Origin: an uncultured Pelagibacteraceae bacterium
GTDB taxonomy: Bacteria; Pseudomonadota; Alphaproteobacteria; Pelagibacterales; Pelagibacteraceae
Assembly: GCA_902524995.1 (NCBI GenBank)
Contig: CABZFJ010000001.1
Span: forward strand, 186,001 to 250,000
Direction: 5' to 3'
Length of the DNA stretch: 64,000 nt
The notes below the pieces were generated by a model that did no database searches, was not told the origin of the DNA, and worked only from the letters and a program-made list of their open reading frames with translations. This document shows, piece after piece, positions 1 to 64,000 of this stretch. The position numbers and the translations under genes are program-made. Each line of letters begins with the position of its first letter. The stretch's first letter is position 1.

Positions 1-953
1 GCAATAAATAAAATATGATCTGTTTTAACAGGTCCATATTTTGTGCTAACAGTTGTTCCCTCTATTAATGGCAATAAATCTCTTTGAACACCTTCTCTCG
101 AAACATCACCACCAACTCTATCAGTTCTTGCTGAAATTTTATCAATTTCGTCTAAAAAAACGATACCATTATTTTCTGTTGAATCTTTTGCTGATTTTAT
201 AATTTTATCTTGTTCGATAAGTTTATCTGATTCTTCATTAATTAAAATATCATGAGATTCTTTTACTGACATTTTCTTTTTCTTAGGTTTTTGCCCCATA
301 GATTTCCCTAGCATGTCAGATATATTTATCATTCCAACATTTGCACCAGGCATTCCAGGTATCTCAAATGATGGCATTTGATTAGATTCACTTACAGCTA
401 TTTCAATTTCATTGTCATCTAAATCTCCATCTCTTAGTCTCTTTCTAAAACTTTCTCTTGTTGCAACACTTGCTTTATTTCCAACTAGGGCATCTAAAAC
501 ACGGTCTTCGGCTAATTTTTGGGCTTGAGCATGAACTTCTTTCCTTTTCTTCACTTTCTCCATTGCAATAGCAATTTCTAAAAGATCTCGAACTATTTGC
601 TCTACATCACGTCCCACGTATCCTACTTCTGTAAATCTTGTAGCCTCAACTTTTACAAACGGCGCTTCTGCTAACTTTGAGAGTCTTCTTGAGATTTCAG
701 TTTTACCAACACCTGTTGGTCCAATCATTAAAATGTTTTTTGGAAGAACTTCATCTTTCATGTCATCTTCTAATGCTTGTCTTCTCCATCTGTTTCTTAA
801 AGCGATAGCAACAGCTCTTTTTGCTTTATTTTGCCCAACAACAAATCTGTCTAATTCTGAAACAATTTCTCTTGGTGATAATGAATTTGCAATTGTAGTC
901 TTCTCTTTTGCAACTTTGCCTTTTGGAAATGATGTAACATTTGATTTTTCCAT
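1..953 (-). CDS. hslU: ATP-dependent protease ATPase subunit HslU (partial, runs off window start)
   Basis: Reverse-strand reading from ATG at 953 gives [58 protein letters not shown]...[16 protein letters not shown], with Walker A and HslU I-domain; start overlaps hslV stop by 1 nt. Confidence 0.95.
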
Positions 954-1468
954 TATATTTTCTCCATACTCAAGTTATCATTTGTAAAAACGCAAATATC
1001 TGACGCAACTTTAATAGATTTTTTAGCAATTTCCTCTGCAGACATATCAGTATCCATTAATACTTTTGCAGCTGCTAAAGCATAATTTCCACCTGATCCA
1101 ATCCCTATTACATCACCTTCTGGCTCTAAAACATCCCCAGTTCCTGAAATTATAAAACTTTTTTCTTTATCACCTATTGCCATCAAGGCTTCTAATCTTC
1201 TTAAATATTTATCAGTACGCCAATCTTTTGCTAATTCTACAGCAGCTCTTGTCAGATTACCCGCATGTTTTTCTAGCTTTGACTCTAATCTTTCAAACAA
1301 TGTCAAGGCATCTGCTGTTGATCCTGCAAAACCTGCGATCACATTTCTTTTCTCAATTTTACGAACTTTGTTAGCAGTTTTCTTAATTACAGTATTACCC
1401 ATGCTAACTTGACCATCACTGGCCACAACTACGTCATCATTTTTTCTTACAAGCACTATTGTTGTCAT
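953..1468 (-). CDS. hslV: ATP-dependent protease subunit HslV
   Basis: [29 protein letters not shown]...[16 protein letters not shown]; adjacent to hslU. Confidence 0.97.
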
Positions 1469-1558
1469 AGACTATAAATGGATATGAATTTAAATAGTTC
1501 AAGCCCAGGTTTAGTATTATTGATATAATCAAAAATACCTATATACCTAATTTAGATT

Positions 1559-2149
1559 ATGAAAAGAAAAGCAAAAATAGCTAGAAAAACAAAAGAAACC
1601 AATATCAGTGTTGACCTTAATATTGATGGAAAAGGTAAGTACAACGTTGACACAGGAATAGGTTTCTTAGATCACATGCTCGAGCAGTTATCTAAACACT
1701 CATCAATGGATTTAAGTGTTAAAGCAAAAGGTGACACACACATTGATCTTCACCACACAACTGAAGACACTGGAATTGCTATCGGAGAATGCTTAAAGAA
1801 AGCATCAAAAAAATTTGTAGGCATTAAAAGATATGCTCACATACTGTTACCTATGGATGAAACATTAACAAGAGTTGCAATTGATGTTTCAAACAGGCCT
1901 TATTTGATTTGGAATGTAAAATTAAAAGTTGAAAAACTTGGTGAGATGGACACAGAATTATTTAAAGAATGGTTCCAAGCATTTTCACAAGCCGCAGGAA
2001 TTACTTTGCATGTTGAAAATATTTACGGTGATAATAGTCACCACATCATAGAGTCTTGCTATAAAGGCCTGGCAAGGACTTTAAGAGCTGCGCTAGAATT
2101 AGATTCAAGGAATAAAAGTACAATTCCTTCTACTAAAGGCTCTTTATAA
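1559..2149 (+). CDS. hisB: Imidazoleglycerol-phosphate dehydratase
   Basis: [35 protein letters not shown] motifs; his operon context. Confidence 0.97.
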
Positions 2150-2154
2150 GATTA

Positions 2155-2781
2155 ATGAACGTCACTATTGTTGACTATAATTCGGGTAATATTAGCTCTG
2201 TAATTAACTCCTTTAAGGAAGTTGCTAAAGATAAAGTTAATATCGAAGTAACCTCAAATTTAAATAAAATTAAATCTAGTGATAAGGTAGTATTGCCAGG
2301 GCAGGGTTCATTTAAGAGCTGCATTGACGGTTTAAATAGCATAAATGGTTTGATTGATACTTTAAGTGAATTTGCTTTAAATAATAAAAAACCTCTATTA
2401 GGAATTTGCGTAGGGCTTCAAATGTTTGCAGATATTGGTTATGAAGAAGTTGAAACAAAAGGATTGGGTTGGATTTCTGGTAAGGTATCTAAAATTGATA
2501 ATCAAAACGGAAAATATAAACTACCCCATATTGGCTGGAACCAAATAAATATCGCTAAAGATAGTAAAATTTTTAAAGATATAGAAAACAATTCTCATAT
2601 GTATTTTGTGCACAGTTACGAATTCATTCCTAATGATAATTCAGTCACTGCTGCAACAACAGATTATGCATCAAATATGGTTTGTGCAGTAGAAAAAGAA
2701 AATATATTTGGAACTCAATTTCACCCAGAAAAAAGTGATAAGATAGGACTTAAAATAATTAATAATTTTATAAATTTGTAA
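2155..2781 (+). CDS. hisH: Imidazole glycerol phosphate synthase, glutamine amidotransferase subunit
   Basis: VLPGQGSF, GICVGLQMF nucleophile elbow, GTQFHPEKS. Confidence 0.96.
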   Translation: MNVTIVDYNSGNISSVINSFKEVAKDKVNIEVTSNLNKIKSSDKVVLPGQGSFKSCIDGLNSINGLIDTLSEFALNNKKPLLGICVGLQMFADIGYEEVETKGLGWISGKVSKIDNQNGKYKLPHIGWNQINIAKDSKIFKDIENNSHMYFVHSYEFIPNDNSVTAATTDYASNMVCAVEKENIFGTQFHPEKSDKIGLKIINNFINL

Positions 2782-2782
2782 A

Positions 2783-2914
2783 ATGAAAAATTACTTATTA
2801 ATAATATTCTTTCTGATATGTGCGTGCCAGAATCCAAATAATTTAAAAAAAAATAAAAAAGAAAATTTAAACAATATGAATATGTTTAGTGAAGTTAAGG
2901 TAAAGTTAAAATGA
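2783..2914 (+). CDS. Small putative lipoprotein (43 aa), not in the supplied ORF track
   Basis: ATG at 2783; [43 protein letters not shown]; hydrophobic leader and lipobox-like ICAC; stop overlaps hisA start (ATGA). Confidence 0.6.
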   Translation: MKNYLLIIFFLICACQNPNNLKKNKKENLNNMNMFSEVKVKLK

Positions 2915-3630
2915 AAATTTTTCCTGCAATAGATATCAAAGATAAAAAGTGTGTTAGATTAATCAAAGGAGATTTTGAAGATAAAACTGAATATGAAATA
3001 TCTCCTGTGGAGCAAGCTGGAAAATATAAAGATAATGGATTTAAAAATTTACATATAGTCGATCTGGATGGCGCATTAACCGGGGAGCCAATTAACACTG
3101 AAATTATTCAAGATATTATTGGAAAATTTGACCTCAAAATAGAAATAGGAGGTGGCGTAAGAAATTTTGAGACTATTCAAAAATATATTGATGCTGGCGT
3201 TGAAAAAGTAATTTTGGGAAGTGCTGCTATAAAAGATAGAAGATTTCTAGAAGAAGCTTGTAATAAATTTCAAAACCAAATTGCATTAGGTTTAGATGCT
3301 AAAGATGGACATCTTGCAATTTCAGGTTGGACAGAGGAGTCGGATAAACTGACAACTGAATATCTAAAAAAGGTAAATAATTACGGAGTTAGTAGAATTA
3401 TTTACACAGATATTAATAGAGATGGAACTAAGCAAAGCCCAAATTTTGAAGAAACACAAAAAGTGGCAGATATTTCAAATTGTCCAGTAGTTATATCAGG
3501 CGGAGTCTCATCAATTAATGATATTAAAAAAGCTAAAAATTTAAATAATATCGAAGGTGTAATAGTCGGGAAAGCTATATACGATGGTGATATAAAGTTA
3601 GATGAACTCGCAAAAGAAATAGATGCTTAA
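2911..3630 (+). CDS. hisA: Phosphoribosylformimino-5-aminoimidazole carboxamide ribotide isomerase
   Basis: [25 protein letters not shown] barrel motifs, operon context. Confidence 0.96.
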
Positions 3631-4375
3631 AAATAGAATTATTCCTTGTTTAGATGTTAAAAATGGTCGTGTTGTAAAAGGTATAAACTTTGTAGATCTA
3701 AAAGATGCAGGGGATCCTGTTGAGCAAGCAAAAATTTATAGCGATGGTGGTGCAGATGAAATTTGCTTTTTAGACATCACTGCTTCAAATGAAAATAGAG
3801 ATACTATTTATGAAGTGGTAGAGAAAACTTCTAAGAAATGTTTTGTACCCTTAACAGTTGGTGGAGGAGTTAGAAGTATTGATGATATTAACAAATTACT
3901 TAATTGTGGAGCTGATAAAGTTTCTATTAATACAGCAGCTGTTCAAAATTCAAAAGTTGTTGAAGATAGTTCAAAAAAATTTGGATCACAGTGTATTGTT
4001 GTTGCAATTGATGCAAAAAAAAAAGACGACGGATGGGAAATCTTCACTCATGGTGGAAGAAATCCAACTAGTATAAATGCTCTAGAATTTGCCTCCAAAA
4101 TGGAGAAATGTGGTGCTGGCGAGCTTCTTGTGACATCAATGGATAAAGATGGAACTCAATCTGGATATGATATTGAATTAATGCATAAGATATCATCCAT
4201 GGTCAATATTCCAGTTATTGCATCAGGTGGAGTTGGAACTTTAGATCACTTAGTAGATGGAATAAAATCAGGTGCCAGTGCTGTTTTAGCTGCATCCATA
4301 TTCCATTATGGAACTTATTCAGTAAATGAAGCAAAGCAATATTTGGCTTCAAAAGATATACCTGTTAGGATTTAG
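3623..4375 (+). CDS. hisF: Imidazole glycerol phosphate synthase cyclase subunit
   Basis: [48 protein letters not shown]. Confidence 0.97.
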
Positions 4376-4376
4376 A

Positions 4377-4649
4377 ATGTTAAAGATATTAGAAGATCTT
4401 GTTACCCTTGCAAGAGAGCGAAAAAGTAATCCTGTTGAAGGATCATATACCAATAAGCTTCTAGATGATAAATCTTTAGCAAAAGAAAAAGTTTTAGAAG
4501 AAATAAATGAACTAATAGAAGCTGTAGAGCAAGGCTCAAATAAAATCCATGAGGCTGCAGATGTTCTTTATCATCTAATCATGTACCTCGAAAAAAATGA
4601 TATTAAAATTGAAGAGATTATGGAAGAACTAAAGAATCGAAAGAAATAA
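4377..4649 (+). CDS. hisE: Phosphoribosyl-ATP pyrophosphatase
   Basis: MLKILEDLVTLARERKSNPVEGSYTNKLL...EEINELIEAVEQGSNKIHEAADVLYHLIM; the longer ORF at 4326 overlaps hisF, so start set at ATG 4377. Confidence 0.92.
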   Translation: MLKILEDLVTLARERKSNPVEGSYTNKLLDDKSLAKEKVLEEINELIEAVEQGSNKIHEAADVLYHLIMYLEKNDIKIEEIMEELKNRKK

Positions 4650-4650
4650 T

Positions 4651-4794
4651 ATGATGCAAGGCTATATAAATTGGGAAAAAAAACAAATTCAGTGGTGGAA
4701 GAAAAAACTAGGACTTTCTGAGCATGGACTTGCGTGGATATCTTTTATCAAGGGAATTTTGGTTGGATTATTAATTTATCATTTCCTTTTTTAG
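4651..4794 (+). CDS. Small putative single-TM protein (47 aa), not in the supplied ORF track
   Basis: MMQGYINWEKKQIQWWKKKLGLSEHGLAWISFIKGILVGLLIYHFLF; C-terminal hydrophobic helix; directly downstream of hisE. Confidence 0.55.
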   Translation: MMQGYINWEKKQIQWWKKKLGLSEHGLAWISFIKGILVGLLIYHFLF

Positions 4795-4853
4795 CAAAAT
4801 AACAAACTTCATCAGAGCGTGGGGGTCATAAGCCCGAATTTACTTTTCTCCCC

Positions 4854-6119
4854 TTATAATTTCCCAGGTAACCAGGTTGAGAATATTGGAAATAGAATCA
4901 TTAGTATTCCATAAATTATTCCAACGATTGTAAACAAAGGAACTTCTTTGAAAGCTTTTGCTGGATTTTCCTTGATCACACCTGCAGCTGTATAAATACC
5001 AACGCATACGGGGGGAGTGATCATACCTATCCCGGCAAAAGCTACAAATACTACATAAAGATGAAGTAAGCTTTGGTTGAAAGACAATGTTATTGCTGCA
5101 AAAATTGGTACAGTTAAATAAAAAACAGGTACTATTTCAATAAACGTCCCAAGAATTAAACAAATCGCTCCAAGCATAATCCAAAATAGATTTACGCTCA
5201 CACCTTTATCTGTGAAGAAGGTAATAATTTTTTGAGGGGCTTGCGTGTAGGTTAAAACAACACTTAAGAATGTTGCAGTTGCAATAATTGCAAAAATAAC
5301 AGCAGTTATGATTGCAGTTTCCCTTAAACAGCTCATCAAAGATGAAAAAGTTAGTTCTCTATAAATTAAAAATCCTATAAGTGCTGCATAAACACCAGCA
5401 ACAGCTGCAGATTCAGATGGGGTTAGTATCCCTGCATAAATTCCACCTAAAATTATCACTGGGGTGATTAAAGCTGGAAGAGCAGCGATAAACGAACCTA
5501 CTCTTTCCTTAAATGAAGCTTTTTCATCTGTTCTAATATGCCTGCATTTAAACAAAACTAGAAGGACCATCAACACTAAGAGAACTAAGCCTGGAATAAC
5601 ACCTGCAGCAAAAGTTTTAGACACTGGAACATTAGTTAGAGCACTAAATAGTATTGCTGCATTAGAAGGAGGTATCAAAGCTTCTAAAAGAGCGGCTGAG
5701 GCTGCTAGAACTACAACAAACGGAGTTGGATAACCTTGTTCAATCATCTTTGGCATCATAATTGTTCCAACTGCAGTAATAGCTGCAAGTATAGATCCAC
5801 AAAAAGCTGCAAAGAAACCCATCGCAATAACCATCGCAACACCTAATCCACCTGGCCAATGACCAACAAGCGTTGTTGTAAACTTAACTAATCTAGAGGC
5901 AGCTCCACCTTTTAACATCGCCATACCAGTAAAAATAAATAATGGAACGGCGATTAGGACATGTTTAGTTAATGCACCAAACGAAACCTGGATAAGCACT
6001 GACCAGGGTAAATTTAATCCAGCGATTGCAGCTAAAGAACTTCCTAAACCAAACACTAAAAAAATAGGTACGGAAATAACCAATGTTATAAGAGAAATAA
6101 TAAAAGCTAGTCCAAACAT
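4854..6119 (-). CDS. TRAP transporter large permease (DctM type)
   Basis: Multi-TM, LNLPWSVLIQVSFGALTKHVLIAVPLFIFTGMAMLKGGAA, PPSNAAILFSALTNVPVSKTFAAGVIPG; adjacent DctQ/DctP. Confidence 0.95.
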   Translation of the reverse strand: MFGLAFIISLITLVISVPIFLVFGLGSSLAAIAGLNLPWSVLIQVSFGALTKHVLIAVPLFIFTGMAMLKGGAASRLVKFTTTLVGHWPGGLGVAMVIAMGFFAAFCGSILAAITAVGTIMMPKMIEQGYPTPFVVVLAASAALLEALIPPSNAAILFSALTNVPVSKTFAAGVIPGLVLLVLMVLLVLFKCRHIRTDEKASFKERVGSFIAALPALITPVIILGGIYAGILTPSESAAVAGVYAALIGFLIYRELTFSSLMSCLRETAIITAVIFAIIATATFLSVVLTYTQAPQKIITFFTDKGVSVNLFWIMLGAICLILGTFIEIVPVFYLTVPIFAAITLSFNQSLLHLYVVFVAFAGIGMITPPVCVGIYTAAGVIKENPAKAFKEVPLFTIVGIIYGILMILFPIFSTWLPGKL

Positions 6120-6614
6120 TTATTCTTTCCCTGAAAGCTTTTTTAAATTATCTAAAATAAGTTCTAATGAAGTTAATGCTAAAATTAAAAAACCAACTGG
6201 AAACGCTAAAAACATCCACCAAATAGGAATATTAATTTCTAATTCCATCATTTGTCCTAGATTGTAGTACATCGTAGTTGCATCAACACCTGCTTTAAAA
6301 AAAACGCACGCAGAAATTAAAGCGATTAAATTTACAATCGTTCCGATAATATTTTTTGATTTCTCAGATAAATAGTGGCTTAAAAAATCTACTTTAATAT
6401 GTTGGCCTTGTTTTAATAAGGGACCAAGTAATGGAAATACCAACCAACTCACCATTACAGGTGGTAATTCAATAAACCACGCAAATCCTGTGCCTGTAAT
6501 AAATCTTGTTGTGGCACTCAAAGCTAAAGCTGCCACCATTAAAAAGACAATGAACATTGCGAGCGAAATTGCAACTTTTGCTAGCAAATTGTTAATAGCT
6601 CGCAATGCCCTCAT
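6120..6614 (-). CDS. TRAP transporter small permease (DctQ type)
   Basis: Four-TM 164-aa protein between DctM- and DctP-type genes. Confidence 0.9.
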   Translation of the reverse strand: MRALRAINNLLAKVAISLAMFIVFLMVAALALSATTRFITGTGFAWFIELPPVMVSWLVFPLLGPLLKQGQHIKVDFLSHYLSEKSKNIIGTIVNLIALISACVFFKAGVDATTMYYNLGQMMELEINIPIWWMFLAFPVGFLILALTSLELILDNLKKLSGKE

Positions 6615-6642
6615 AATCTTTACAGAAAAAGTTTAACTTCTT

Positions 6643-7659
6643 CTAATTACTCTTAGCATATGTTTGTGCTGCCTCTAAAGCATCAGCATCAATCATTTTA
6701 GCCATTGCTGGCATCACTTCATCTTTCATAAGCTTATCAAATTTGGCTTTTTCAGCGCCTGAAAGTGTAGTAACAACTCCACCTCTTTCTTGGAATTTTT
6801 TAAGAGTGCTTTCTCCAGTATCCATAATTAAATCTGTTGATCTTTTTCCAATCTCTTTACCAACATCCATTATGATTTTTTGTAAATCTGAAGATAAACT
6901 ATTAAACCAAGTTGAGTTAGCCATAATATACGCGTCTGCATAGTATTGATAAGGCTTTTGAGCGTATTTTAAAAACTCCCACCAACTGTATGCCTCGATA
7001 CTTCCTGGAGGACTGTTAATCGTATCAATCATTCCAGTTTGTAATGAAGTATAAACTTCACCAGTAGGCAAAGATACTCTGTTTGCTCCTAAAGCATCCC
7101 ACATAGGCTCTTCACTTTTTAAAAGTCTTCTAGCTTTTAGACCTTTCATAGCATCAATACCTGTTAATTCTTTAGCACTAGAAAAAGTCATTACAGGTCC
7201 AACCGGGTTATACATTACTAATGTTGAGTTAGTTTTTTTTGTTAATTCACCCCAAATTTCTTTTCCTTTTGGTGAGTTTTGAAAAAAACCTCTTTGTTGC
7301 TCCCATGAATTAAATAATCCTGGAAATGAGGCAACATTAAAGTTTTTGTTTATTGGTGGAAAACTTACCACTCCAACAATTCCTCCAAGTTCAACTGCAC
7401 CAGAAGTTACTGCACCCATTACTTCTCTAATACCAAATAATTGTTTAGATGGATAAACTTCTATTTTTAATTTTCCTTTTGCTCTTTTGTTAACTTCATC
7501 TGCGAAAATTTGTGCATGTTTTGCACTATGGTGCTTCGGGCTCCAGTGAACTGATAATCGTCCAACTATCTCTGAAAAAGCAGCTGTTGAAGTAAGAACA
7601 AACGAAAAAATAAATGTTAAGCTAATAATAGCTTTATAAATTGATTTAAAATTATTCAT
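6643..7659 (-). CDS. TRAP transporter substrate-binding protein (DctP type)
   Basis: Signal peptide; SVHWSPKHHSAKHAQIFADEVNKRAKGKLKIEVYPSKQLFG; typical DctP fold sequence. Confidence 0.93.
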   Translation of the reverse strand: MNNFKSIYKAIISLTFIFSFVLTSTAAFSEIVGRLSVHWSPKHHSAKHAQIFADEVNKRAKGKLKIEVYPSKQLFGIREVMGAVTSGAVELGGIVGVVSFPPINKNFNVASFPGLFNSWEQQRGFFQNSPKGKEIWGELTKKTNSTLVMYNPVGPVMTFSSAKELTGIDAMKGLKARRLLKSEEPMWDALGANRVSLPTGEVYTSLQTGMIDTINSPPGSIEAYSWWEFLKYAQKPYQYYADAYIMANSTWFNSLSSDLQKIIMDVGKEIGKRSTDLIMDTGESTLKKFQERGGVVTTLSGAEKAKFDKLMKDEVMPAMAKMIDADALEAAQTYAKSN

Positions 7660-7750
7660 TTTCCCTCTCTTTTTTAAAAAGATATCTTATTAGTTGAATA
7701 TATTTTAACAATGCAAAATTTTAAAATATTTTATAAGATAATTTTTTAAA

Positions 7751-8242
7751 ATGAAGCGTAATGGGTTCACATTAATCGAATTACTTGTTGTAGTAGCAAT
7801 AATAGGTATCCTAGCTGCAGTTGGAGTTGTTGCTTATAGTGGATATACAAGTGGAGCAAAAAAATCAGCTGCTAATTCAAATCATCAAGCAGTGGTCAAA
7901 TATATAACGACTGAAGTTCTAAAATGTTCAATAGGTGAGAGCACAGCTATGGAAGGAGAATTAGATTGCTCAAAAAGTGGCACATCTAACTGGAAAAATG
8001 ATGTAGCACAAACAACTGTAAAAGTTTTGAATAGGAATTTTAAGAATCCTTATGACACCTCCAAATCACCACTTTCGCATGGTGGAAACATTACCAACGA
8101 TACAGATGTTGGATATAATAGGCTGAGATCTCCCGGAACAACAATTAAAGTTTGGACTTGTGTTAAAACTCCTTGCTCTGGAACTGAATGTAGTATTCCA
8201 AACCACGTTTGTAGCGGTGATATTGACATAAGTGGTCTTTAA
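7751..8242 (+). CDS. Type IV prepilin (pilin A-like)
   Basis: MKRNG/FTLIELLVVVAIIGILAAVGVVAYSGYT: class III prepilin signal with Phe+1 and Glu+5. Confidence 0.93.
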   Translation: MKRNGFTLIELLVVVAIIGILAAVGVVAYSGYTSGAKKSAANSNHQAVVKYITTEVLKCSIGESTAMEGELDCSKSGTSNWKNDVAQTTVKVLNRNFKNPYDTSKSPLSHGGNITNDTDVGYNRLRSPGTTIKVWTCVKTPCSGTECSIPNHVCSGDIDISGL

Positions 8243-8243
8243 A

Positions 8244-8720
8244 GTGTCAAAAAAAAACGGTTTTACTTTAATTGAACTTTTAGTGGTTGTTGCAATAATT
8301 GGAATTTTAGCTGCTGTTGGAGTAGTTGCTTACAGCGGATATACCAAATCTGCAAAAGAAAAAGTTTGTAAAGCAAATCATGACAAAATAGTTAAAACTA
8401 TAAAAGAAAAAAAAGCATTCTGTGAATTTGAAAGCACCATTAAACTCAGAACTTGGTATACTAGCTTTAAACAAGGTGCTGAGTATGATTTTAATTGCTC
8501 CAATAATTTTGAAAACTTAGGTCAAAATGTAGGAATACATATGACGAATTTTTTAAAAAATGTGTACAGTCCTAATAATCATTGGGGTTACACTTGGGCT
8601 GGAAATAGTGGAAATCCAACTACTGAAGGCCAGACGTATTATTATACCAATAATAATAGTATTAGAATTAGGACCCTGTGTGAAGGAAATATCATAGAAA
8701 TGTTGATTACTGGAGATTGA
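8244..8720 (+). CDS. Type IV prepilin, tandem paralogue
   Basis: MSKKNG/FTLIELLVVVAIIGILAAVGVVAYSGYTKSAK; GTG at 8244 preferred over GTG 8232, giving a short leader after the first pilin stop. Confidence 0.9.
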   Translation: MSKKNGFTLIELLVVVAIIGILAAVGVVAYSGYTKSAKEKVCKANHDKIVKTIKEKKAFCEFESTIKLRTWYTSFKQGAEYDFNCSNNFENLGQNVGIHMTNFLKNVYSPNNHWGYTWAGNSGNPTTEGQTYYYTNNNSIRIRTLCEGNIIEMLITGD

Positions 8721-8758
8721 TTGACAAAATAGTAAAATATATATTTAAATAAATTTTC

Positions 8759-9124
8759 ATGAGCTACGATAACCAAAATATATTTGCAAAAATTTTAAGA
8801 GGAGAAATTCCTTGTAATAAAATCTATGAAGATGATTATGTATTGTCTTTTTATGATATTAATCCTCAAAAAAAAATTCATGCTCTAGTAATACCAAAAG
8901 GCAAATATATAGATCTAGATGATTTTAATTCGAATGCTTCAAATGATGAAATAGTAGGTTTAATGAAAGGCATAACAACGGTTTCAAAAAAATTGGGAAT
9001 TTCATCGATTGATGGTAAAGGGTATAGGGCTCTTGCCAATATTAGTGATTATGGTGGCCAAGAAGTACCACACTTACATTTTCATTTATTTGGTGGTGAA
9101 AAAGTTGGAAAAATGGTTTCGTGA
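8759..9124 (+). CDS. HIT family protein (histidine triad)
   Basis: NIFAKILRGEIPCNKIYEDDYVLSFYDINPQ...VPHLHFHLFGG. Confidence 0.93.
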   Translation: MSYDNQNIFAKILRGEIPCNKIYEDDYVLSFYDINPQKKIHALVIPKGKYIDLDDFNSNASNDEIVGLMKGITTVSKKLGISSIDGKGYRALANISDYGGQEVPHLHFHLFGGEKVGKMVS

Positions 9125-9630
9125 TAACCAAAGTTGACAGAAAGTATCTGGAAATTAACTCTCTTAATGAAATTAATTCATCTGAACCAAAGATTAATTG
9201 TAAAATTGAAATTAAAAATCCTCCAGATTTTCAAATAAATAAATTTTTTTATAAGCAAATTGGTAAAAGTTATCGGTGGATTGATAGACTAGCCTGGGAC
9301 GATGCTAAATGGATGACTTATACAAATAATTTAAATTTAGAAACTTATATATTGAGAGAAAATGATGATTTAATTGGTTTTTTTGAGCTCTTATTCCATC
9401 CTGAAGCTAGTAAATGTGAAGTTGCTTATTTTGGAATTTTGGATCAATATATTGGAAAAAATTATGGAAAATATCTATTAACAGAAGCCTTGAAGTTAGG
9501 ATTTAGAAAAAAGACAAAAAAAGTTTGGTTGCACACTTGTTCTCTAGATCACAAACATGCTCTAAGAAACTATCTAAGAAGAGGTATGAAAATTTTTAAA
9601 TCTGAGACTATTAATTTAGATATTAATTAA
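9121..9630 (+). CDS. GNAT family N-acetyltransferase
   Basis: DDLIGFFELLFHPEASKCEVAYFGILDQYIGKNYGKYLLTEAL; GTG start overlapping HIT stop. Confidence 0.8.
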   Translation: MITKVDRKYLEINSLNEINSSEPKINCKIEIKNPPDFQINKFFYKQIGKSYRWIDRLAWDDAKWMTYTNNLNLETYILRENDDLIGFFELLFHPEASKCEVAYFGILDQYIGKNYGKYLLTEALKLGFRKKTKKVWLHTCSLDHKHALRNYLRRGMKIFKSETINLDIN

Positions 9631-10177
9631 TATAATTTTGAATTCTAAATGTCTTTTCATCAATCATCATATTTATTTCTATATTGAATAACTTAGTTTC
9701 AACTCTATTTTGATAAATATCAGTTGTTGTCCATCCTTTTATTTCATAATTTTGTTTATCAAAAAAAATATTTAATAAATTATTATTATGTATAATTTCA
9801 AAAGAAAATGTATCATCATTTTCTCCAATTATTTCAACTTGGTCTAGTTTCTTAAGTAGAAATTGTTTATCTAAAATTAAATTAAGAGGAGTGTCTTTAA
9901 GTTGGTATCTTAAATAATTTTTAATTTTTTTACTATTAATCACCAAGGATCTTCCATTTGATACTAAAATTTTATCATAAATATCATCGTATTTACAAAA
10001 AATTTTTTTTGGATACGTAATTATACATTCTCCTTGCTCAGTTTTTTTTCCAATTTTTTGTATAAATTTAAAAGATAAATTATCCGTCTTTTCTAATTTA
10101 TTTTTTATTAATAGCTTTGATGATGCAAAAATATTTAATGGATAAAAAAAAATTAAAATAAAAATTAAATACTTCAC
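9623..10177 (-). CDS. lolA: Outer-membrane lipoprotein carrier protein LolA-like
   Basis: Signal peptide, LSFKFIQKIGKKTEQGECIITYPKKIFCKY; next to ftsK as in other alphaproteobacteria. Confidence 0.8.
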   Translation of the reverse strand: MKYLIFILIFFYPLNIFASSKLLIKNKLEKTDNLSFKFIQKIGKKTEQGECIITYPKKIFCKYDDIYDKILVSNGRSLVINSKKIKNYLRYQLKDTPLNLILDKQFLLKKLDQVEIIGENDDTFSFEIIHNNNLLNIFFDKQNYEIKGWTTTDIYQNRVETKLFNIEINMMIDEKTFRIQNYIN

Positions 10178-12258
10178 TATTTTAAAACTTCTCTTTTACC
10201 TACATGATTAGCTTTACTTACTTCACCATTTAATTCCATTTGATCAATTATCCTCGCAGCTCTATTGTATCCAATTTGTAATTTTCTTTGCAAAAATGAA
10301 GTAGACGCTTTTCTCTCTGACCTAATTATTTCTAAAGCTTCATTATATAATTCATCAGTTTCTGAATTGTCTTTATTTTTATCATTAATATCTCTTTCAT
10401 CTGCAAAGTTTAAAATTTCATCAACATAGTCTGGCTCTGCTTGATTTCTAAGAAAGTTATTTACTTTATCTATTTCTACCTCTGAAACATAAGGTGCATG
10501 TATCCTTGTGATTTTGTTTGCTGAAGACATATACAACATATCTCCTTTTCCTAGAAGTTGCTCTGCTCCTTGCTCACCTAAAATCGTTCTGCTATCAATT
10601 TTCGAGGTTACTTGGAATGAAATACGAGTAGGAAAATTAGCCTTTATTGTACCGGTTATTACATCTACGCTTGGTCTTTGAGTGGCCATTATTATGTGGA
10701 TTCCAGCCGCTCTAGCCATTTGTGATAATTTTTGAATATAGTTTTCAATTTCTTTTCCAGCTATCAACATGAGATCTGACATTTCATCAACAATTACAAC
10801 AATATAAGGCATCTTAACTTTATGCTTTTCGTTATATCCATCAATGTTTCTTACACCTACTTTAGTCATTAACCTATACCTGCTCTCCATTTCTTTAACT
10901 ACCCAACCCAAAACAGATGCAGCTTTTTTTGATTCAGTAATCACAGGACACAATAAATGAGGAATTCCTTCATATGTTGATAGTTCTAACATTTTCGGAT
11001 CTATTAATATAAATTTACAGATATCAGGATTGTGTTTGTAAATGAGAGATAGAATAATTGTATTAATACAAACCGATTTTCCTGAACCAGTAGTCCCAGC
11101 AATTAATAGATGAGGCATAGAACTTAAATCACTGGTTATAGGCTCTCCTGATATACTTTTACCTAGAGCAATTGGTAATTTAATTTCTTTCTTTTTAAAA
11201 TTTTTATCTGAAATTATTTCTCTTAAAAATACATTTTCCCTTGAAACTTTTGGCAATTCTATGCCCACAGTGTTACTTCCAGGAATAGTAGCTATTCTTG
11301 CAGATTCTGAACTTGTATTTCTCGCAATATCTTCGGACAGATTGATTATTTTTGATACCTTTACCCCTGCCGCCGGTTCAAATTCATTTAATGAAACAAC
11401 AGGTCCATGACTAATTTTTTTTATTTTACCTTCGACTCCGAAGTCTAATAAAATTTTTTCTAATGCTTCACCGTCAGTCCTTTCATCTTCATTTCTATTA
11501 GATAATTTTTCAGGTTTTTTTAAAAAATCAATTAAGGGTAATTTAATCTTATTTATATTTTTAGAAACAGGTTTTCTATTATTTGAGAATAAATTTTCTT
11601 GTACTCGAGTTTCAACAATATGGTTCTCTACTTTCTCTTCTTCATATTGTTCATCCTTACTTTGGTTATTTTTATTTGAAATAAATAAATTTTTTAAAAG
11701 AAAATAAATTTTTAATAAATATTTTATTTTGAAATCGCTACTAATAAAAAAAAATAGTAATATAAGTATTATTAGTAAATAATAACTTAATGTTATGTTA
11801 ATATTTAGTAAATCAAAAATTACAGTTTCGGATATTAAATTTCCTACAAAGCCATTGTTGCCGTAGATTACTAACCAGTAATTTTCATTATAAAATATAC
11901 TAAAAAATATTGTTGCAAGCAGTATATATAAAATAGTGAAAAAAATATTTTCAATAAATATTATGACTTTTTTATTAACTAAAATGGACAAACCAGTAAA
12001 GAATAAAGAAAAAGGTATTAGAAATGATATTATTCCAATTGATTGAAAAAATATATCAGCGATATAGCTTCCTTTTAAACCTAAAAAATTATTTATTTGC
12101 TGGTTTTCTGGAAAAATAAAATTTGGATCTTGCGGAGAGTAACTTGCCAGTGAAACTAAGAGAAGTATTGATGAAAAAATAATTATTAAACCAATTAACT
12201 CTGTTAATCGCTTTAGAACAAAATTTGATGTTTTACTTATAAAATCTTTAATTATCAT
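10177..12258 (-). CDS. ftsK: DNA translocase FtsK
   Basis: N-terminal TMs, MPHLLIAGTTGSGKSVCINT, MATQRPSVDVITG, C-terminal gamma winged helix. Confidence 0.97.
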   Translation of the reverse strand: MIIKDFISKTSNFVLKRLTELIGLIIIFSSILLLVSLASYSPQDPNFIFPENQQINNFLGLKGSYIADIFFQSIGIISFLIPFSLFFTGLSILVNKKVIIFIENIFFTILYILLATIFFSIFYNENYWLVIYGNNGFVGNLISETVIFDLLNINITLSYYLLIILILLFFFISSDFKIKYLLKIYFLLKNLFISNKNNQSKDEQYEEEKVENHIVETRVQENLFSNNRKPVSKNINKIKLPLIDFLKKPEKLSNRNEDERTDGEALEKILLDFGVEGKIKKISHGPVVSLNEFEPAAGVKVSKIINLSEDIARNTSSESARIATIPGSNTVGIELPKVSRENVFLREIISDKNFKKKEIKLPIALGKSISGEPITSDLSSMPHLLIAGTTGSGKSVCINTIILSLIYKHNPDICKFILIDPKMLELSTYEGIPHLLCPVITESKKAASVLGWVVKEMESRYRLMTKVGVRNIDGYNEKHKVKMPYIVVIVDEMSDLMLIAGKEIENYIQKLSQMARAAGIHIIMATQRPSVDVITGTIKANFPTRISFQVTSKIDSRTILGEQGAEQLLGKGDMLYMSSANKITRIHAPYVSEVEIDKVNNFLRNQAEPDYVDEILNFADERDINDKNKDNSETDELYNEALEIIRSERKASTSFLQRKLQIGYNRAARIIDQMELNGEVSKANHVGKREVLK

Positions 12259-12319
12259 GAATCAAAACTACATTTGTCACTTTGTATCATTTAATTTTTA
12301 TTGTTAAAATTATTTTGTT

Positions 12320-13402
12320 ATGAAAATTTGTTTAATAGGCCTAAATATCACTAATTTAATTCTTGCATCTGTTTTTTTAAAAAAAAATTTGCCAGTTGAT
12401 ATATATCAAAATAATAAAATACAAAGGTTTAAAACAAAGAGAACTATTGCAATTTCAGCTGGAAATTTTAGCTTTTTAAAAAAAATTTCTAATACAAACT
12501 TACAATCATGGAAAACAAATGAAATTAAGATTTATCTCGAAAATGAAAATTCTAAGGAGATTATAAATTTTAAGAAACAAAATAAAGAGTCTTTTAATTT
12601 AATTAAAAACTCTGATTTAAATAATGCGTTTTTAAAAAATATTGAAAATTCAAAAATTGTTAAAAAAATAAAAGAAGATATATTTAGTAAGCGGTTAATT
12701 AATAAAATAAAAAAATATGATTTGGTAATTAACTCAGACAACAATAATTTTATCACAAAAAATTATTTTCATAATAAAATAAAAAAAAATTATAAAAGTT
12801 ACGCATATACCTTTATAATTAATCATAAAAAGACAAATAATAGAACTGCTAGGCAGATTTTTACTAATTACGGACCTCTAGCCTTTTTACCACTGAATAA
12901 TTCAAAAACTTCTGTTGTTTTTTCATGCTCAGGTAATTTGAGAAGTGCTCAAGACATATATAAGCTATTTAAAAAATATAACACTTTTTATCAAAATACC
13001 AAGCCGGGTGATATCGAAAAAGTAAGTTTAGAATTTTCAATGTTGAGAAAATATACCCATAAAAATATTTTAGCATTTGGTGATTTATTGCATCGTATAC
13101 ATCCTTTAGCTGGTCAGGGATTCAACATGACCATTAGAGATATAGAAAATTTCTCGAAGATTGTTGATAAAAAAATTAGTTTAGGTCTTCCAATAGATAT
13201 TTCTGTTGCTGATGAATTTCAGCAAAATAATAAACACCTAAATTATTTATATGGTAAAGCAATTGATGGAATTTATGAGTTTTTTAGGTTGGATAGCAAA
13301 ATCAAAAATTCCTTATCAAAACCTATTTTTAGAATTCTGAATAATAATTCAGTTTTTAAAAAATATTCAAATTTATTTTCTGATAAAGGGATAAATCTTT
13401 AA
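12320..13402 (+). CDS. UbiH/COQ6-like FAD-dependent hydroxylase (ubiquinone biosynthesis type), divergent
   Basis: C-terminal GDLLHRIHPLAGQGFNMTIRD FAD motif; N-terminal dinucleotide motif degenerate. Confidence 0.75.
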   Translation: MKICLIGLNITNLILASVFLKKNLPVDIYQNNKIQRFKTKRTIAISAGNFSFLKKISNTNLQSWKTNEIKIYLENENSKEIINFKKQNKESFNLIKNSDLNNAFLKNIENSKIVKKIKEDIFSKRLINKIKKYDLVINSDNNNFITKNYFHNKIKKNYKSYAYTFIINHKKTNNRTARQIFTNYGPLAFLPLNNSKTSVVFSCSGNLRSAQDIYKLFKKYNTFYQNTKPGDIEKVSLEFSMLRKYTHKNILAFGDLLHRIHPLAGQGFNMTIRDIENFSKIVDKKISLGLPIDISVADEFQQNNKHLNYLYGKAIDGIYEFFRLDSKIKNSLSKPIFRILNNNSVFKKYSNLFSDKGINL

Positions 13403-13403
13403 A

Positions 13404-14048
13404 TTACTGAATAGTGGTATTTTCAAATTCATCTTTGACATAATTATTTAAGATTTGTTCCATTTTTTCTTTTCTAATGTTTATATCAATGCTCTCTAAT
13501 AATATTTGTTTTTCTTCTAACGAAAATGGTGAAGCCATCGAGAGATCATTAAGTGTTTTACTTAAGTCTTTTTTTTCTAGATCTTTCAGATTTACGATAT
13601 AACCTTGCTTCTTAAAAAACTTTTTCATGTTTTTCATTATTAAATTAAGATCAGAAAAGTTAACCTCATTGCTTTTATCAGATATATCATTAGTGAAGTT
13701 ACTGTATTGAACGTTACATTCTCGATATAATTTATCACTCTCAATTTCAGAATTTAATTTAAATCTACATATGCCATTTAAAATAATAAGTATTCTTCCA
13801 TCCTCAGTTTCGTTGAAACTGGTAATTTTTCCAATACAACCAATTTCGTAAAGATCAGGTTTTTTCAACATTCCTGACTTTTTAGGTTGTATCATTCCAA
13901 TTATTCTGTGCTTTTTCATACTATCATTTACCATTTGTAAATATCTTGGTTCAAAGATATTTAATGGAACAGTGGTACCGGGGAACATTATAAAATTTGA
14001 TAGAGGAAAAATTGGGATGGTTTTTGGAAGGTCTTGTATATTTAGCAT
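13404..14048 (-). CDS. LON N-terminal (substrate-binding) domain protein
   Basis: IPIFPLSNFIMFPGTTVPLNIFEPRYLQMVNDSMKKHRIIGMIQ. Confidence 0.88.
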   Translation of the reverse strand: MLNIQDLPKTIPIFPLSNFIMFPGTTVPLNIFEPRYLQMVNDSMKKHRIIGMIQPKKSGMLKKPDLYEIGCIGKITSFNETEDGRILIILNGICRFKLNSEIESDKLYRECNVQYSNFTNDISDKSNEVNFSDLNLIMKNMKKFFKKQGYIVNLKDLEKKDLSKTLNDLSMASPFSLEEKQILLESIDINIRKEKMEQILNNYVKDEFENTTIQ

Positions 14049-14090
14049 TAAATTCGTATTTTAATTTTTTATTTATTTATATTAAATTTA

Positions 14091-15410
14091 ATGGATCTGG
14101 CAACTGGACAAAATCTCTTAAAAGAAAAAAAATTCTTTTTAGCTAAAAAATACTTTGAAAAGTTATTGAATTTAAACCCAAATAAGCCCGAAATTAATTT
14201 TTATTTAGGTAGAGCATACTCTGAATTACTAGATTCAATAAATAGCATTAAGTATTATAAAAGATATTTAGAATTTAACGAAAATTCAATTAATTGTTTA
14301 ATAAACCTGGGAATTATTTATCTAAATATTGGAGATATAATAAATTCTGAAAAAACATTTAGAAAGATAATTAATTTAAATAAAAAAAATGTTACTGCAT
14401 TTAATGGTCTTTTTATGTTGTCTCAAGAATTATTGAAAGAAAAAGATTTTGATTATTTAGAAAATATTTTGTCCAATGATAAAGAAATTTCTTTAAGTGA
14501 TAAAAGTATTATTTATTTTTTACTCTCTAAAAATGAAAGGAAAAAAAAGAACATACAAAAAGAATTAACTTATTTAAAAAATTACCACTTCCAATCATTT
14601 AATTCAAATCTCGAATACAATAATCAATCAATTTTTTTTTATAAAAATATTTTGGGTAAATTTAACAACAAAATAAATTATATTAATAATTATAGTTTAA
14701 AAGAATTAAAACCTATTTTCATTGTAGGCTTACCAAGGTCTGGCTCTACATTAATAGAGTCAATTTTAACTTCAGGAGATGTAAAAATTAAAACTTATGG
14801 TGAAAGTAATTTTATTAATGGCGCTATTATAGATCAGATAAAAGCTAAGATTTTTAAAAAAGATTTTAAAACCGAAAATATTGATTTAAAAATTGATTTA
14901 TCTAAAATAATCGAGTTTCTTGAGGATAGATATAGTTTTAAAAATAATACGTTATCTAAAGAATTTTTTATAGATAAGTCACTAGAAAATGTTTTTAACA
15001 TTGAATTGATATTAAAAATCTTTCCAGGCGCAAAATTCATACATTCCAAAAGGAAATTAAAAGACGCAATTTTATCAATATATTTTTCAATGTTGCCAGA
15101 ATTATCTTGGACTCTTTCGATGGATACCATAAAAAATTATGTCAACAAGTATGAAAAAATTGTTATCTATTATAAAAAAAAATTTCCAGATAAAATACTT
15201 GATATTGATCTAGATGAATTTACTTCAAATCCTGATTTAATTTCTAAAGAAATTTATGATTTTTGTTGTCTAAGTTGGAACAAAAAATATTTAAATTTTT
15301 ATAAAAGAAAGAATTTATTCAGCAAAACTTTAAGTTCAACTCAAATCAGAAAACAAATAAGTAAACAAAACCAATCAAATTATTCAAATTATTATTTTTT
15401 ATTAGATTAA
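14091..15410 (+). CDS. TPR-repeat sulfotransferase
   Basis: N-terminal TPR repeats; PIFIVGLPRSGSTLIESIL (PAPS 5'-phosphosulfate loop) and sulfotransferase-like C-terminus. Confidence 0.88.
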   Translation: MDLATGQNLLKEKKFFLAKKYFEKLLNLNPNKPEINFYLGRAYSELLDSINSIKYYKRYLEFNENSINCLINLGIIYLNIGDIINSEKTFRKIINLNKKNVTAFNGLFMLSQELLKEKDFDYLENILSNDKEISLSDKSIIYFLLSKNERKKKNIQKELTYLKNYHFQSFNSNLEYNNQSIFFYKNILGKFNNKINYINNYSLKELKPIFIVGLPRSGSTLIESILTSGDVKIKTYGESNFINGAIIDQIKAKIFKKDFKTENIDLKIDLSKIIEFLEDRYSFKNNTLSKEFFIDKSLENVFNIELILKIFPGAKFIHSKRKLKDAILSIYFSMLPELSWTLSMDTIKNYVNKYEKIVIYYKKKFPDKILDIDLDEFTSNPDLISKEIYDFCCLSWNKKYLNFYKRKNLFSKTLSSTQIRKQISKQNQSNYSNYYFLLD

Positions 15411-16711
15411 TAAAAGCTTTTCTGTCTAAATTTGATCTGATCCTTTATAAAATTAATTAAATAGCTATCTTTGATTTCGTGATTACAGATTTTTGAGTAA
15501 GAGATATCATTAATTAAGTAAGCATATGTAATCCAATTTTTTATAATTAGTATGTCAGACAAATTGATTAGATTATGAGTTGGTCCAACAATTTTTTGAT
15601 CATTATCGTCCAGTTTTGGATATCTACTATCATATAATGTTTCAATTTCTTCCCAACTTTTTAAATAATCAAGTTTTGTATTAGAATTCTTTTCAATCTT
15701 TTCAAATTCAGGAAATTCTTTATAAAATTCAGTACATCCATGCTTAATTTTGATATTTTTAGAAATTATTTCGTTGTTCGAAATTACTTTTGTTATGATA
15801 TTTAAAACATCCTCAGCATCTTTCATACCTGTACAAAATATATAACCTTTGTAGTTACCCTTAACGTTATTTCTTGTTTCTACAACACATTTTCTAATAT
15901 TGTTTCTTTTTAGATTTAAATTATTAAAAATTAAAAAAAGTTTAATTAGTTCTACGATGTTTTCCAATGTAATTTGAACTTTAAAACAATTAAAACAATA
16001 TTTTGGTATTATTTTAAATTCATTAAATACTTTAAAATGTCTATCGCAGTTTAAATTAATTTCATTTCTTCTAAAAATCTGTGTTTCTTCATATTTTAAG
16101 TCTAAATCATTTAAAATACTAAAATTTTTATTTACGAAATTTCTAATAGAAATAATTTTAATTGGATGTTGGATTTTTAGATTTTTATTAAAGTTTAAAA
16201 TTTTTTCATTTACATCTAAAATTTTGTTATTCTTTATATTTTTTGGAATATGATAATTTAAAGTATCAATTAATCTCTCTCGAGTTACATCACTATCTTG
16301 AATTTCTAAAGACTTTAAAAAATTTTCAATTGCTTTTTTATAATTTCCAATATTTTTATATGTAATGCCCAAATTTTTATAAGTATTTGATAGATTTTTT
16401 TCGTACTTTAACAATTTTGTAAAAAAGTTTATAGCTTCATTAAATTTTCCCAGATTAAATAAAGCAACTCCCAAATTATTTAATACTGCTAAATCTTTTT
16501 TATCTTTTTTTAAAATTTCGTAATAAAATTGTGAAGATTTTAACCAATCTTTTTTTTTAAAATAAATTGATCCGTATAATTTGTTTTGTAAATGTTTTTC
16601 ATCTTCATTTATATTTAATTTTTCTAGCAATTTTAAAGCAGTATTATAGTTATTTCTTTTTATCTCTGTAATGACTGGAGTAAATTTTATTAATATTTTA
16701 TTTTCTTTCAC
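15407..16711 (-). CDS. TPR-repeat protein with uncharacterised Cys-containing C-terminal domain
   Basis: N-terminal TPRs (AVLNNLGVALFNLGKFNEAINFF, NTYKNLGITYKNIGNYKKAIENF); C-terminal RRNEINLNCDRHFKVFNEFKIIPKYCFNCFKVQ... Confidence 0.75.
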   Translation of the reverse strand: MKENKILIKFTPVITEIKRNNYNTALKLLEKLNINEDEKHLQNKLYGSIYFKKKDWLKSSQFYYEILKKDKKDLAVLNNLGVALFNLGKFNEAINFFTKLLKYEKNLSNTYKNLGITYKNIGNYKKAIENFLKSLEIQDSDVTRERLIDTLNYHIPKNIKNNKILDVNEKILNFNKNLKIQHPIKIISIRNFVNKNFSILNDLDLKYEETQIFRRNEINLNCDRHFKVFNEFKIIPKYCFNCFKVQITLENIVELIKLFLIFNNLNLKRNNIRKCVVETRNNVKGNYKGYIFCTGMKDAEDVLNIITKVISNNEIISKNIKIKHGCTEFYKEFPEFEKIEKNSNTKLDYLKSWEEIETLYDSRYPKLDDNDQKIVGPTHNLINLSDILIIKNWITYAYLINDISYSKICNHEIKDSYLINFIKDQIKFRQKSFY

Positions 16712-16796
16712 AATGGTTTACTTTTAACATTAAGTTAAAATTTTTATAATTATATGTTGCAATAAAAAAACCGCATAATATAATGATTTTTAACAA

Positions 16797-16871
16797 GCGG
16801 GCATAGCTCAGTGGTAGAGCGTCTCGTTGCCAACGAGAAGGTCGTGGGTTCAAGTCCCATTGCCCGCTCCA
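16797..16871 (+). tRNA. tRNA-Gly (GCC anticodon), CCA encoded
   Basis: GCGGGCA TA GCTCAGTGGTAGAGC G TCTCG TTGCCAA CGAGA AGGTC GTGGG TTCAAGT CCCAT TGCCCGC T CCA; full cloverleaf. Confidence 0.97.
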
Positions 16872-16887
16872 GTAAAGGAATTATGTA

Positions 16888-17226
16888 ATGAGTGATTTAG
16901 CAAACAAAAAATGTATACCTTGCGAAGGTAATATTCCGCCATTTAACACAGATGAAATTCATAAGTATTTAAAACAAGTTGATGGGTGGGAAGTCATTGA
17001 AGATAAGATCGATGGATTTCATTTAATAAAAAATTTTAAATTTGATGATTTTTTACAAAGTCAAGAATTTGTAAATAAAGTTGGTAAAATTGCTGAAACG
17101 GAAGGACACCATCCTGATCTATGGTTTGGATGGGGTTACGCAAAAATTAAAATTTTTACTCATGCAATCAAAGGTCTTGCTGAGAGTGATTTCATTCTAG
17201 CTGCTAAAATAGATAAGTTAAATTAA
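16888..17226 (+). CDS. 4a-hydroxytetrahydrobiopterin dehydratase (pterin carbinolamine dehydratase)
   Basis: WEVIEDK...FKFDDFLQSQEFVNKVGKIAETEGHHPDLWFGWGYAKIKIFTHAIKGL. Confidence 0.93.
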   Translation: MSDLANKKCIPCEGNIPPFNTDEIHKYLKQVDGWEVIEDKIDGFHLIKNFKFDDFLQSQEFVNKVGKIAETEGHHPDLWFGWGYAKIKIFTHAIKGLAESDFILAAKIDKLN

Positions 17227-17235
17227 TTAATGGTT

Positions 17236-18795
17236 TTAGTGATTAAAGTGTCTTGTTTTAGCAAACACTAAAATAGTATTTGTTTGATTAGCGAATTTAA
17301 TAATTTCTTTGTCATTTTTTGAACCTGAAGGTTGAATTACGGCCGAAATTCCTGCTTGAACTAATTTTTCTATACCATCTACGAATGGAAAAAATGCATC
17401 AGAGGCTGCTAAAATTTCACCTTCATCGTTGCTTTTTTGGAATTTTTTCATTTTATCTATTGCTATTTTACAACTATCCAATCTACTTGGTTGACCAGAA
17501 CCGATACCTATTGTTTTATAGTCTTTTGTAATAACTATTGCATTTGATTTTACGCCTCTACATATATTAAATGCAAAAATGAGTTTATTTAAAGTTTTAT
17601 TTGTAGGTTTTAATTTTGACACAGTTTTAAAATCTTTTTTAGAAAAACTTAGAGTATCTGGATCTTGAACTAAAATCGAATTAAATTTATTTAAAAAATT
17701 AAAATTAAAATTTTTTTCAACTTTACTCGAATCAATTAACCTCAAGTTCCTTTTCTTTTTTAACAGTTTGAGTGATTTTTTATCAAATCCATTTGCAACT
17801 ATTACTTCAAAAAATTTTTTATTAATTTTTTTGGCTAAACTAATATTTAATTTAAAGTTACATGATACAATACCACCGTAAGCACTTAATGGGTCACTTT
17901 CTAAAGCTTCCTTAAAAGATTTGATTTTGTTTGGATTAATGGAAACTCCACAGGGATTAGCATGCTTAATTATTGTTACACCCTTATTTTTTGGTAAAGT
18001 TTTTGATATACTTATAGCCGAATAAAGATCGTTATAGTTGTTGTAACTTAGCTGTTTTCCACTGATTTGGGTAATTTCTTGCTTGTTATTTTGTGAATAT
18101 ATTGCCGCTTTTTGATGAGGGTTTTCCCCATACCTTGTCTTCTCAATTAATTTTCCGGAAAAAATTTTCTTAATAGGGAAAGTATTTTTAGATTTTTGAT
18201 TGAAATAATTAAAAATTTTTGATTCATAGTACGCGGTTTCCATAAATGCTTCCTCGGCCAATTTTTCTCTAAATTTTAAATTTGTAGACCCTCTATTTCT
18301 ATTTAATTCAACAGTTAAATTTTCATACTGTTTTGTATTACTTAGGATAACAACATCATTATAATTTTTTGCAGCCGATCTAACCATAGTTGGTCCTCCA
18401 ATATCTATATTTTCAATTATATTTTTGTGGCCAGAATTACTTAACAAAACTTTTTCAAATGGATAAAAATTTATAATAACTAAATCTATATTTTCATAAT
18501 TGTTAATTTTCATTTCCTTTTGATGTTTTTTATTTTTTCTAACATTCAAAATCCCAGAATGAATTTTTGGATGTAATGTTTTTACTCTTCCTCCTAGCAG
18601 CTCTTTTGAATTTGTAAATTTTGATACTTCTAAGCATTTAAAACCCATATTTTTAATTTTTTTGTATGTGCCACCTGAGCTTATTATTTTGATTTTGTAT
18701 TTTTTTAGTAAATTTAATAATTGCCTTAAACTTGATTTATCTGATAATGAAATTAAAGCAGTCTTGACTTTTATAGTATTTTTTCGAATACCCAT
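17236..18795 (-). CDS. purH: Bifunctional AICAR transformylase/IMP cyclohydrolase
   Basis: TALISLSDKSSLRQLLNLLKKYKIKIISSGGTYKKI...HPKIHSGIL; KHANPCGVS. Confidence 0.96.
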   Translation of the reverse strand: MGIRKNTIKVKTALISLSDKSSLRQLLNLLKKYKIKIISSGGTYKKIKNMGFKCLEVSKFTNSKELLGGRVKTLHPKIHSGILNVRKNKKHQKEMKINNYENIDLVIINFYPFEKVLLSNSGHKNIIENIDIGGPTMVRSAAKNYNDVVILSNTKQYENLTVELNRNRGSTNLKFREKLAEEAFMETAYYESKIFNYFNQKSKNTFPIKKIFSGKLIEKTRYGENPHQKAAIYSQNNKQEITQISGKQLSYNNYNDLYSAISISKTLPKNKGVTIIKHANPCGVSINPNKIKSFKEALESDPLSAYGGIVSCNFKLNISLAKKINKKFFEVIVANGFDKKSLKLLKKKRNLRLIDSSKVEKNFNFNFLNKFNSILVQDPDTLSFSKKDFKTVSKLKPTNKTLNKLIFAFNICRGVKSNAIVITKDYKTIGIGSGQPSRLDSCKIAIDKMKKFQKSNDEGEILAASDAFFPFVDGIEKLVQAGISAVIQPSGSKNDKEIIKFANQTNTILVFAKTRHFNH

Positions 18796-20396
18796 TTAAT
18801 TTCCTGAGTTATATCCTTTATTTTGCCTGATAAACATATATTTTGGTTTTCACTAGTTAAATTTTTATTACCGAAATATATACCTGATTCAATATTTATT
18901 ATCTCGCAATTAGTTGAAAATTTCCACCCAGAATTCTTAATTTCAATTAGTATAGTTTTGTTATCTAGGGTTTTTGTTAATTTAACACCTGGCTCCATAT
19001 GAAATCTGATATCATATTTTTTTGGGTCCAACTTGTTTTTTGAAATTATTTTATCAGTTCCTATCAATTTATTTTTTTCAATGAAATATTCTAAAGACCT
19101 TTCATATAAAACTCCAAACTTTTTTAAAAAGCCATTATGAGATGCTTTGATTAACCAATAGTTTTTTTCATTAACAATATTTTTATCACTAATTTTCAAA
19201 CCATTTTCTAATGTTTTATAGTTCCCATTATTTCTAAATGAACAACTTGAATGATTGTCAATTATAAGTGCTGAATGAGCAGCAGTGGATTTTGAAATTA
19301 GATTTAATTTATGTTTATAATCCTGAAAGTAACCTGAATTAGAAATAAGTTTTTTATCTTTGTAGAAGAATTCAAATGAAAGAGCTCCACTTTGATAGTT
19401 ATACGAAAATGTTTTTTGGGGTGAATTTCCAACATCCATTGCAAGAATGCAACTTTTATTTTTCAAAATAGCATATCCCCCTACTTCATTATTTGAATTT
19501 TCGAACTTATATTTATAAAGTGAAAGATATTTATTAAATTCCTTTAAATCATTTTGATGATTCCCATTAAATAGTAAACTTCGTTCGATTTTAGAAAAAA
19601 CTGAATAAGATTTTCCTAGATAGAAAATTATTTCATCGAGGTACTCAGGTATATCATTAAAAGACTCCTTTAATAGTTCTCTAACAAGAACAAAATATTT
19701 TAAATAAAAATTTAACTGCCTAATACTTCTTGTTTTTGGAAAATACTCATCGTCAAAAGAATTAATAATAATTTTTCTAAGTAATTCTAATCCATAATAT
19801 AAAAATTTTTCATTTTCGTATGATAATCCTGTTATTATTATTGCGGTACAGCCTAATAATTTATCATTAACAGATTGCGATTTGCTTATTTCATTTATTA
19901 AATGATTAATTTGTTTGTTTACAGAAAAATTAAATTTATTTTTATATTTAGTATCACTTTCATCATAAGATAATTTAGAGTTTGCAATCCAAGATATTAT
20001 TCTCTTTGATAAAACATCAATCTGCCATGTTAATGAATTATAGCTTTCATTTTTTTCAATCCATTTAATAATTATTGATTGCGCAATACTTGGCGATGAT
20101 TTTAAATCAATACTAAATAACCAATAAAAATTATTTAGTTTATATAGGTTATTACTATTCAATAATTCACTTTCCCAAATATTATCTTTATCTAATTCTT
20201 CAATTTTAATTTTTTTTTTATCATATTTAACCAAGCAGCTTAAAATACTTAGACTTGGTCTATAGGTAATGTTGCTTATCTCAATTTTTGAAATTTTATT
20301 ATTATAAAAACTCGACTTTAAGTATAAATTTCTTATTTGATTTTTAGATGAGTTAAAAAATTCATTTATTAAAATTAAAGAATTTTTTAAATACAT
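18771..20396 (-). CDS. Heparinase II/III family protein
   Basis: NQQ-type heparinase core; location directly upstream of purH is common in alphaproteobacteria; overlaps purH by 25 bp. Confidence 0.8.
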   Translation of the reverse strand: MYLKNSLILINEFFNSSKNQIRNLYLKSSFYNNKISKIEISNITYRPSLSILSCLVKYDKKKIKIEELDKDNIWESELLNSNNLYKLNNFYWLFSIDLKSSPSIAQSIIIKWIEKNESYNSLTWQIDVLSKRIISWIANSKLSYDESDTKYKNKFNFSVNKQINHLINEISKSQSVNDKLLGCTAIIITGLSYENEKFLYYGLELLRKIIINSFDDEYFPKTRSIRQLNFYLKYFVLVRELLKESFNDIPEYLDEIIFYLGKSYSVFSKIERSLLFNGNHQNDLKEFNKYLSLYKYKFENSNNEVGGYAILKNKSCILAMDVGNSPQKTFSYNYQSGALSFEFFYKDKKLISNSGYFQDYKHKLNLISKSTAAHSALIIDNHSSCSFRNNGNYKTLENGLKISDKNIVNEKNYWLIKASHNGFLKKFGVLYERSLEYFIEKNKLIGTDKIISKNKLDPKKYDIRFHMEPGVKLTKTLDNKTILIEIKNSGWKFSTNCEIINIESGIYFGNKNLTSENQNICLSGKIKDITQEIKWVFEKIL

Positions 20397-20397
20397 C

Positions 20398-21057
20398 TTA
20401 CATTGATTTTAGGGTTTCTATATTTTTTTTAATATCACCGTTATTTTCTTTGAATATTGTTGTTCCAGAAACTAATATATTTGCTCCCGCTAATATAACC
20501 TCTTTCGAATTAGAGAAATTTATTCCACCATCAACTTCAATATCAAATTTTAAGTTATTATCTTTTTTTATTTGATGAAGTTTTTTAATTTTTTTAATGA
20601 CTTCTGGTATAAATTTTTGACCACCAAAACCAGGATATACACTCATAATTAAAACTAAATCTATTTCTTTTAGTAATTTTTCAATGACTTTAACTTCCGT
20701 ATTTGGATTTAAGGATATACCTACTTTTTTTTTCAATTGTTTTATCAGTTTAACAGACTCAATCAAATTGTCGGTTGCCTCAGGGTGAATCGTTATTATA
20801 TCAGACCCTGCTTCAGCAAAATTTTTTATATATTTATGAACTGGTGAGATCATTAAATGTACATCAAAAGGTAATTTAGAATAATTTCTAAGTGTTTTTA
20901 TCACTGGAGGACCAATTGTAATATTGGGTACAAAATGTCCATCCATTACATCGACATGAATTAAATCTGCGCCACTGTCCTCTAATCTTTTAATCTCACT
21001 ACCTAATTGGCTAAAATCCGCAGAAAGTATTGAAGGAGAAATTTGTATATTTTTCAT
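20398..21057 (-). CDS. rpe: Ribulose-phosphate 3-epimerase
   Basis: ISPSILSADFSQLGSEIKRLEDSGADLIHVDVMDGHFVPNITIGPPVI. Confidence 0.97.
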   Translation of the reverse strand: MKNIQISPSILSADFSQLGSEIKRLEDSGADLIHVDVMDGHFVPNITIGPPVIKTLRNYSKLPFDVHLMISPVHKYIKNFAEAGSDIITIHPEATDNLIESVKLIKQLKKKVGISLNPNTEVKVIEKLLKEIDLVLIMSVYPGFGGQKFIPEVIKKIKKLHQIKKDNNLKFDIEVDGGINFSNSKEVILAGANILVSGTTIFKENNGDIKKNIETLKSM

Positions 21058-21104
21058 TAATAAATAAAAACTAGTACTATCAATTTTTTAATATATTTGA
21101 ATTA

Positions 21105-21440
21105 TTATTTACCAAATATTTTATAAATTTCTGCAGCTATTTCACTTTCTAATGGAAACGATAACATTCCCATAACAGAATAACCCATTAAATAAGGCAT
21201 TAAATAAAATCTAAACATATAAAAAAACCATGCAACATAAAGTGGGACTAGTGGTCCTATGATGAAACTAGGAGTTATGAATTTAAAAATTTTTATGATT
21301 GGATTTGTGTATTTCACAAATACTTTCATAAAAAAGAATTCAGAATCTTCTTTTTGAAAAATATTCATTGCTGATCTTCCAATTAAAGTCCACATAATAA
21401 TACCTAAAATGTAGTCTATTACTAAAATATATAACGGCAT
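21105..21440 (-). CDS. Conserved membrane protein, possibly YggT-like
   Basis: 111 aa, hydrophobic; YILGIIMWTLIGRSAMNIF..NPIIKIFKFITPSFI. Confidence 0.5.
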   Translation of the reverse strand: MPLYILVIDYILGIIMWTLIGRSAMNIFQKEDSEFFFMKVFVKYTNPIIKIFKFITPSFIIGPLVPLYVAWFFYMFRFYLMPYLMGYSVMGMLSFPLESEIAAEIYKIFGK

Positions 21441-21454
21441 TTATATGAAAAAAA

Positions 21455-21475
21455 TGGGGGCGGTATCCGCCCCCA
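21455..21475 (-). terminator. Rho-independent terminator downstream of the symporter gene
   Basis: TGGGGGCGG-TAT-CCGCCCCCA perfect 9-bp stem, followed on the minus strand by TTTTTTTT. Confidence 0.85.
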
Positions 21476-21486
21476 AAAAGTTTAAT

Positions 21487-23325
21487 TTAGTGTTGCTTAC
21501 CAAGTATTGTCTTGCCTGATGGAACACGAACTTCATCTACCATTTGTTGTGTAGCTTTATCTGGTTCTTCAGTCATTAAACTTACTACAACCATTACAAC
21601 TAAACAGACCGACGCTCCGATTATACCGAAACGTAAATGGTCAATACCTAACCAAGGTGCATTACCCATAAACTTAGGATACACATAAATTAGATAAGCT
21701 GTTCCTGATGCAAGACCTGCTATCATACCTGCTATTGCTCCTTGTCTTGTTGCTCTCTTCCACCATACACCAAGTATTAATGGGAAGAACAATCCTGACA
21801 TTGCAAAGTCAAATGCCCAAGCAACTGCACCAAGGATACTAGTGATCCTCATCGATGCAATGTATGCTCCAGCCGCACCAATAACTATTAAAAGCGCTCT
21901 AGCAACTAACAATCTTTTTCTTACATCCGCTTTTGGATCAATGATTTTGTAATAGATATCATGTGATAAAGCGTTTGCGATAGCAAGAATTAGACCATCA
22001 GCAGTTGACATCGCAGCAGCCATTCCTCCTGCAGCAACTAGTCCAGAGATTACGTATGGTAATCCTGCAACTTCAGGAGTTGCTAGTACAACTACGTCAC
22101 CTCTCATAAACCATTCATTTAACTGAAGAATACCATCTCCGTTAAAGTCTGCTATGAAGGCTTGTTTTACATTAATCCAAGCATTTACCCACTCAATTTG
22201 CATAATTTCAGCAATTGGTTTTCCAATGATACCTGTTGGTAAGTTTGGGTCTATCAGTGAGATTTTGGACAATGTTGCAAGCATTGGCGCTGAAGTATAA
22301 AGCAATGCAATAAAGAATAGTGACCATGCCACTGATTTTCTTGCAGCTTTAACACTTGGAGTAGTGAAGTATCTCATTAAAATGTGTGGTAAAGAAGCTG
22401 TTCCTACCATCATACATAGTGCTAATGAAATAAACTTCCATGCAGCCATTCCACCTTCTGGCACACCTGAGTGTGATACAGCGATAGATTTTAGGCCACC
22501 TGGCACACCTGCAGCTTTGATGTCTGCAGCAGCATTTTTAACTAATCCAAATTGCGATTCAAGTGCACCTAGTCTAGATACTTCCTCACCTAACATAAAG
22601 TGTGGAAAGAAACCAAAACCTGCTTTGTTACTTATCCAGAATACTGGAATTAAGTAAGCAACAATCAATACTATGTATTGTGCAACCTGTGTCCAAGTTA
22701 CCGCTCTCATTCCGCCTAGCATTGAACAAAGTAAAATACTTACTAGTCCAACCCAAACTCCTAATTCAAATGGAATACTTAGTGCTCTTGATGCAATTGT
22801 ACCTGTTGCGTTAATTTGAGCTGTTACATAAGTGAAAGATGCCAATGTTAAAACAACTACAGCGCAGAACCTTGCAAAGTTTCCGCCGTATCTTGTTCCA
22901 ATGAAATCTGGCACAGTATAACATCCAAATTTTCTTAAGTATGGTGCTAAAAGTGATGATACTAAAACGTATCCCCCAGTCCATCCGACTAAGAAAGCCA
23001 TATAAGTATAACCACCAAAGTAAATACCACCAGCCATTGCAACGAATGATGCACCTGACATCCAGTCAGCTGCAGTTGCCATTCCGTTAAATACTGTTGG
23101 CACCTGTCTTCCAGCAACATAATAAGCGTCAACTTGTACAGTTCTAGATAGATAGCCAATTATGGCATATATACAAACTGTAAAAGCTACAAACAAAATA
23201 CCAATTGTTTTTGCGGTCATACCTGCTTGTTCTGCTATAGCCATCAAAATGATGAATATAAAGAAGCCTCCAGTATATGTTCCGTAAATTTTTGGTAGGT
23301 TGTCAATGAAATTGCCTTTAAACAT
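21487..23325 (-). CDS. Sodium:solute symporter (SSS family, acetate/monocarboxylate-type large subunit)
   Basis: Multi-TM; YYVAGRQVPTVFNGMATAADWMSGASFVAMAGGIY; adjacent DUF4212 subunit and acs. Confidence 0.9.
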   Translation of the reverse strand: MFKGNFIDNLPKIYGTYTGGFFIFIILMAIAEQAGMTAKTIGILFVAFTVCIYAIIGYLSRTVQVDAYYVAGRQVPTVFNGMATAADWMSGASFVAMAGGIYFGGYTYMAFLVGWTGGYVLVSSLLAPYLRKFGCYTVPDFIGTRYGGNFARFCAVVVLTLASFTYVTAQINATGTIASRALSIPFELGVWVGLVSILLCSMLGGMRAVTWTQVAQYIVLIVAYLIPVFWISNKAGFGFFPHFMLGEEVSRLGALESQFGLVKNAAADIKAAGVPGGLKSIAVSHSGVPEGGMAAWKFISLALCMMVGTASLPHILMRYFTTPSVKAARKSVAWSLFFIALLYTSAPMLATLSKISLIDPNLPTGIIGKPIAEIMQIEWVNAWINVKQAFIADFNGDGILQLNEWFMRGDVVVLATPEVAGLPYVISGLVAAGGMAAAMSTADGLILAIANALSHDIYYKIIDPKADVRKRLLVARALLIVIGAAGAYIASMRITSILGAVAWAFDFAMSGLFFPLILGVWWKRATRQGAIAGMIAGLASGTAYLIYVYPKFMGNAPWLGIDHLRFGIIGASVCLVVMVVVSLMTEEPDKATQQMVDEVRVPSGKTILGKQH

Positions 23326-23582
23326 TAATCATCCTCCTTTTCGGTAAAACCAAACTCTTCATCTATTTTTTCTTGTCTATTTGCAAACCAAAAAATTAGG
23401 ACCACAAATGCAATGATGGAACCTTGCGCACACATGTAATACGCTAATGGATATCCCATAAAACTTGAAGTGTTTAGGTCAGAACCAAACATGAAGATCA
23501 GATAACCGAAAACAAACCAGATAATTAATGTAATAATCATTAATCCTTTAGTTTTTTCCCAGTGCTTTTCTTTGTTTGACAT
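23325..23582 (-). CDS. DUF4212 sodium/substrate symporter small subunit
   Basis: MSNKEKHWEKTKGLMIITLIIWFVFGYLIFMFGSDLN...PLAYYMCAQGSIIAFVVLIFWFANRQEKIDEEFG. Confidence 0.9.
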   Translation of the reverse strand: MSNKEKHWEKTKGLMIITLIIWFVFGYLIFMFGSDLNTSSFMGYPLAYYMCAQGSIIAFVVLIFWFANRQEKIDEEFGFTEKEDD

Positions 23583-23693
23583 TATTTTAATCCTCCCTAT
23601 AGGTTAAAGATATAATTCATACTCATTTAAAGCGATTTTTAAAGGGTAAAAAATGGCATATATTTATAGTAAAAGTAGTAATATCGGTTCCAA

Positions 23694-24323
23694 ATGGGCA
23701 TCAAATATAAATTAAAGCTCAAAGATTTGAAATTTGAGTATTTAAAGGAATATTTCATTCCATTCTTAAAATATTTCAAAAAAACAAAAAAAATTGAAAA
23801 CTATTCTGACTTAAAAGAATTTATCCAAAAAAAATCTGCATGGGTAAGCCAAGTCACTCTATATGGATATCTTAAAACAAGAATGGGAGCAAAATATGTA
23901 TTGATGTTTGAAGATGAGATATTTTTAGGCTCAATCAATAAAGCTAAATGGAATATTTATTCAACTGCTTTACAGGATTTAACATTTTATACCATCTCTT
24001 TCCTAAAAAATATCAGAAATCAACATGACACTGAAAAAGCTAATGAAATTTATATTGAAATTTTAGATAATGAACTTGAAAAAAATGAAATGCCAAAAGA
24101 AATATATGAAAATGCTAAAAAAAAATTTCTCGAAAGATATGAAAAAATTAATTGGAATGAATATCATGAATCACTACCATTTAACACAAGTGCTTTATCT
24201 TTATATGAATGGTCACCAATTGCTGAAGAATTAAAATCTTTAGACAAAAAAATAGTTTTGAATTCTATGGTCCTGAAATGGGATAATGTTAAAAAGGAAT
24301 TTATAGAATTAATAAATATTTAA
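23694..24323 (+). CDS. Conserved hypothetical protein of alphaproteobacterial type
   Basis: 209 aa; [42 protein letters not shown], resembles a widespread uncharacterised alphaproteobacterial family from memory. Confidence 0.6.
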
Positions 24324-26341
24324 GTATTTTTTCTATTTTCAACTAAACTTTTTACAACACTTGGATCTGCCAACGTTGTTGTATCACCTAGTTGATCATG
24401 CTCATTTGCTGCAATTTTTCTAAGTATTCTTCTCATAATCTTACCCGATCTAGTTTTTGGAAGTCCAGGAGAAAATTGAATTAGATCTGGTGTTGCTATT
24501 GGACCAATTTGTTTTCTAACCCAAAGTTTTAAATCTCTCTCTAAATCTAAAGTTGACTTTTCTCCCACATTTAAAGTTACATAACAATACAAACCATTAC
24601 CTTTAATATCATGAGGATATCCAACTACAGCAGCTTCTGCTACTTTTGGATGCGCAACAAATGCACTTTCTATTTCGGCTGTTCCAAGATTGTGTCCTGA
24701 AACAATAATGACATCATCAACTCTTCCTGTGATCCAGAAATATCCATCTTTATCTCTCCTGCACCCATCTCCTGTAAAATATTTACCATCAAATTGAGAA
24801 AAATACGTATCAATGAACCTTTGATGATCGCCATAAACAGTTCGCATTTGACCAGGCCAAGATTGAGCGATACACAAACGACCCTCTGCTTCACCCTTTA
24901 AAACTTTTCCATCTTTATTAACTATTACTGGTTTAATCCCATAAAATGGTTTTGTCGCTGAACCTGGTTTCAAATTTATAGCCCCTGTTTGTGGACTAAT
25001 TAGTATTCCACCAGTTTCGGTTTGCCACCAAGTATCAACAATTGGACAATTAGAATCTCCGACAGTTTTATAATACCATTCCCAGGCTTCAGGATTGATT
25101 GGTTCACCTACGGTTCCTAATAATTTTAGTGATTTTCTTGAAGTTTTTTTAACAGGCTTATCACCTTCTCTCATTAAAGCTCTTATTGCTGTCGGAGCAG
25201 TATAAAAAATATTTACCTTAAATTTATCAACTATATGCCACCATCTTGAACTGTCAGGATAAGTTGGAATTCCCTCAAACATTATTGTTGTTGCACCATT
25301 CGATAATGGACCATAAATAATATAGCTATGACCAGTTACCCAACCAATGTCAGCCGTACACCAATAAATATCTTTAGGTTTATAATTGAATATATATTGA
25401 TGGGTCATTGAAGCATAAACCATATAACCACCAGTTGTATGCATCACCCCTTTTGGTTTACCTGTTGATCCTGATGTATATAAAATAAATAAAGGATCTT
25501 CTGCATTCATCTCTTCAGGCTCGCATTTATTGGAAACTTTTTTTGTTAATTCGTTATACCAAACATCCCTTCTTTCATCCCAGTTAATTCTATTTCCAGT
25601 TCTTTTGACAACAACACATTTTTTAACATTTGGACAATTAACCAAAGCTTCATCAGCAATCGATTTTAGAGGAATTAATTTTCCTCCTCTTACACCTTCA
25701 TCTGCCGTAATAAGATAATCAGACTCACAATCATTTATTCTGCCAGAAATACTATCTGGAGAAAATCCTCCAAAAATTATTGAATGAACAGCACCTATTC
25801 TTGCACAAGCTAACATAGTATACGCAAGCTCAGGTATCATAGTAAGATAAATTGTAACTCTATCTCCTTTTTTTACTCCTAATTCTTTGAGACCATTTGC
25901 TGCCTTAGAAACTTCTTTGTGTAATTCTTTGTAAGATATTTTTTTTTGTACTTTCGGATCATCTCCAACCCAAATAATAGCAGTTTTGTCTTTGTTTTTT
26001 TTTAAATGTCTATCAATACAATTTGCTGATGCATTTAGAGTACCGTCGTAAAACCATTTTATCTTAACATCCGATTTACTATATTTAACATCTTTAATTT
26101 TTGTATAGGGCTTTATCCAATTAATTCTTTTTCCTTCTTTTTTCCAAAATCCATCGTTATCTTTTATTGAAGCTTTATATTTTTTTTCATACTGAGATTT
26201 ATTTACTAGAGCTTTGCTGATCCAATCTTTCTTTGTTTTATATATAAGTTCTCTTTCTTGCTTTGGTGCAAAAGACTTTAGCTTAGATTTCTTTTTGGTA
26301 ATTATTTTTTTCTTTCTTTTTTTAGCTTTTTTTTTTAGCAT
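24320..26341 (-). CDS. acs: Acetyl-CoA synthetase
   Basis: [37 protein letters not shown]; polybasic N-terminal extension. Confidence 0.96.
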
Positions 26342-26355
26342 GAGTTATAAATTTT

Positions 26356-26769
26356 TCAGATACTACCCATCTTCAAAATAATTTTCCAGCATTTAGTGTC
26401 AATTGGCATGACAGACAGTCTGCTTTGTTTTATTAGTGCAATATCTTTTAAATCTATATTTTTTTTAATGTTTTCAAGAGAAACTGGTGTTTTTAGTTTA
26501 TTTTTGTACTTAACTCTTACTGCTACAAATCGTTTATCTTTATCTGTTGGGTCGATAAATGCTGTTTTAATTACTTTAACAATTCCAACGATTTCTTTAC
26601 CAATATTTGAATGGTAAAAAAAACAAAGATCACCCTTCTCCATTTTTTTTAAATTATTTGCTGCTTGATAATTTCTTACACCATCCCAGTCGGCACCTTT
26701 TGCACCAACCTTTAATTGTTGATCTATCGACCAAACATTAGGCTCTGATTTGAGTAACCAATAATTCAT
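26356..26769 (-). CDS. EVE domain protein
   Basis: MNYWLLKSEPNVWSIDQQLKVGAKGADWDGVRNYQAANNLKKMEKGDLCFFYHS. Confidence 0.93.
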   Translation of the reverse strand: MNYWLLKSEPNVWSIDQQLKVGAKGADWDGVRNYQAANNLKKMEKGDLCFFYHSNIGKEIVGIVKVIKTAFIDPTDKDKRFVAVRVKYKNKLKTPVSLENIKKNIDLKDIALIKQSRLSVMPIDTKCWKIILKMGSI

Positions 26770-27839
26770 TACAAAACTACACCAGCTCCTTTTAAAAATT
26801 TAGCACTTGCATCCAAAACTAATCTTGGACTAGCTTCTAAATCCATATTATCAAATTTCTTTATTTTATATTTTTCTAGACCTACCAATGCGATCATAGC
26901 TGCGTTGTCCCCACATAGTTTAATATCTGGAAAAAATATATTAAAGCCATTCTCATTACTCATTTCGATTAGTTTTTTTCTTATACCTTTGTTTGCCGCA
27001 ACTCCTCCCGCAACAACAAAAGATTTTTCTTTAAATGAGTTTTTTAAAAATTCTTTATAAGCAATCTTAGATTTAATATACAATATTTCTTCGATAGTTT
27101 TTTGAAAAGACGCTGCTAAATCATATTTTTCTTGTTCTGAATTTATATATTTTGTTATTCTTAATATTGCAGTTTTAAGTCCTGCAAAAGATAAATTGCA
27201 TCCACCTTTATTAATTATTGGTTTGGGTAATTTATATTTATTTGGATCACCCCTTTCTGCAAATTTTTCTAACTTTGGACCACCTGGAAATTCTATTCCT
27301 AAAAGTTTTGCAGTTTTGTCAAATGCTTCTCCTAAAGCATCATCAATTGTAGTTCCTAATCTTATGTAACTACCTAATCCATTCACAATTAAAAATTGAC
27401 TGTGTCCACCCGAAATTAACAGAAGTAAATAAGGATAATTAATATTAGTTTGAAGTCTTGGACTTAAAGCATGACCCTCTAGATGATTAACACCAATAAA
27501 TGGAACCTTTAAAGATGATGCGAGTGATTTTGCAAAATTTAAACCAACACTAAGACAAATTATTAAACCAGGTCCAGACGTTGCGGCAACTGCGGAAATT
27601 TTATCAAGAGTTATACCACTCTCATCCAAAGCTTTTTTTGCAATTAAATTAATTTTTTCAATATGTGACCTTGCGGCTAATTCTGGAACAACTCCACCAA
27701 ATTCTTTATGAATGTCAAATTGACTTGAAACTATATTTGATAAAATTTTTGGTATACCACTTTCGTTATCTTGAATAATTGAAACCGCTGTTTCGTCACA
27801 ACTAGTCTCAATTCCTAATATTATTGGGCTTTTATTCAT
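26769..27839 (-). CDS. tsaD: tRNA N6-adenosine threonylcarbamoyltransferase TsaD
   Basis: ILGIETSCDETAVSI, NHLEGHALSPRL, LLISGGHSQ. Confidence 0.97.
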   Translation of the reverse strand: MNKSPIILGIETSCDETAVSIIQDNESGIPKILSNIVSSQFDIHKEFGGVVPELAARSHIEKINLIAKKALDESGITLDKISAVAATSGPGLIICLSVGLNFAKSLASSLKVPFIGVNHLEGHALSPRLQTNINYPYLLLLISGGHSQFLIVNGLGSYIRLGTTIDDALGEAFDKTAKLLGIEFPGGPKLEKFAERGDPNKYKLPKPIINKGGCNLSFAGLKTAILRITKYINSEQEKYDLAASFQKTIEEILYIKSKIAYKEFLKNSFKEKSFVVAGGVAANKGIRKKLIEMSNENGFNIFFPDIKLCGDNAAMIALVGLEKYKIKKFDNMDLEASPRLVLDASAKFLKGAGVVL

Positions 27840-27897
27840 AATTTATTTTTTATAATTAATACAATTAATCTATAAGAATGTAATAGAAATAACTTTT

Positions 27898-28809
27898 ATG
27901 AAAAGAGCTAATCTTGTAATTGGGACACGTGGAAGTAAGTTAGCAATGATTTACGCAGAAAATGTGAAAAAAGAACTAAAAAAATATTTTTCTAAAGAGA
28001 TTGAATTAAAAAAAATAGTAACAATTGGAGATCAAAAGAAAAAAGAGAGATTATCTGAGATAGGAGGCAAAGGATTATTTTCAAAACAAATTGAAAAAGA
28101 TTTATTAAATCAAAATATAGATATTGCAGTACATGCTTTCAAAGATATGCCTACTCAAGAAACTGAAAATCTTTTAACTAATAATTTTTTAAAAAGAAAT
28201 TCCCCTAATGAAATTTTAATAAGTAAAAATAATATAAAATTTGAGGATTTAGAGCCAAACTCAATTATTGGCACATCATCATATAGACGAGAATATCAAC
28301 TTAAGAAAAAAAGACCCAACTTAAAATATAAACTTATCAGAGGAAATGTTGATACTAGAGTTCAAAAGTTAGAAAAAGGTGAATATGATGCAATAATACT
28401 CTCAAAAGCAGGAGTAGATGCTTTAAATTTACAACATAAAATTTCACAAGAATTTAGTGTTGATGAACTTATACCTTGTGCTGGTCAAGGAATTATAGCA
28501 ATTCAATGCAGAGAAGATGATGATGAAACTAAAAAATTACTTGAAAACATTAATGATCAAGAAACAAGAACTGTCGCAAAAGCAGAAAGAGAGGTCTTAA
28601 AAGTTCTTGAAGGAGATTGCGATACTGCAGTAGGTGTATTTGCAAAATCTAATGGTAAAAAAGTAGATCTATTGACCGAATTGTTTTCTGTTGATGGAAA
28701 AAATAGATATTTCATAAAAAAAAGTCTTCAAAAAGATAATATTGAGTCTACTAGTAGAATGGTGGGAGAAGAGCTTAAATTAGAATCAAAGGGTTCTTAT
28801 AAAAATTAA
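27898..28809 (+). CDS. hemC: Porphobilinogen deaminase
   Basis: LVIGTRGSKLAMIYAENVKKEL; GDCDTAVGVFA. Confidence 0.96.
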   Translation: MKRANLVIGTRGSKLAMIYAENVKKELKKYFSKEIELKKIVTIGDQKKKERLSEIGGKGLFSKQIEKDLLNQNIDIAVHAFKDMPTQETENLLTNNFLKRNSPNEILISKNNIKFEDLEPNSIIGTSSYRREYQLKKKRPNLKYKLIRGNVDTRVQKLEKGEYDAIILSKAGVDALNLQHKISQEFSVDELIPCAGQGIIAIQCREDDDETKKLLENINDQETRTVAKAEREVLKVLEGDCDTAVGVFAKSNGKKVDLLTELFSVDGKNRYFIKKSLQKDNIESTSRMVGEELKLESKGSYKN

Positions 28810-28810
28810 A

Positions 28811-29509
28811 ATGCATATTTTATTAACCAGACCATTAGATGATAGTAAAGAATTAATTTTAAAATTTACTTCGATGAAACATAAAGTTTCACATTTACCC
28901 TTGTTACAAATAAAAAAAATAGAAACACAAGAAATAGATTTTAGCCAATTCAAAGGTGTCATTTTCACGAGTGCTAATTCTTTAAAAAATTTAAATATCT
29001 CAAAAATAGATAAAAAAATAATTTGTTTTTGTGTTGGTATTGCAACAGAAAGAAAGGCAAAAGAATTAGGTTTTCAAAGTATTTTCTGTGCTGAAGGTAA
29101 CGTAAATAATCTTAAAGAATTAATTTTACAAAACTTTGACCCAAAGATTGGACCAATTGCCTACATTAGTGGAGAAACTGTTTCTTATAATCTTGATCAA
29201 GACTTAATTTCAGAAAACTATGTCATCAAGAGAATTATAAATTATACTGCAATACCCAATGAAAATTTAAGTGATGACTTTTTAAAAGATATCAAATCTT
29301 CTGTGCCAGAAATTGTTTACATATATTCTGAAAATAGCGCGAAAACATTTTTTAATTTAATAAAAAAATATAATTTAGATAATATTTGGATGGAAACTAA
29401 CCTAATGTGTATGGGCGAAAAAGCATCATCAGCATTGAATGATATAAAATGGAAAAAAATTTTTCTTTTTAACTCTGGTGAAGAGGAGTTTTTGCTATAT
29501 AAAATTTAA
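28811..29509 (+). CDS. hemD: Uroporphyrinogen-III synthase
   Basis: MHILLTRPLDDSKELI...GVIFTSANSLKNL; follows hemC. Confidence 0.85.
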   Translation: MHILLTRPLDDSKELILKFTSMKHKVSHLPLLQIKKIETQEIDFSQFKGVIFTSANSLKNLNISKIDKKIICFCVGIATERKAKELGFQSIFCAEGNVNNLKELILQNFDPKIGPIAYISGETVSYNLDQDLISENYVIKRIINYTAIPNENLSDDFLKDIKSSVPEIVYIYSENSAKTFFNLIKKYNLDNIWMETNLMCMGEKASSALNDIKWKKIFLFNSGEEEFLLYKI

Positions 29510-29511
29510 AA

Positions 29512-30597
29512 ATGGACGTTTTAAATAAACTAAATGAGTTATTTTTATCTGTTTGGAAGCAGGGAATTCTTGGGGTAGATTTCTTTCAGATAATTGTAGG
29601 TCTTGGAATATTTATATTATTTTTAATATTTAGAGGTCTAATTAGCAAACTTGTAATAAAAAAATTAGAATTAATTTCAAAAAGAACATCCAATAAATTA
29701 GATGATACTTTTGTAAAATCAATGGAAGGTCCTGCTAGGTTTCTTCCAATTGTTCTTGGTGTCTTTTTTGCCAGTTACTATATGTCATTCGATAATGAGA
29801 CTAGGGGTTTCATAGATAACGTTAACAGAACTTTAATAACAATTTTAATATTTTGGATAATACATCAGATAGTTGAGCCTATATCATATATTTTAAGTGG
29901 ATTAGATAAAGTCCTGACAAAAGAATTAATAGGCTGGATTATAAAGTCTCTTAAAATTTTAATTTTTATTTTAGGCGCAGCTGCTGTACTTGAGTTATGG
30001 GGAATTAAAATTGGACCAATAATTGCAGGATTAGGTTTATTTGGAGTAGCAGTAGCATTAGGTGCACAAGATTTATTTAAAAATCTAATTTCTGGTATTT
30101 TAGTTTTAGTTGAAAAAAGATTTAGAATTGGTGATTGGATTAAAGTTGAGGGAGTTATCGAAGGGGTTGTTGAGAATATTGGATTTAGATCAACTGTTAT
30201 AAGAAAATTTGATAAATCACTGGCAATTATTCCTAATTTTCAATTTGCAGAAAATGCAGTGATTAATAACACGAGAAAGACTAACTGGGCTATTAGCTGG
30301 ATAATAACTCTTCAATATGACACCACTATTGATCAATTGAAAACAATAAGAGACGAAATTGAAGATCACATAAATAAAGGTGAAGATTATGACCAATCTG
30401 TAGGAGTCGCTGTAAGAATAGATAAGTTTTCAGATAGCTCGATTGATATGTATGTTAGATGTTTTACAAAAACAAATAGTTGGACTAATTATTTACAAGT
30501 AAAAGAAAATTTGGCACTTGAAATAAAAAAAATTGTTGAAGGTAAGGGGGCTGCCTTTGCATTCCCAAGTCAGTCCATCTATGTCGAAAAAAAATGA
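29512..30597 (+). CDS. Mechanosensitive ion channel (MscS family)
   Basis: GLGLFGVAVALGAQDLFKNLISGILVLVEKRFRIGDWIKVEGVIEGVVENIGFRSTVIRKFD. Confidence 0.94.
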   Translation: MDVLNKLNELFLSVWKQGILGVDFFQIIVGLGIFILFLIFRGLISKLVIKKLELISKRTSNKLDDTFVKSMEGPARFLPIVLGVFFASYYMSFDNETRGFIDNVNRTLITILIFWIIHQIVEPISYILSGLDKVLTKELIGWIIKSLKILIFILGAAAVLELWGIKIGPIIAGLGLFGVAVALGAQDLFKNLISGILVLVEKRFRIGDWIKVEGVIEGVVENIGFRSTVIRKFDKSLAIIPNFQFAENAVINNTRKTNWAISWIITLQYDTTIDQLKTIRDEIEDHINKGEDYDQSVGVAVRIDKFSDSSIDMYVRCFTKTNSWTNYLQVKENLALEIKKIVEGKGAAFAFPSQSIYVEKK

Positions 30598-30884
30598 TCG
30601 CTATATTTTATTTAGCACTTCAAATTTTGAAACTTTATTCATATGTCGTCATTGCTAATGTCGTTATAAGTTGGTTAGTTGCTTTTAATATATTAAATAC
30701 AAGTAATCGGTTTGTATATTTAATATTAGATTTTACTTTTAAAATGACAGAGCCGATTTTAATGAGAATTAGAAGATTTTTACCTAACCTTGGAGCTTTT
30801 GATATTTCACCTATCGTACTTCTTTTGTTGATATGGTTTATAGAAATGTGTATGAAGCTCTACATTGCACCACTAATATTTTAA
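30594..30884 (+). CDS. YggT family membrane protein
   Basis: VVIANVVISWLVAFNILN...ILDFTFKMTEPILMRIRRFLPNLGAFDISPIVLLLLIWFIEM. Confidence 0.92.
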   Translation: MIAIFYLALQILKLYSYVVIANVVISWLVAFNILNTSNRFVYLILDFTFKMTEPILMRIRRFLPNLGAFDISPIVLLLLIWFIEMCMKLYIAPLIF

Positions 30885-30887
30885 TAA

Positions 30888-31733
30888 ATGATTTTAATTG
30901 ATGGGAAAAAAGCTGCTGCTGATCTAAGAGAAGAGCTCAAGAAAGAAGTCTTATCTTTAAAAGATAAGCACAATAAAGTGCCAGGTTTAACAGTAATATT
31001 GATTGGTGATTTAGCACCTAGTCAAATTTATGTTAGAAATAAGGAGAAATCTGCCAATGAAGTAGGTCTTAAATCAAAGGTCATTAGATACCTTGACAGT
31101 GTTGAAGAAAGTGAAGTTTTAAAAAAAATTGATGAACTTAACAACGATGATTCTGTTTCAGGAATTTTAGTTCAGCTACCACTTCCAAAGCATATTGATA
31201 AACAAAAAGTTATAGAGGCAATTTTGCCAGAGAAAGATGTAGACGGATTTCATCCCATGAATGTTGGTAATCTATCCTCAGGTTATGAAAGTTCCATTCC
31301 ATGCACTCCTTTAGGTTGTTATTTATTAATAAAAAAAATTGAACCAAACCTTAATGGAAAAAAAGCCGTAATTGTTGGAAGATCAAATTTAAATGGTAAG
31401 CCAATGACACAGTTGTTATTGAAAGAAAATTGCACAGTTACAATTACTCATTCAAAAACAAATGATCTTAAGGGTGAATGTTTAAAAGGAGACATTATAG
31501 TTGCTGCTGTTGGTATCCCTGAGCTTGTAAAAGGTGATTGGGTTAAAAAAGATGCAATTGTGATAGACGTTGGTATTAATAAAACTGAAAATGGCCTAGT
31601 TGGCGATGTTGCATTTGATGAAGTATCAAAAGTTGCAAAAGCTTTAACTCCAGTTCCAGGTGGAGTTGGACCTATGACTATTGCATGTTTACTTAAAAAT
31701 ACAATCGAATGTTTTAAAAGAGCGAATAAATAA
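30888..31733 (+). CDS. folD: Methylenetetrahydrofolate dehydrogenase/cyclohydrolase
   Basis: PGLTVILIGDLAPSQIYVRNKEKSANEVG; VIVGRSNLNGKPM; PVPGGVGPMTIACLL. Confidence 0.97.
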   Translation: MILIDGKKAAADLREELKKEVLSLKDKHNKVPGLTVILIGDLAPSQIYVRNKEKSANEVGLKSKVIRYLDSVEESEVLKKIDELNNDDSVSGILVQLPLPKHIDKQKVIEAILPEKDVDGFHPMNVGNLSSGYESSIPCTPLGCYLLIKKIEPNLNGKKAVIVGRSNLNGKPMTQLLLKENCTVTITHSKTNDLKGECLKGDIIVAAVGIPELVKGDWVKKDAIVIDVGINKTENGLVGDVAFDEVSKVAKALTPVPGGVGPMTIACLLKNTIECFKRANK

Positions 31734-31739
31734 AATTTA

Positions 31740-34277
31740 CTATTGATTTCTTATTAATGGATAAACTTTAGGACTTAAGTATTTAAGATTAGTTAGCATA
31801 ATTAAAATCAAAGTCACAATTCCTATAGAGGCACCAAGGTAAATTAAAACTTTAAAATCAAATTGCCAAACTAATTCAAAAATATTCTCCATAATAAATT
31901 TTGATCCAATTACTGCAAAAAAAATTGCAATTAATATTACCGACGTAAAAATAATTATAAATTCAATCAAAGACGAAAATATAATTTCTTTTTTTGAAAA
32001 ACCTAAAATTTTAAATACAAGATTTTGGTACTCTTTTACTTTTCCTTGAACCATTATAGCACTTGAGATAACAATTAATCCAATGACAATTGTTACACCA
32101 GAAATTAGGGTTACAGCTATGAAAACTTTATTTAAAACTGATGTTACTTTGTTTAAGTAATCAGCAATTTTTATCATAGACAAACTCGGTAATACTTCTA
32201 ACATTTTGGTTTCATCAAAATTATCTGGATTTTTAAACTTAGCAGTTGCTAAATATTCATGAGGAATTTTTTTTGCAAATTGTGGATTAAATAACATGGC
32301 AAAATTAATACTTAGATCACGATAATCAACTTCTCTAAAATTAACTATTTCTCCATCAATTTCTCGACCATAAATGTTTAAAGTAAAAATATCTCCCAAC
32401 TTAATGTTAAAATCTTTAGCCACTTTTGCATCAAGTGATATCTGAAGTTGGTCAGGTTTAGATAAATCCCACCATTCTCCTTTTAAAATTGGGTTATCTT
32501 TAGGTATATTTTCAACCCAAGAAGATCTTCTTTCACTTCCAATTACCCAATAACTATCATTATCTGGTTTAATATAGCTATTTGGATTCACATCATTAAT
32601 TTTTACTATTCCGGAAGAAACCATAGGCACTATTTCAATGTTCGCATCAGGGTTCATTTTGTAAACACCTTGTTCAAATTTTTTCTTTTCACCTTTTTGA
32701 ATTCCAACAAAAAAATAATCAGGTGCAATATCTGGAATAGATCTTGCAATTTCTCTTTTAAAATTTGTTCCAACTAAAGCTAAAGTTAATAATAAAGTTA
32801 CACCTAAGCCTAAAGACATAATTGTTATAGGAGTGATACTTTTTGTTTGAGTTATATTTTTTATCGATACTTTTAAAGAGATATTTGAAATAAAATTAAA
32901 CTTTTTCAGTAAATAAATTATAATTTTCGAAAGTAAAAAAAATACAATTAGACATACAAAAAAAGCCAGAAAATAACCCAAGCTATAAGAAGGCTTTTCA
33001 GATCCTAGTGTAAACAATAAAACTAAAAATGATAACAAGATAAAACTCAAAATAACTGACTTTTTTGTGTAATAAAATTGTAGGTTTTGGAATACATTTC
33101 TAAATAGGTTTGATGCTTTAACTTGATCAATTGAACTTATTGTTGGTATTGAAAAAATTATAAGAACCAACAAACCTACAATAAAAATTTTTATAAAATT
33201 AATTAAAGAGAATTTTGGATAAACATTTAATCCCAACCCATCAGATAAATATTTATCTGCAATTGGTACAATTAAAAAACTTGAGTTATAAGAAATTACA
33301 GTAATAATAAATAATAATATTAATAATTGAAGATAATAAAGTGTTTTTATATTCCCTGAATAAAATCCTACAGCTTTTCTTACAGCTATAGACATATTAT
33401 TCTGGTTTATAAATGACAACAATGTATTAGCAATACCTATTCCAGCAATTAACATTGCACTAATTGAAACTAAAGATAGAAATTGAGAAAAATTATTAAT
33501 TATCCTTTTTAAGCCACTAGCTGAATTTTCTGGAAATCTAAGTTTTACTTTTCGGTCATCTTTAAAAATATCTTTGATCTTACTTTCTATTTTTTCTGGA
33601 TCATCACTTGGTTTAAACTTTACTTTATATTCATAATTTAAAAAATTACCTATTCCATTTAGTTTTAGCAACTCCAAAGTTTGTTTTCCTGCTAATGCAA
33701 AATCTCCAAAAGCTACAAACCCACTGACATCAGGTACAGATTTTATAATTCCAACAACTATGAAACTTTGATCTTGTACCTTAACTTTGTCATTTATCTC
33801 TATCTTTAAAGTTTTTAATAAACTTTCATTAATCAAAATTGTCTTGGGTTCCTTTTGCATTCTTTCGTAAGCATCTTCTGGCTCATAAACAACTTCACCG
33901 TATAACGGATATTTTTCATCAACTGTTTTAATTCTTGTAAATAATGATTTATTTTTTTCTCTGCCTGTCGTAGAAAGCATTGTACTGAATTCTATCATTT
34001 GTGAGACAGTTGAAAATTTCTTTACTTTATTGACTAAATTAAGATCCCCCTGATTACGGTTATAATCGATTTCGAGATCTCCACCCAAAAGAACTTTTGC
34101 ATTATCATTAAGCTCTTTTTTTAAACTATCTTCGATTGTAAAGATGGAACTTAAAATAAAAAGACTGATAAACAGCGTTACAATTATGCTTGAAATTTTT
34201 TTATAATTTCTGCTTAAATCCTTTAAAGCATATTTGAATATTAAACTTAACTCCGAAGGATTATTTAATTTTTCCAT
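31740..34277 (-). CDS. ABC transporter permease, FtsX-like (YbbP type)
   Basis: 845 aa with two FtsX-type TM blocks; overlaps ATPase gene. Confidence 0.88.
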   Translation of the reverse strand: MEKLNNPSELSLIFKYALKDLSRNYKKISSIIVTLFISLFILSSIFTIEDSLKKELNDNAKVLLGGDLEIDYNRNQGDLNLVNKVKKFSTVSQMIEFSTMLSTTGREKNKSLFTRIKTVDEKYPLYGEVVYEPEDAYERMQKEPKTILINESLLKTLKIEINDKVKVQDQSFIVVGIIKSVPDVSGFVAFGDFALAGKQTLELLKLNGIGNFLNYEYKVKFKPSDDPEKIESKIKDIFKDDRKVKLRFPENSASGLKRIINNFSQFLSLVSISAMLIAGIGIANTLLSFINQNNMSIAVRKAVGFYSGNIKTLYYLQLLILLFIITVISYNSSFLIVPIADKYLSDGLGLNVYPKFSLINFIKIFIVGLLVLIIFSIPTISSIDQVKASNLFRNVFQNLQFYYTKKSVILSFILLSFLVLLFTLGSEKPSYSLGYFLAFFVCLIVFFLLSKIIIYLLKKFNFISNISLKVSIKNITQTKSITPITIMSLGLGVTLLLTLALVGTNFKREIARSIPDIAPDYFFVGIQKGEKKKFEQGVYKMNPDANIEIVPMVSSGIVKINDVNPNSYIKPDNDSYWVIGSERRSSWVENIPKDNPILKGEWWDLSKPDQLQISLDAKVAKDFNIKLGDIFTLNIYGREIDGEIVNFREVDYRDLSINFAMLFNPQFAKKIPHEYLATAKFKNPDNFDETKMLEVLPSLSMIKIADYLNKVTSVLNKVFIAVTLISGVTIVIGLIVISSAIMVQGKVKEYQNLVFKILGFSKKEIIFSSLIEFIIIFTSVILIAIFFAVIGSKFIMENIFELVWQFDFKVLIYLGASIGIVTLILIMLTNLKYLSPKVYPLIRNQ

Positions 34278-34926
34278 CTTTGATTTTAATTTTTCGTTTT
34301 GCTTTGTCTGCTAATTTTGGATCATGTGTGACCATTATTAAAGAAGACCCTTCTTCTTTAACGTATTTAAATAAAATTTCAGAGATCATTATTGAGTTTT
34401 CGGTATCTAGGTTACCAGTTGGTTCATCAGCTAAAATCAAATCTGGTTTCATTGCAATAGCTCTTGCAATCGCCACACGTTGTTGTTCTCCGCCAGATAA
34501 TTGACCTGGAAGATTATTGAATCTATGTTTTAGACCAAATCGATCTAATAAACTTTTTGCTTCTTTCTCAGGATTTTTAAATTCATTAAGTTCAAGTGTT
34601 AAGGCTACATTTTCAACAGCTGTATAATTTGGAATTAAATAGAAAGATTGAAATATAATTCCTATATTTTGCTTTCTAATTTTAGATACTTCGTCTTCAT
34701 TAAGATTTGTTATTTCCCTGTCTTGAAATATAATTTTTCCTGAGGTTGGACGTTCTAGTCCACCAATTAACATAATTAAGCTTGTTTTTCCTGACCCACT
34801 TTCTCCAACTACAGACACAGTTTCTTTTTTTTTTATAGCTAAATCAATATTTTTTAAGACATTGATATTGTCCTTCCCAGTTTGGTATTTGAGATTTATT
34901 TTTTTTAATTTAAGAAGTGTGTTCAT
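34261..34926 (-). CDS. ABC transporter ATP-binding protein (YbbA/LolD type)
   Basis: VVGESGSGKTSLIMLIGGLERPTSG; LSGGEQQRVAIARAIA; start set at MNTLLKLKKINL (34926), not 34974. Confidence 0.92.
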   Translation of the reverse strand: MNTLLKLKKINLKYQTGKDNINVLKNIDLAIKKKETVSVVGESGSGKTSLIMLIGGLERPTSGKIIFQDREITNLNEDEVSKIRKQNIGIIFQSFYLIPNYTAVENVALTLELNEFKNPEKEAKSLLDRFGLKHRFNNLPGQLSGGEQQRVAIARAIAMKPDLILADEPTGNLDTENSIMISEILFKYVKEEGSSLIMVTHDPKLADKAKRKIKIKDGKIK

Positions 34927-35533
34927 GAATAAAAGTTTATTTATAAAAATATTGTTATTCTTTCTAGTGCACATAAATGCAAGTGCAATAGAAAAGGTTA
35001 TATTATTCGGCGATAGTTTAATGGCGGGTTATGGTCTACCTAAAGAACAACACTTATCTTTAGTTTTAGAAAGTAATCTCGTTAGGAGTGGTTTAAATAT
35101 TAAGGTCATAAATGGAAGCGTGTCAGGAAGTACTTCTTCTGGTGGATTGAATAGAGTAGAATGGAGTTTATCAGAACCCGGTATTGATTTAATCATCCTT
35201 GGTCTTGGGGCAAATGATATGCTTAGAGGAATTCGACCAGACGAAACTGAAAGAAATTTAGAAGAAATAATTAAAATTGCTAATAGTAAAAAAATAAAAA
35301 TTATAATAGCTGGGATGGTTGCACCAAAAACTCATGGAACTAAATATAAAAAAAATTTTGATGCTATTTATCCTAAATTGTCAAAAAAATATAATTTACC
35401 TCTGATTCCATTTTTGTTAGAAGGTGTTGCTCTTAATCCAAATCTAAATCAACAAGATGGAATACATCCTAACAAAGCTGGAACAATAGTTATAAGTAAT
35501 ACAATTCAAAATATTATTTCAAAAAATTATTAA
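34925..35533 (+). CDS. tesA: Arylesterase / acyl-CoA thioesterase I, GDSL family (TesA-like)
   Basis: Signal peptide then KVILFGDSLMAGYGLPKEQ; GANDMLRGI; DGIHPNKAG; divergent ybbA-tesA arrangement as in E. coli. Confidence 0.9.
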   Translation: MNKSLFIKILLFFLVHINASAIEKVILFGDSLMAGYGLPKEQHLSLVLESNLVRSGLNIKVINGSVSGSTSSGGLNRVEWSLSEPGIDLIILGLGANDMLRGIRPDETERNLEEIIKIANSKKIKIIIAGMVAPKTHGTKYKKNFDAIYPKLSKKYNLPLIPFLLEGVALNPNLNQQDGIHPNKAGTIVISNTIQNIISKNY

Positions 35534-35539
35534 TAGGAT

Positions 35540-36541
35540 ATGAAAAAAAAATATCATCGTTTAGCAAATGGCACATTTCGAAATCCTGAAGGATCAAAGG
35601 TGATTGATATGAACTTCAATTGGTCGTTTAAGGTCTTTAACCAAGAAAAAAAAAAATTAGATATGACTTTTCCTGAAAGTAATATTATTAAAAAAGAAAA
35701 AGTTTTATTTGATTTAAATAATTTCCAAAAAGAAGATTATGTGGCATGGGTAGGTCATGCAACATTTTTATTAAAATTAGGGGAAATAACAATAATAACA
35801 GATCCAGTTTTTTCGACGAATGCAGGACCTTTATTTTTTGGGCCAAAGAGATATACCGAACCAGCATTAAAACTTAATGAGATACCAAGGACAGATATTT
35901 TTCTATTAACTCACAATCACTACGATCATCAAGACATGAAAACAATTATGAGATTTCCTTATAAAGATTCTAAAGTCTTGGTACCTTTAGGACTGAGAAA
36001 ATATTTTAAAATTAATAGATTTAAAGATGTAAATGAAATGGATTGGTATGATCAAATAAGAATAAATCAGAATTTAAATATTACTTTTTTGCCATCAGTC
36101 CACTGGTCAAAAAGGAGCTTAACGGATACTAACAAAACTTTATGGGGTAGTTATTTGATTGAATATAAAGCAAAAAAAATATTATTTTCATGTGATACTG
36201 GTGTTGGAAAAATATATAAAGAATTGGGAGATAAGTACGGTCCAATTGATTTAACATTTATTAATATTGGTGCGTATAATTTCTATCCAATGGCTTCAAT
36301 TAAAGATTCTTCTGCTTATCACACTAATCCTGAAGAAGCTCTTGGACTAGCTAAAGATTTAAAAAGTAAAAAAGTAATTGGAATGCATTGGGGGACTTTT
36401 GTTTTATCACTTGAACCAATATTAGAGCCCCCTTTTAGGTTTAAGCAAAATGCAGAAAAATTTGGATTTAAAAAAGATGATGCAATTATTTTTAAAATTG
36501 GTGAGTTTAAATTATTAAAAGAACTTTTTGATACTAACTAG
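35540..36541 (+). CDS. MBL-fold metallohydrolase (NAPE-PLD/UlaG-like)
   Basis: VAWVGHATFLLKLGEITIITDPVFS; LLTHNHYDHQD; GMHWGTFVLSLEP. Confidence 0.9.
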   Translation: MKKKYHRLANGTFRNPEGSKVIDMNFNWSFKVFNQEKKKLDMTFPESNIIKKEKVLFDLNNFQKEDYVAWVGHATFLLKLGEITIITDPVFSTNAGPLFFGPKRYTEPALKLNEIPRTDIFLLTHNHYDHQDMKTIMRFPYKDSKVLVPLGLRKYFKINRFKDVNEMDWYDQIRINQNLNITFLPSVHWSKRSLTDTNKTLWGSYLIEYKAKKILFSCDTGVGKIYKELGDKYGPIDLTFINIGAYNFYPMASIKDSSAYHTNPEEALGLAKDLKSKKVIGMHWGTFVLSLEPILEPPFRFKQNAEKFGFKKDDAIIFKIGEFKLLKELFDTN

Positions 36542-37598
36542 AATTTTCCATCAACCATAATCCATCTTGATTTAAAAAGTATAGTTTACCATTTACGGGA
36601 TGAATTTGTATGTCTCTGATTCTTCCAATTTTGTCTTTAAATATTATTTCCTCTTTTACGTTTGATAAATCATTAAACTCTAATTTTCTTAAAGACTTAT
36701 CTTTAAGAGAAGTAATCAATGCATGACCATTCCATTCTTTAAATTCATTACCTTTATAAATTGTGATTGCACTTGTGGCTATAGATGGAACCCAATATTG
36801 AATGGCTTTTGTAAAACCAGGTTTCCATTTTGGTCCTATTGGTATACCTGAATAATTCGTGCCACCCCATCCAAGAATTTTCCAGCCATAGTTTTCACCT
36901 TTCTTTGCTTCACCAAACCAATCGCCTCCTTTTGCGCCATGATTGCTCATATAAATTTGTCCATCAAAAGGTGATAAAGTTAAACCTTGAGGGTTTCTTA
37001 CACCAATTTGATATATTTCAGGGAGCCAGTCTGATTTCCCCTCAAAACGAGGATTGTCTTTTGGAATACCGCCATCTAGATAAATTCTAATTATACTTCC
37101 TGGATGTTTATTTCCATCTTGAGCAATCATTCCCCCACCTCTTTCACCCGCAGAAGCAAATAAATAATTGTCTTTAATTACCAATCTTGAACCAAAATGA
37201 TAAGGCGAGTCAATTGGTGGATTGGCTTGAAAAATATTTTTAAAATTTAATTTGTTTTTATTAAATTTTGCACGTGCAATTGAAGTACTAGTCTTCCAAT
37301 TATATCTATTTTCTGTGTATGAGATGTAAATGTAATCTTCATGATACAGAATATCCAATAATCCTCCTTGTCCATATTCTACAAAATTTAAGTTATGACC
37401 AATTTCATTTATCTCTTTTGTAGAAATATTAACAAATTTTATTTTGCCACCTTTCTCGGTAACAATCATTTCATTATCATTAACGAATGACGAACCCCAA
37501 GGTGCTTCTAGTCCAATAATTTTATTAAAATTAAAATTTTTACTAAATGAATTAGTTGAAAATAATATTAAGGATAAAAGAAATAATAATTTCTTCAC
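36534..37598 (-). CDS. PQQ-dependent sugar dehydrogenase-like (glucose/sorbosone dehydrogenase family)
   Basis: LEAPWGSSFVNDNEMIVTEKGGKIKFV; IYQIGVRNPQGLTLSPFDGQIYMSNHGAKGGDW; GTG start at 37598 gives a clean signal peptide (MKKLLFLLSLILFSTNSFS). Confidence 0.88.
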   Translation of the reverse strand: MKKLLFLLSLILFSTNSFSKNFNFNKIIGLEAPWGSSFVNDNEMIVTEKGGKIKFVNISTKEINEIGHNLNFVEYGQGGLLDILYHEDYIYISYTENRYNWKTSTSIARAKFNKNKLNFKNIFQANPPIDSPYHFGSRLVIKDNYLFASAGERGGGMIAQDGNKHPGSIIRIYLDGGIPKDNPRFEGKSDWLPEIYQIGVRNPQGLTLSPFDGQIYMSNHGAKGGDWFGEAKKGENYGWKILGWGGTNYSGIPIGPKWKPGFTKAIQYWVPSIATSAITIYKGNEFKEWNGHALITSLKDKSLRKLEFNDLSNVKEEIIFKDKIGRIRDIQIHPVNGKLYFLNQDGLWLMENSS

Positions 37599-37599
37599 T

Positions 37600-38310
37600 C
37601 TATGAAAGTTTTGATCTTCCGCCATCGACAGCAATAATTTGTCCTGTAACCCATGAACTGTCTTCAGTTATTAAAAATTTTGCAAGTGAAGCTGAGTCTT
37701 TACCTTCTCCAAGTCTCTTTAATGGATGAGCTTTTGCGATACCATCAGCTAAAACTTTATTTTTAAGCATCGGCTCTGCAATTTTTGAATTAGTTAAACT
37801 TGGTGCAATGCAATTTACTCTTATATTAGGAGCAAATTCTGCTGCTAAAGAAACAGTTAATCCTTCAACAGCTGCTTTAGTCGAAGCTATAATTGCATGA
37901 TTTGCAAAACCTCTTTGAGCAGCTACAGTTGAAAACATGACAATTGATCCTTTATTTTTTTTTAAACTTTCTTGATAACCTTTAATTAAATCTACTGCAG
38001 GATATAAATTAAGTTTCATACATTTTGTAAAATCTTGTTCTGAAATCATTCTCAAAGGTTTTAAATCAATCGAACCAACACAATAAGCTACACCTTTGAT
38101 ATCATCTATTTCGGACTTAAGCTTTTCAACAAAACTATTTTCTAAGACATCAGAAATTGTATATTTGCAATTTAGTTTTTCAGATAAAGATTTTGTTCTT
38201 TCTTCATCCCTACCAACTAAATGTACTTCTTTGCCGGCTGCGTATAACTGTTCGGCTAAATTAGATCCGATAGATCCTGTCGCACCTACTACTAAATATT
38301 TTTCTGACAT
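37600..38310 (-). CDS. SDR family oxidoreductase
   Basis: YLVVGATGSIGSNLAEQL; VRVNCIAPSLTNSKI; GQIIAVDGGRS. Confidence 0.93.
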   Translation of the reverse strand: MSEKYLVVGATGSIGSNLAEQLYAAGKEVHLVGRDEERTKSLSEKLNCKYTISDVLENSFVEKLKSEIDDIKGVAYCVGSIDLKPLRMISEQDFTKCMKLNLYPAVDLIKGYQESLKKNKGSIVMFSTVAAQRGFANHAIIASTKAAVEGLTVSLAAEFAPNIRVNCIAPSLTNSKIAEPMLKNKVLADGIAKAHPLKRLGEGKDSASLAKFLITEDSSWVTGQIIAVDGGRSKLS

Positions 38311-38337
38311 AAATTTTTAAAGAGTTATATATAGTTA

Positions 38338-39828
38338 ATGAAATTATTTTTTCTACTTGGAAATCAGCTTTTCTCTGAAAAATATCTAGAAAAGTACAAA
38401 AAAGACCACTTTTTCTTCATGGCTGAAGATTATCAGCTTTGTACATACGAAAAACACCATAAACAAAAGATATTATTATTTTTATCATGCATGCGATCAC
38501 ACGCAGATAGACTAAAAAAAAATAAATTTAAATTAGAATATTCTTCGATCGAGGATAAATCTTTCAAACTAGATTACACAGAAAAATTAAAAAAAATAAT
38601 TAAAGCAAAGAAAATTAAAGAAATTTCAAGTTTCGAAATTGAGGATAAATTTTTTGAAAATAAAATTACTAATTTTCTAAAAAAAGAAAAAATTAAATGG
38701 AATATTATTCAAACACCAATGTTTTTAAATTCTAGAGAAAAATTTAAAGATTATTTATCGAAATCAAAAAAACCTTTTATGGCAGTTTTTTACAAAGAGA
38801 CTAGAAGAGATTTGAATATACTCATGAAAAAAGATGGTAATCCAGAGGGAGGAAAATGGAGCTTTGACGAAGAAAATCGAAATAAACTTCCAAAAAATAT
38901 ATCTATACCCAAATTTCCCAAAATTACTGAGACTGTTCATACCAAAAAACTAAAAATTTTAATTGATAAAAACTTTAATAGTCACCCAGGTAATACGAAA
39001 GACTTTTGGTTTGCTACGGAATATGATGATGTAATTAAATTATTAAATTTTTTTATTAAAGAAAAATCAAATTTATTTGGGGATTATGAAGATGCAGTTG
39101 ATCAGAAAGACAATATATTATTTCATAGCGCTTTAAGTCCTTACATCAATTTAGGTATTATCACTCCAGAATTTATAATTAAAAAAGTTTTAGATTTTCA
39201 CATCAAAAATAAAATAAGATTAAATTCCTTAGAGGGTTATATTCGTCAAGTAATCGGATGGAGAGAATTTATGAGGGGAATTTATCAAACCTATTCAAAA
39301 GAAATGGAAACTAGAAATTTTTTTAAACAAAATAGAAAAATGAAAAACTCATGGTACGAAGGTACAACAGGATTACCACCTCTAGATTATGCTATTAAAA
39401 ATGCAGTGAATTATGGCTGGTCACATCATATTGAAAGGTTAATGATTTTATCAAACATAATGAATTTATGTGAGGTGAAGCCAACGTATGTTTACAAATG
39501 GTTTATGGAAATGTTTGTAGATTCCTCTGATTGGGTAATGGTCCCGAATGTTTATGGAATGGGGCTTTTCAGTGATGGAGGAATATTTGCAACAAAACCA
39601 TATATTTGTGGCTCTGCTTATTTCATGAAAATGATGGATTTTAAAAAAGGAGATTGGTGCAATACCATGGATGGTCTTTATTGGAGATTTATAAATAGAA
39701 ATAGAGCCTTCTTCTTAAAAAATCCTAGACTATCTATGATGGTTAGAATTTTCGATAAAATGAAACCTGACAGAAAAAAATTAATTTTAGCTGAGGCAGA
39801 AAAATTTATTAAACAAAATACTGCATAG
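38338..39828 (+). CDS. Cryptochrome/photolyase-related protein, PF04244/FeS-BCP type
   Basis: LEGYIRQVIGWREFMRGIY, NYGWSHHIERLMILSNIMNLCEV, WFMEMFVDSSDWVMVPNVYGMGLFSDGG, GLYWRFINRNRAFFLKNPRLSMM. Confidence 0.92.
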   Translation: MKLFFLLGNQLFSEKYLEKYKKDHFFFMAEDYQLCTYEKHHKQKILLFLSCMRSHADRLKKNKFKLEYSSIEDKSFKLDYTEKLKKIIKAKKIKEISSFEIEDKFFENKITNFLKKEKIKWNIIQTPMFLNSREKFKDYLSKSKKPFMAVFYKETRRDLNILMKKDGNPEGGKWSFDEENRNKLPKNISIPKFPKITETVHTKKLKILIDKNFNSHPGNTKDFWFATEYDDVIKLLNFFIKEKSNLFGDYEDAVDQKDNILFHSALSPYINLGIITPEFIIKKVLDFHIKNKIRLNSLEGYIRQVIGWREFMRGIYQTYSKEMETRNFFKQNRKMKNSWYEGTTGLPPLDYAIKNAVNYGWSHHIERLMILSNIMNLCEVKPTYVYKWFMEMFVDSSDWVMVPNVYGMGLFSDGGIFATKPYICGSAYFMKMMDFKKGDWCNTMDGLYWRFINRNRAFFLKNPRLSMMVRIFDKMKPDRKKLILAEAEKFIKQNTA

Positions 39829-39956
39829 TGAGAAAAGAAAGTTTACCCACAAAAATTTGCCCTGTATGTAAGAGACCTTTTACTTGGAGAAAAAAATGGA
39901 AATTAAACTGGGATAAAGTGAAATATTGTTCTAAGAAATGTTCAAAAAATAACTAA
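39828..39956 (+). CDS. DUF2256-like mini-protein (42 aa, two CxxC-type pairs), not in the supplied ORF track
   Basis: GTG start overlapping previous TAG; (M)RKESLPTKICPVCKRPFTWRKKWKLNWDKVKYCSKKCSKNN. Confidence 0.85.
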   Translation: MRKESLPTKICPVCKRPFTWRKKWKLNWDKVKYCSKKCSKNN

Positions 39957-40187
39957 TTAACAACAAGAGCAGCTTTTCTTTTTCTCTGGTTTTTTTTCCT
40001 CAATCACTACTTCCTTAGCAACTGATTGATCAAGAATTTTTGCTGCTTCAGCTTCTTTCTCTTTTAATATTTTACTTTCAATGTATGCATAAATAGAGTT
40101 GAAACCCAATTTTGAAGCTTTCTTTTCTTCGTAATTCCTTCTGCCTTTAAGATTTTCAATAATTTTAAGAACTTGCGGGTTATTCAT
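39957..40187 (-). CDS. Small hypothetical protein with CSCC C-terminus
   Basis: MNNPQVLKIIENLKGRRNYEEKKASKLGFNSIYAYIESKILKEKEAEAAKILDQSVAKEVVIEEKKPEKKKSCSCC. Confidence 0.65.
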   Translation of the reverse strand: MNNPQVLKIIENLKGRRNYEEKKASKLGFNSIYAYIESKILKEKEAEAAKILDQSVAKEVVIEEKKPEKKKSCSCC

Positions 40188-40228
40188 ATTATTGTTATCT
40201 CATAATTTTAACAATTTACAATAGTTCT

Positions 40229-41371
40229 TTAAAAAAATTCTTTAATTATAGTTGGTATATACTTTTTGAAATTAAAAAAACCTTTAGTGCAATATTTCCA
40301 AGAACTTCGGTCTAAATTACGATAAAGAAATTTTATTTTATTTATTCCTTGATAAGTTAAAAAATCTAAGTTTTCTCCAACACAAGGATATAAAAAATAA
40401 CTATTCTCAATTGTTTTAAGGTTTCTAATATCAATAATTTCACAATCCAAAGATTTTTCATCCAACCTTCTTTTTTGATCCTGAATTAAATCGGTCTTAA
40501 ATTTCAGTGTCTTTTCACTAAGTTTAATACTTCTAGTGTCATTTTTATTATTAATTAAATAAATTTTTTTAAATTTATGGTCTTTGAAATCAGTGAACTC
40601 AAAAGAAAGGTTATTTTCAAAAATTATTAAATTTTGCTCATCTAAACTTACTGGATTACTAAAATCTTTTAAGACAGCCTTGTATATTTTTTCACTAACT
40701 TTAGGAGTTGCAATTTCATTTAAATTGATATTATTAAATCTATTGTTAGTAAATTTTTTTATATTCCATTCACTTGCCAAATAATGCTTACCTTTTGTTT
40801 GTATTCCAGCAACCCATCTCCATCCTAATGTATTAGATGCTGCATCTCCATCATAGAGATGCTTCATAAAAAATTCAGCTCCTAATTGCCAAGGTAAATT
40901 TAAAGTAAAAATCCATATACTAGCAAACCACATCCTTGCATGATTATGAAGGTAATTAAATTCTTTTAGTTCTTTAACCCATTCATTAAAACATTCTATA
41001 TTTGTATTTCCATCAATGGCATTTAAGTAATCTTTATTATCTTTATATTCTTCTCTTATAATCTTTAGTTCTATTAGGTAATCTGTCCATACATTAGGTC
41101 TCAATTCTAACCATCCTTTCCAATAAGTACGCCACAAAACTTCCTGAATAAATTTTTCATTTTTAGAAAATGAAAATCTCTTTAAGGCTTTATCTATAAC
41201 TTCTAACTCATTTAATATTCCATGAGATATATATGGAGAAATACAAGATATATTTGATCTTTTATCTGGACCAAAATCAAAATTTCTCAATCTTGAATAT
41301 TCAGAAAGATTATTTTCAACAAAATTATCTAGTTTGTTAGTGGCTAGCGCCCGACTTGGTTCAAAATTCAT
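40229..41371 (-). CDS. Photolyase/cryptochrome FAD-binding domain protein lacking the usual N-terminal antenna domain
   Basis: SCISPYISHGIL, WRTYWKGWLELRP, NYLHNHARMWFASIWIFTLNLPWQLGAEFFMKHLYDGDAASNTLGWRWVAG; FAD domain begins at residue ~1. Confidence 0.88.
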   Translation of the reverse strand: MNFEPSRALATNKLDNFVENNLSEYSRLRNFDFGPDKRSNISCISPYISHGILNELEVIDKALKRFSFSKNEKFIQEVLWRTYWKGWLELRPNVWTDYLIELKIIREEYKDNKDYLNAIDGNTNIECFNEWVKELKEFNYLHNHARMWFASIWIFTLNLPWQLGAEFFMKHLYDGDAASNTLGWRWVAGIQTKGKHYLASEWNIKKFTNNRFNNINLNEIATPKVSEKIYKAVLKDFSNPVSLDEQNLIIFENNLSFEFTDFKDHKFKKIYLINNKNDTRSIKLSEKTLKFKTDLIQDQKRRLDEKSLDCEIIDIRNLKTIENSYFLYPCVGENLDFLTYQGINKIKFLYRNLDRSSWKYCTKGFFNFKKYIPTIIKEFF

Positions 41372-41377
41372 TATATT

Positions 41378-42562
41378 TTATTTTAATTTTTTCTTATGAA
41401 AATTAATAAATCTTTCAACATTTGATTTATTAAAAGTTTTATTTTCTTCAAATGAAACTTTTTTCATAGAATAAGCTGAACTTTTAGTTATTCTTGAATG
41501 AATAATAACATTCCCTTTATATAACCTCAATTTTACTGATCCATTAACTTTACTTCTCTTAAGATCTACAATTCTTTGTAATTTAAATCTCTCTTTAGAA
41601 AACCAATATCCATTGTAAATCAGTTCCGCATACCTAGGCATAACTTTCTCTTTCTTATGCATTGTACCTTTATCAAGTGTAACAGACTCTATAGCCCTAT
41701 GAGCATACATTAATAAAGTTCCGCCTGGTGTTTCGTATACACCTCTTGATTTTATACCGATAAATCTATTTTCTACTAGATCAACTCTTCCAACAGCATT
41801 TTTTCCAGCTATGTCGTTTAATTTTCCAAGCAATTTAGATGGAGATAATTTTTTCCCATTCACTGCAATCGGATCTCCACCTTTAAAGTCTATTTTTACA
41901 ATTGAAGATTTATTAGGCGCTTTTTCTGGAGATACCGTTCTTTGAAAGATAAAGTCAGGTGCAGAGTTTTTTGGATTTTCTAACAACTTTCCTTCTGTTG
42001 ATGTATGAAAAATATTATCGTCTACTGAAAAAGGTGACGCTCCTTTCTTGTCTTTAGGTATTTCAATTTTATTTTTTTTTGCATAATTAATTAGATCTGA
42101 TCTAGATTTCAGCTTCCAAATTCTCCAAGGTGCAATAATTTTTATTTTAGATCCAAAATAATGATAACCTAACTCAAATCTTACTTGATCATTTCCTTTT
42201 CCTGTTGATCCATGAGACACAGCATAGGCATTAAATTTTTTAGCAATTCTAATTTGATCTTTGGCTATTAAAGGTCTAGCAATTGAGGTTCCAAGCAAAT
42301 AAACACCCTCATATATTGCATGGCCCCTAATCATTGGATAAACATAATCTTTTACAAAAATATCTTTTAGATCTTGAATAATAATATTTTTTACACCAAG
42401 TTTTTTTGCGTTTCTGAAAATTTTATTTCTATCTATTTCTTGACCAATGTCTGCAGTATAACAAATTACTTCTGCATCGTAATTTTCCTGTAACCATTTT
42501 AATATGATTGATGTGTCCAAACCGCCAGAGTAGGCAAGAACTATCTTTTTCTTTGATTTCAT
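41378..42562 (-). CDS. argG: Argininosuccinate synthase
   Basis: KKIVLAYSGGLDTSIILKWLQENY; STGKGNDQVRFE. Confidence 0.97.
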   Translation of the reverse strand: MKSKKKIVLAYSGGLDTSIILKWLQENYDAEVICYTADIGQEIDRNKIFRNAKKLGVKNIIIQDLKDIFVKDYVYPMIRGHAIYEGVYLLGTSIARPLIAKDQIRIAKKFNAYAVSHGSTGKGNDQVRFELGYHYFGSKIKIIAPWRIWKLKSRSDLINYAKKNKIEIPKDKKGASPFSVDDNIFHTSTEGKLLENPKNSAPDFIFQRTVSPEKAPNKSSIVKIDFKGGDPIAVNGKKLSPSKLLGKLNDIAGKNAVGRVDLVENRFIGIKSRGVYETPGGTLLMYAHRAIESVTLDKGTMHKKEKVMPRYAELIYNGYWFSKERFKLQRIVDLKRSKVNGSVKLRLYKGNVIIHSRITKSSAYSMKKVSFEENKTFNKSNVERFINFHKKKLK

Positions 42563-42565
42563 TAT

Positions 42566-43066
42566 TTAACTGCAGCTTTTTTTAGCTGCGTTATATGCTT
42601 TAGTGAAGCCCATCAAAGAATAGTGGTCAATTGTTTGAGAACCAGATTTATTATATCCAGTAACCATTAATCTTGAGGCCTTTTTCATTCTTCTAACAAC
42701 TTTTTTTTCAATTTTATTGTTTGAAATCCATGCAAAATTATCTTGAGCTATATCAAATTTATATTTTGATTTACCAGAGCTAGCTGTAATTGAATTTTGA
42801 CTGTTGTATTCGTAGCCTGAGGTTGTGCTTACCTCGTCTTTAATTTTTTCAGATGGTCTGAAAGTTACAAATAATCTTGCATCTCTATCATTTTTTTTAG
42901 GAGATTGAAGAACTGGTTTAGATTGAGCAAAACATACTTTATTATCCCCACTAGTAACAACAATTGCATCCCAGTCTTTATATGTTCCTATTTTATTTAA
43001 TTCTTCTGAATATGAAGTTGATCCTAATAAGAGAATAAAAAAAATTATTTTAAAAATTATGGACAT
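42566..43066 (-). CDS. Invasion-associated locus B (IalB) family protein
   Basis: Signal peptide; IGTYKDWDAIVVTSGDNKVCFAQSKPV; typical IalB pattern. Confidence 0.8.
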   Translation of the reverse strand: MSIIFKIIFFILLLGSTSYSEELNKIGTYKDWDAIVVTSGDNKVCFAQSKPVLQSPKKNDRDARLFVTFRPSEKIKDEVSTTSGYEYNSQNSITASSGKSKYKFDIAQDNFAWISNNKIEKKVVRRMKKASRLMVTGYNKSGSQTIDHYSLMGFTKAYNAAKKSCS

Positions 43067-44091
43067 GGATTTGGATATTTTTTTTGAATTTCATTAATTT
43101 CATTAATTATTTCTTTATCAAGATTCACTTTTACACTTTCTATGTTTGTTTTCAACTGCTCCATAGTTGTTGCACCAATAATAACGCTAGACATAAAATC
43201 CTGTATCTCACAAAATTTTATACACATTTGACTCATATCAATGTTGTATTTTTCACTAATATTAAAATATTCTTCAACAGCTTCGTTAGTATTTGGTTTT
43301 CGATATCTTGTCCAAAAATTCCAATCTCTTTCCATTCGAGATCCTTTTGGAAATTGCTTATTTCTGTATTTACCACTCAAAAAACCACTGGCTAAAGGAG
43401 AATAAGATAAGCAGCCGATATTTTCTCTTATAGACACTTCAGCTAATCCAATTTCATATGACCTATTTAATAAACTGTAGGGATTTTGTATAGACATCAT
43501 TCTTGGCAAACTCTTATCCTTTGAGAGTTTGAGATAATTCATAACACCCCAAGGAGTTTCATTAGATAAACCTACATTTCTTATTTTACCTTGCTCAATA
43601 TACTTTTGTAATTCAACCAACACGTCTTCGAATTTATTCCATTCATTTTCTTTATGCACGTAGCCCAGTCTTCCAAAATTGTTTACATTTCTTTCTGGCC
43701 AGTGGAGCTGATATAAATCTATATAATCAGTTTTAAGTCTTTTAAGACTGTTATGAAGTGCAGTTTCGAGATTCTTCCCTACAAAACTATTTTCACCATT
43801 TCTAATATAATCTCTTGCAGGACCACAAACTTTAGTTGCAAGTATCACATCTTTTCTTTTTTTTGTTTTTTCAAACCAATTTCCAATGATCGTCTCTGTA
43901 TGACCAAAAGTTCCAGCTTTTGGAGGTACTGCATAAAGTTCAGCTGTATCCCAGAAATTAACCCCATTTTCTAGTGAAAAATCCATTTGTTCGAAGGCTT
44001 CCTCTTGGCTATTTTGTTCACCCCATGTCATGGTGCCGAGACAAATTGTGCTAATATCTATATCAGTTGTTCCTAATTTTTTATAATTCAT
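43057..44091 (-). CDS. Aldo/keto reductase (Tas-like)
   Basis: MNYKKLGTTDIDISTICLGTMTWGEQNSQEEAFEQMDFSLENGVNFWDTAELYAVPP. Confidence 0.94.
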   Translation of the reverse strand: MNYKKLGTTDIDISTICLGTMTWGEQNSQEEAFEQMDFSLENGVNFWDTAELYAVPPKAGTFGHTETIIGNWFEKTKKRKDVILATKVCGPARDYIRNGENSFVGKNLETALHNSLKRLKTDYIDLYQLHWPERNVNNFGRLGYVHKENEWNKFEDVLVELQKYIEQGKIRNVGLSNETPWGVMNYLKLSKDKSLPRMMSIQNPYSLLNRSYEIGLAEVSIRENIGCLSYSPLASGFLSGKYRNKQFPKGSRMERDWNFWTRYRKPNTNEAVEEYFNISEKYNIDMSQMCIKFCEIQDFMSSVIIGATTMEQLKTNIESVKVNLDKEIINEINEIQKKYPNPCP

Positions 44092-44163
44092 TAAATATTA
44101 AGTATTTGTTACCTATATTTTGACTGCTTGAAAAATTTTAAATTTATTACTATATATTTAATT

Positions 44164-44922
44164 ATGGAATTCAATAGAGACAATATCTTAAATAGATCAA
44201 CAACAGCAAAAAAAGCTGTTGTGATGGACGAAGGCCTAAGAGCCTACATGCTTAAAGTTTATAATTACATGGCAACCGGAGTTTTGCTAACAGGTATCAT
44301 TGCATTGCTATCTTTTAAAATGTCAGTAGTTACAGATGCAAGTGGATCAATAGTTGCTTTAACAGAGTTTGGAAATGCAATTTATCTTTCAGGATTGAAA
44401 TGGGTGGTAATGTTAGCTCCACTAGGAATTGTTTTTTACATGAGCTTTGGAATAAATAAAATGAGTTCTTCAAAAGCCCAAACTACTTTTTGGATTTTTG
44501 CAGCTTTGATGGGTTTATCACTCTCATCAATTTTATTGGTTTACACAGGACTTAGTGTGACGAGAGTATTTTTCATTTCTTCAGCTACATTTGGAGCTAT
44601 GAGCATATATGGATACACAACTAAAAGAGACCTCACAAAATTTGGATCATTCTTAATAATGGGTTTGATCGGTATTATAATCGCATCTTTAGTAAATATT
44701 TTCTTAAAGTCATCAATGATGTATTTTGCTATTTCAATTATCGGAGTTCTTATATTTGTTGGATTAACAGCCTATGATACACAAAAAATTAAAAATATGT
44801 ACGCGGCATCAGATTCAGGTGAAGTAATTGGCAAGAAAGCTGTTATGGGAGCTTTAACACTATACTTAGATTTTATAAATTTATTTATAATGCTTCTAAG
44901 ATTGTTTGGTCAAAGAAGATAA
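44164..44922 (+). CDS. Bax inhibitor-1 family membrane protein (YccA-like)
   Basis: Seven TM; GLTAYDTQKIKNMY, LYLDFINLFIMLLRLFG; start set at MEFNRDN (44164). Confidence 0.93.
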   Translation: MEFNRDNILNRSTTAKKAVVMDEGLRAYMLKVYNYMATGVLLTGIIALLSFKMSVVTDASGSIVALTEFGNAIYLSGLKWVVMLAPLGIVFYMSFGINKMSSSKAQTTFWIFAALMGLSLSSILLVYTGLSVTRVFFISSATFGAMSIYGYTTKRDLTKFGSFLIMGLIGIIIASLVNIFLKSSMMYFAISIIGVLIFVGLTAYDTQKIKNMYAASDSGEVIGKKAVMGALTLYLDFINLFIMLLRLFGQRR

Positions 44923-44929
44923 TCAAAAA

Positions 44930-45265
44930 CTATAGTTTTTTCCAATTTGTTTTTTTTAGAAGTATTTCTAAATTATGAGCATTATTTAAAATTTTACCAT
45001 TTCTATCAGTTATTAAATACTTCAAATTCTTATTAGAAGGTTTAAAATTTTTACTGATGTTGTAGATAGCTTTTTCTGCTGCATTTTTAAAAATACTAAA
45101 ACTTACTCTTTTACTTGATATTGACAGGCCATAGTCTTTCCAAGATCCTTCAGATACCATTTTAGCATATAGGTCTAATATAATTTTTAGTTCTTTTTTT
45201 TCAAAAAAATACCTTTGGTTTTGTTCTTTATTTGAATTATTTATTACTAATTTTAAATTACTCAT
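44930..45265 (-). CDS. DUF2794 protein
   Basis: RYFFEKKELKIILDLYAKMVSEGSWKDYGLSISSKRVSFSIFKNAAEKAIYNISK. Confidence 0.85.
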   Translation of the reverse strand: MSNLKLVINNSNKEQNQRYFFEKKELKIILDLYAKMVSEGSWKDYGLSISSKRVSFSIFKNAAEKAIYNISKNFKPSNKNLKYLITDRNGKILNNAHNLEILLKKTNWKKL

Positions 45266-45809
45266 TTAATTTGTATTTATTAATCAACCCAACTTGTGAT
45301 GCTGTAAAAATGAATGTAATTGGTAACATTCCCCAAACTTTAAAGTTAACCCAAAATTCTTCTGTTTGAGTTCTCCAAACAATTTCATTTAATATAGCTA
45401 AAAAAATAAAAAAATAAGTCCATCTATTATTCAAAATTTTCCAACCTTCGTCAGACATTGGTAGTGTTTTTCCTAGTATTAATTTTAACACTGGTTCATT
45501 GGTGAAGTATTTTCCAAAAAATAAAGCTAAGGCAAATAAAATATTTATAATAGTGGGTTTCATATAAATAAAAATCGGATTATCAAAATAAATTGTTAAA
45601 CCTCCAAACAGTGTAATTAAAATTCCTCCTAACAAAGGAACCATTGGAACTTTTTTTTCCAGTATCCAAACCAAAAAAACAGAAATTATTGTTGCAACAA
45701 TTAGAGGTGGTATTGCAACTTTTAAATTTTTATCACTGTTGTAATAAAAGAAGAAAAAAATAGCTAAAGGCCCAACGTCTGTAATGAATTTAAGAAGTGA
45801 TTTATTCAC
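45258..45809 (-). CDS. yciB: Septation protein A (YciB/IspZ)
   Basis: LLKFITDVGPLAIFFFFYYNSDKNL; TYFFIFLAILNEIVWRTQTEEFWVNFKVWG. Confidence 0.93.
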   Translation of the reverse strand: MNKSLLKFITDVGPLAIFFFFYYNSDKNLKVAIPPLIVATIISVFLVWILEKKVPMVPLLGGILITLFGGLTIYFDNPIFIYMKPTIINILFALALFFGKYFTNEPVLKLILGKTLPMSDEGWKILNNRWTYFFIFLAILNEIVWRTQTEEFWVNFKVWGMLPITFIFTASQVGLINKYKLNE

Positions 45810-45887
45810 TGCTACATATTAACAGATTAATAAAACATTTATATTTTTTTTATTGATTTTTTTCATCAAATATCCATATTTAATATC

Positions 45888-46208
45888 GTGAGTACTCAAA
45901 AAGCTAAATTTTCTATTGGAGATGTAGTTAAACATAGACACTTCGATTTTAGAGGTGTGATTTACGATGTTGACTTTGAATTTAATAACTCAGAGGAGTG
46001 GTATCAATCAATTCCTAAAAATGTGAGACCTAGAAAGGATCAGCCATTTTATCATTTACTAGCAGAGAATGACGAAATTACTTACGAGGCTTATGTGTCT
46101 GAGCAAAATCTATTATTCGATGACTCTGAAGAACCTATCAAACACCCTCTAATTAATGAAATTTTTTCAGGTAAGCGTGGATCAAGCTACTTCAAGCCTT
46201 CAAATTAA
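45888..46208 (+). CDS. hspQ: Heat shock protein HspQ (YccV-like)
   Basis: AKFSIGDVVKHRHFDFRGVIYDVDFEF; GTG start. Confidence 0.93.
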   Translation: MSTQKAKFSIGDVVKHRHFDFRGVIYDVDFEFNNSEEWYQSIPKNVRPRKDQPFYHLLAENDEITYEAYVSEQNLLFDDSEEPIKHPLINEIFSGKRGSSYFKPSN

Positions 46209-46276
46209 CTAATAGCCAATATTTAAACACAATTGTCCCAAATCTCTGTCATATCTGTTTGTTATAAAATATTTAA

Positions 46277-46330
46277 TTCTGATCAAGAGTACTATTTTTC
46301 CTCTATCTCCCTTTGTATTCTTGGTCAGAA
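46277..46330 (+). ncRNA. Candidate structured RNA element / 5' leader of ccmC
   Basis: TTCTGATCAAGAGTA (46277-46291) pairs with TATTCTTGGTCAGAA (46316-46330) as 15 continuous base pairs, two of them G-U, closing a 24-nt pyrimidine-rich loop. Confidence 0.5.
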
Positions 46331-46375
46331 AATTTTGAACAATTTTAATCTAAAATTTATGTGTTATAAAAAATT

Positions 46376-47083
46376 ATGATTAATTATTTCAATCCAAATA
46401 ATACTTTAAAGATAATTAATAAAATACAAAAGTATGTATTTGCGTTATTTATAATTGTATTGTTACTTGGATTAGTTGAAGCTTTAGTTCTTTCTCCTGA
46501 GGATTATAAGCAGAGTGACTCAGTTAGAATTATGTATGTTCATGTTCCATCGGCTTGGATATCACTAGGAATATTTTCAGTTATTTCCTTTCTTTCTTTT
46601 GGAGTTTTTGTTTTTAAAAATAAAAATTTTTCTTTAATAACTAAAAGTTTAGCACCTTCTGGTTTTGTTTTTAGCATAATTGCTTTAGTTACAGGATCAA
46701 TTTGGGGAAAACCAACTTGGGGAACTTGGTGGGCTTGGGATGCAAGAATTACTTCAATGCTCTTACTTTCAATTTTTTATTTGTTGTTTATTACTTCTTG
46801 GAAGATTGTGACAGATACTAGTAAAGCAGAAAAAATTAGCTCAATAGTAGCCATTATTGGTCTTATAAATATTCCAGTTATAAAATTCTCAGTGGAATGG
46901 TGGAATACTTTACACCAACCTGCTTCAGTAAAAATCTTGGAAGAAACAACAATTCATTCTTCAATGTTGACACCATTAGCTATAATGACTGCGGCATTTG
47001 CTCTATTTTCACTTTTGATATTTTTAATGAAATATAATACAGAACTGTTAAAAATTAAAAACAAAGGTCTTAATAGATTATGA
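46376..47083 (+). CDS. ccmC: Heme exporter/ cytochrome c maturation protein CcmC
   Basis: WGKPTWGTWWAWDARITSMLLL; VPSAWISLG. Confidence 0.96.
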   Translation: MINYFNPNNTLKIINKIQKYVFALFIIVLLLGLVEALVLSPEDYKQSDSVRIMYVHVPSAWISLGIFSVISFLSFGVFVFKNKNFSLITKSLAPSGFVFSIIALVTGSIWGKPTWGTWWAWDARITSMLLLSIFYLLFITSWKIVTDTSKAEKISSIVAIIGLINIPVIKFSVEWWNTLHQPASVKILEETTIHSSMLTPLAIMTAAFALFSLLIFLMKYNTELLKIKNKGLNRL

Positions 47084-47313
47084 TTGGTGAACTACTAAAT
47101 ATGAATGGATACGGTGTATATGTTTGGTCATCATTTATATTTACTCTATTTTCTTTTAGTTTCTTGTACGTGGTAGTAAAATTAAATTTAATTAAAGAGA
47201 AAAAGAAATTTGAGAAAAATTATAAATCACTAGATGAAAAGAAACTTGCATCAGTAGCTAAGCAAAAAACGTACAGAGAGATATTAGCAAACACTTCTAC
47301 ATTTAAAGTTTAA
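47080..47313 (+). CDS. ccmD: CcmD-like small membrane protein
   Basis: [26 protein letters not shown]; between ccmC and ccmE. Confidence 0.8.
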
Positions 47314-47324
47314 CTAAAATTCAC

Positions 47325-47747
47325 ATGTACGGAAAAAAAGTTAAATTTAGAGCCCTTTTTATTTTTTTAATTTTAATTTCATTAACTCTTACGATTTTTT
47401 TGATAGTCAAATCTCTTGAGGAAAACGTAGTATATTTTAAGTCTCCAACAGACATAAAAAACCTTAATGAAATCCAAAATGTTCAAAAAATTAGAGTTGG
47501 CGGAATGGTGAAAAAAAATTCTATTAAAATAAATGATAAAGAAATTTTTTTTGTAATTACGGATTTCAAAAATGAACTATTAGTCAACTTTAATGGATCT
47601 GTGCCTAATTTGTTTGAAGAAGGCAAGGGTGTAGTTGCTGAAGGTTTTTTAAAGGATAAAAGTTTTCTAAATGCTGACAAGATTTTAGCAAAACATGACG
47701 AAAATTATATGCCTCCTGAAGTTAGTGAAGCTATGAAAAACAATTAA
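47325..47747 (+). CDS. ccmE: Heme chaperone CcmE
   Basis: [45 protein letters not shown] (heme-binding H-D-E-N-Y). Confidence 0.96.
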
Positions 47748-47752
47748 TTTGT

Positions 47753-49633
47753 ATGTCTTATTATTTAGGAAATTATTCTTTATATATTGCTTTAATTGCA
47801 TCTGTTTATTTAATTTTTAAGTCATACTTGGATGCAAATTCAGAAAATAAATATTTAGATAAAAACTTTATTTTAATTACTTCAATACAAACTATAATGA
47901 TCATTGTAAGTTTTTTTAGTCTAGTTGCAGCTTTTGTAATTTCAGATTTTAGTAATGAAACTGTTTTTAACAATTCTCATACTTTAAAACCTCTATTTTA
48001 TAAAGTTTCAGGTACATGGGGAAATCATGAGGGAAGTTTATTATTATGGTTATTAGTTCTTTCAATTTTTCTATTTATTTTTTTATTAAATTCAAGATCA
48101 CAAGATACTAAATACAAACTTCTAACGATACTATTTCAACAAATTATTATTTCAGGTTTTCTAGTTTTTATTTTGTTAACCTCCAACCCATTCAAAACGC
48201 TTTATCCAATTCCTAGCGAGGGATTAGGTTTGAACCCTATTTTACAAGACCCTGCTTTAGCTATTCACCCTCCAATTTTATATTTAGGTTATGTAGGAAC
48301 ATCTATTATCTTTTCAGCTTCACTTGCCTCAATGATTAGTGGAAATATTGGAGAAAAGTGGGCAAGACATATTAAAAAATGGGTTTTGGTATCTTGGGTA
48401 TTTTTAACAATCGGTATTTTGCTAGGATCTATATGGGCATATTATGAGCTGGGCTGGGGAGGTTTTTGGTTTTGGGATCCTGTAGAAAATGTTTCATTAA
48501 TGCCATGGTTTTGCTTAACAGCACTCCTCCATACTGTAATTGTATTGCAGAAAAGAAATTCGTTTAAAGAGTGGACTATTATTTTATCAATTACAACTTT
48601 TTCACTGAGTATGAGTGGTACTTTTCTTGTTAGGTCTGGAATTTTAAATTCAATTCACACTTTTGCAAACGATCCATCAAGAGGGTTATATATATTAACT
48701 TTTCTCTTTATACTAATATTGATGTCTATATTAATTTTCTTTTTTAATCAGAATAAAATATCAAACACAGCCAAAGAGAATTTTATTTTAAGTAAAGAGA
48801 CTGCAATATTAGTCAATAACTGGTTTATGATGTTTTTTTTATCTGTTGTTCTTGTTGGTACAATTTATCCAATTTTTCTTGAAGTTTTAAATGGTTCAAA
48901 AATTTCTGTTGGTCCACCTTTTTATCATAATCTTTTAATACCTTTCTTAATCCCTTTTTTAATATTCATGAGTTTTGGCCCAAGTTTGAAATGGATTAAA
49001 GATAAATTAAAAAAGTTTAACTATAATATTTTAATTATATTTTTAGTTTCACTACTTATTTCATATGTCATTTTAAAAAAAACAGAGAATTCATTTTTGT
49101 TATCTATTCCTCTGATAGTTTTGAGCATCTATCTTTTATTAGTAACAATTAAGGATTTTTTTGTTAGTAAATCCTCGATTAGCCAAAAAATTTCACATTT
49201 TGGTTTTAGTTTATTAATCACTAGTATCTTATTGAATGGCCTTTTTTCTAATGAATTCAATTCAAATATGAAAGTAGGAGATGAAAGAATATTCAATGAA
49301 AAAGTTGTAAAATTAAAAGAAGTTAATGTTACAGATGTGAACAATTATAAATCTCTTAAAGCTAGTTTTGAAGTTACAAATAAAAATTCCTCTTTTGCTT
49401 TATACCCAGAAGTTAGGATTTACCAACAGCCTTTAACTATTACGAGTGAAGCAGATATTAAGACAACATTATTTTCAGATAATTTTTTAGTATTTAATAT
49501 TCTAAAAGACGATGGTTATTATAACGTAAGATATCAATATAAACCCTTAATGATTTGGATATGGATCTCAACTATATTTATTAGTTTTGGTGGTTTATTA
49601 AGTGTTATTAGAAAAAATGAGCAAAAATATTAA
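47753..49633 (+). CDS. ccmF: Cytochrome c heme lyase subunit CcmF
   Basis: WGNHEGSLLLW; AYYELGWGGFWFWDPVENVSLMPW. Confidence 0.96.
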   Translation: MSYYLGNYSLYIALIASVYLIFKSYLDANSENKYLDKNFILITSIQTIMIIVSFFSLVAAFVISDFSNETVFNNSHTLKPLFYKVSGTWGNHEGSLLLWLLVLSIFLFIFLLNSRSQDTKYKLLTILFQQIIISGFLVFILLTSNPFKTLYPIPSEGLGLNPILQDPALAIHPPILYLGYVGTSIIFSASLASMISGNIGEKWARHIKKWVLVSWVFLTIGILLGSIWAYYELGWGGFWFWDPVENVSLMPWFCLTALLHTVIVLQKRNSFKEWTIILSITTFSLSMSGTFLVRSGILNSIHTFANDPSRGLYILTFLFILILMSILIFFFNQNKISNTAKENFILSKETAILVNNWFMMFFLSVVLVGTIYPIFLEVLNGSKISVGPPFYHNLLIPFLIPFLIFMSFGPSLKWIKDKLKKFNYNILIIFLVSLLISYVILKKTENSFLLSIPLIVLSIYLLLVTIKDFFVSKSSISQKISHFGFSLLITSILLNGLFSNEFNSNMKVGDERIFNEKVVKLKEVNVTDVNNYKSLKASFEVTNKNSSFALYPEVRIYQQPLTITSEADIKTTLFSDNFLVFNILKDDGYYNVRYQYKPLMIWIWISTIFISFGGLLSVIRKNEQKY

Positions 49634-50147
49634 ATATTTAGGATTACTAATAACTTTAATAATAATTTTTATAATCTTGCTCAAGGGATTGAACGTATCT
49701 AAAAATTACTCAAACGAGAAATTAAAAAGTAAAATAGATTTTTCACTTAATGCAAAAAAACTATTTTCTGATGAAATAATTAATATTTCAGACTTATTTG
49801 ATAAAAATATTCCTACAGTAGTAAATATTTGGGCATCTTGGTGTGCACCATGTAGAGAAGAGCATCAGTTTTTAATGAAATTAAAAGATATGAACATAAA
49901 TATAATTGGAATTAATTATAAAGACAGTCCGAAAAATGCAAAAAATTTTTTAAGCTTACTGGGAAATCCTTATTCAGAAGTTATTACCGATAATGATGGA
50001 ACAAAATCAATAGAATTTGGAGCCATTGGTGTTCCTGAAACTTTTATTATAATTGGTAAAACAAATGAGATAATAAAAAAGTATATTGGTCCATTGACGA
50101 GCGAAAATTTAATAGAAATAAAAAAATTATTAAAAAAAAATGCTTAA
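49617..50147 (+). CDS. ccmG: Thiol:disulfide interchange protein CcmG/DsbE
   Basis: PTVVNIWASWCAPCREEHQFLMKL; start ATG 49617 overlaps ccmF end. Confidence 0.94.
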   Translation: MSKNIKYLGLLITLIIIFIILLKGLNVSKNYSNEKLKSKIDFSLNAKKLFSDEIINISDLFDKNIPTVVNIWASWCAPCREEHQFLMKLKDMNINIIGINYKDSPKNAKNFLSLLGNPYSEVITDNDGTKSIEFGAIGVPETFIIIGKTNEIIKKYIGPLTSENLIEIKKLLKKNA

Positions 50148-50499
50148 AATTATAAAATTAATATTACTGCTATATTTTAGTTTTAATTTTTCCTATGCTA
50201 ATGAAATGAATACTAAAGTAGATCAAATTACAAAAAACTTAAGGTGTTTGATATGCCAAGGTCAATCTGTTTACGACTCTCAGTCTGATTTTGCTATAAG
50301 TATGAAGCTTGTTGTAAAAAATAAGATTGATGAAGGTAAAGAAGAAGAAGAAATATATGATTATTTAAAAAATAAATATGGAGAATGGATTGTTTATGAA
50401 CCAGAATTAAACCAAAATACATTTTTACTCTGGTCAATACCTTTGATTTTATTCGCTTTTGGCGGCCTTTTAATTATTAGAAAAGTATCTATAAAGTAA
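50140..50499 (+). CDS. ccmH: Cytochrome c-type biogenesis protein CcmH
   Basis: NLRCLICQGQSVYDSQSDFA (LRCxxCQ). Confidence 0.95.
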   Translation: MLKIIKLILLLYFSFNFSYANEMNTKVDQITKNLRCLICQGQSVYDSQSDFAISMKLVVKNKIDEGKEEEEIYDYLKNKYGEWIVYEPELNQNTFLLWSIPLILFAFGGLLIIRKVSIK

Positions 50500-50513
50500 T
50501 AAGGATTTTTAAT

Positions 50514-50999
50514 ATGAAGATTTTAATTAAAACTTTAATTATTTCATTTCTTACTGTCCCATTTTCTAATGCAGAAAATAAATGGAGTTTTTACACTGGC
50601 ATGTTCGATTTCAGCGATGATGGTAAGAGAGCAAATCTTTTCGGCGCCGAATATATAAATTTTAATTCAAGCAAAGATATTTTCTTAGGAAATGTTCAAC
50701 CTGTAACAGGCGCAATGATAACGGCTGATGATGCAATATATATTTATACAGGTTATCAATTAAATCAAAAATCTAATTCAACTACTTTTTATCCTAGTTT
50801 TGCAATTGGATATTATGACGAAGGAGATGGCAAGGACTTAGGTCACGAAATTGAATTTAAGACACAAATACAGATATTATTTGATATTTCATCCAATTCT
50901 GAATTAGGGATTTCTTATAATCATATTTCTAATGCAAGTTTAGGAAGCAAAAATCCTGGGGCAAATAGTTATATGTTTAATTTCACGAAAAAATTTTAA
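50514..50999 (+). CDS. PagL/acyloxyacyl hydrolase-like outer-membrane protein
   Basis: Signal peptide, beta-barrel-like pattern, ISYNHISNASLGSKNPGANSYMF matches PagL-type H-x-S-N motif; terminal F. Confidence 0.75.
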   Translation: MKILIKTLIISFLTVPFSNAENKWSFYTGMFDFSDDGKRANLFGAEYINFNSSKDIFLGNVQPVTGAMITADDAIYIYTGYQLNQKSNSTTFYPSFAIGYYDEGDGKDLGHEIEFKTQIQILFDISSNSELGISYNHISNASLGSKNPGANSYMFNFTKKF

Positions 51000-51007
51000 C
51001 TTAAGAC

Positions 51008-52162
51008 ATGAGATTAAAAAATTGTCATAACTTTTATGACTTTAGAAAACTGGCAAAACAAAAGCTTCCATCTCCAATATTTCATTATATTGATGGGGCT
51101 GCAGATGATGAAATAACTTATGCAAGAAATAGCAGTGCATTTAATGACGTTGACTTAGTTCCAAATGTCTTAAGAGGTGTTGAAAATGTGGATTTGTCGA
51201 CAACTATTTTTGGAAAAAAACTAGATTTACCTTTTTATTGTTCTCCAACAGCTCTGCAAAGGTTATTCCACTACGAAGGAGAAAGAGCGGTTGGAAAAGC
51301 TGCACAAAAGTTTAATACTATGTTTGGAGTTTCAGCATTAGCTACCGTAAGTGTTGAAGAGATATCATCTTTGATTGATACCCCAAAAATGTTTCAATTT
51401 TATTTTCATAAAGATAGAGGCTTGAATGATTCATGCTTAGAGAGAGCAAAAGCTGCAAAATTTGACGTAATGGCCCTTACTGTTGACACTATTACTGGCG
51501 GAAACAGAGAAAGAGATTTGAGAACTGGCTTTACTTCGCCTCCAAAACTAACATTATCTAGTCTATATAGCTTTGCTACAAAACCTATGTGGGGAATAAA
51601 TTATTTAACTAAAGGAAAATTTGAATTACCTCATTTACAAGATTTTGTGAAAGAGGGAACAGATACAAATACTTCGATTGGGCAATATTTTTCTACTATG
51701 CTGGATCAATCTATGAACTGGGATGATGCTGAGAAATTATGTTCACAGTGGGGAGGCCATTTTGCCCTCAAAGGTGTGATGAGTGTTGAAGATGCTAAAA
51801 GAGCAGTAGATATTGGATGTACTGGAATAATGGTTTCAAATCATGGAGGAAGACAGTTAGATGGTTCAAGATCCCCTTTTGATCAATTAGCAGAAATTGT
51901 GGATGCTGTTGGAGACAAATTAGATGTAATTTGTGAAGGAGGGTTTCAAAGAGGAACTCATATGCTTAAAGCTTTATCTATGGGTGCTAAAGCATGTGCA
52001 GGTGGAAGGTTGTATCTTTATGCTTTAGCGGCTGCAGGCCAGGATGGAGTGGAGAGAGCACTTAATCTGTATAAAACTGAATTAGTGAGAGATATGAAAT
52101 TAATGGGTTGCACAAAGATTAGCGATCTGAATAGAAATAATTTAAGATTCCGAAATGTATGA
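51008..52162 (+). CDS. FMN-dependent alpha-hydroxy-acid oxidase/dehydrogenase family protein (copy 1)
   Basis: FHYIDGAADDEITYARN; VSNHGGRQLDGSRSPFDQL. Confidence 0.93.
   Translation: MRLKNCHNFYDFRKLAKQKLPSPIFHYIDGAADDEITYARNSSAFNDVDLVPNVLRGVENVDLSTTIFGKKLDLPFYCSPTALQRLFHYEGERAVGKAAQKFNTMFGVSALATVSVEEISSLIDTPKMFQFYFHKDRGLNDSCLERAKAAKFDVMALTVDTITGGNRERDLRTGFTSPPKLTLSSLYSFATKPMWGINYLTKGKFELPHLQDFVKEGTDTNTSIGQYFSTMLDQSMNWDDAEKLCSQWGGHFALKGVMSVEDAKRAVDIGCTGIMVSNHGGRQLDGSRSPFDQLAEIVDAVGDKLDVICEGGFQRGTHMLKALSMGAKACAGGRLYLYALAAAGQDGVERALNLYKTELVRDMKLMGCTKISDLNRNNLRFRNV
51785..51824 (+). repeat. 40-nt segment identical to 52936-52975 in the tandem paralogue
   Basis: GTTGAAGATGCTAAAAGAGCAGTAGATATTGGATGTACTG present in both genes. 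Confidence 0.9.
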
Positions 52163-53310
52163 GTTTAAAGAATTGTTACAACTTTGAGGATTTTAGAAAA
52201 TTAGCAAAAAAAAGATTACCGTCCCCGATTTTTCATTACATTGATGGAGGTGCGGATGATGAAACCACTTTAAAAAGAAACACAAATTCTTTTGATGATT
52301 GTGACTTAGTTCCTAATATTCTAAGAAGTGTTGGAGAGCCAGATTTGTCAACAACAGTTTTTGGTAGAAAAATAGACATGCCAATTTTTCTATCTCCGAC
52401 TGCAATGCAAAGTTTATATCATCCAGATGGAGATAAGGCTTCTGCAAGAGCTGCTGAAAAATTTGGAACGATGTATAGCATGTCTACTATGGCGTCTTTT
52501 TCTATTGAAGAGATTGCAAATATATCAAGTGGTCCGAAATTATTTCAACTTTACATTCATAAAGATAAATCATTTACGGATGATTTAATTGATAGATGTA
52601 AAAGAGCAAATTTTGATGGTTTATGCTTAACAGTTGATACATTAGTTGCTGGAAATAGAGAAAGAGACCATAGAACTGGATTTACAACACCTCCAAAATT
52701 CACCTTAGAAAGCTTAATGAATTTTGCAATTAAGCCTGGATGGTTGTTTAGATATTTTACTAATAAGAAGTTTGAACTTGCGAATATTAAACATAAAACT
52801 GATAAAGGAACTAATATCACCAAGTCTGTAATCGACTATGTTAACGAACAGTATGACCCCAAAATGAATTGGGAGGATGCAGAGTACTGTGTCAAAAAAT
52901 GGGAAGGACCTTTTGCGTTAAAGGGTGTGATGTCAGTTGAAGATGCTAAAAGAGCAGTAGATATTGGATGTACTGCGATCATAATATCAAATCATGGAGG
53001 TAGACAATTGGATGGTTCGAGAACCCCTTTTGATCAACTAAAAGCTATTTCAGATGCAGTAGGTGATAAACTTGAAATAATTTTAGATGGAGGGGTTAGA
53101 AGAGGAACTCACGTATTAAAAGCATTAGCCGCTGGAGCAACAGCTTGTAGTTTTGGTAAAGCATTTTTATTTAGTTTAGGAGCAGGTGGACAGCAAGGAG
53201 TTGAGAGGCTGCTTCAAAATATGCACGATGAAATTAGGCGTAATATGATCCTGATGGGCTGCAAAAATGTAAAAGAGTTAGATAGATCAAAGATTATTTA
53301 CCGAAATTAA
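52159..53310 (+). CDS. FMN-dependent alpha-hydroxy-acid oxidase/dehydrogenase family protein (copy 2, lactate/glycolate type)
   Basis: FHYIDGGADDETTLKRN; ISNHGGRQLDGSRTPFDQL; LDGGVRRGTHVLKALAAGA. Confidence 0.94.
   Translation: MSLKNCYNFEDFRKLAKKRLPSPIFHYIDGGADDETTLKRNTNSFDDCDLVPNILRSVGEPDLSTTVFGRKIDMPIFLSPTAMQSLYHPDGDKASARAAEKFGTMYSMSTMASFSIEEIANISSGPKLFQLYIHKDKSFTDDLIDRCKRANFDGLCLTVDTLVAGNRERDHRTGFTTPPKFTLESLMNFAIKPGWLFRYFTNKKFELANIKHKTDKGTNITKSVIDYVNEQYDPKMNWEDAEYCVKKWEGPFALKGVMSVEDAKRAVDIGCTAIIISNHGGRQLDGSRTPFDQLKAISDAVGDKLEIILDGGVRRGTHVLKALAAGATACSFGKAFLFSLGAGGQQGVERLLQNMHDEIRRNMILMGCKNVKELDRSKIIYRN
52936..52975 (+). repeat. 40-nt segment identical to 51785-51824
   Basis: Direct sequence comparison. 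Confidence 0.9.
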
Positions 53311-53398
53311 ATTTTAATATAAAAAATATTCATAAATTTTTTCATTTTAAATAAATAGACATGAAGTATGTTTTCAGTTAATTTGTCGACGAAAAATT

Positions 53399-54568
53399 AT
53401 GATTGAATTATCAAAAGCATTAGACCGTTTAGGAACAGAAAGTGCATTCTCTGTTTTAGCTGAGGCAAAAAAATTAGAAGCACAAGGTAAACCAATGATC
53501 CATTTAGGCTTGGGACAACCAGATTTTAAAACTCCAAAACATGTTGTTGAAGCTGCAAAAAAAGCATTAGATGACGGACATCACGGTTATGTTTTGTCAA
53601 ATGGTATTCCAGAATGTCGTGAAGCTGTTGCAAGGTGGGTAAAGAGACTTTACAGTACAGATATTGATCCTAATAGAGTATTAATAATGCCAGGTGGTAA
53701 ACCAACAATGTATTATGCGATCACTTGTTTTGGTGAACCAGGTGCGGAAATAATTCATCCAACACCAGCTTTTCCTATTTATGAATCTATGATTAATTAT
53801 TCCGGAGCAAAAGCCGTTCCTTATGATTTGACAGAAGATAAAGATTTAAAATTTGATCCTGATAAACTTTTATCTTTAATAACTGATAAAACTAGACTTT
53901 TAATTTTAATAAATCCCAATAATCCAACTGGAAGTTTTGTTGAAAGGCCAGCTATAGACTATTTAGCTAAAGAACTAGAAAAATATCCTCACGTAACAAT
54001 TTTAAGTGATGAAATTTATAGTAGGCAAGTTTTTGATTATAAAGAAATGCCAACTTTTTTTAATTACCCAAACTTAAGAGATAGATTAATTGTTTTAGAA
54101 GGATGGAGCAAAGCATATTCAATGACTGGGTGGAGACTAGGATGGAGTTTTTGGCCAGAGCATTTAGTCGAGCATGTAAACAAACTTTTAATTAATAGTG
54201 TATCATGTGTAAATGCAGCCGCGCAGTATGCTGGTATTGCAGCTTTAGACGGACCAGAGGACTCTATAAAAGATATGCTAGATAAGTTTACATTAAGAAG
54301 AAATTTAATTCATAAAGGATTAAATGATTTACCTGGTGTTGAGTGTAGTTTACCAGGTGGTGCTTTTTATGCTTTCCCAAATATTAAAGGAACAGGCATG
54401 AGTGGGTCTGAGTTTTGCAAAAAAGCAATGCATGAAGCAGGTGTAGCAATTGTACCAGGGACTGCATTTGGAAAAACATGTAATGATTATGTTAGATTTA
54501 GTTTTGCAGCATCAAGAGATAATATTATGCAAGCTTTAGAAAACATAGGCAAGATGCTATCTAAATAA
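53399..54568 (+). CDS. PLP-dependent class I/II aminotransferase
   Basis: LGLGQPDFKTPKHVVEAA; NPNNPTGS; EGWSKAYSMTGWRLGW. Confidence 0.94.
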   Translation: MIELSKALDRLGTESAFSVLAEAKKLEAQGKPMIHLGLGQPDFKTPKHVVEAAKKALDDGHHGYVLSNGIPECREAVARWVKRLYSTDIDPNRVLIMPGGKPTMYYAITCFGEPGAEIIHPTPAFPIYESMINYSGAKAVPYDLTEDKDLKFDPDKLLSLITDKTRLLILINPNNPTGSFVERPAIDYLAKELEKYPHVTILSDEIYSRQVFDYKEMPTFFNYPNLRDRLIVLEGWSKAYSMTGWRLGWSFWPEHLVEHVNKLLINSVSCVNAAAQYAGIAALDGPEDSIKDMLDKFTLRRNLIHKGLNDLPGVECSLPGGAFYAFPNIKGTGMSGSEFCKKAMHEAGVAIVPGTAFGKTCNDYVRFSFAASRDNIMQALENIGKMLSK

Positions 54569-54605
54569 ACTGTATTTTTTATAAATTCTTTTGTATTATT
54601 AATTA

Positions 54606-55979
54606 ATGAATGAAACTGTCCAAACAGAGCTAAAAAAAATTCTTAACGGAAGATTTTCAACATCTGAATCTACTAGGTCAAATTATGCTAGAGGTGAGGA
54701 TACATACAATCCTATTTTGTCAAAAGCAGTAGTTTTTCCAGAGACAAATGAGGAAGTTTCTCAAATTCTAAAAATATGTAACGAGCACAAAATTCCGGTT
54801 GTTCCTTTTGGAACTGGCACTTCTTTAGAGGGCCATGTGGTTGGCAATCAAAATGGAATTACAATTTCATTAGAGAAAATGAATAAAGTAATAAGTGTAA
54901 ATGCTGAGGATTTTGATTGTAGGGTTCAAGCAAATGTAACAAGAAAACAATTAAACGAATATTTAAGAGAAGACGGTGTATTCTTCCCAATAGATCCAGG
55001 TGCCGATGCTGCTTTAGGTGGAATGGCATCTACATCTGCTTCAGGAACTATGGCTGTTAAATATGGAACAATGAGAACTGTAGTTTCGGGTCTAACAGTT
55101 GTTTTACCAAATGGAGATATAATCAAAACAGGCGCAAGAGCTAAAAAATCTTCTGCTGGATATAATTTAACTAACTTATTTATAGGATCTGAGGGAACGC
55201 TTGGAATTATAACTGAGGTACAACTTAGATTATCTCCAATTCCAGAAAGTATTATGAGCGCTGTTTGTTATTTTCCAGACCTTGACTCGGCTGTGAAAAC
55301 ATCCCAAGAGGTTATTCAATATGGTGTTCCAATTGCGAGAATTGAAATGTTAAATAAAGATCAGATGGAAATCAGTATTAAATATTCAAAGCTAGAAAAC
55401 ATTAAAGCCTCGCCAACATTATTTTTTGAATTTCATGGAAGTGAATTATCAAACAATGAGTCTATAAAAATTGTTGAGGAATTATCAAAAAATAATGGTG
55501 GAAGTGATTTTCAATGGGCGTCTTCACCTGAAGAACAAAAAGTATTATGGAAAGCAAGACATGATGTTTATTATTCTGTAAAAGCCTTAGGAAATGATAT
55601 GAAAGTTTATTCTACAGATGTGTGTGTTCCTATTTCTAAATTAGTTGAATGTATTTCTTGGGCTGAAAAAGAAGTAAAAAGATTGGGATTAACAGCTCCA
55701 ATGGTCGGGCATGTGGGTGACGGGAATTTTCATTCTATAATTTTATATGATCCAGATGATGAAGAAAAACAAAAAAAAATTAGACAGTATAGTGATGATC
55801 TTATTAATAAAGCTCTTGAATTAGACGGAACAATTACCGGAGAACATGGAATTGGACTGCAAAAAAAACATTACTTACTTAGAGAACATCCAGATAATTT
55901 ACCAGTGATGAAGGCTATTAAAAGAAGCATTGATGTAAACAACATCATGAATCCTGGTAAGGTTTTTGATCTAAATTAA
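54606..55979 (+). CDS. FAD-binding oxidoreductase, GlcD / D-lactate dehydrogenase family
   Basis: VPFGTGTSLEGHVVG; GEHGIGLQKKHYL; VGHVGDGNFHSII. Confidence 0.93.
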   Translation: MNETVQTELKKILNGRFSTSESTRSNYARGEDTYNPILSKAVVFPETNEEVSQILKICNEHKIPVVPFGTGTSLEGHVVGNQNGITISLEKMNKVISVNAEDFDCRVQANVTRKQLNEYLREDGVFFPIDPGADAALGGMASTSASGTMAVKYGTMRTVVSGLTVVLPNGDIIKTGARAKKSSAGYNLTNLFIGSEGTLGIITEVQLRLSPIPESIMSAVCYFPDLDSAVKTSQEVIQYGVPIARIEMLNKDQMEISIKYSKLENIKASPTLFFEFHGSELSNNESIKIVEELSKNNGGSDFQWASSPEEQKVLWKARHDVYYSVKALGNDMKVYSTDVCVPISKLVECISWAEKEVKRLGLTAPMVGHVGDGNFHSIILYDPDDEEKQKKIRQYSDDLINKALELDGTITGEHGIGLQKKHYLLREHPDNLPVMKAIKRSIDVNNIMNPGKVFDLN

Positions 55980-55992
55980 CTCAAAAAATAAA

Positions 55993-56946
55993 ATGAAAAA
56001 AATTTTAATCACGAGAAGGCTTTTAAGATCTTGTGAAGATAAAGCAAAAAATTTATTTGATGCAAACTTCAATTTAAACGATGAATTATACTCCCAGAAA
56101 AGATTGATTGAAATGAGCAAAGGTTGTGATGGTATTTTATCAGCTCTTACAGACAAACTTGATAAAGAAACAATCAATGAATTACCTGATACTATAAAAA
56201 TTATCTCAAATTTTGCAGTTGGTTTTGGAAACATAGATTTAGAAGCTGCAAGAAAAAGAAGTATTGCCGTTACAAATACTCCAGATGTATTGACAGATGC
56301 TACTGCAGAAATTGGAGTTTTATTGATATTAGGAGCTTGCAGAAGAGCTTCTGAAGGAATTGAAAAAGCTAGAGAAGGTGGATGGGTTTGGTCTGTAGAC
56401 ATGTTAATAGGCAAGCAATTAACTGGAACAAGACTTGGAATACTTGGAATGGGAAGAATAGGTCAGAAAATTGCAAAAATTGCGAAATCATTAGGAATGA
56501 TAATTCATTACCACAATCGATCAAAACTAGGCGAAGACAAAGAACAAGGTGCAATTTATCATGACAACTTAAATGATCTTATGAAAGTATCTGATGTGCT
56601 ATCAGTTTGTTGTCCAGCATCTATAGAGACAATTAATTTAATAAATAAAGATACTCTAGAGTTATTACCAAAAGGTGCTGTTGTCACAAATGTTGCAAGG
56701 GGAGATATTGTTGATGATGATGCATTATTAGACGCGCTTGAGAGAAGAAAAGTTTATGCAGTTGGGCTCGATGTATACAAAAATGAACCAAATTTAAATC
56801 CTGGATATCTTAAACATAAAAGTGCATTTATTCTTCCTCATCTAGGTAGCGCAACAAAGGAAACTAGGACTGCGATGGCTAACCTTGCTATTGATAATTT
56901 AGAAGAGTTCTTCAAGACAGGTGAATGTAAAAACAAAGTTAATTAA
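55993..56946 (+). CDS. D-2-hydroxyacid dehydrogenase (glyoxylate/hydroxypyruvate reductase type)
   Basis: LGILGMGRIGQKIAKIAKSLGM; NVARGDIVDDDALLDALE; LPHLGSAT. Confidence 0.93.
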   Translation: MKKILITRRLLRSCEDKAKNLFDANFNLNDELYSQKRLIEMSKGCDGILSALTDKLDKETINELPDTIKIISNFAVGFGNIDLEAARKRSIAVTNTPDVLTDATAEIGVLLILGACRRASEGIEKAREGGWVWSVDMLIGKQLTGTRLGILGMGRIGQKIAKIAKSLGMIIHYHNRSKLGEDKEQGAIYHDNLNDLMKVSDVLSVCCPASIETINLINKDTLELLPKGAVVTNVARGDIVDDDALLDALERRKVYAVGLDVYKNEPNLNPGYLKHKSAFILPHLGSATKETRTAMANLAIDNLEEFFKTGECKNKVN

Positions 56947-57053
56947 CAATCTCAAGTTGTAATTGGTATTTAAAATTATTCTAACTTTCTAGACAATTTT
57001 TTTATTTCAATTTATGATTTAAATTTAAAAAATTAATTTTAGAGGGGAAAATA

Positions 57054-58115
57054 ATGAAAGCACAGGTTTTGCATAAGTATGATCCAGATATGAAAGAGGC
57101 CGTATGGGTCACGGGAGAGGAGTTGCCAAATCCTAAAATTGAGAAAGCAAGCGATGTCATTGTTAAAATTGGAGCTGCAGGTGTTTGTAGAACTGATTTG
57201 CATATAATTGAAGGAGTTTGGAAGCACATCACAGATCAAAATAATGATCTATTGCCAATGGTAATGGGACATGAGAACGCTGGATGGATAGAGGAAGTTG
57301 GTAAAGATGTTACAGGATTTAAAAAAGGTGATGCAGTTATTTTACACCCTAAAGTTTCTGGCACAGGAGGAACATGCTTGGATTGTAGAAGAGGAAACGA
57401 CATGCATGCTGAAGATCCAATTTTCGCAGGTTTGAATGTAAAACACGGGGGATATTCAGAATTACTTCAAACTAGCGTAAGAAATCTAATAAAAATTCCA
57501 AAAGTGCTGGGTCCAATAGACGTTGCACCATTTTCAGACGCAGGTTTAACTGCTTACAGAGTTGTTAAAAAAGCTACCAGACACCTTCTACCAGGTGAAA
57601 ATTGTGTGATCATAGGTGCCGGTGGATTAGGTCATATAGCTATTCAATGTATGAAAGCAATGTGTGCTGCAAATATTATAGTTGTTGAAAAAGCAAAAGC
57701 ACCTTTAGATCATGCAATGGAACTCGGAGCTGACCACGGTGTTTTAATAGATGGTAATGAAATTGAAAAAGTAAAAGAACTTACAAAAGGTAAAGGAGCA
57801 GAGGCTGTTATAGATTTTGTTGGTGAAAAGGGTTCTACGCCGATGGGAATTAAGATGACTAAAGCAACTGGAACCTTTTATATTGTAGGTTATGGAGAAG
57901 AAATAAGAGTTTTGGCGATTGATATGATCGATCAAGAAAAAAGTATAGTTGGAAGCTTGGTAGGTACGTGGGCTGAATTATATGAATTAATGGAACTAGC
58001 AGATAAAGGTTTAGTAAAACTTTCAATGAAAGAATACAAACTTGAAGAAGCTAACAAAGCACTACATGATTTAAATGATGGTAAGATTAAAGGTCGTGCA
58101 GTGTTAGTTCCATAA
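57054..58115 (+). CDS. Zinc-dependent alcohol dehydrogenase
   Basis: GAAGVCRTDLHIIEGVWK; MGHENAGWIEEVG; IGAGGLGHIAIQCMKA. Confidence 0.93.
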   Translation: MKAQVLHKYDPDMKEAVWVTGEELPNPKIEKASDVIVKIGAAGVCRTDLHIIEGVWKHITDQNNDLLPMVMGHENAGWIEEVGKDVTGFKKGDAVILHPKVSGTGGTCLDCRRGNDMHAEDPIFAGLNVKHGGYSELLQTSVRNLIKIPKVLGPIDVAPFSDAGLTAYRVVKKATRHLLPGENCVIIGAGGLGHIAIQCMKAMCAANIIVVEKAKAPLDHAMELGADHGVLIDGNEIEKVKELTKGKGAEAVIDFVGEKGSTPMGIKMTKATGTFYIVGYGEEIRVLAIDMIDQEKSIVGSLVGTWAELYELMELADKGLVKLSMKEYKLEEANKALHDLNDGKIKGRAVLVP

Positions 58116-58132
58116 ATAACAAAAGAGAGGAA

Positions 58133-59674
58133 ATGAAGATGAAGACAATAAAAACTTGCGTAACTGCTCTTATATCAGCTTTGTTGGTATTCAGTCCTGT
58201 TGCGTATGCAGATAAGTGGAGCGATCAATTTCCACATATCAAAAACACTGGGGACATTCCTGGTGAGTGTTCTTATGAAGCAATGTCCAAGAAAAACTAC
58301 AAAGGTAAGACACTAAAAATTAACACACATGCTGTACCAGTGATGGGTGAGCCAACAGCTCTTCATGCTGAGCAGTTTGCAAAACTAACAGGAGCAAAAG
58401 TTGATGTAACACATACACCAGCTGGAGATCTATACGCAAAAGCTATGGTTCCTTTCCAAGCAGGTCAAGCTCCATATGATATCGTTTTTGGTTTTTCAAA
58501 TTTCATAAACGACTGGAGAAGATACTTAGAGCCAGTCCCAAAGAAATATGTTGAGATGAAACAAATGAAAGACGTTACACCTTCTCACATTGGTGTAGCA
58601 TCTTGGGATGGTGTTATGTATCAGTTTCCAGTTGATGGAGACAGACATTATCTAAAATATAGAAAAGATGTAATCGACAATCCTAAGTACCAAAAACAAT
58701 ATAAAGAAGCTACTGGTAAAGAGTTAAAGGTACCAACAACTTGGAAAGAGTATGGAGAAATGGCCGCTTATTTCAATGGATGGGATTGGGATGGCGATGG
58801 TGAGAAAGAATATGGATCAGCAGAAGTTATGAAAAAAGATGACCTAATGTATGCTGCTTTCTATTCTAGATCTGCTGCCTATTCTAAAAATCCAAAAACA
58901 CCTGGTGGTTTCTTTTTTGATTTAGAGACGATGACACCATTAATTAATAATCCAGGATTTGTTGAAGCATTAACAGACTGGGTTGCTGCAACTAAATATG
59001 TTCCTCCGGGAGGAATAAATTTTGGTTTAGGTGATGAAATCGGATCATTTGGTGGAGGACAAACTCTGTTCAGTTTTTCATGGGATGATGCATTTGTTGC
59101 TGCTATGCAACCAGATAGTCCAATAAACAATAAAGTTGGTGCTGCACAATTACCAGGAGCAACAAAAGTTTGGAATAGAAAAACAAATAGTTGGGATGAA
59201 GGTTTCAACCAAGCTCCTTTCTTCGTATGGGGATGGGCAGTTGGTGTAGCTAAAAAAAGTAAAGAGCATGAGATGGCATTTGATTACTTATGTTTCTTTG
59301 CAAATGAAGCTAATCACCAAGCAGACATTGGAATTGGTAGATTTGGAGTAAACCCATTTAGAGATGCTGATTTCCAAGCTGATGTTTGGACTCAAATTGG
59401 TTGGGATAAAGATATAGCTCAATCATATGTTGATACTCTTGCAGAAATGGAAAAAAGTAAAAACAGAGTATTTCCATTAAGAGTGCCTGGAACGTTTGAG
59501 TTTAATGCTGCCTTAGCAACAGCTGCTGCGAAAGCATTGGCTGGTCAATTATCTCCACAAGCTGCTTTAGACGAAGCTGCTAAGCAGTGGAATGATATAC
59601 TTAACAGAGTAGGAAAAGATAACGTAAGAAAAGCCTATGCTGTTGGTGTAGCAATGGAAGATAATAAGCAATAA
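58133..59674 (+). CDS. ABC transporter substrate-binding protein (sugar/polyol type, GlpV-like by context)
   Basis: Signal peptide; family 1 SBP features; followed by two permeases and two ATPases. Confidence 0.85.
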   Translation: MKMKTIKTCVTALISALLVFSPVAYADKWSDQFPHIKNTGDIPGECSYEAMSKKNYKGKTLKINTHAVPVMGEPTALHAEQFAKLTGAKVDVTHTPAGDLYAKAMVPFQAGQAPYDIVFGFSNFINDWRRYLEPVPKKYVEMKQMKDVTPSHIGVASWDGVMYQFPVDGDRHYLKYRKDVIDNPKYQKQYKEATGKELKVPTTWKEYGEMAAYFNGWDWDGDGEKEYGSAEVMKKDDLMYAAFYSRSAAYSKNPKTPGGFFFDLETMTPLINNPGFVEALTDWVAATKYVPPGGINFGLGDEIGSFGGGQTLFSFSWDDAFVAAMQPDSPINNKVGAAQLPGATKVWNRKTNSWDEGFNQAPFFVWGWAVGVAKKSKEHEMAFDYLCFFANEANHQADIGIGRFGVNPFRDADFQADVWTQIGWDKDIAQSYVDTLAEMEKSKNRVFPLRVPGTFEFNAALATAAAKALAGQLSPQAALDEAAKQWNDILNRVGKDNVRKAYAVGVAMEDNKQ

Positions 59675-59687
59675 TTTTGTAAAACTT

Positions 59688-59709
59688 GTGGCCGTTTTTT
59701 AACGGCCGC
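59688..59709 (+). terminator. Hairpin between SBP gene and permease genes (attenuator/mRNA stabiliser candidate)
   Basis: GGCCGTT-TTTT-AACGGCC 7-bp stem, extended by G-C after one wobble; only a short downstream T stretch. Confidence 0.65.
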
Positions 59710-59735
59710 ATTTTAAAATAATCCAAAAAAAAATT

Positions 59736-60602
59736 ATGAATTTTAAACACAAGTTTGTTTTTTTATTCCCAGGATTGTTTGTACTTATTGGAATTTTAAT
59801 TTTTCCAATTATTTTTACTATTAGATTAAGTCTTTCTGGATGGAATAGTTATACACCAGAAATGAACTTCATAGGTATTACGAATTATATAAGGTTATTT
59901 ACTGATGACCCAAGGTTTTGGGAGTCTTTTTTTAGGCTAAGTTTTTTATCGGTAACCACAGTTATTCTTCAATATGTTATCGGATTTGCTCTAGCGATGA
60001 TGGTTTGGAGAGAAATAAAATTTAAAAGATTTTTTAGAGTAATTTTTCTTGTCCCAATGATGACAACTCCAGTAATAATGACAGTTATTTGGAGGACATT
60101 TTTTCATGAGTCACTTGGTCCTGTAAATGATTTGTTAGGTGGTTTAGGAGTAAAACCTATTTTATGGTTGAGTGATCCAGTTATTGCAAAGTTTACAGTT
60201 ATAATTGTTGAGGTTTGGCAATGGACACCGTTTATGTTTTTACTATTATTAGCTGGACTTTTGTCACTTCCAAAAGAACCCTTTTTGGCAGCCGCTATAG
60301 ATGGAGCAAGTCCATTTAGAAAATTTGTTTATGTAACTTTTCCTTTGATGGCTCCAATATCAATTGGAGCAATAATAATAAGACTTATCGAGGCTTCAAA
60401 AATAATGGATACTGTATTTGTTTTGACTTCAGGAGGACCAGGAACTGCAACTGAAACGTCGAGTTTTTATATTTATATTAAAGGATTAAGAGAATTTCAG
60501 ATGGGTTATGCAGCAACCTTATCTTTCACTTATCTTGTCATAATGATTATCAGTTTAACGATAATAGCTAAAGTTTTAACCAAATTAATGATCAAAGAAT
60601 AA
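59736..60602 (+). CDS. ABC transporter permease (MalF/GlpP-like)
   Basis: EAAIDGASPFRKFVYVTFPLMAPISIGA-type EAA loop (AAAIDGASPFRKF). Confidence 0.92.
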   Translation: MNFKHKFVFLFPGLFVLIGILIFPIIFTIRLSLSGWNSYTPEMNFIGITNYIRLFTDDPRFWESFFRLSFLSVTTVILQYVIGFALAMMVWREIKFKRFFRVIFLVPMMTTPVIMTVIWRTFFHESLGPVNDLLGGLGVKPILWLSDPVIAKFTVIIVEVWQWTPFMFLLLLAGLLSLPKEPFLAAAIDGASPFRKFVYVTFPLMAPISIGAIIIRLIEASKIMDTVFVLTSGGPGTATETSSFYIYIKGLREFQMGYAATLSFTYLVIMIISLTIIAKVLTKLMIKE

Positions 60603-60604
60603 CT

Positions 60605-61453
60605 ATGATCAAACTTTACACTTTTCTTAAATATTTCTTTATTACGTTTTGGACTGTATTTGTTGTTGCGCCATTTCTGTGGGCTGTATCAACATCTTTC
60701 AAAGACTTCCAGTCAGTAAATAGTAAAGTGACTTATATTCCTTGGTTAGATTTCGAACCAACATTGGAGGGTTGGAGAGTTTTAATTAAGTCTCCCGCTA
60801 AAGGTGGAGTAGATATTGTTGAGCCCTATTTTAATAGCATTTTTGTAACCTGTACTGCTAGCTTAATAAGTATTGTTCTTGGCACTCTTGCTGCTTATGC
60901 ACTATCAAGATTTACCTTTAAAGCTGGATTTGTAAGAAACAACGATATTACTTTTTTCTTTATTTCACAAAGAATCATGCCTCCAATTGTATTATCAATT
61001 CCTTTCTTTATTTTTCTAAGCACAATAGGATTGCTTGATAGCCTATTAGGTCTAGTGGTTGTATACATCGTTTTATTAATGCCAATTGCTGTTTGGATTA
61101 TGGTAGATTTTTTTAATAGAGTTCCAAAAGAATTAGATGAGACTGCATTAATTGACGGATGTAATCCGTATCAAGCTTTCTATAAAGTTGTTTTACCAAA
61201 TTCAATACCTGGTTTAATTGTTGCAGGAATGTTTTGTATTATTTTTGGATGGATAGATTTCTTTTTTGCATTTATTTTAACATTTACTGAAGTACAATTG
61301 TTACCTGTAAAGGTTGTTGCACTTAATTCATCAATAACACCATGGTGGAGCCTTTCGGCATCAGCTTTAGTCTCAGTTGCACCATTAATAATTGTTGCAT
61401 TTATAGTTGAGAGATATCTATCAAAAGGAAATTTATCAGGAGCATTAAAATAA
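60605..61453 (+). CDS. ABC transporter permease (MalG/GlpQ-like)
   Basis: ELDETALIDGCNPYQAFYKVVLPNSIPGL EAA loop. Confidence 0.93.
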   Translation: MIKLYTFLKYFFITFWTVFVVAPFLWAVSTSFKDFQSVNSKVTYIPWLDFEPTLEGWRVLIKSPAKGGVDIVEPYFNSIFVTCTASLISIVLGTLAAYALSRFTFKAGFVRNNDITFFFISQRIMPPIVLSIPFFIFLSTIGLLDSLLGLVVVYIVLLMPIAVWIMVDFFNRVPKELDETALIDGCNPYQAFYKVVLPNSIPGLIVAGMFCIIFGWIDFFFAFILTFTEVQLLPVKVVALNSSITPWWSLSASALVSVAPLIIVAFIVERYLSKGNLSGALK

Positions 61454-62532
61454 TGAATTTAATTGGAGAGAAAATTTCTTATAAACCTGATGAGCAATTT
61501 CATTTAAATAATGTCTCGTTTAATTTTAAAAAAGGTAATTTGTATACCATTCTAGGCAGGACTTTATCTGGTAAAACGACTCTTTTAAAAACAATTGCAG
61601 GATTATTAAATCCAGATCAAGGCTCAATTTCTTTTGAGGAAAAAGACTTTATTAAAATACCAGTTTGGGAAAGAAATGTTGCTATGGTCTATCAACAATT
61701 TATTAATTACCCTCATTTAAATGTATATGAAAATATAACTTTTCCATTAGAACAAAGAAAATTAAGTCCTGAGCAAATAAAAAAAGATGTAGACGAAGCT
61801 TTAAAAACTGTTGGATTAGTTGGATTTGAAAACAGAAAAATTCAGGAATTATCTGGCGGACAGCAACAAAGGGTTGCACTTGCAAGATCACTTGCAAAAA
61901 AAGCAAAAATTTTGTTGCTAGATGAACCGTTAGTTAATTTAGATTACAAACTTAGAGAGCAATTAAGAGAAGAATTTAAAAGAATTTTCTCAGAAGGACT
62001 ATCCCAAGATACAATTTTAATTTACTCAACAACAGATCCACAAGAAGTAATGGAACTGAATGGAGAAGTAATTGTTTTAGACGAAGGGAAGGTATTACAA
62101 AAAGGGCCTGCCAAAGAGATTTTTGAAAATCCATCTAATTTAAAAGTAGCAGAAATATCAAATGATCCACCAATGAATGTTCTGAAGGGTTCAAAAAATT
62201 CAAAAAATCTGAACTTTGAGAATATTTCTTTAGATATTCCAAATCATTTTAAGAATTTAGAAGAGAAAGATTATAATTTTGGAATTAGAGCTTCGGAAAT
62301 AGAACTTGATGAAAATGGTGAAGAATTCGAAATAGAATTAGCAGAGATTAGTGGTTCAGAAACATTGCTTCACTTAAAAAGAGGAAATTCAAAAATAATT
62401 GCTTTAATCGAGGAAGTAATGAATTTTAAAATTCATGAGAAAGTAAAAATAAATTTTAATGCAAATAAGTTTTATGCTTTTGGGGAAGATGAAAAATTAG
62501 TTTCGTCGCCATACGGAGGAACAAATGGCTAA
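61453..62532 (+). CDS. ABC transporter ATP-binding protein 1 (GlpS-like)
   Basis: LGRTLSGKTTLLKTIAG; LSGGQQQRVALARSLAKKAKILLLDEP; STTDPQEVM in place of H-loop. Confidence 0.92.
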   Translation: MNLIGEKISYKPDEQFHLNNVSFNFKKGNLYTILGRTLSGKTTLLKTIAGLLNPDQGSISFEEKDFIKIPVWERNVAMVYQQFINYPHLNVYENITFPLEQRKLSPEQIKKDVDEALKTVGLVGFENRKIQELSGGQQQRVALARSLAKKAKILLLDEPLVNLDYKLREQLREEFKRIFSEGLSQDTILIYSTTDPQEVMELNGEVIVLDEGKVLQKGPAKEIFENPSNLKVAEISNDPPMNVLKGSKNSKNLNFENISLDIPNHFKNLEEKDYNFGIRASEIELDENGEEFEIELAEISGSETLLHLKRGNSKIIALIEEVMNFKIHEKVKINFNANKFYAFGEDEKLVSSPYGGTNG

Positions 62533-63598
62533 AATTGATTTATCTAACATTTCTCATACTTATAATCCTTTAGATCCAAAACCAACATATGCTCTTAATC
62601 CGTTTTCAATGACTTGGGAAAATGGCATGCGGTATGCAATTTTGGGACCTTCTGGGTGTGGAAAAACCACAATGTTAAACATTGTTTCTGGATTAGTAAG
62701 GCCATCCAAAGGTGAAATATTATTCGATGAAACACCTGTGACCGATTTAAGAACAGAAGATAGAAATATTGCCCAAGTTTTCCAATTCCCAGTAATTTAC
62801 AATACAATGACTGTTTATGATAATTTAGCGTTTCCACTAAGATGCAGGGAATTTACAAAAGAAAAAATTGAAGAAAGAGTAAAAGCAGTTTCAGATACTT
62901 TAAATTTATCTTCATTTTTAAACTCACCAGCAAGAAAATTAACGGCTGATCAAAAACAACTTATCTCTTTAGGTAGAGGGTTGGTTCGAGAAGACGTTGC
63001 AGCTGTTTTAATGGACGAACCTCTAACAGTTATTGACCCAGATTTAAAATTTAGACTTCGAAGAAACTTAAAAGAAATCAATGAACAATATAAAACAACA
63101 TTGGTTTATGTAACCCATGATCAAAACGAAGCCATGACTTTTGCCGAAAATATAATTGTTATGGATCAAGGTGAAATTGTGCAAGTTGGATTGCCAAAAG
63201 ATTTATTTGAAAAACCTAAAACAACTTTCGTTGGTTATTTTATTGGCTCTCCAGCAATGAATATTTTTCATTCAACTGTATCTTCTGATCATGAAGTAAA
63301 AATTAATGATACCACTATTAAGACAAATTCAAATTTAGGAAGTTTAAAAGATAAAAATGTTAAACTGGGAATTCGATCCGAGTTCATAGAATTGGCTGAA
63401 AAAGAAAGAAGCAATACAGTTAAAATTAAACTCACAAGAGTTGAGGACTTTGGTAATTTCAAGCTCCTTACAGGAAAAATGGGTGATTTAGTGGTTAAGT
63501 CAAAAGTAGAAAGAGAAAAATCCATTCCAGATGGAGAATTAAATTTATATTTTCCACCAGAGAAATGTTGTGTTTATTCTGATGAAAAATTAGTTTAA
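62525..63598 (+). CDS. ABC transporter ATP-binding protein 2 (GlpT-like)
   Basis: LGPSGCGKTTMLNIVSG; KLTADQKQLISLGRGLVREDVAAVLMDEPLTVIDP; VTHDQNEAMTFA. Confidence 0.92.
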   Translation: MAKIDLSNISHTYNPLDPKPTYALNPFSMTWENGMRYAILGPSGCGKTTMLNIVSGLVRPSKGEILFDETPVTDLRTEDRNIAQVFQFPVIYNTMTVYDNLAFPLRCREFTKEKIEERVKAVSDTLNLSSFLNSPARKLTADQKQLISLGRGLVREDVAAVLMDEPLTVIDPDLKFRLRRNLKEINEQYKTTLVYVTHDQNEAMTFAENIIVMDQGEIVQVGLPKDLFEKPKTTFVGYFIGSPAMNIFHSTVSSDHEVKINDTTIKTNSNLGSLKDKNVKLGIRSEFIELAEKERSNTVKIKLTRVEDFGNFKLLTGKMGDLVVKSKVEREKSIPDGELNLYFPPEKCCVYSDEKLV

Positions 63599-63605
63599 GG
63601 GATAA

Positions 63606-64000
63606 ATGAAACTTCTAAATTCATCAGCACAACAACTTTTAAAAAAACTTAAAAATAAACAATTAACTTCTGTTGAACTTTGTAAAGCATATATCAATCA
63701 AAAAAAAAAATATGATAAGGATATTCAAGCTTGGGAATATTTTAATGAAAAAAAACTACTAAGTGATGCAAAAAAATCTGACAATCAGAGAAAAAAATTA
63801 AAATCTTTAGGGGTTTTGCATGGTCTACCAGTGGCACTTAAAGATATTATCTCAACATCTGAAATGCCAACAAAATACGGCGCAAGAATAAAATTAAAAA
63901 AAAAGAGTAATTTAGATGCTAAAATTGTTGAGCTCTTAAAAAAGGCTGGAGCAATAATTATGGGTAAAACCGTAACTTGTGAATTAGCTTTCTTATCGCC
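63606..64000 (+). CDS. Amidase signature family protein (partial, runs off window end)
   Basis: MKLLNSSAQQLLKKLKNKQLTSVELCKAYINQ...LHGLPVALKDIISTSEMPTKYGA...GAIIMGKTVTCELAF. Confidence 0.9.
   Translation, partial: MKLLNSSAQQLLKKLKNKQLTSVELCKAYINQKKKYDKDIQAWEYFNEKKLLSDAKKSDNQRKKLKSLGVLHGLPVALKDIISTSEMPTKYGARIKLKKKSNLDAKIVELLKKAGAIIMGKTVTCELAFLS

Follow-up and report, generated by a model that had tools for sequence, protein, structure and literature searches.

A conserved hairpin RNA downstream of hspQ in Pelagibacteraceae, a candidate trans-acting small RNA

Introduction

The alpha-r14 RNAs of Rhizobiales (NfeR1 or SmelA075) combine strongly diverged stems with a constant, C-rich, unpaired anti-Shine-Dalgarno motif, and their circuit includes a two-component system (PMC10746234; PMC3927594). 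The SAR11 hairpin RNA described here resembles them in its diverged stems and constant C-rich motif. However, the defining feature of alpha-r14 is three hairpins, each with an unpaired CCUCCUCCC (PMC10746234), whereas the SAR11 RNA has a single hairpin with CUCCCU and falls outside that definition; alpha-r14 also belongs to a different order and has no detectable homology to the SAR11 RNA. A second likeness is found in alpha-r8 (SisA-D of Caulobacter), the single-stranded C-rich core of which, UUUCCUCCCU, contains CUCCCU (PMC12559287). Two features set alpha-r8 apart from the SAR11 RNA: its core is not part of a hairpin loop, and there is a Rho-independent terminator downstream; the complete 10-mer is absent from the aligned SAR11 loops. 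ChvR of Caulobacter, compared here by description only, is likewise an sRNA of an alphaproteobacterium; the OmpR-family regulator ChvI activates it, and it pairs via stem-loops (PMC6237742). An activator of the same family may be postulated for the SAR11 RNA, although ChvR is 84 nt long, has three stem-loops and adjoins recF, in contrast to the one conserved stem-loop found here.

Structured RNAs in long intergenic spacers of SAR11 were also described (Meyer et al., 2009; Stav et al., 2019), and those presented in the main texts have other neighbours than the hairpin considered here. The main texts of the 2009 survey of P. ubique (PMC2704228) and of the 2019 survey, which covered SAR11 strain HIMB5 (PMC6429828), name neither hspQ nor ccm. 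The latter classifies 30 spacers in a supplementary table, in which the hspQ-ccmC spacer may be listed without a name. None of the 4227 covariance models of Rfam matched the hairpin, although for the window stretch E values as high as 5 were admitted; elsewhere in the window they matched only a tRNA gene (16797-16868). The SAR11 hairpin RNA is filed here as a new family, representing a kind of regulator that is already known.

Structure and covariation of the hairpin

The window is a 64,000-nucleotide stretch of a Pelagibacter (SAR11) genome of 1.12 Mb (G000), and its features are collected in Table 1. The sequence-only reading placed a long hairpin at 46277-46330, in the unusually large 167-bp gap between hspQ and ccmC (46209-46375) and 45 nt before ccmC; sequence, coordinates and distances are all correct. 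The 15 pairs, two of them G-U, which it described between TTCTGATCAAGAGTA (46277-46291) and TATTCTTGGTCAGAA (46316-46330) are present, and a sixteenth, C46292-G46315, extends them. Read as plus-strand RNA, the hairpin folds at -20.2 kcal/mol (z -6.5) and outdoes all 200 shuffles, while folding of the minus strand is much weaker (-11.6 kcal/mol, z -2.1).

Table 1. Features of the hspQ-ccmC locus, in window coordinates
Feature	Position	Strand	Basis or remark
hspQ (YccV-like), usual upstream neighbour	45888..46208	+	Pfam PF08755
Four half-sites, C/CA at 46217, 46228, 46239 and 46250, 11 bp apart	46217..46253	+	
-10-like box TATAAA	46263..46268	+	begins 14 nt before stem
RNA hairpin, 5' arm	46277..46292	+	folding, covariation
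Conserved loop motif AUCUCCCU, core CUCCCU, anti-Shine-Dalgarno-like	46305..46312	+	alignment
RNA hairpin, 3' arm	46315..46330	+	folding, covariation
Extended -10-like element TGTTATAA, possible separate ccmC promoter	46362..46369	+	
ccmC, ccmD, ccmE, ccmF, ccmG-like, ccmH (downstream operon)	46376..50499	+	Pfam, gene order
pagL-like gene, after ccmH	50514..50999	+	Pfam PF09411, tblastn

The covariation analysis of homologous spacers that had been proposed for this hairpin was carried out on 80 loci with homologous ccmC, from which the Pelagibacter spacers were aligned. Pairing is kept and compensatory changes are present. In 23 distinct Pelagibacter hairpins, standard pairs fill 96.4% of the pair cells, and both partners have changed in 11 of 17 pairs. 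The covariation score of 0.402 compares with 0.297 for shuffles and with 0.05-0.13 when the partner is slid. RNAalifold returned the same single helix, one conserved stem-loop, from the Pelagibacter spacers. Across other Pelagibacteraceae genera the stem sequence is completely different, e.g., GCCTAATTGGGG with a partner ending CAATTAGGC, or TGTCCAGTTTAGA with TCTAAACTGGACA. Compensatory changes affect 17 of 17 pairs there, in an alignment that was fitted to the structure and leans towards this result; nevertheless, a covariance model built on Pelagibacter (R1) recovers the other-genus elements on its own. The element is a conserved structured RNA, with compensatory changes beyond chance both in Pelagibacter and in the other genera: no shuffle out of 500 attains the score, and the slid controls lie far below it. 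Genome comparison indicates that it is the pairing that is conserved and not the stem sequence. The original observation was correct and understated.

The type of wobble found in the stems bears on the strand. Cells with G-U outnumber those with A-C by 63 to 4 in the Pelagibacter hairpins, and therefore selection acts on the plus-strand RNA; a minus-strand RNA was rejected on this ground. The same bias argues against a DNA-level role as a protein-bound palindrome, and so does the rewriting of entire stems with pairing kept, which excludes sequence-specific binding to the arms. Another version of this explanation takes the hairpin for the 3' end of hspQ mRNA, acting as a terminator. It gains some credit from the position directly after hspQ in nearly all genomes; however, the loop is long, a U-tract is missing and a terminator-like site was not found. 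In addition, in one genome (G102, locus L162) an insert with a methyltransferase-like reading frame parts hspQ from the hairpin, which lies far from hspQ there, its promoter block intact, 44 nt before ccmC. An hspQ 3' UTR or terminator was rejected for these reasons, and an element acting on DNA or at a 3' end is considered highly improbable.

Conserved loop and promoter-like block

The loop was described as CU-rich, with CUCCC and an anti-Shine-Dalgarno-like character. This holds, and the loop core proves to be conserved: of 48 aligned rows, a single one (L080, with CTCCCCT) departs from CTCCCT. The loop of a diverged Pelagibacter member (L169) reads ACCCTC. Across genera, the loop core and the promoter block remain constant while the stems are rewritten. 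Two local variations were also seen. One g6 genome (L155:426-600) carries a tandem duplication of the element's 3' half, with the loop motif and the 3' arm. In g7 and g12 (L182, L183, L186, L187, L188), a conserved AAACTTTGTCACATT stands directly 3' of the hairpin; it is complementary to the GACAAA with which the upstream block ends, and may form an alternative stem or be a half-site in inverted orientation.

The block upstream of the hairpin is promoter-like. Among 58 elements, CA is found at positions 0, +11 and +22 in 98-100% and C at -11 in 91%, followed by TA at the fixed positions +35/+36 in 86/97%. No TTGACA-like -35 element is present in the block at the right distance from the -10-like box. 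The hairpin begins where a transcript from this box would start, which puts the likely transcription start at about 46275-46277, at the hairpin base. Promoters controlled by the OmpR family are expected to carry direct repeats of a half-site, in helical phase, ahead of the -10 box, and the block shows this arrangement. CenR binds TGA-N8-TGA (PMC9275681), direct repeats of the same spacing, and the ChvI site is cited as N-GCC-N8-GCC in PMC9731502. Judged by its spacing, the block is a candidate OmpR-family activator site that overlaps the -35 region, and binding of such a regulator to the half-sites may be proposed. PhoR, RegB and ChvG are the kinases reported for SAR11 (PMC13198564). When the window's own genome was searched for a regulon with the exact 5' block, this site was the only match.

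Neighbouring genes and the relation to ccm

hspQ adjoins the element in nearly all genomes compared, whereas the gene that follows differs. In the window, the last gene of the ccm operon encodes a PagL-like lipid A 3-O-deacylase, and where ccm is missing this gene is the direct neighbour of the RNA. Six genomes of g3, g6 and g8 have the order hspQ - RNA - pagL, and the following 10 kb or so contain no ccm gene. The sequence-only reading had left open whether the hairpin is a cis-regulatory leader upstream of ccm or a trans-acting sRNA. The link to ccm is not supported: since the RNA, together with its promoter block, persists in three genera without nearby ccm and the association is not constant, a cis leader of the ccm operon was rejected by gene order, and the comparison favours the trans-acting alternative.

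A broader form of the leader explanation assumes that the RNA is the 5' leader of the next operon, be it ccm-pagL or pagL, in which the hairpin would stabilise the mRNA or the loop would be bound by a protein or RNA. A same-strand gene always follows the RNA in the genomes compared, and pagL, the last gene of the window's ccm operon, is next in the genera without ccm. No conserved terminator was found after the hairpin in the spacers, so that transcription could continue into the next gene. However, the downstream gene may be ccmC or pagL, the hairpin lies at a variable distance, from 45 nt to about 100 nt, ahead of the start codon, and the start codon region is unpaired in the predicted fold. 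ccmC also has an extended -10 of its own in many genomes: TGnTATA occurs 6-12 nt before its ATG in 17 of 26 distinct Pelagibacter spacers, against a mean of 0.4 and a maximum of 3 in shuffles. This suggests a separate ccmC promoter rather than proving it, because the spacer sequences are related. With these data an operon leader seems unlikely.

It is also conceivable that both functions are combined, in a mostly short, processed 5' RNA acting in trans with some read-through into the operon. A precedent is UpsM of Rhodobacter, a known leader-derived sRNA in an alphaproteobacterium (PMC5089854; PMC8625941). Such a dual element would explain the conserved hairpin, the loop and the missing terminator; however, it does not fit well with a downstream gene that is not constant, and we regard it as improbable.

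Distribution

Model R2 matches 316 of 397 Pelagibacteraceae genomes, or 122 of the 140 of good quality, in 12 of 14 genera. The matches are nearly all single per genome, as in the window's own genome, and almost always lie after hspQ. In the remaining two genera, g7 and g9, the element was recognised by eye (L182-L185); it is therefore present in all 14 sampled genera, 12 by model and two by eye. In twelve Pelagibacter genomes with no hspQ, a search run without a positive control did not find ccmC either, and an assembly gap fits these cases better than loss.

Within a class-wide sample of 385 genomes, matches were confined to SAR11 members and one genome assigned to another family (G603). Its contig C48 (L148/L163) carries an hspQ-RNA-ccmC locus with hspQ 90% and ccmC 71% identical to those of the window; as the contig holds such close copies of both genes, it is probably misbinned SAR11 DNA. 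Matches in G442, G444 and G590 were rejected, being without the loop motif or without the stem. No convincing hairpin was seen in the sister family f2, where a septation-protein-like reading frame comes directly after hspQ, and viral contigs gave no match to two patterns.

Proposed mode of action and search for targets

Judged by comparison of genomes, the hairpin belongs to the plus strand, its loop core is conserved, its promoter-like block is fixed and it is independent of ccm. The explanation that we consider probable is a free-standing, normally single-copy gene for a trans-acting sRNA, found throughout Pelagibacteraceae, activated by an OmpR-family regulator and pairing via its loop with Shine-Dalgarno-like sequences. 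In this proposal, an OmpR-family response regulator would bind the four half-sites spaced by 11 bp, at a promoter with no good -35 box, and would activate a transcript starting at the hairpin base. The stem would protect the 5' end of the transcript and hold the C-rich loop open. The loop could then pair with the G-rich, Shine-Dalgarno-like AGGGAG in target mRNAs, and this pairing would repress their translation.

The search for targets was based on AGGGAG, the complement of the loop core. Before ATG the motif shows no enrichment, with 76 vs 78 for the control. It is found near the start of metK and of a DUF4212-like gene. At metK (G000:C1:137698-137711, L215) it stands 5 nt before the ATG, and no Rfam riboswitch was found on this locus; metK is a possible target of the loop. 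The best start-site match, in a TRAP substrate-binding gene, was rejected as a target, the gene being present in 5 of 41 genomes and the site not conserved, and so was lipA, the site of which appears to lie inside the upstream gene. Dinucleotide shuffles predict 12.2 copies of AGGGAG for the window, which has five, one of them being the loop itself as read on the minus strand; avoidance of the motif in the window is possible.

Conclusion

A more far-reaching, tentative idea is that the hairpin is a core SAR11 sRNA with a four-half-site response-regulator promoter, which would link one of the few two-component systems of these bacteria to the translation of many mRNAs via a single anti-Shine-Dalgarno loop; we think it possible, if rather doubtful. 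A family-wide sRNA whose promoter looks activator-driven and whose pairing loop is constant offers a regulator that is concrete and testable, and the alignments and covariance models enable an immediate search of existing ocean metatranscriptomes.
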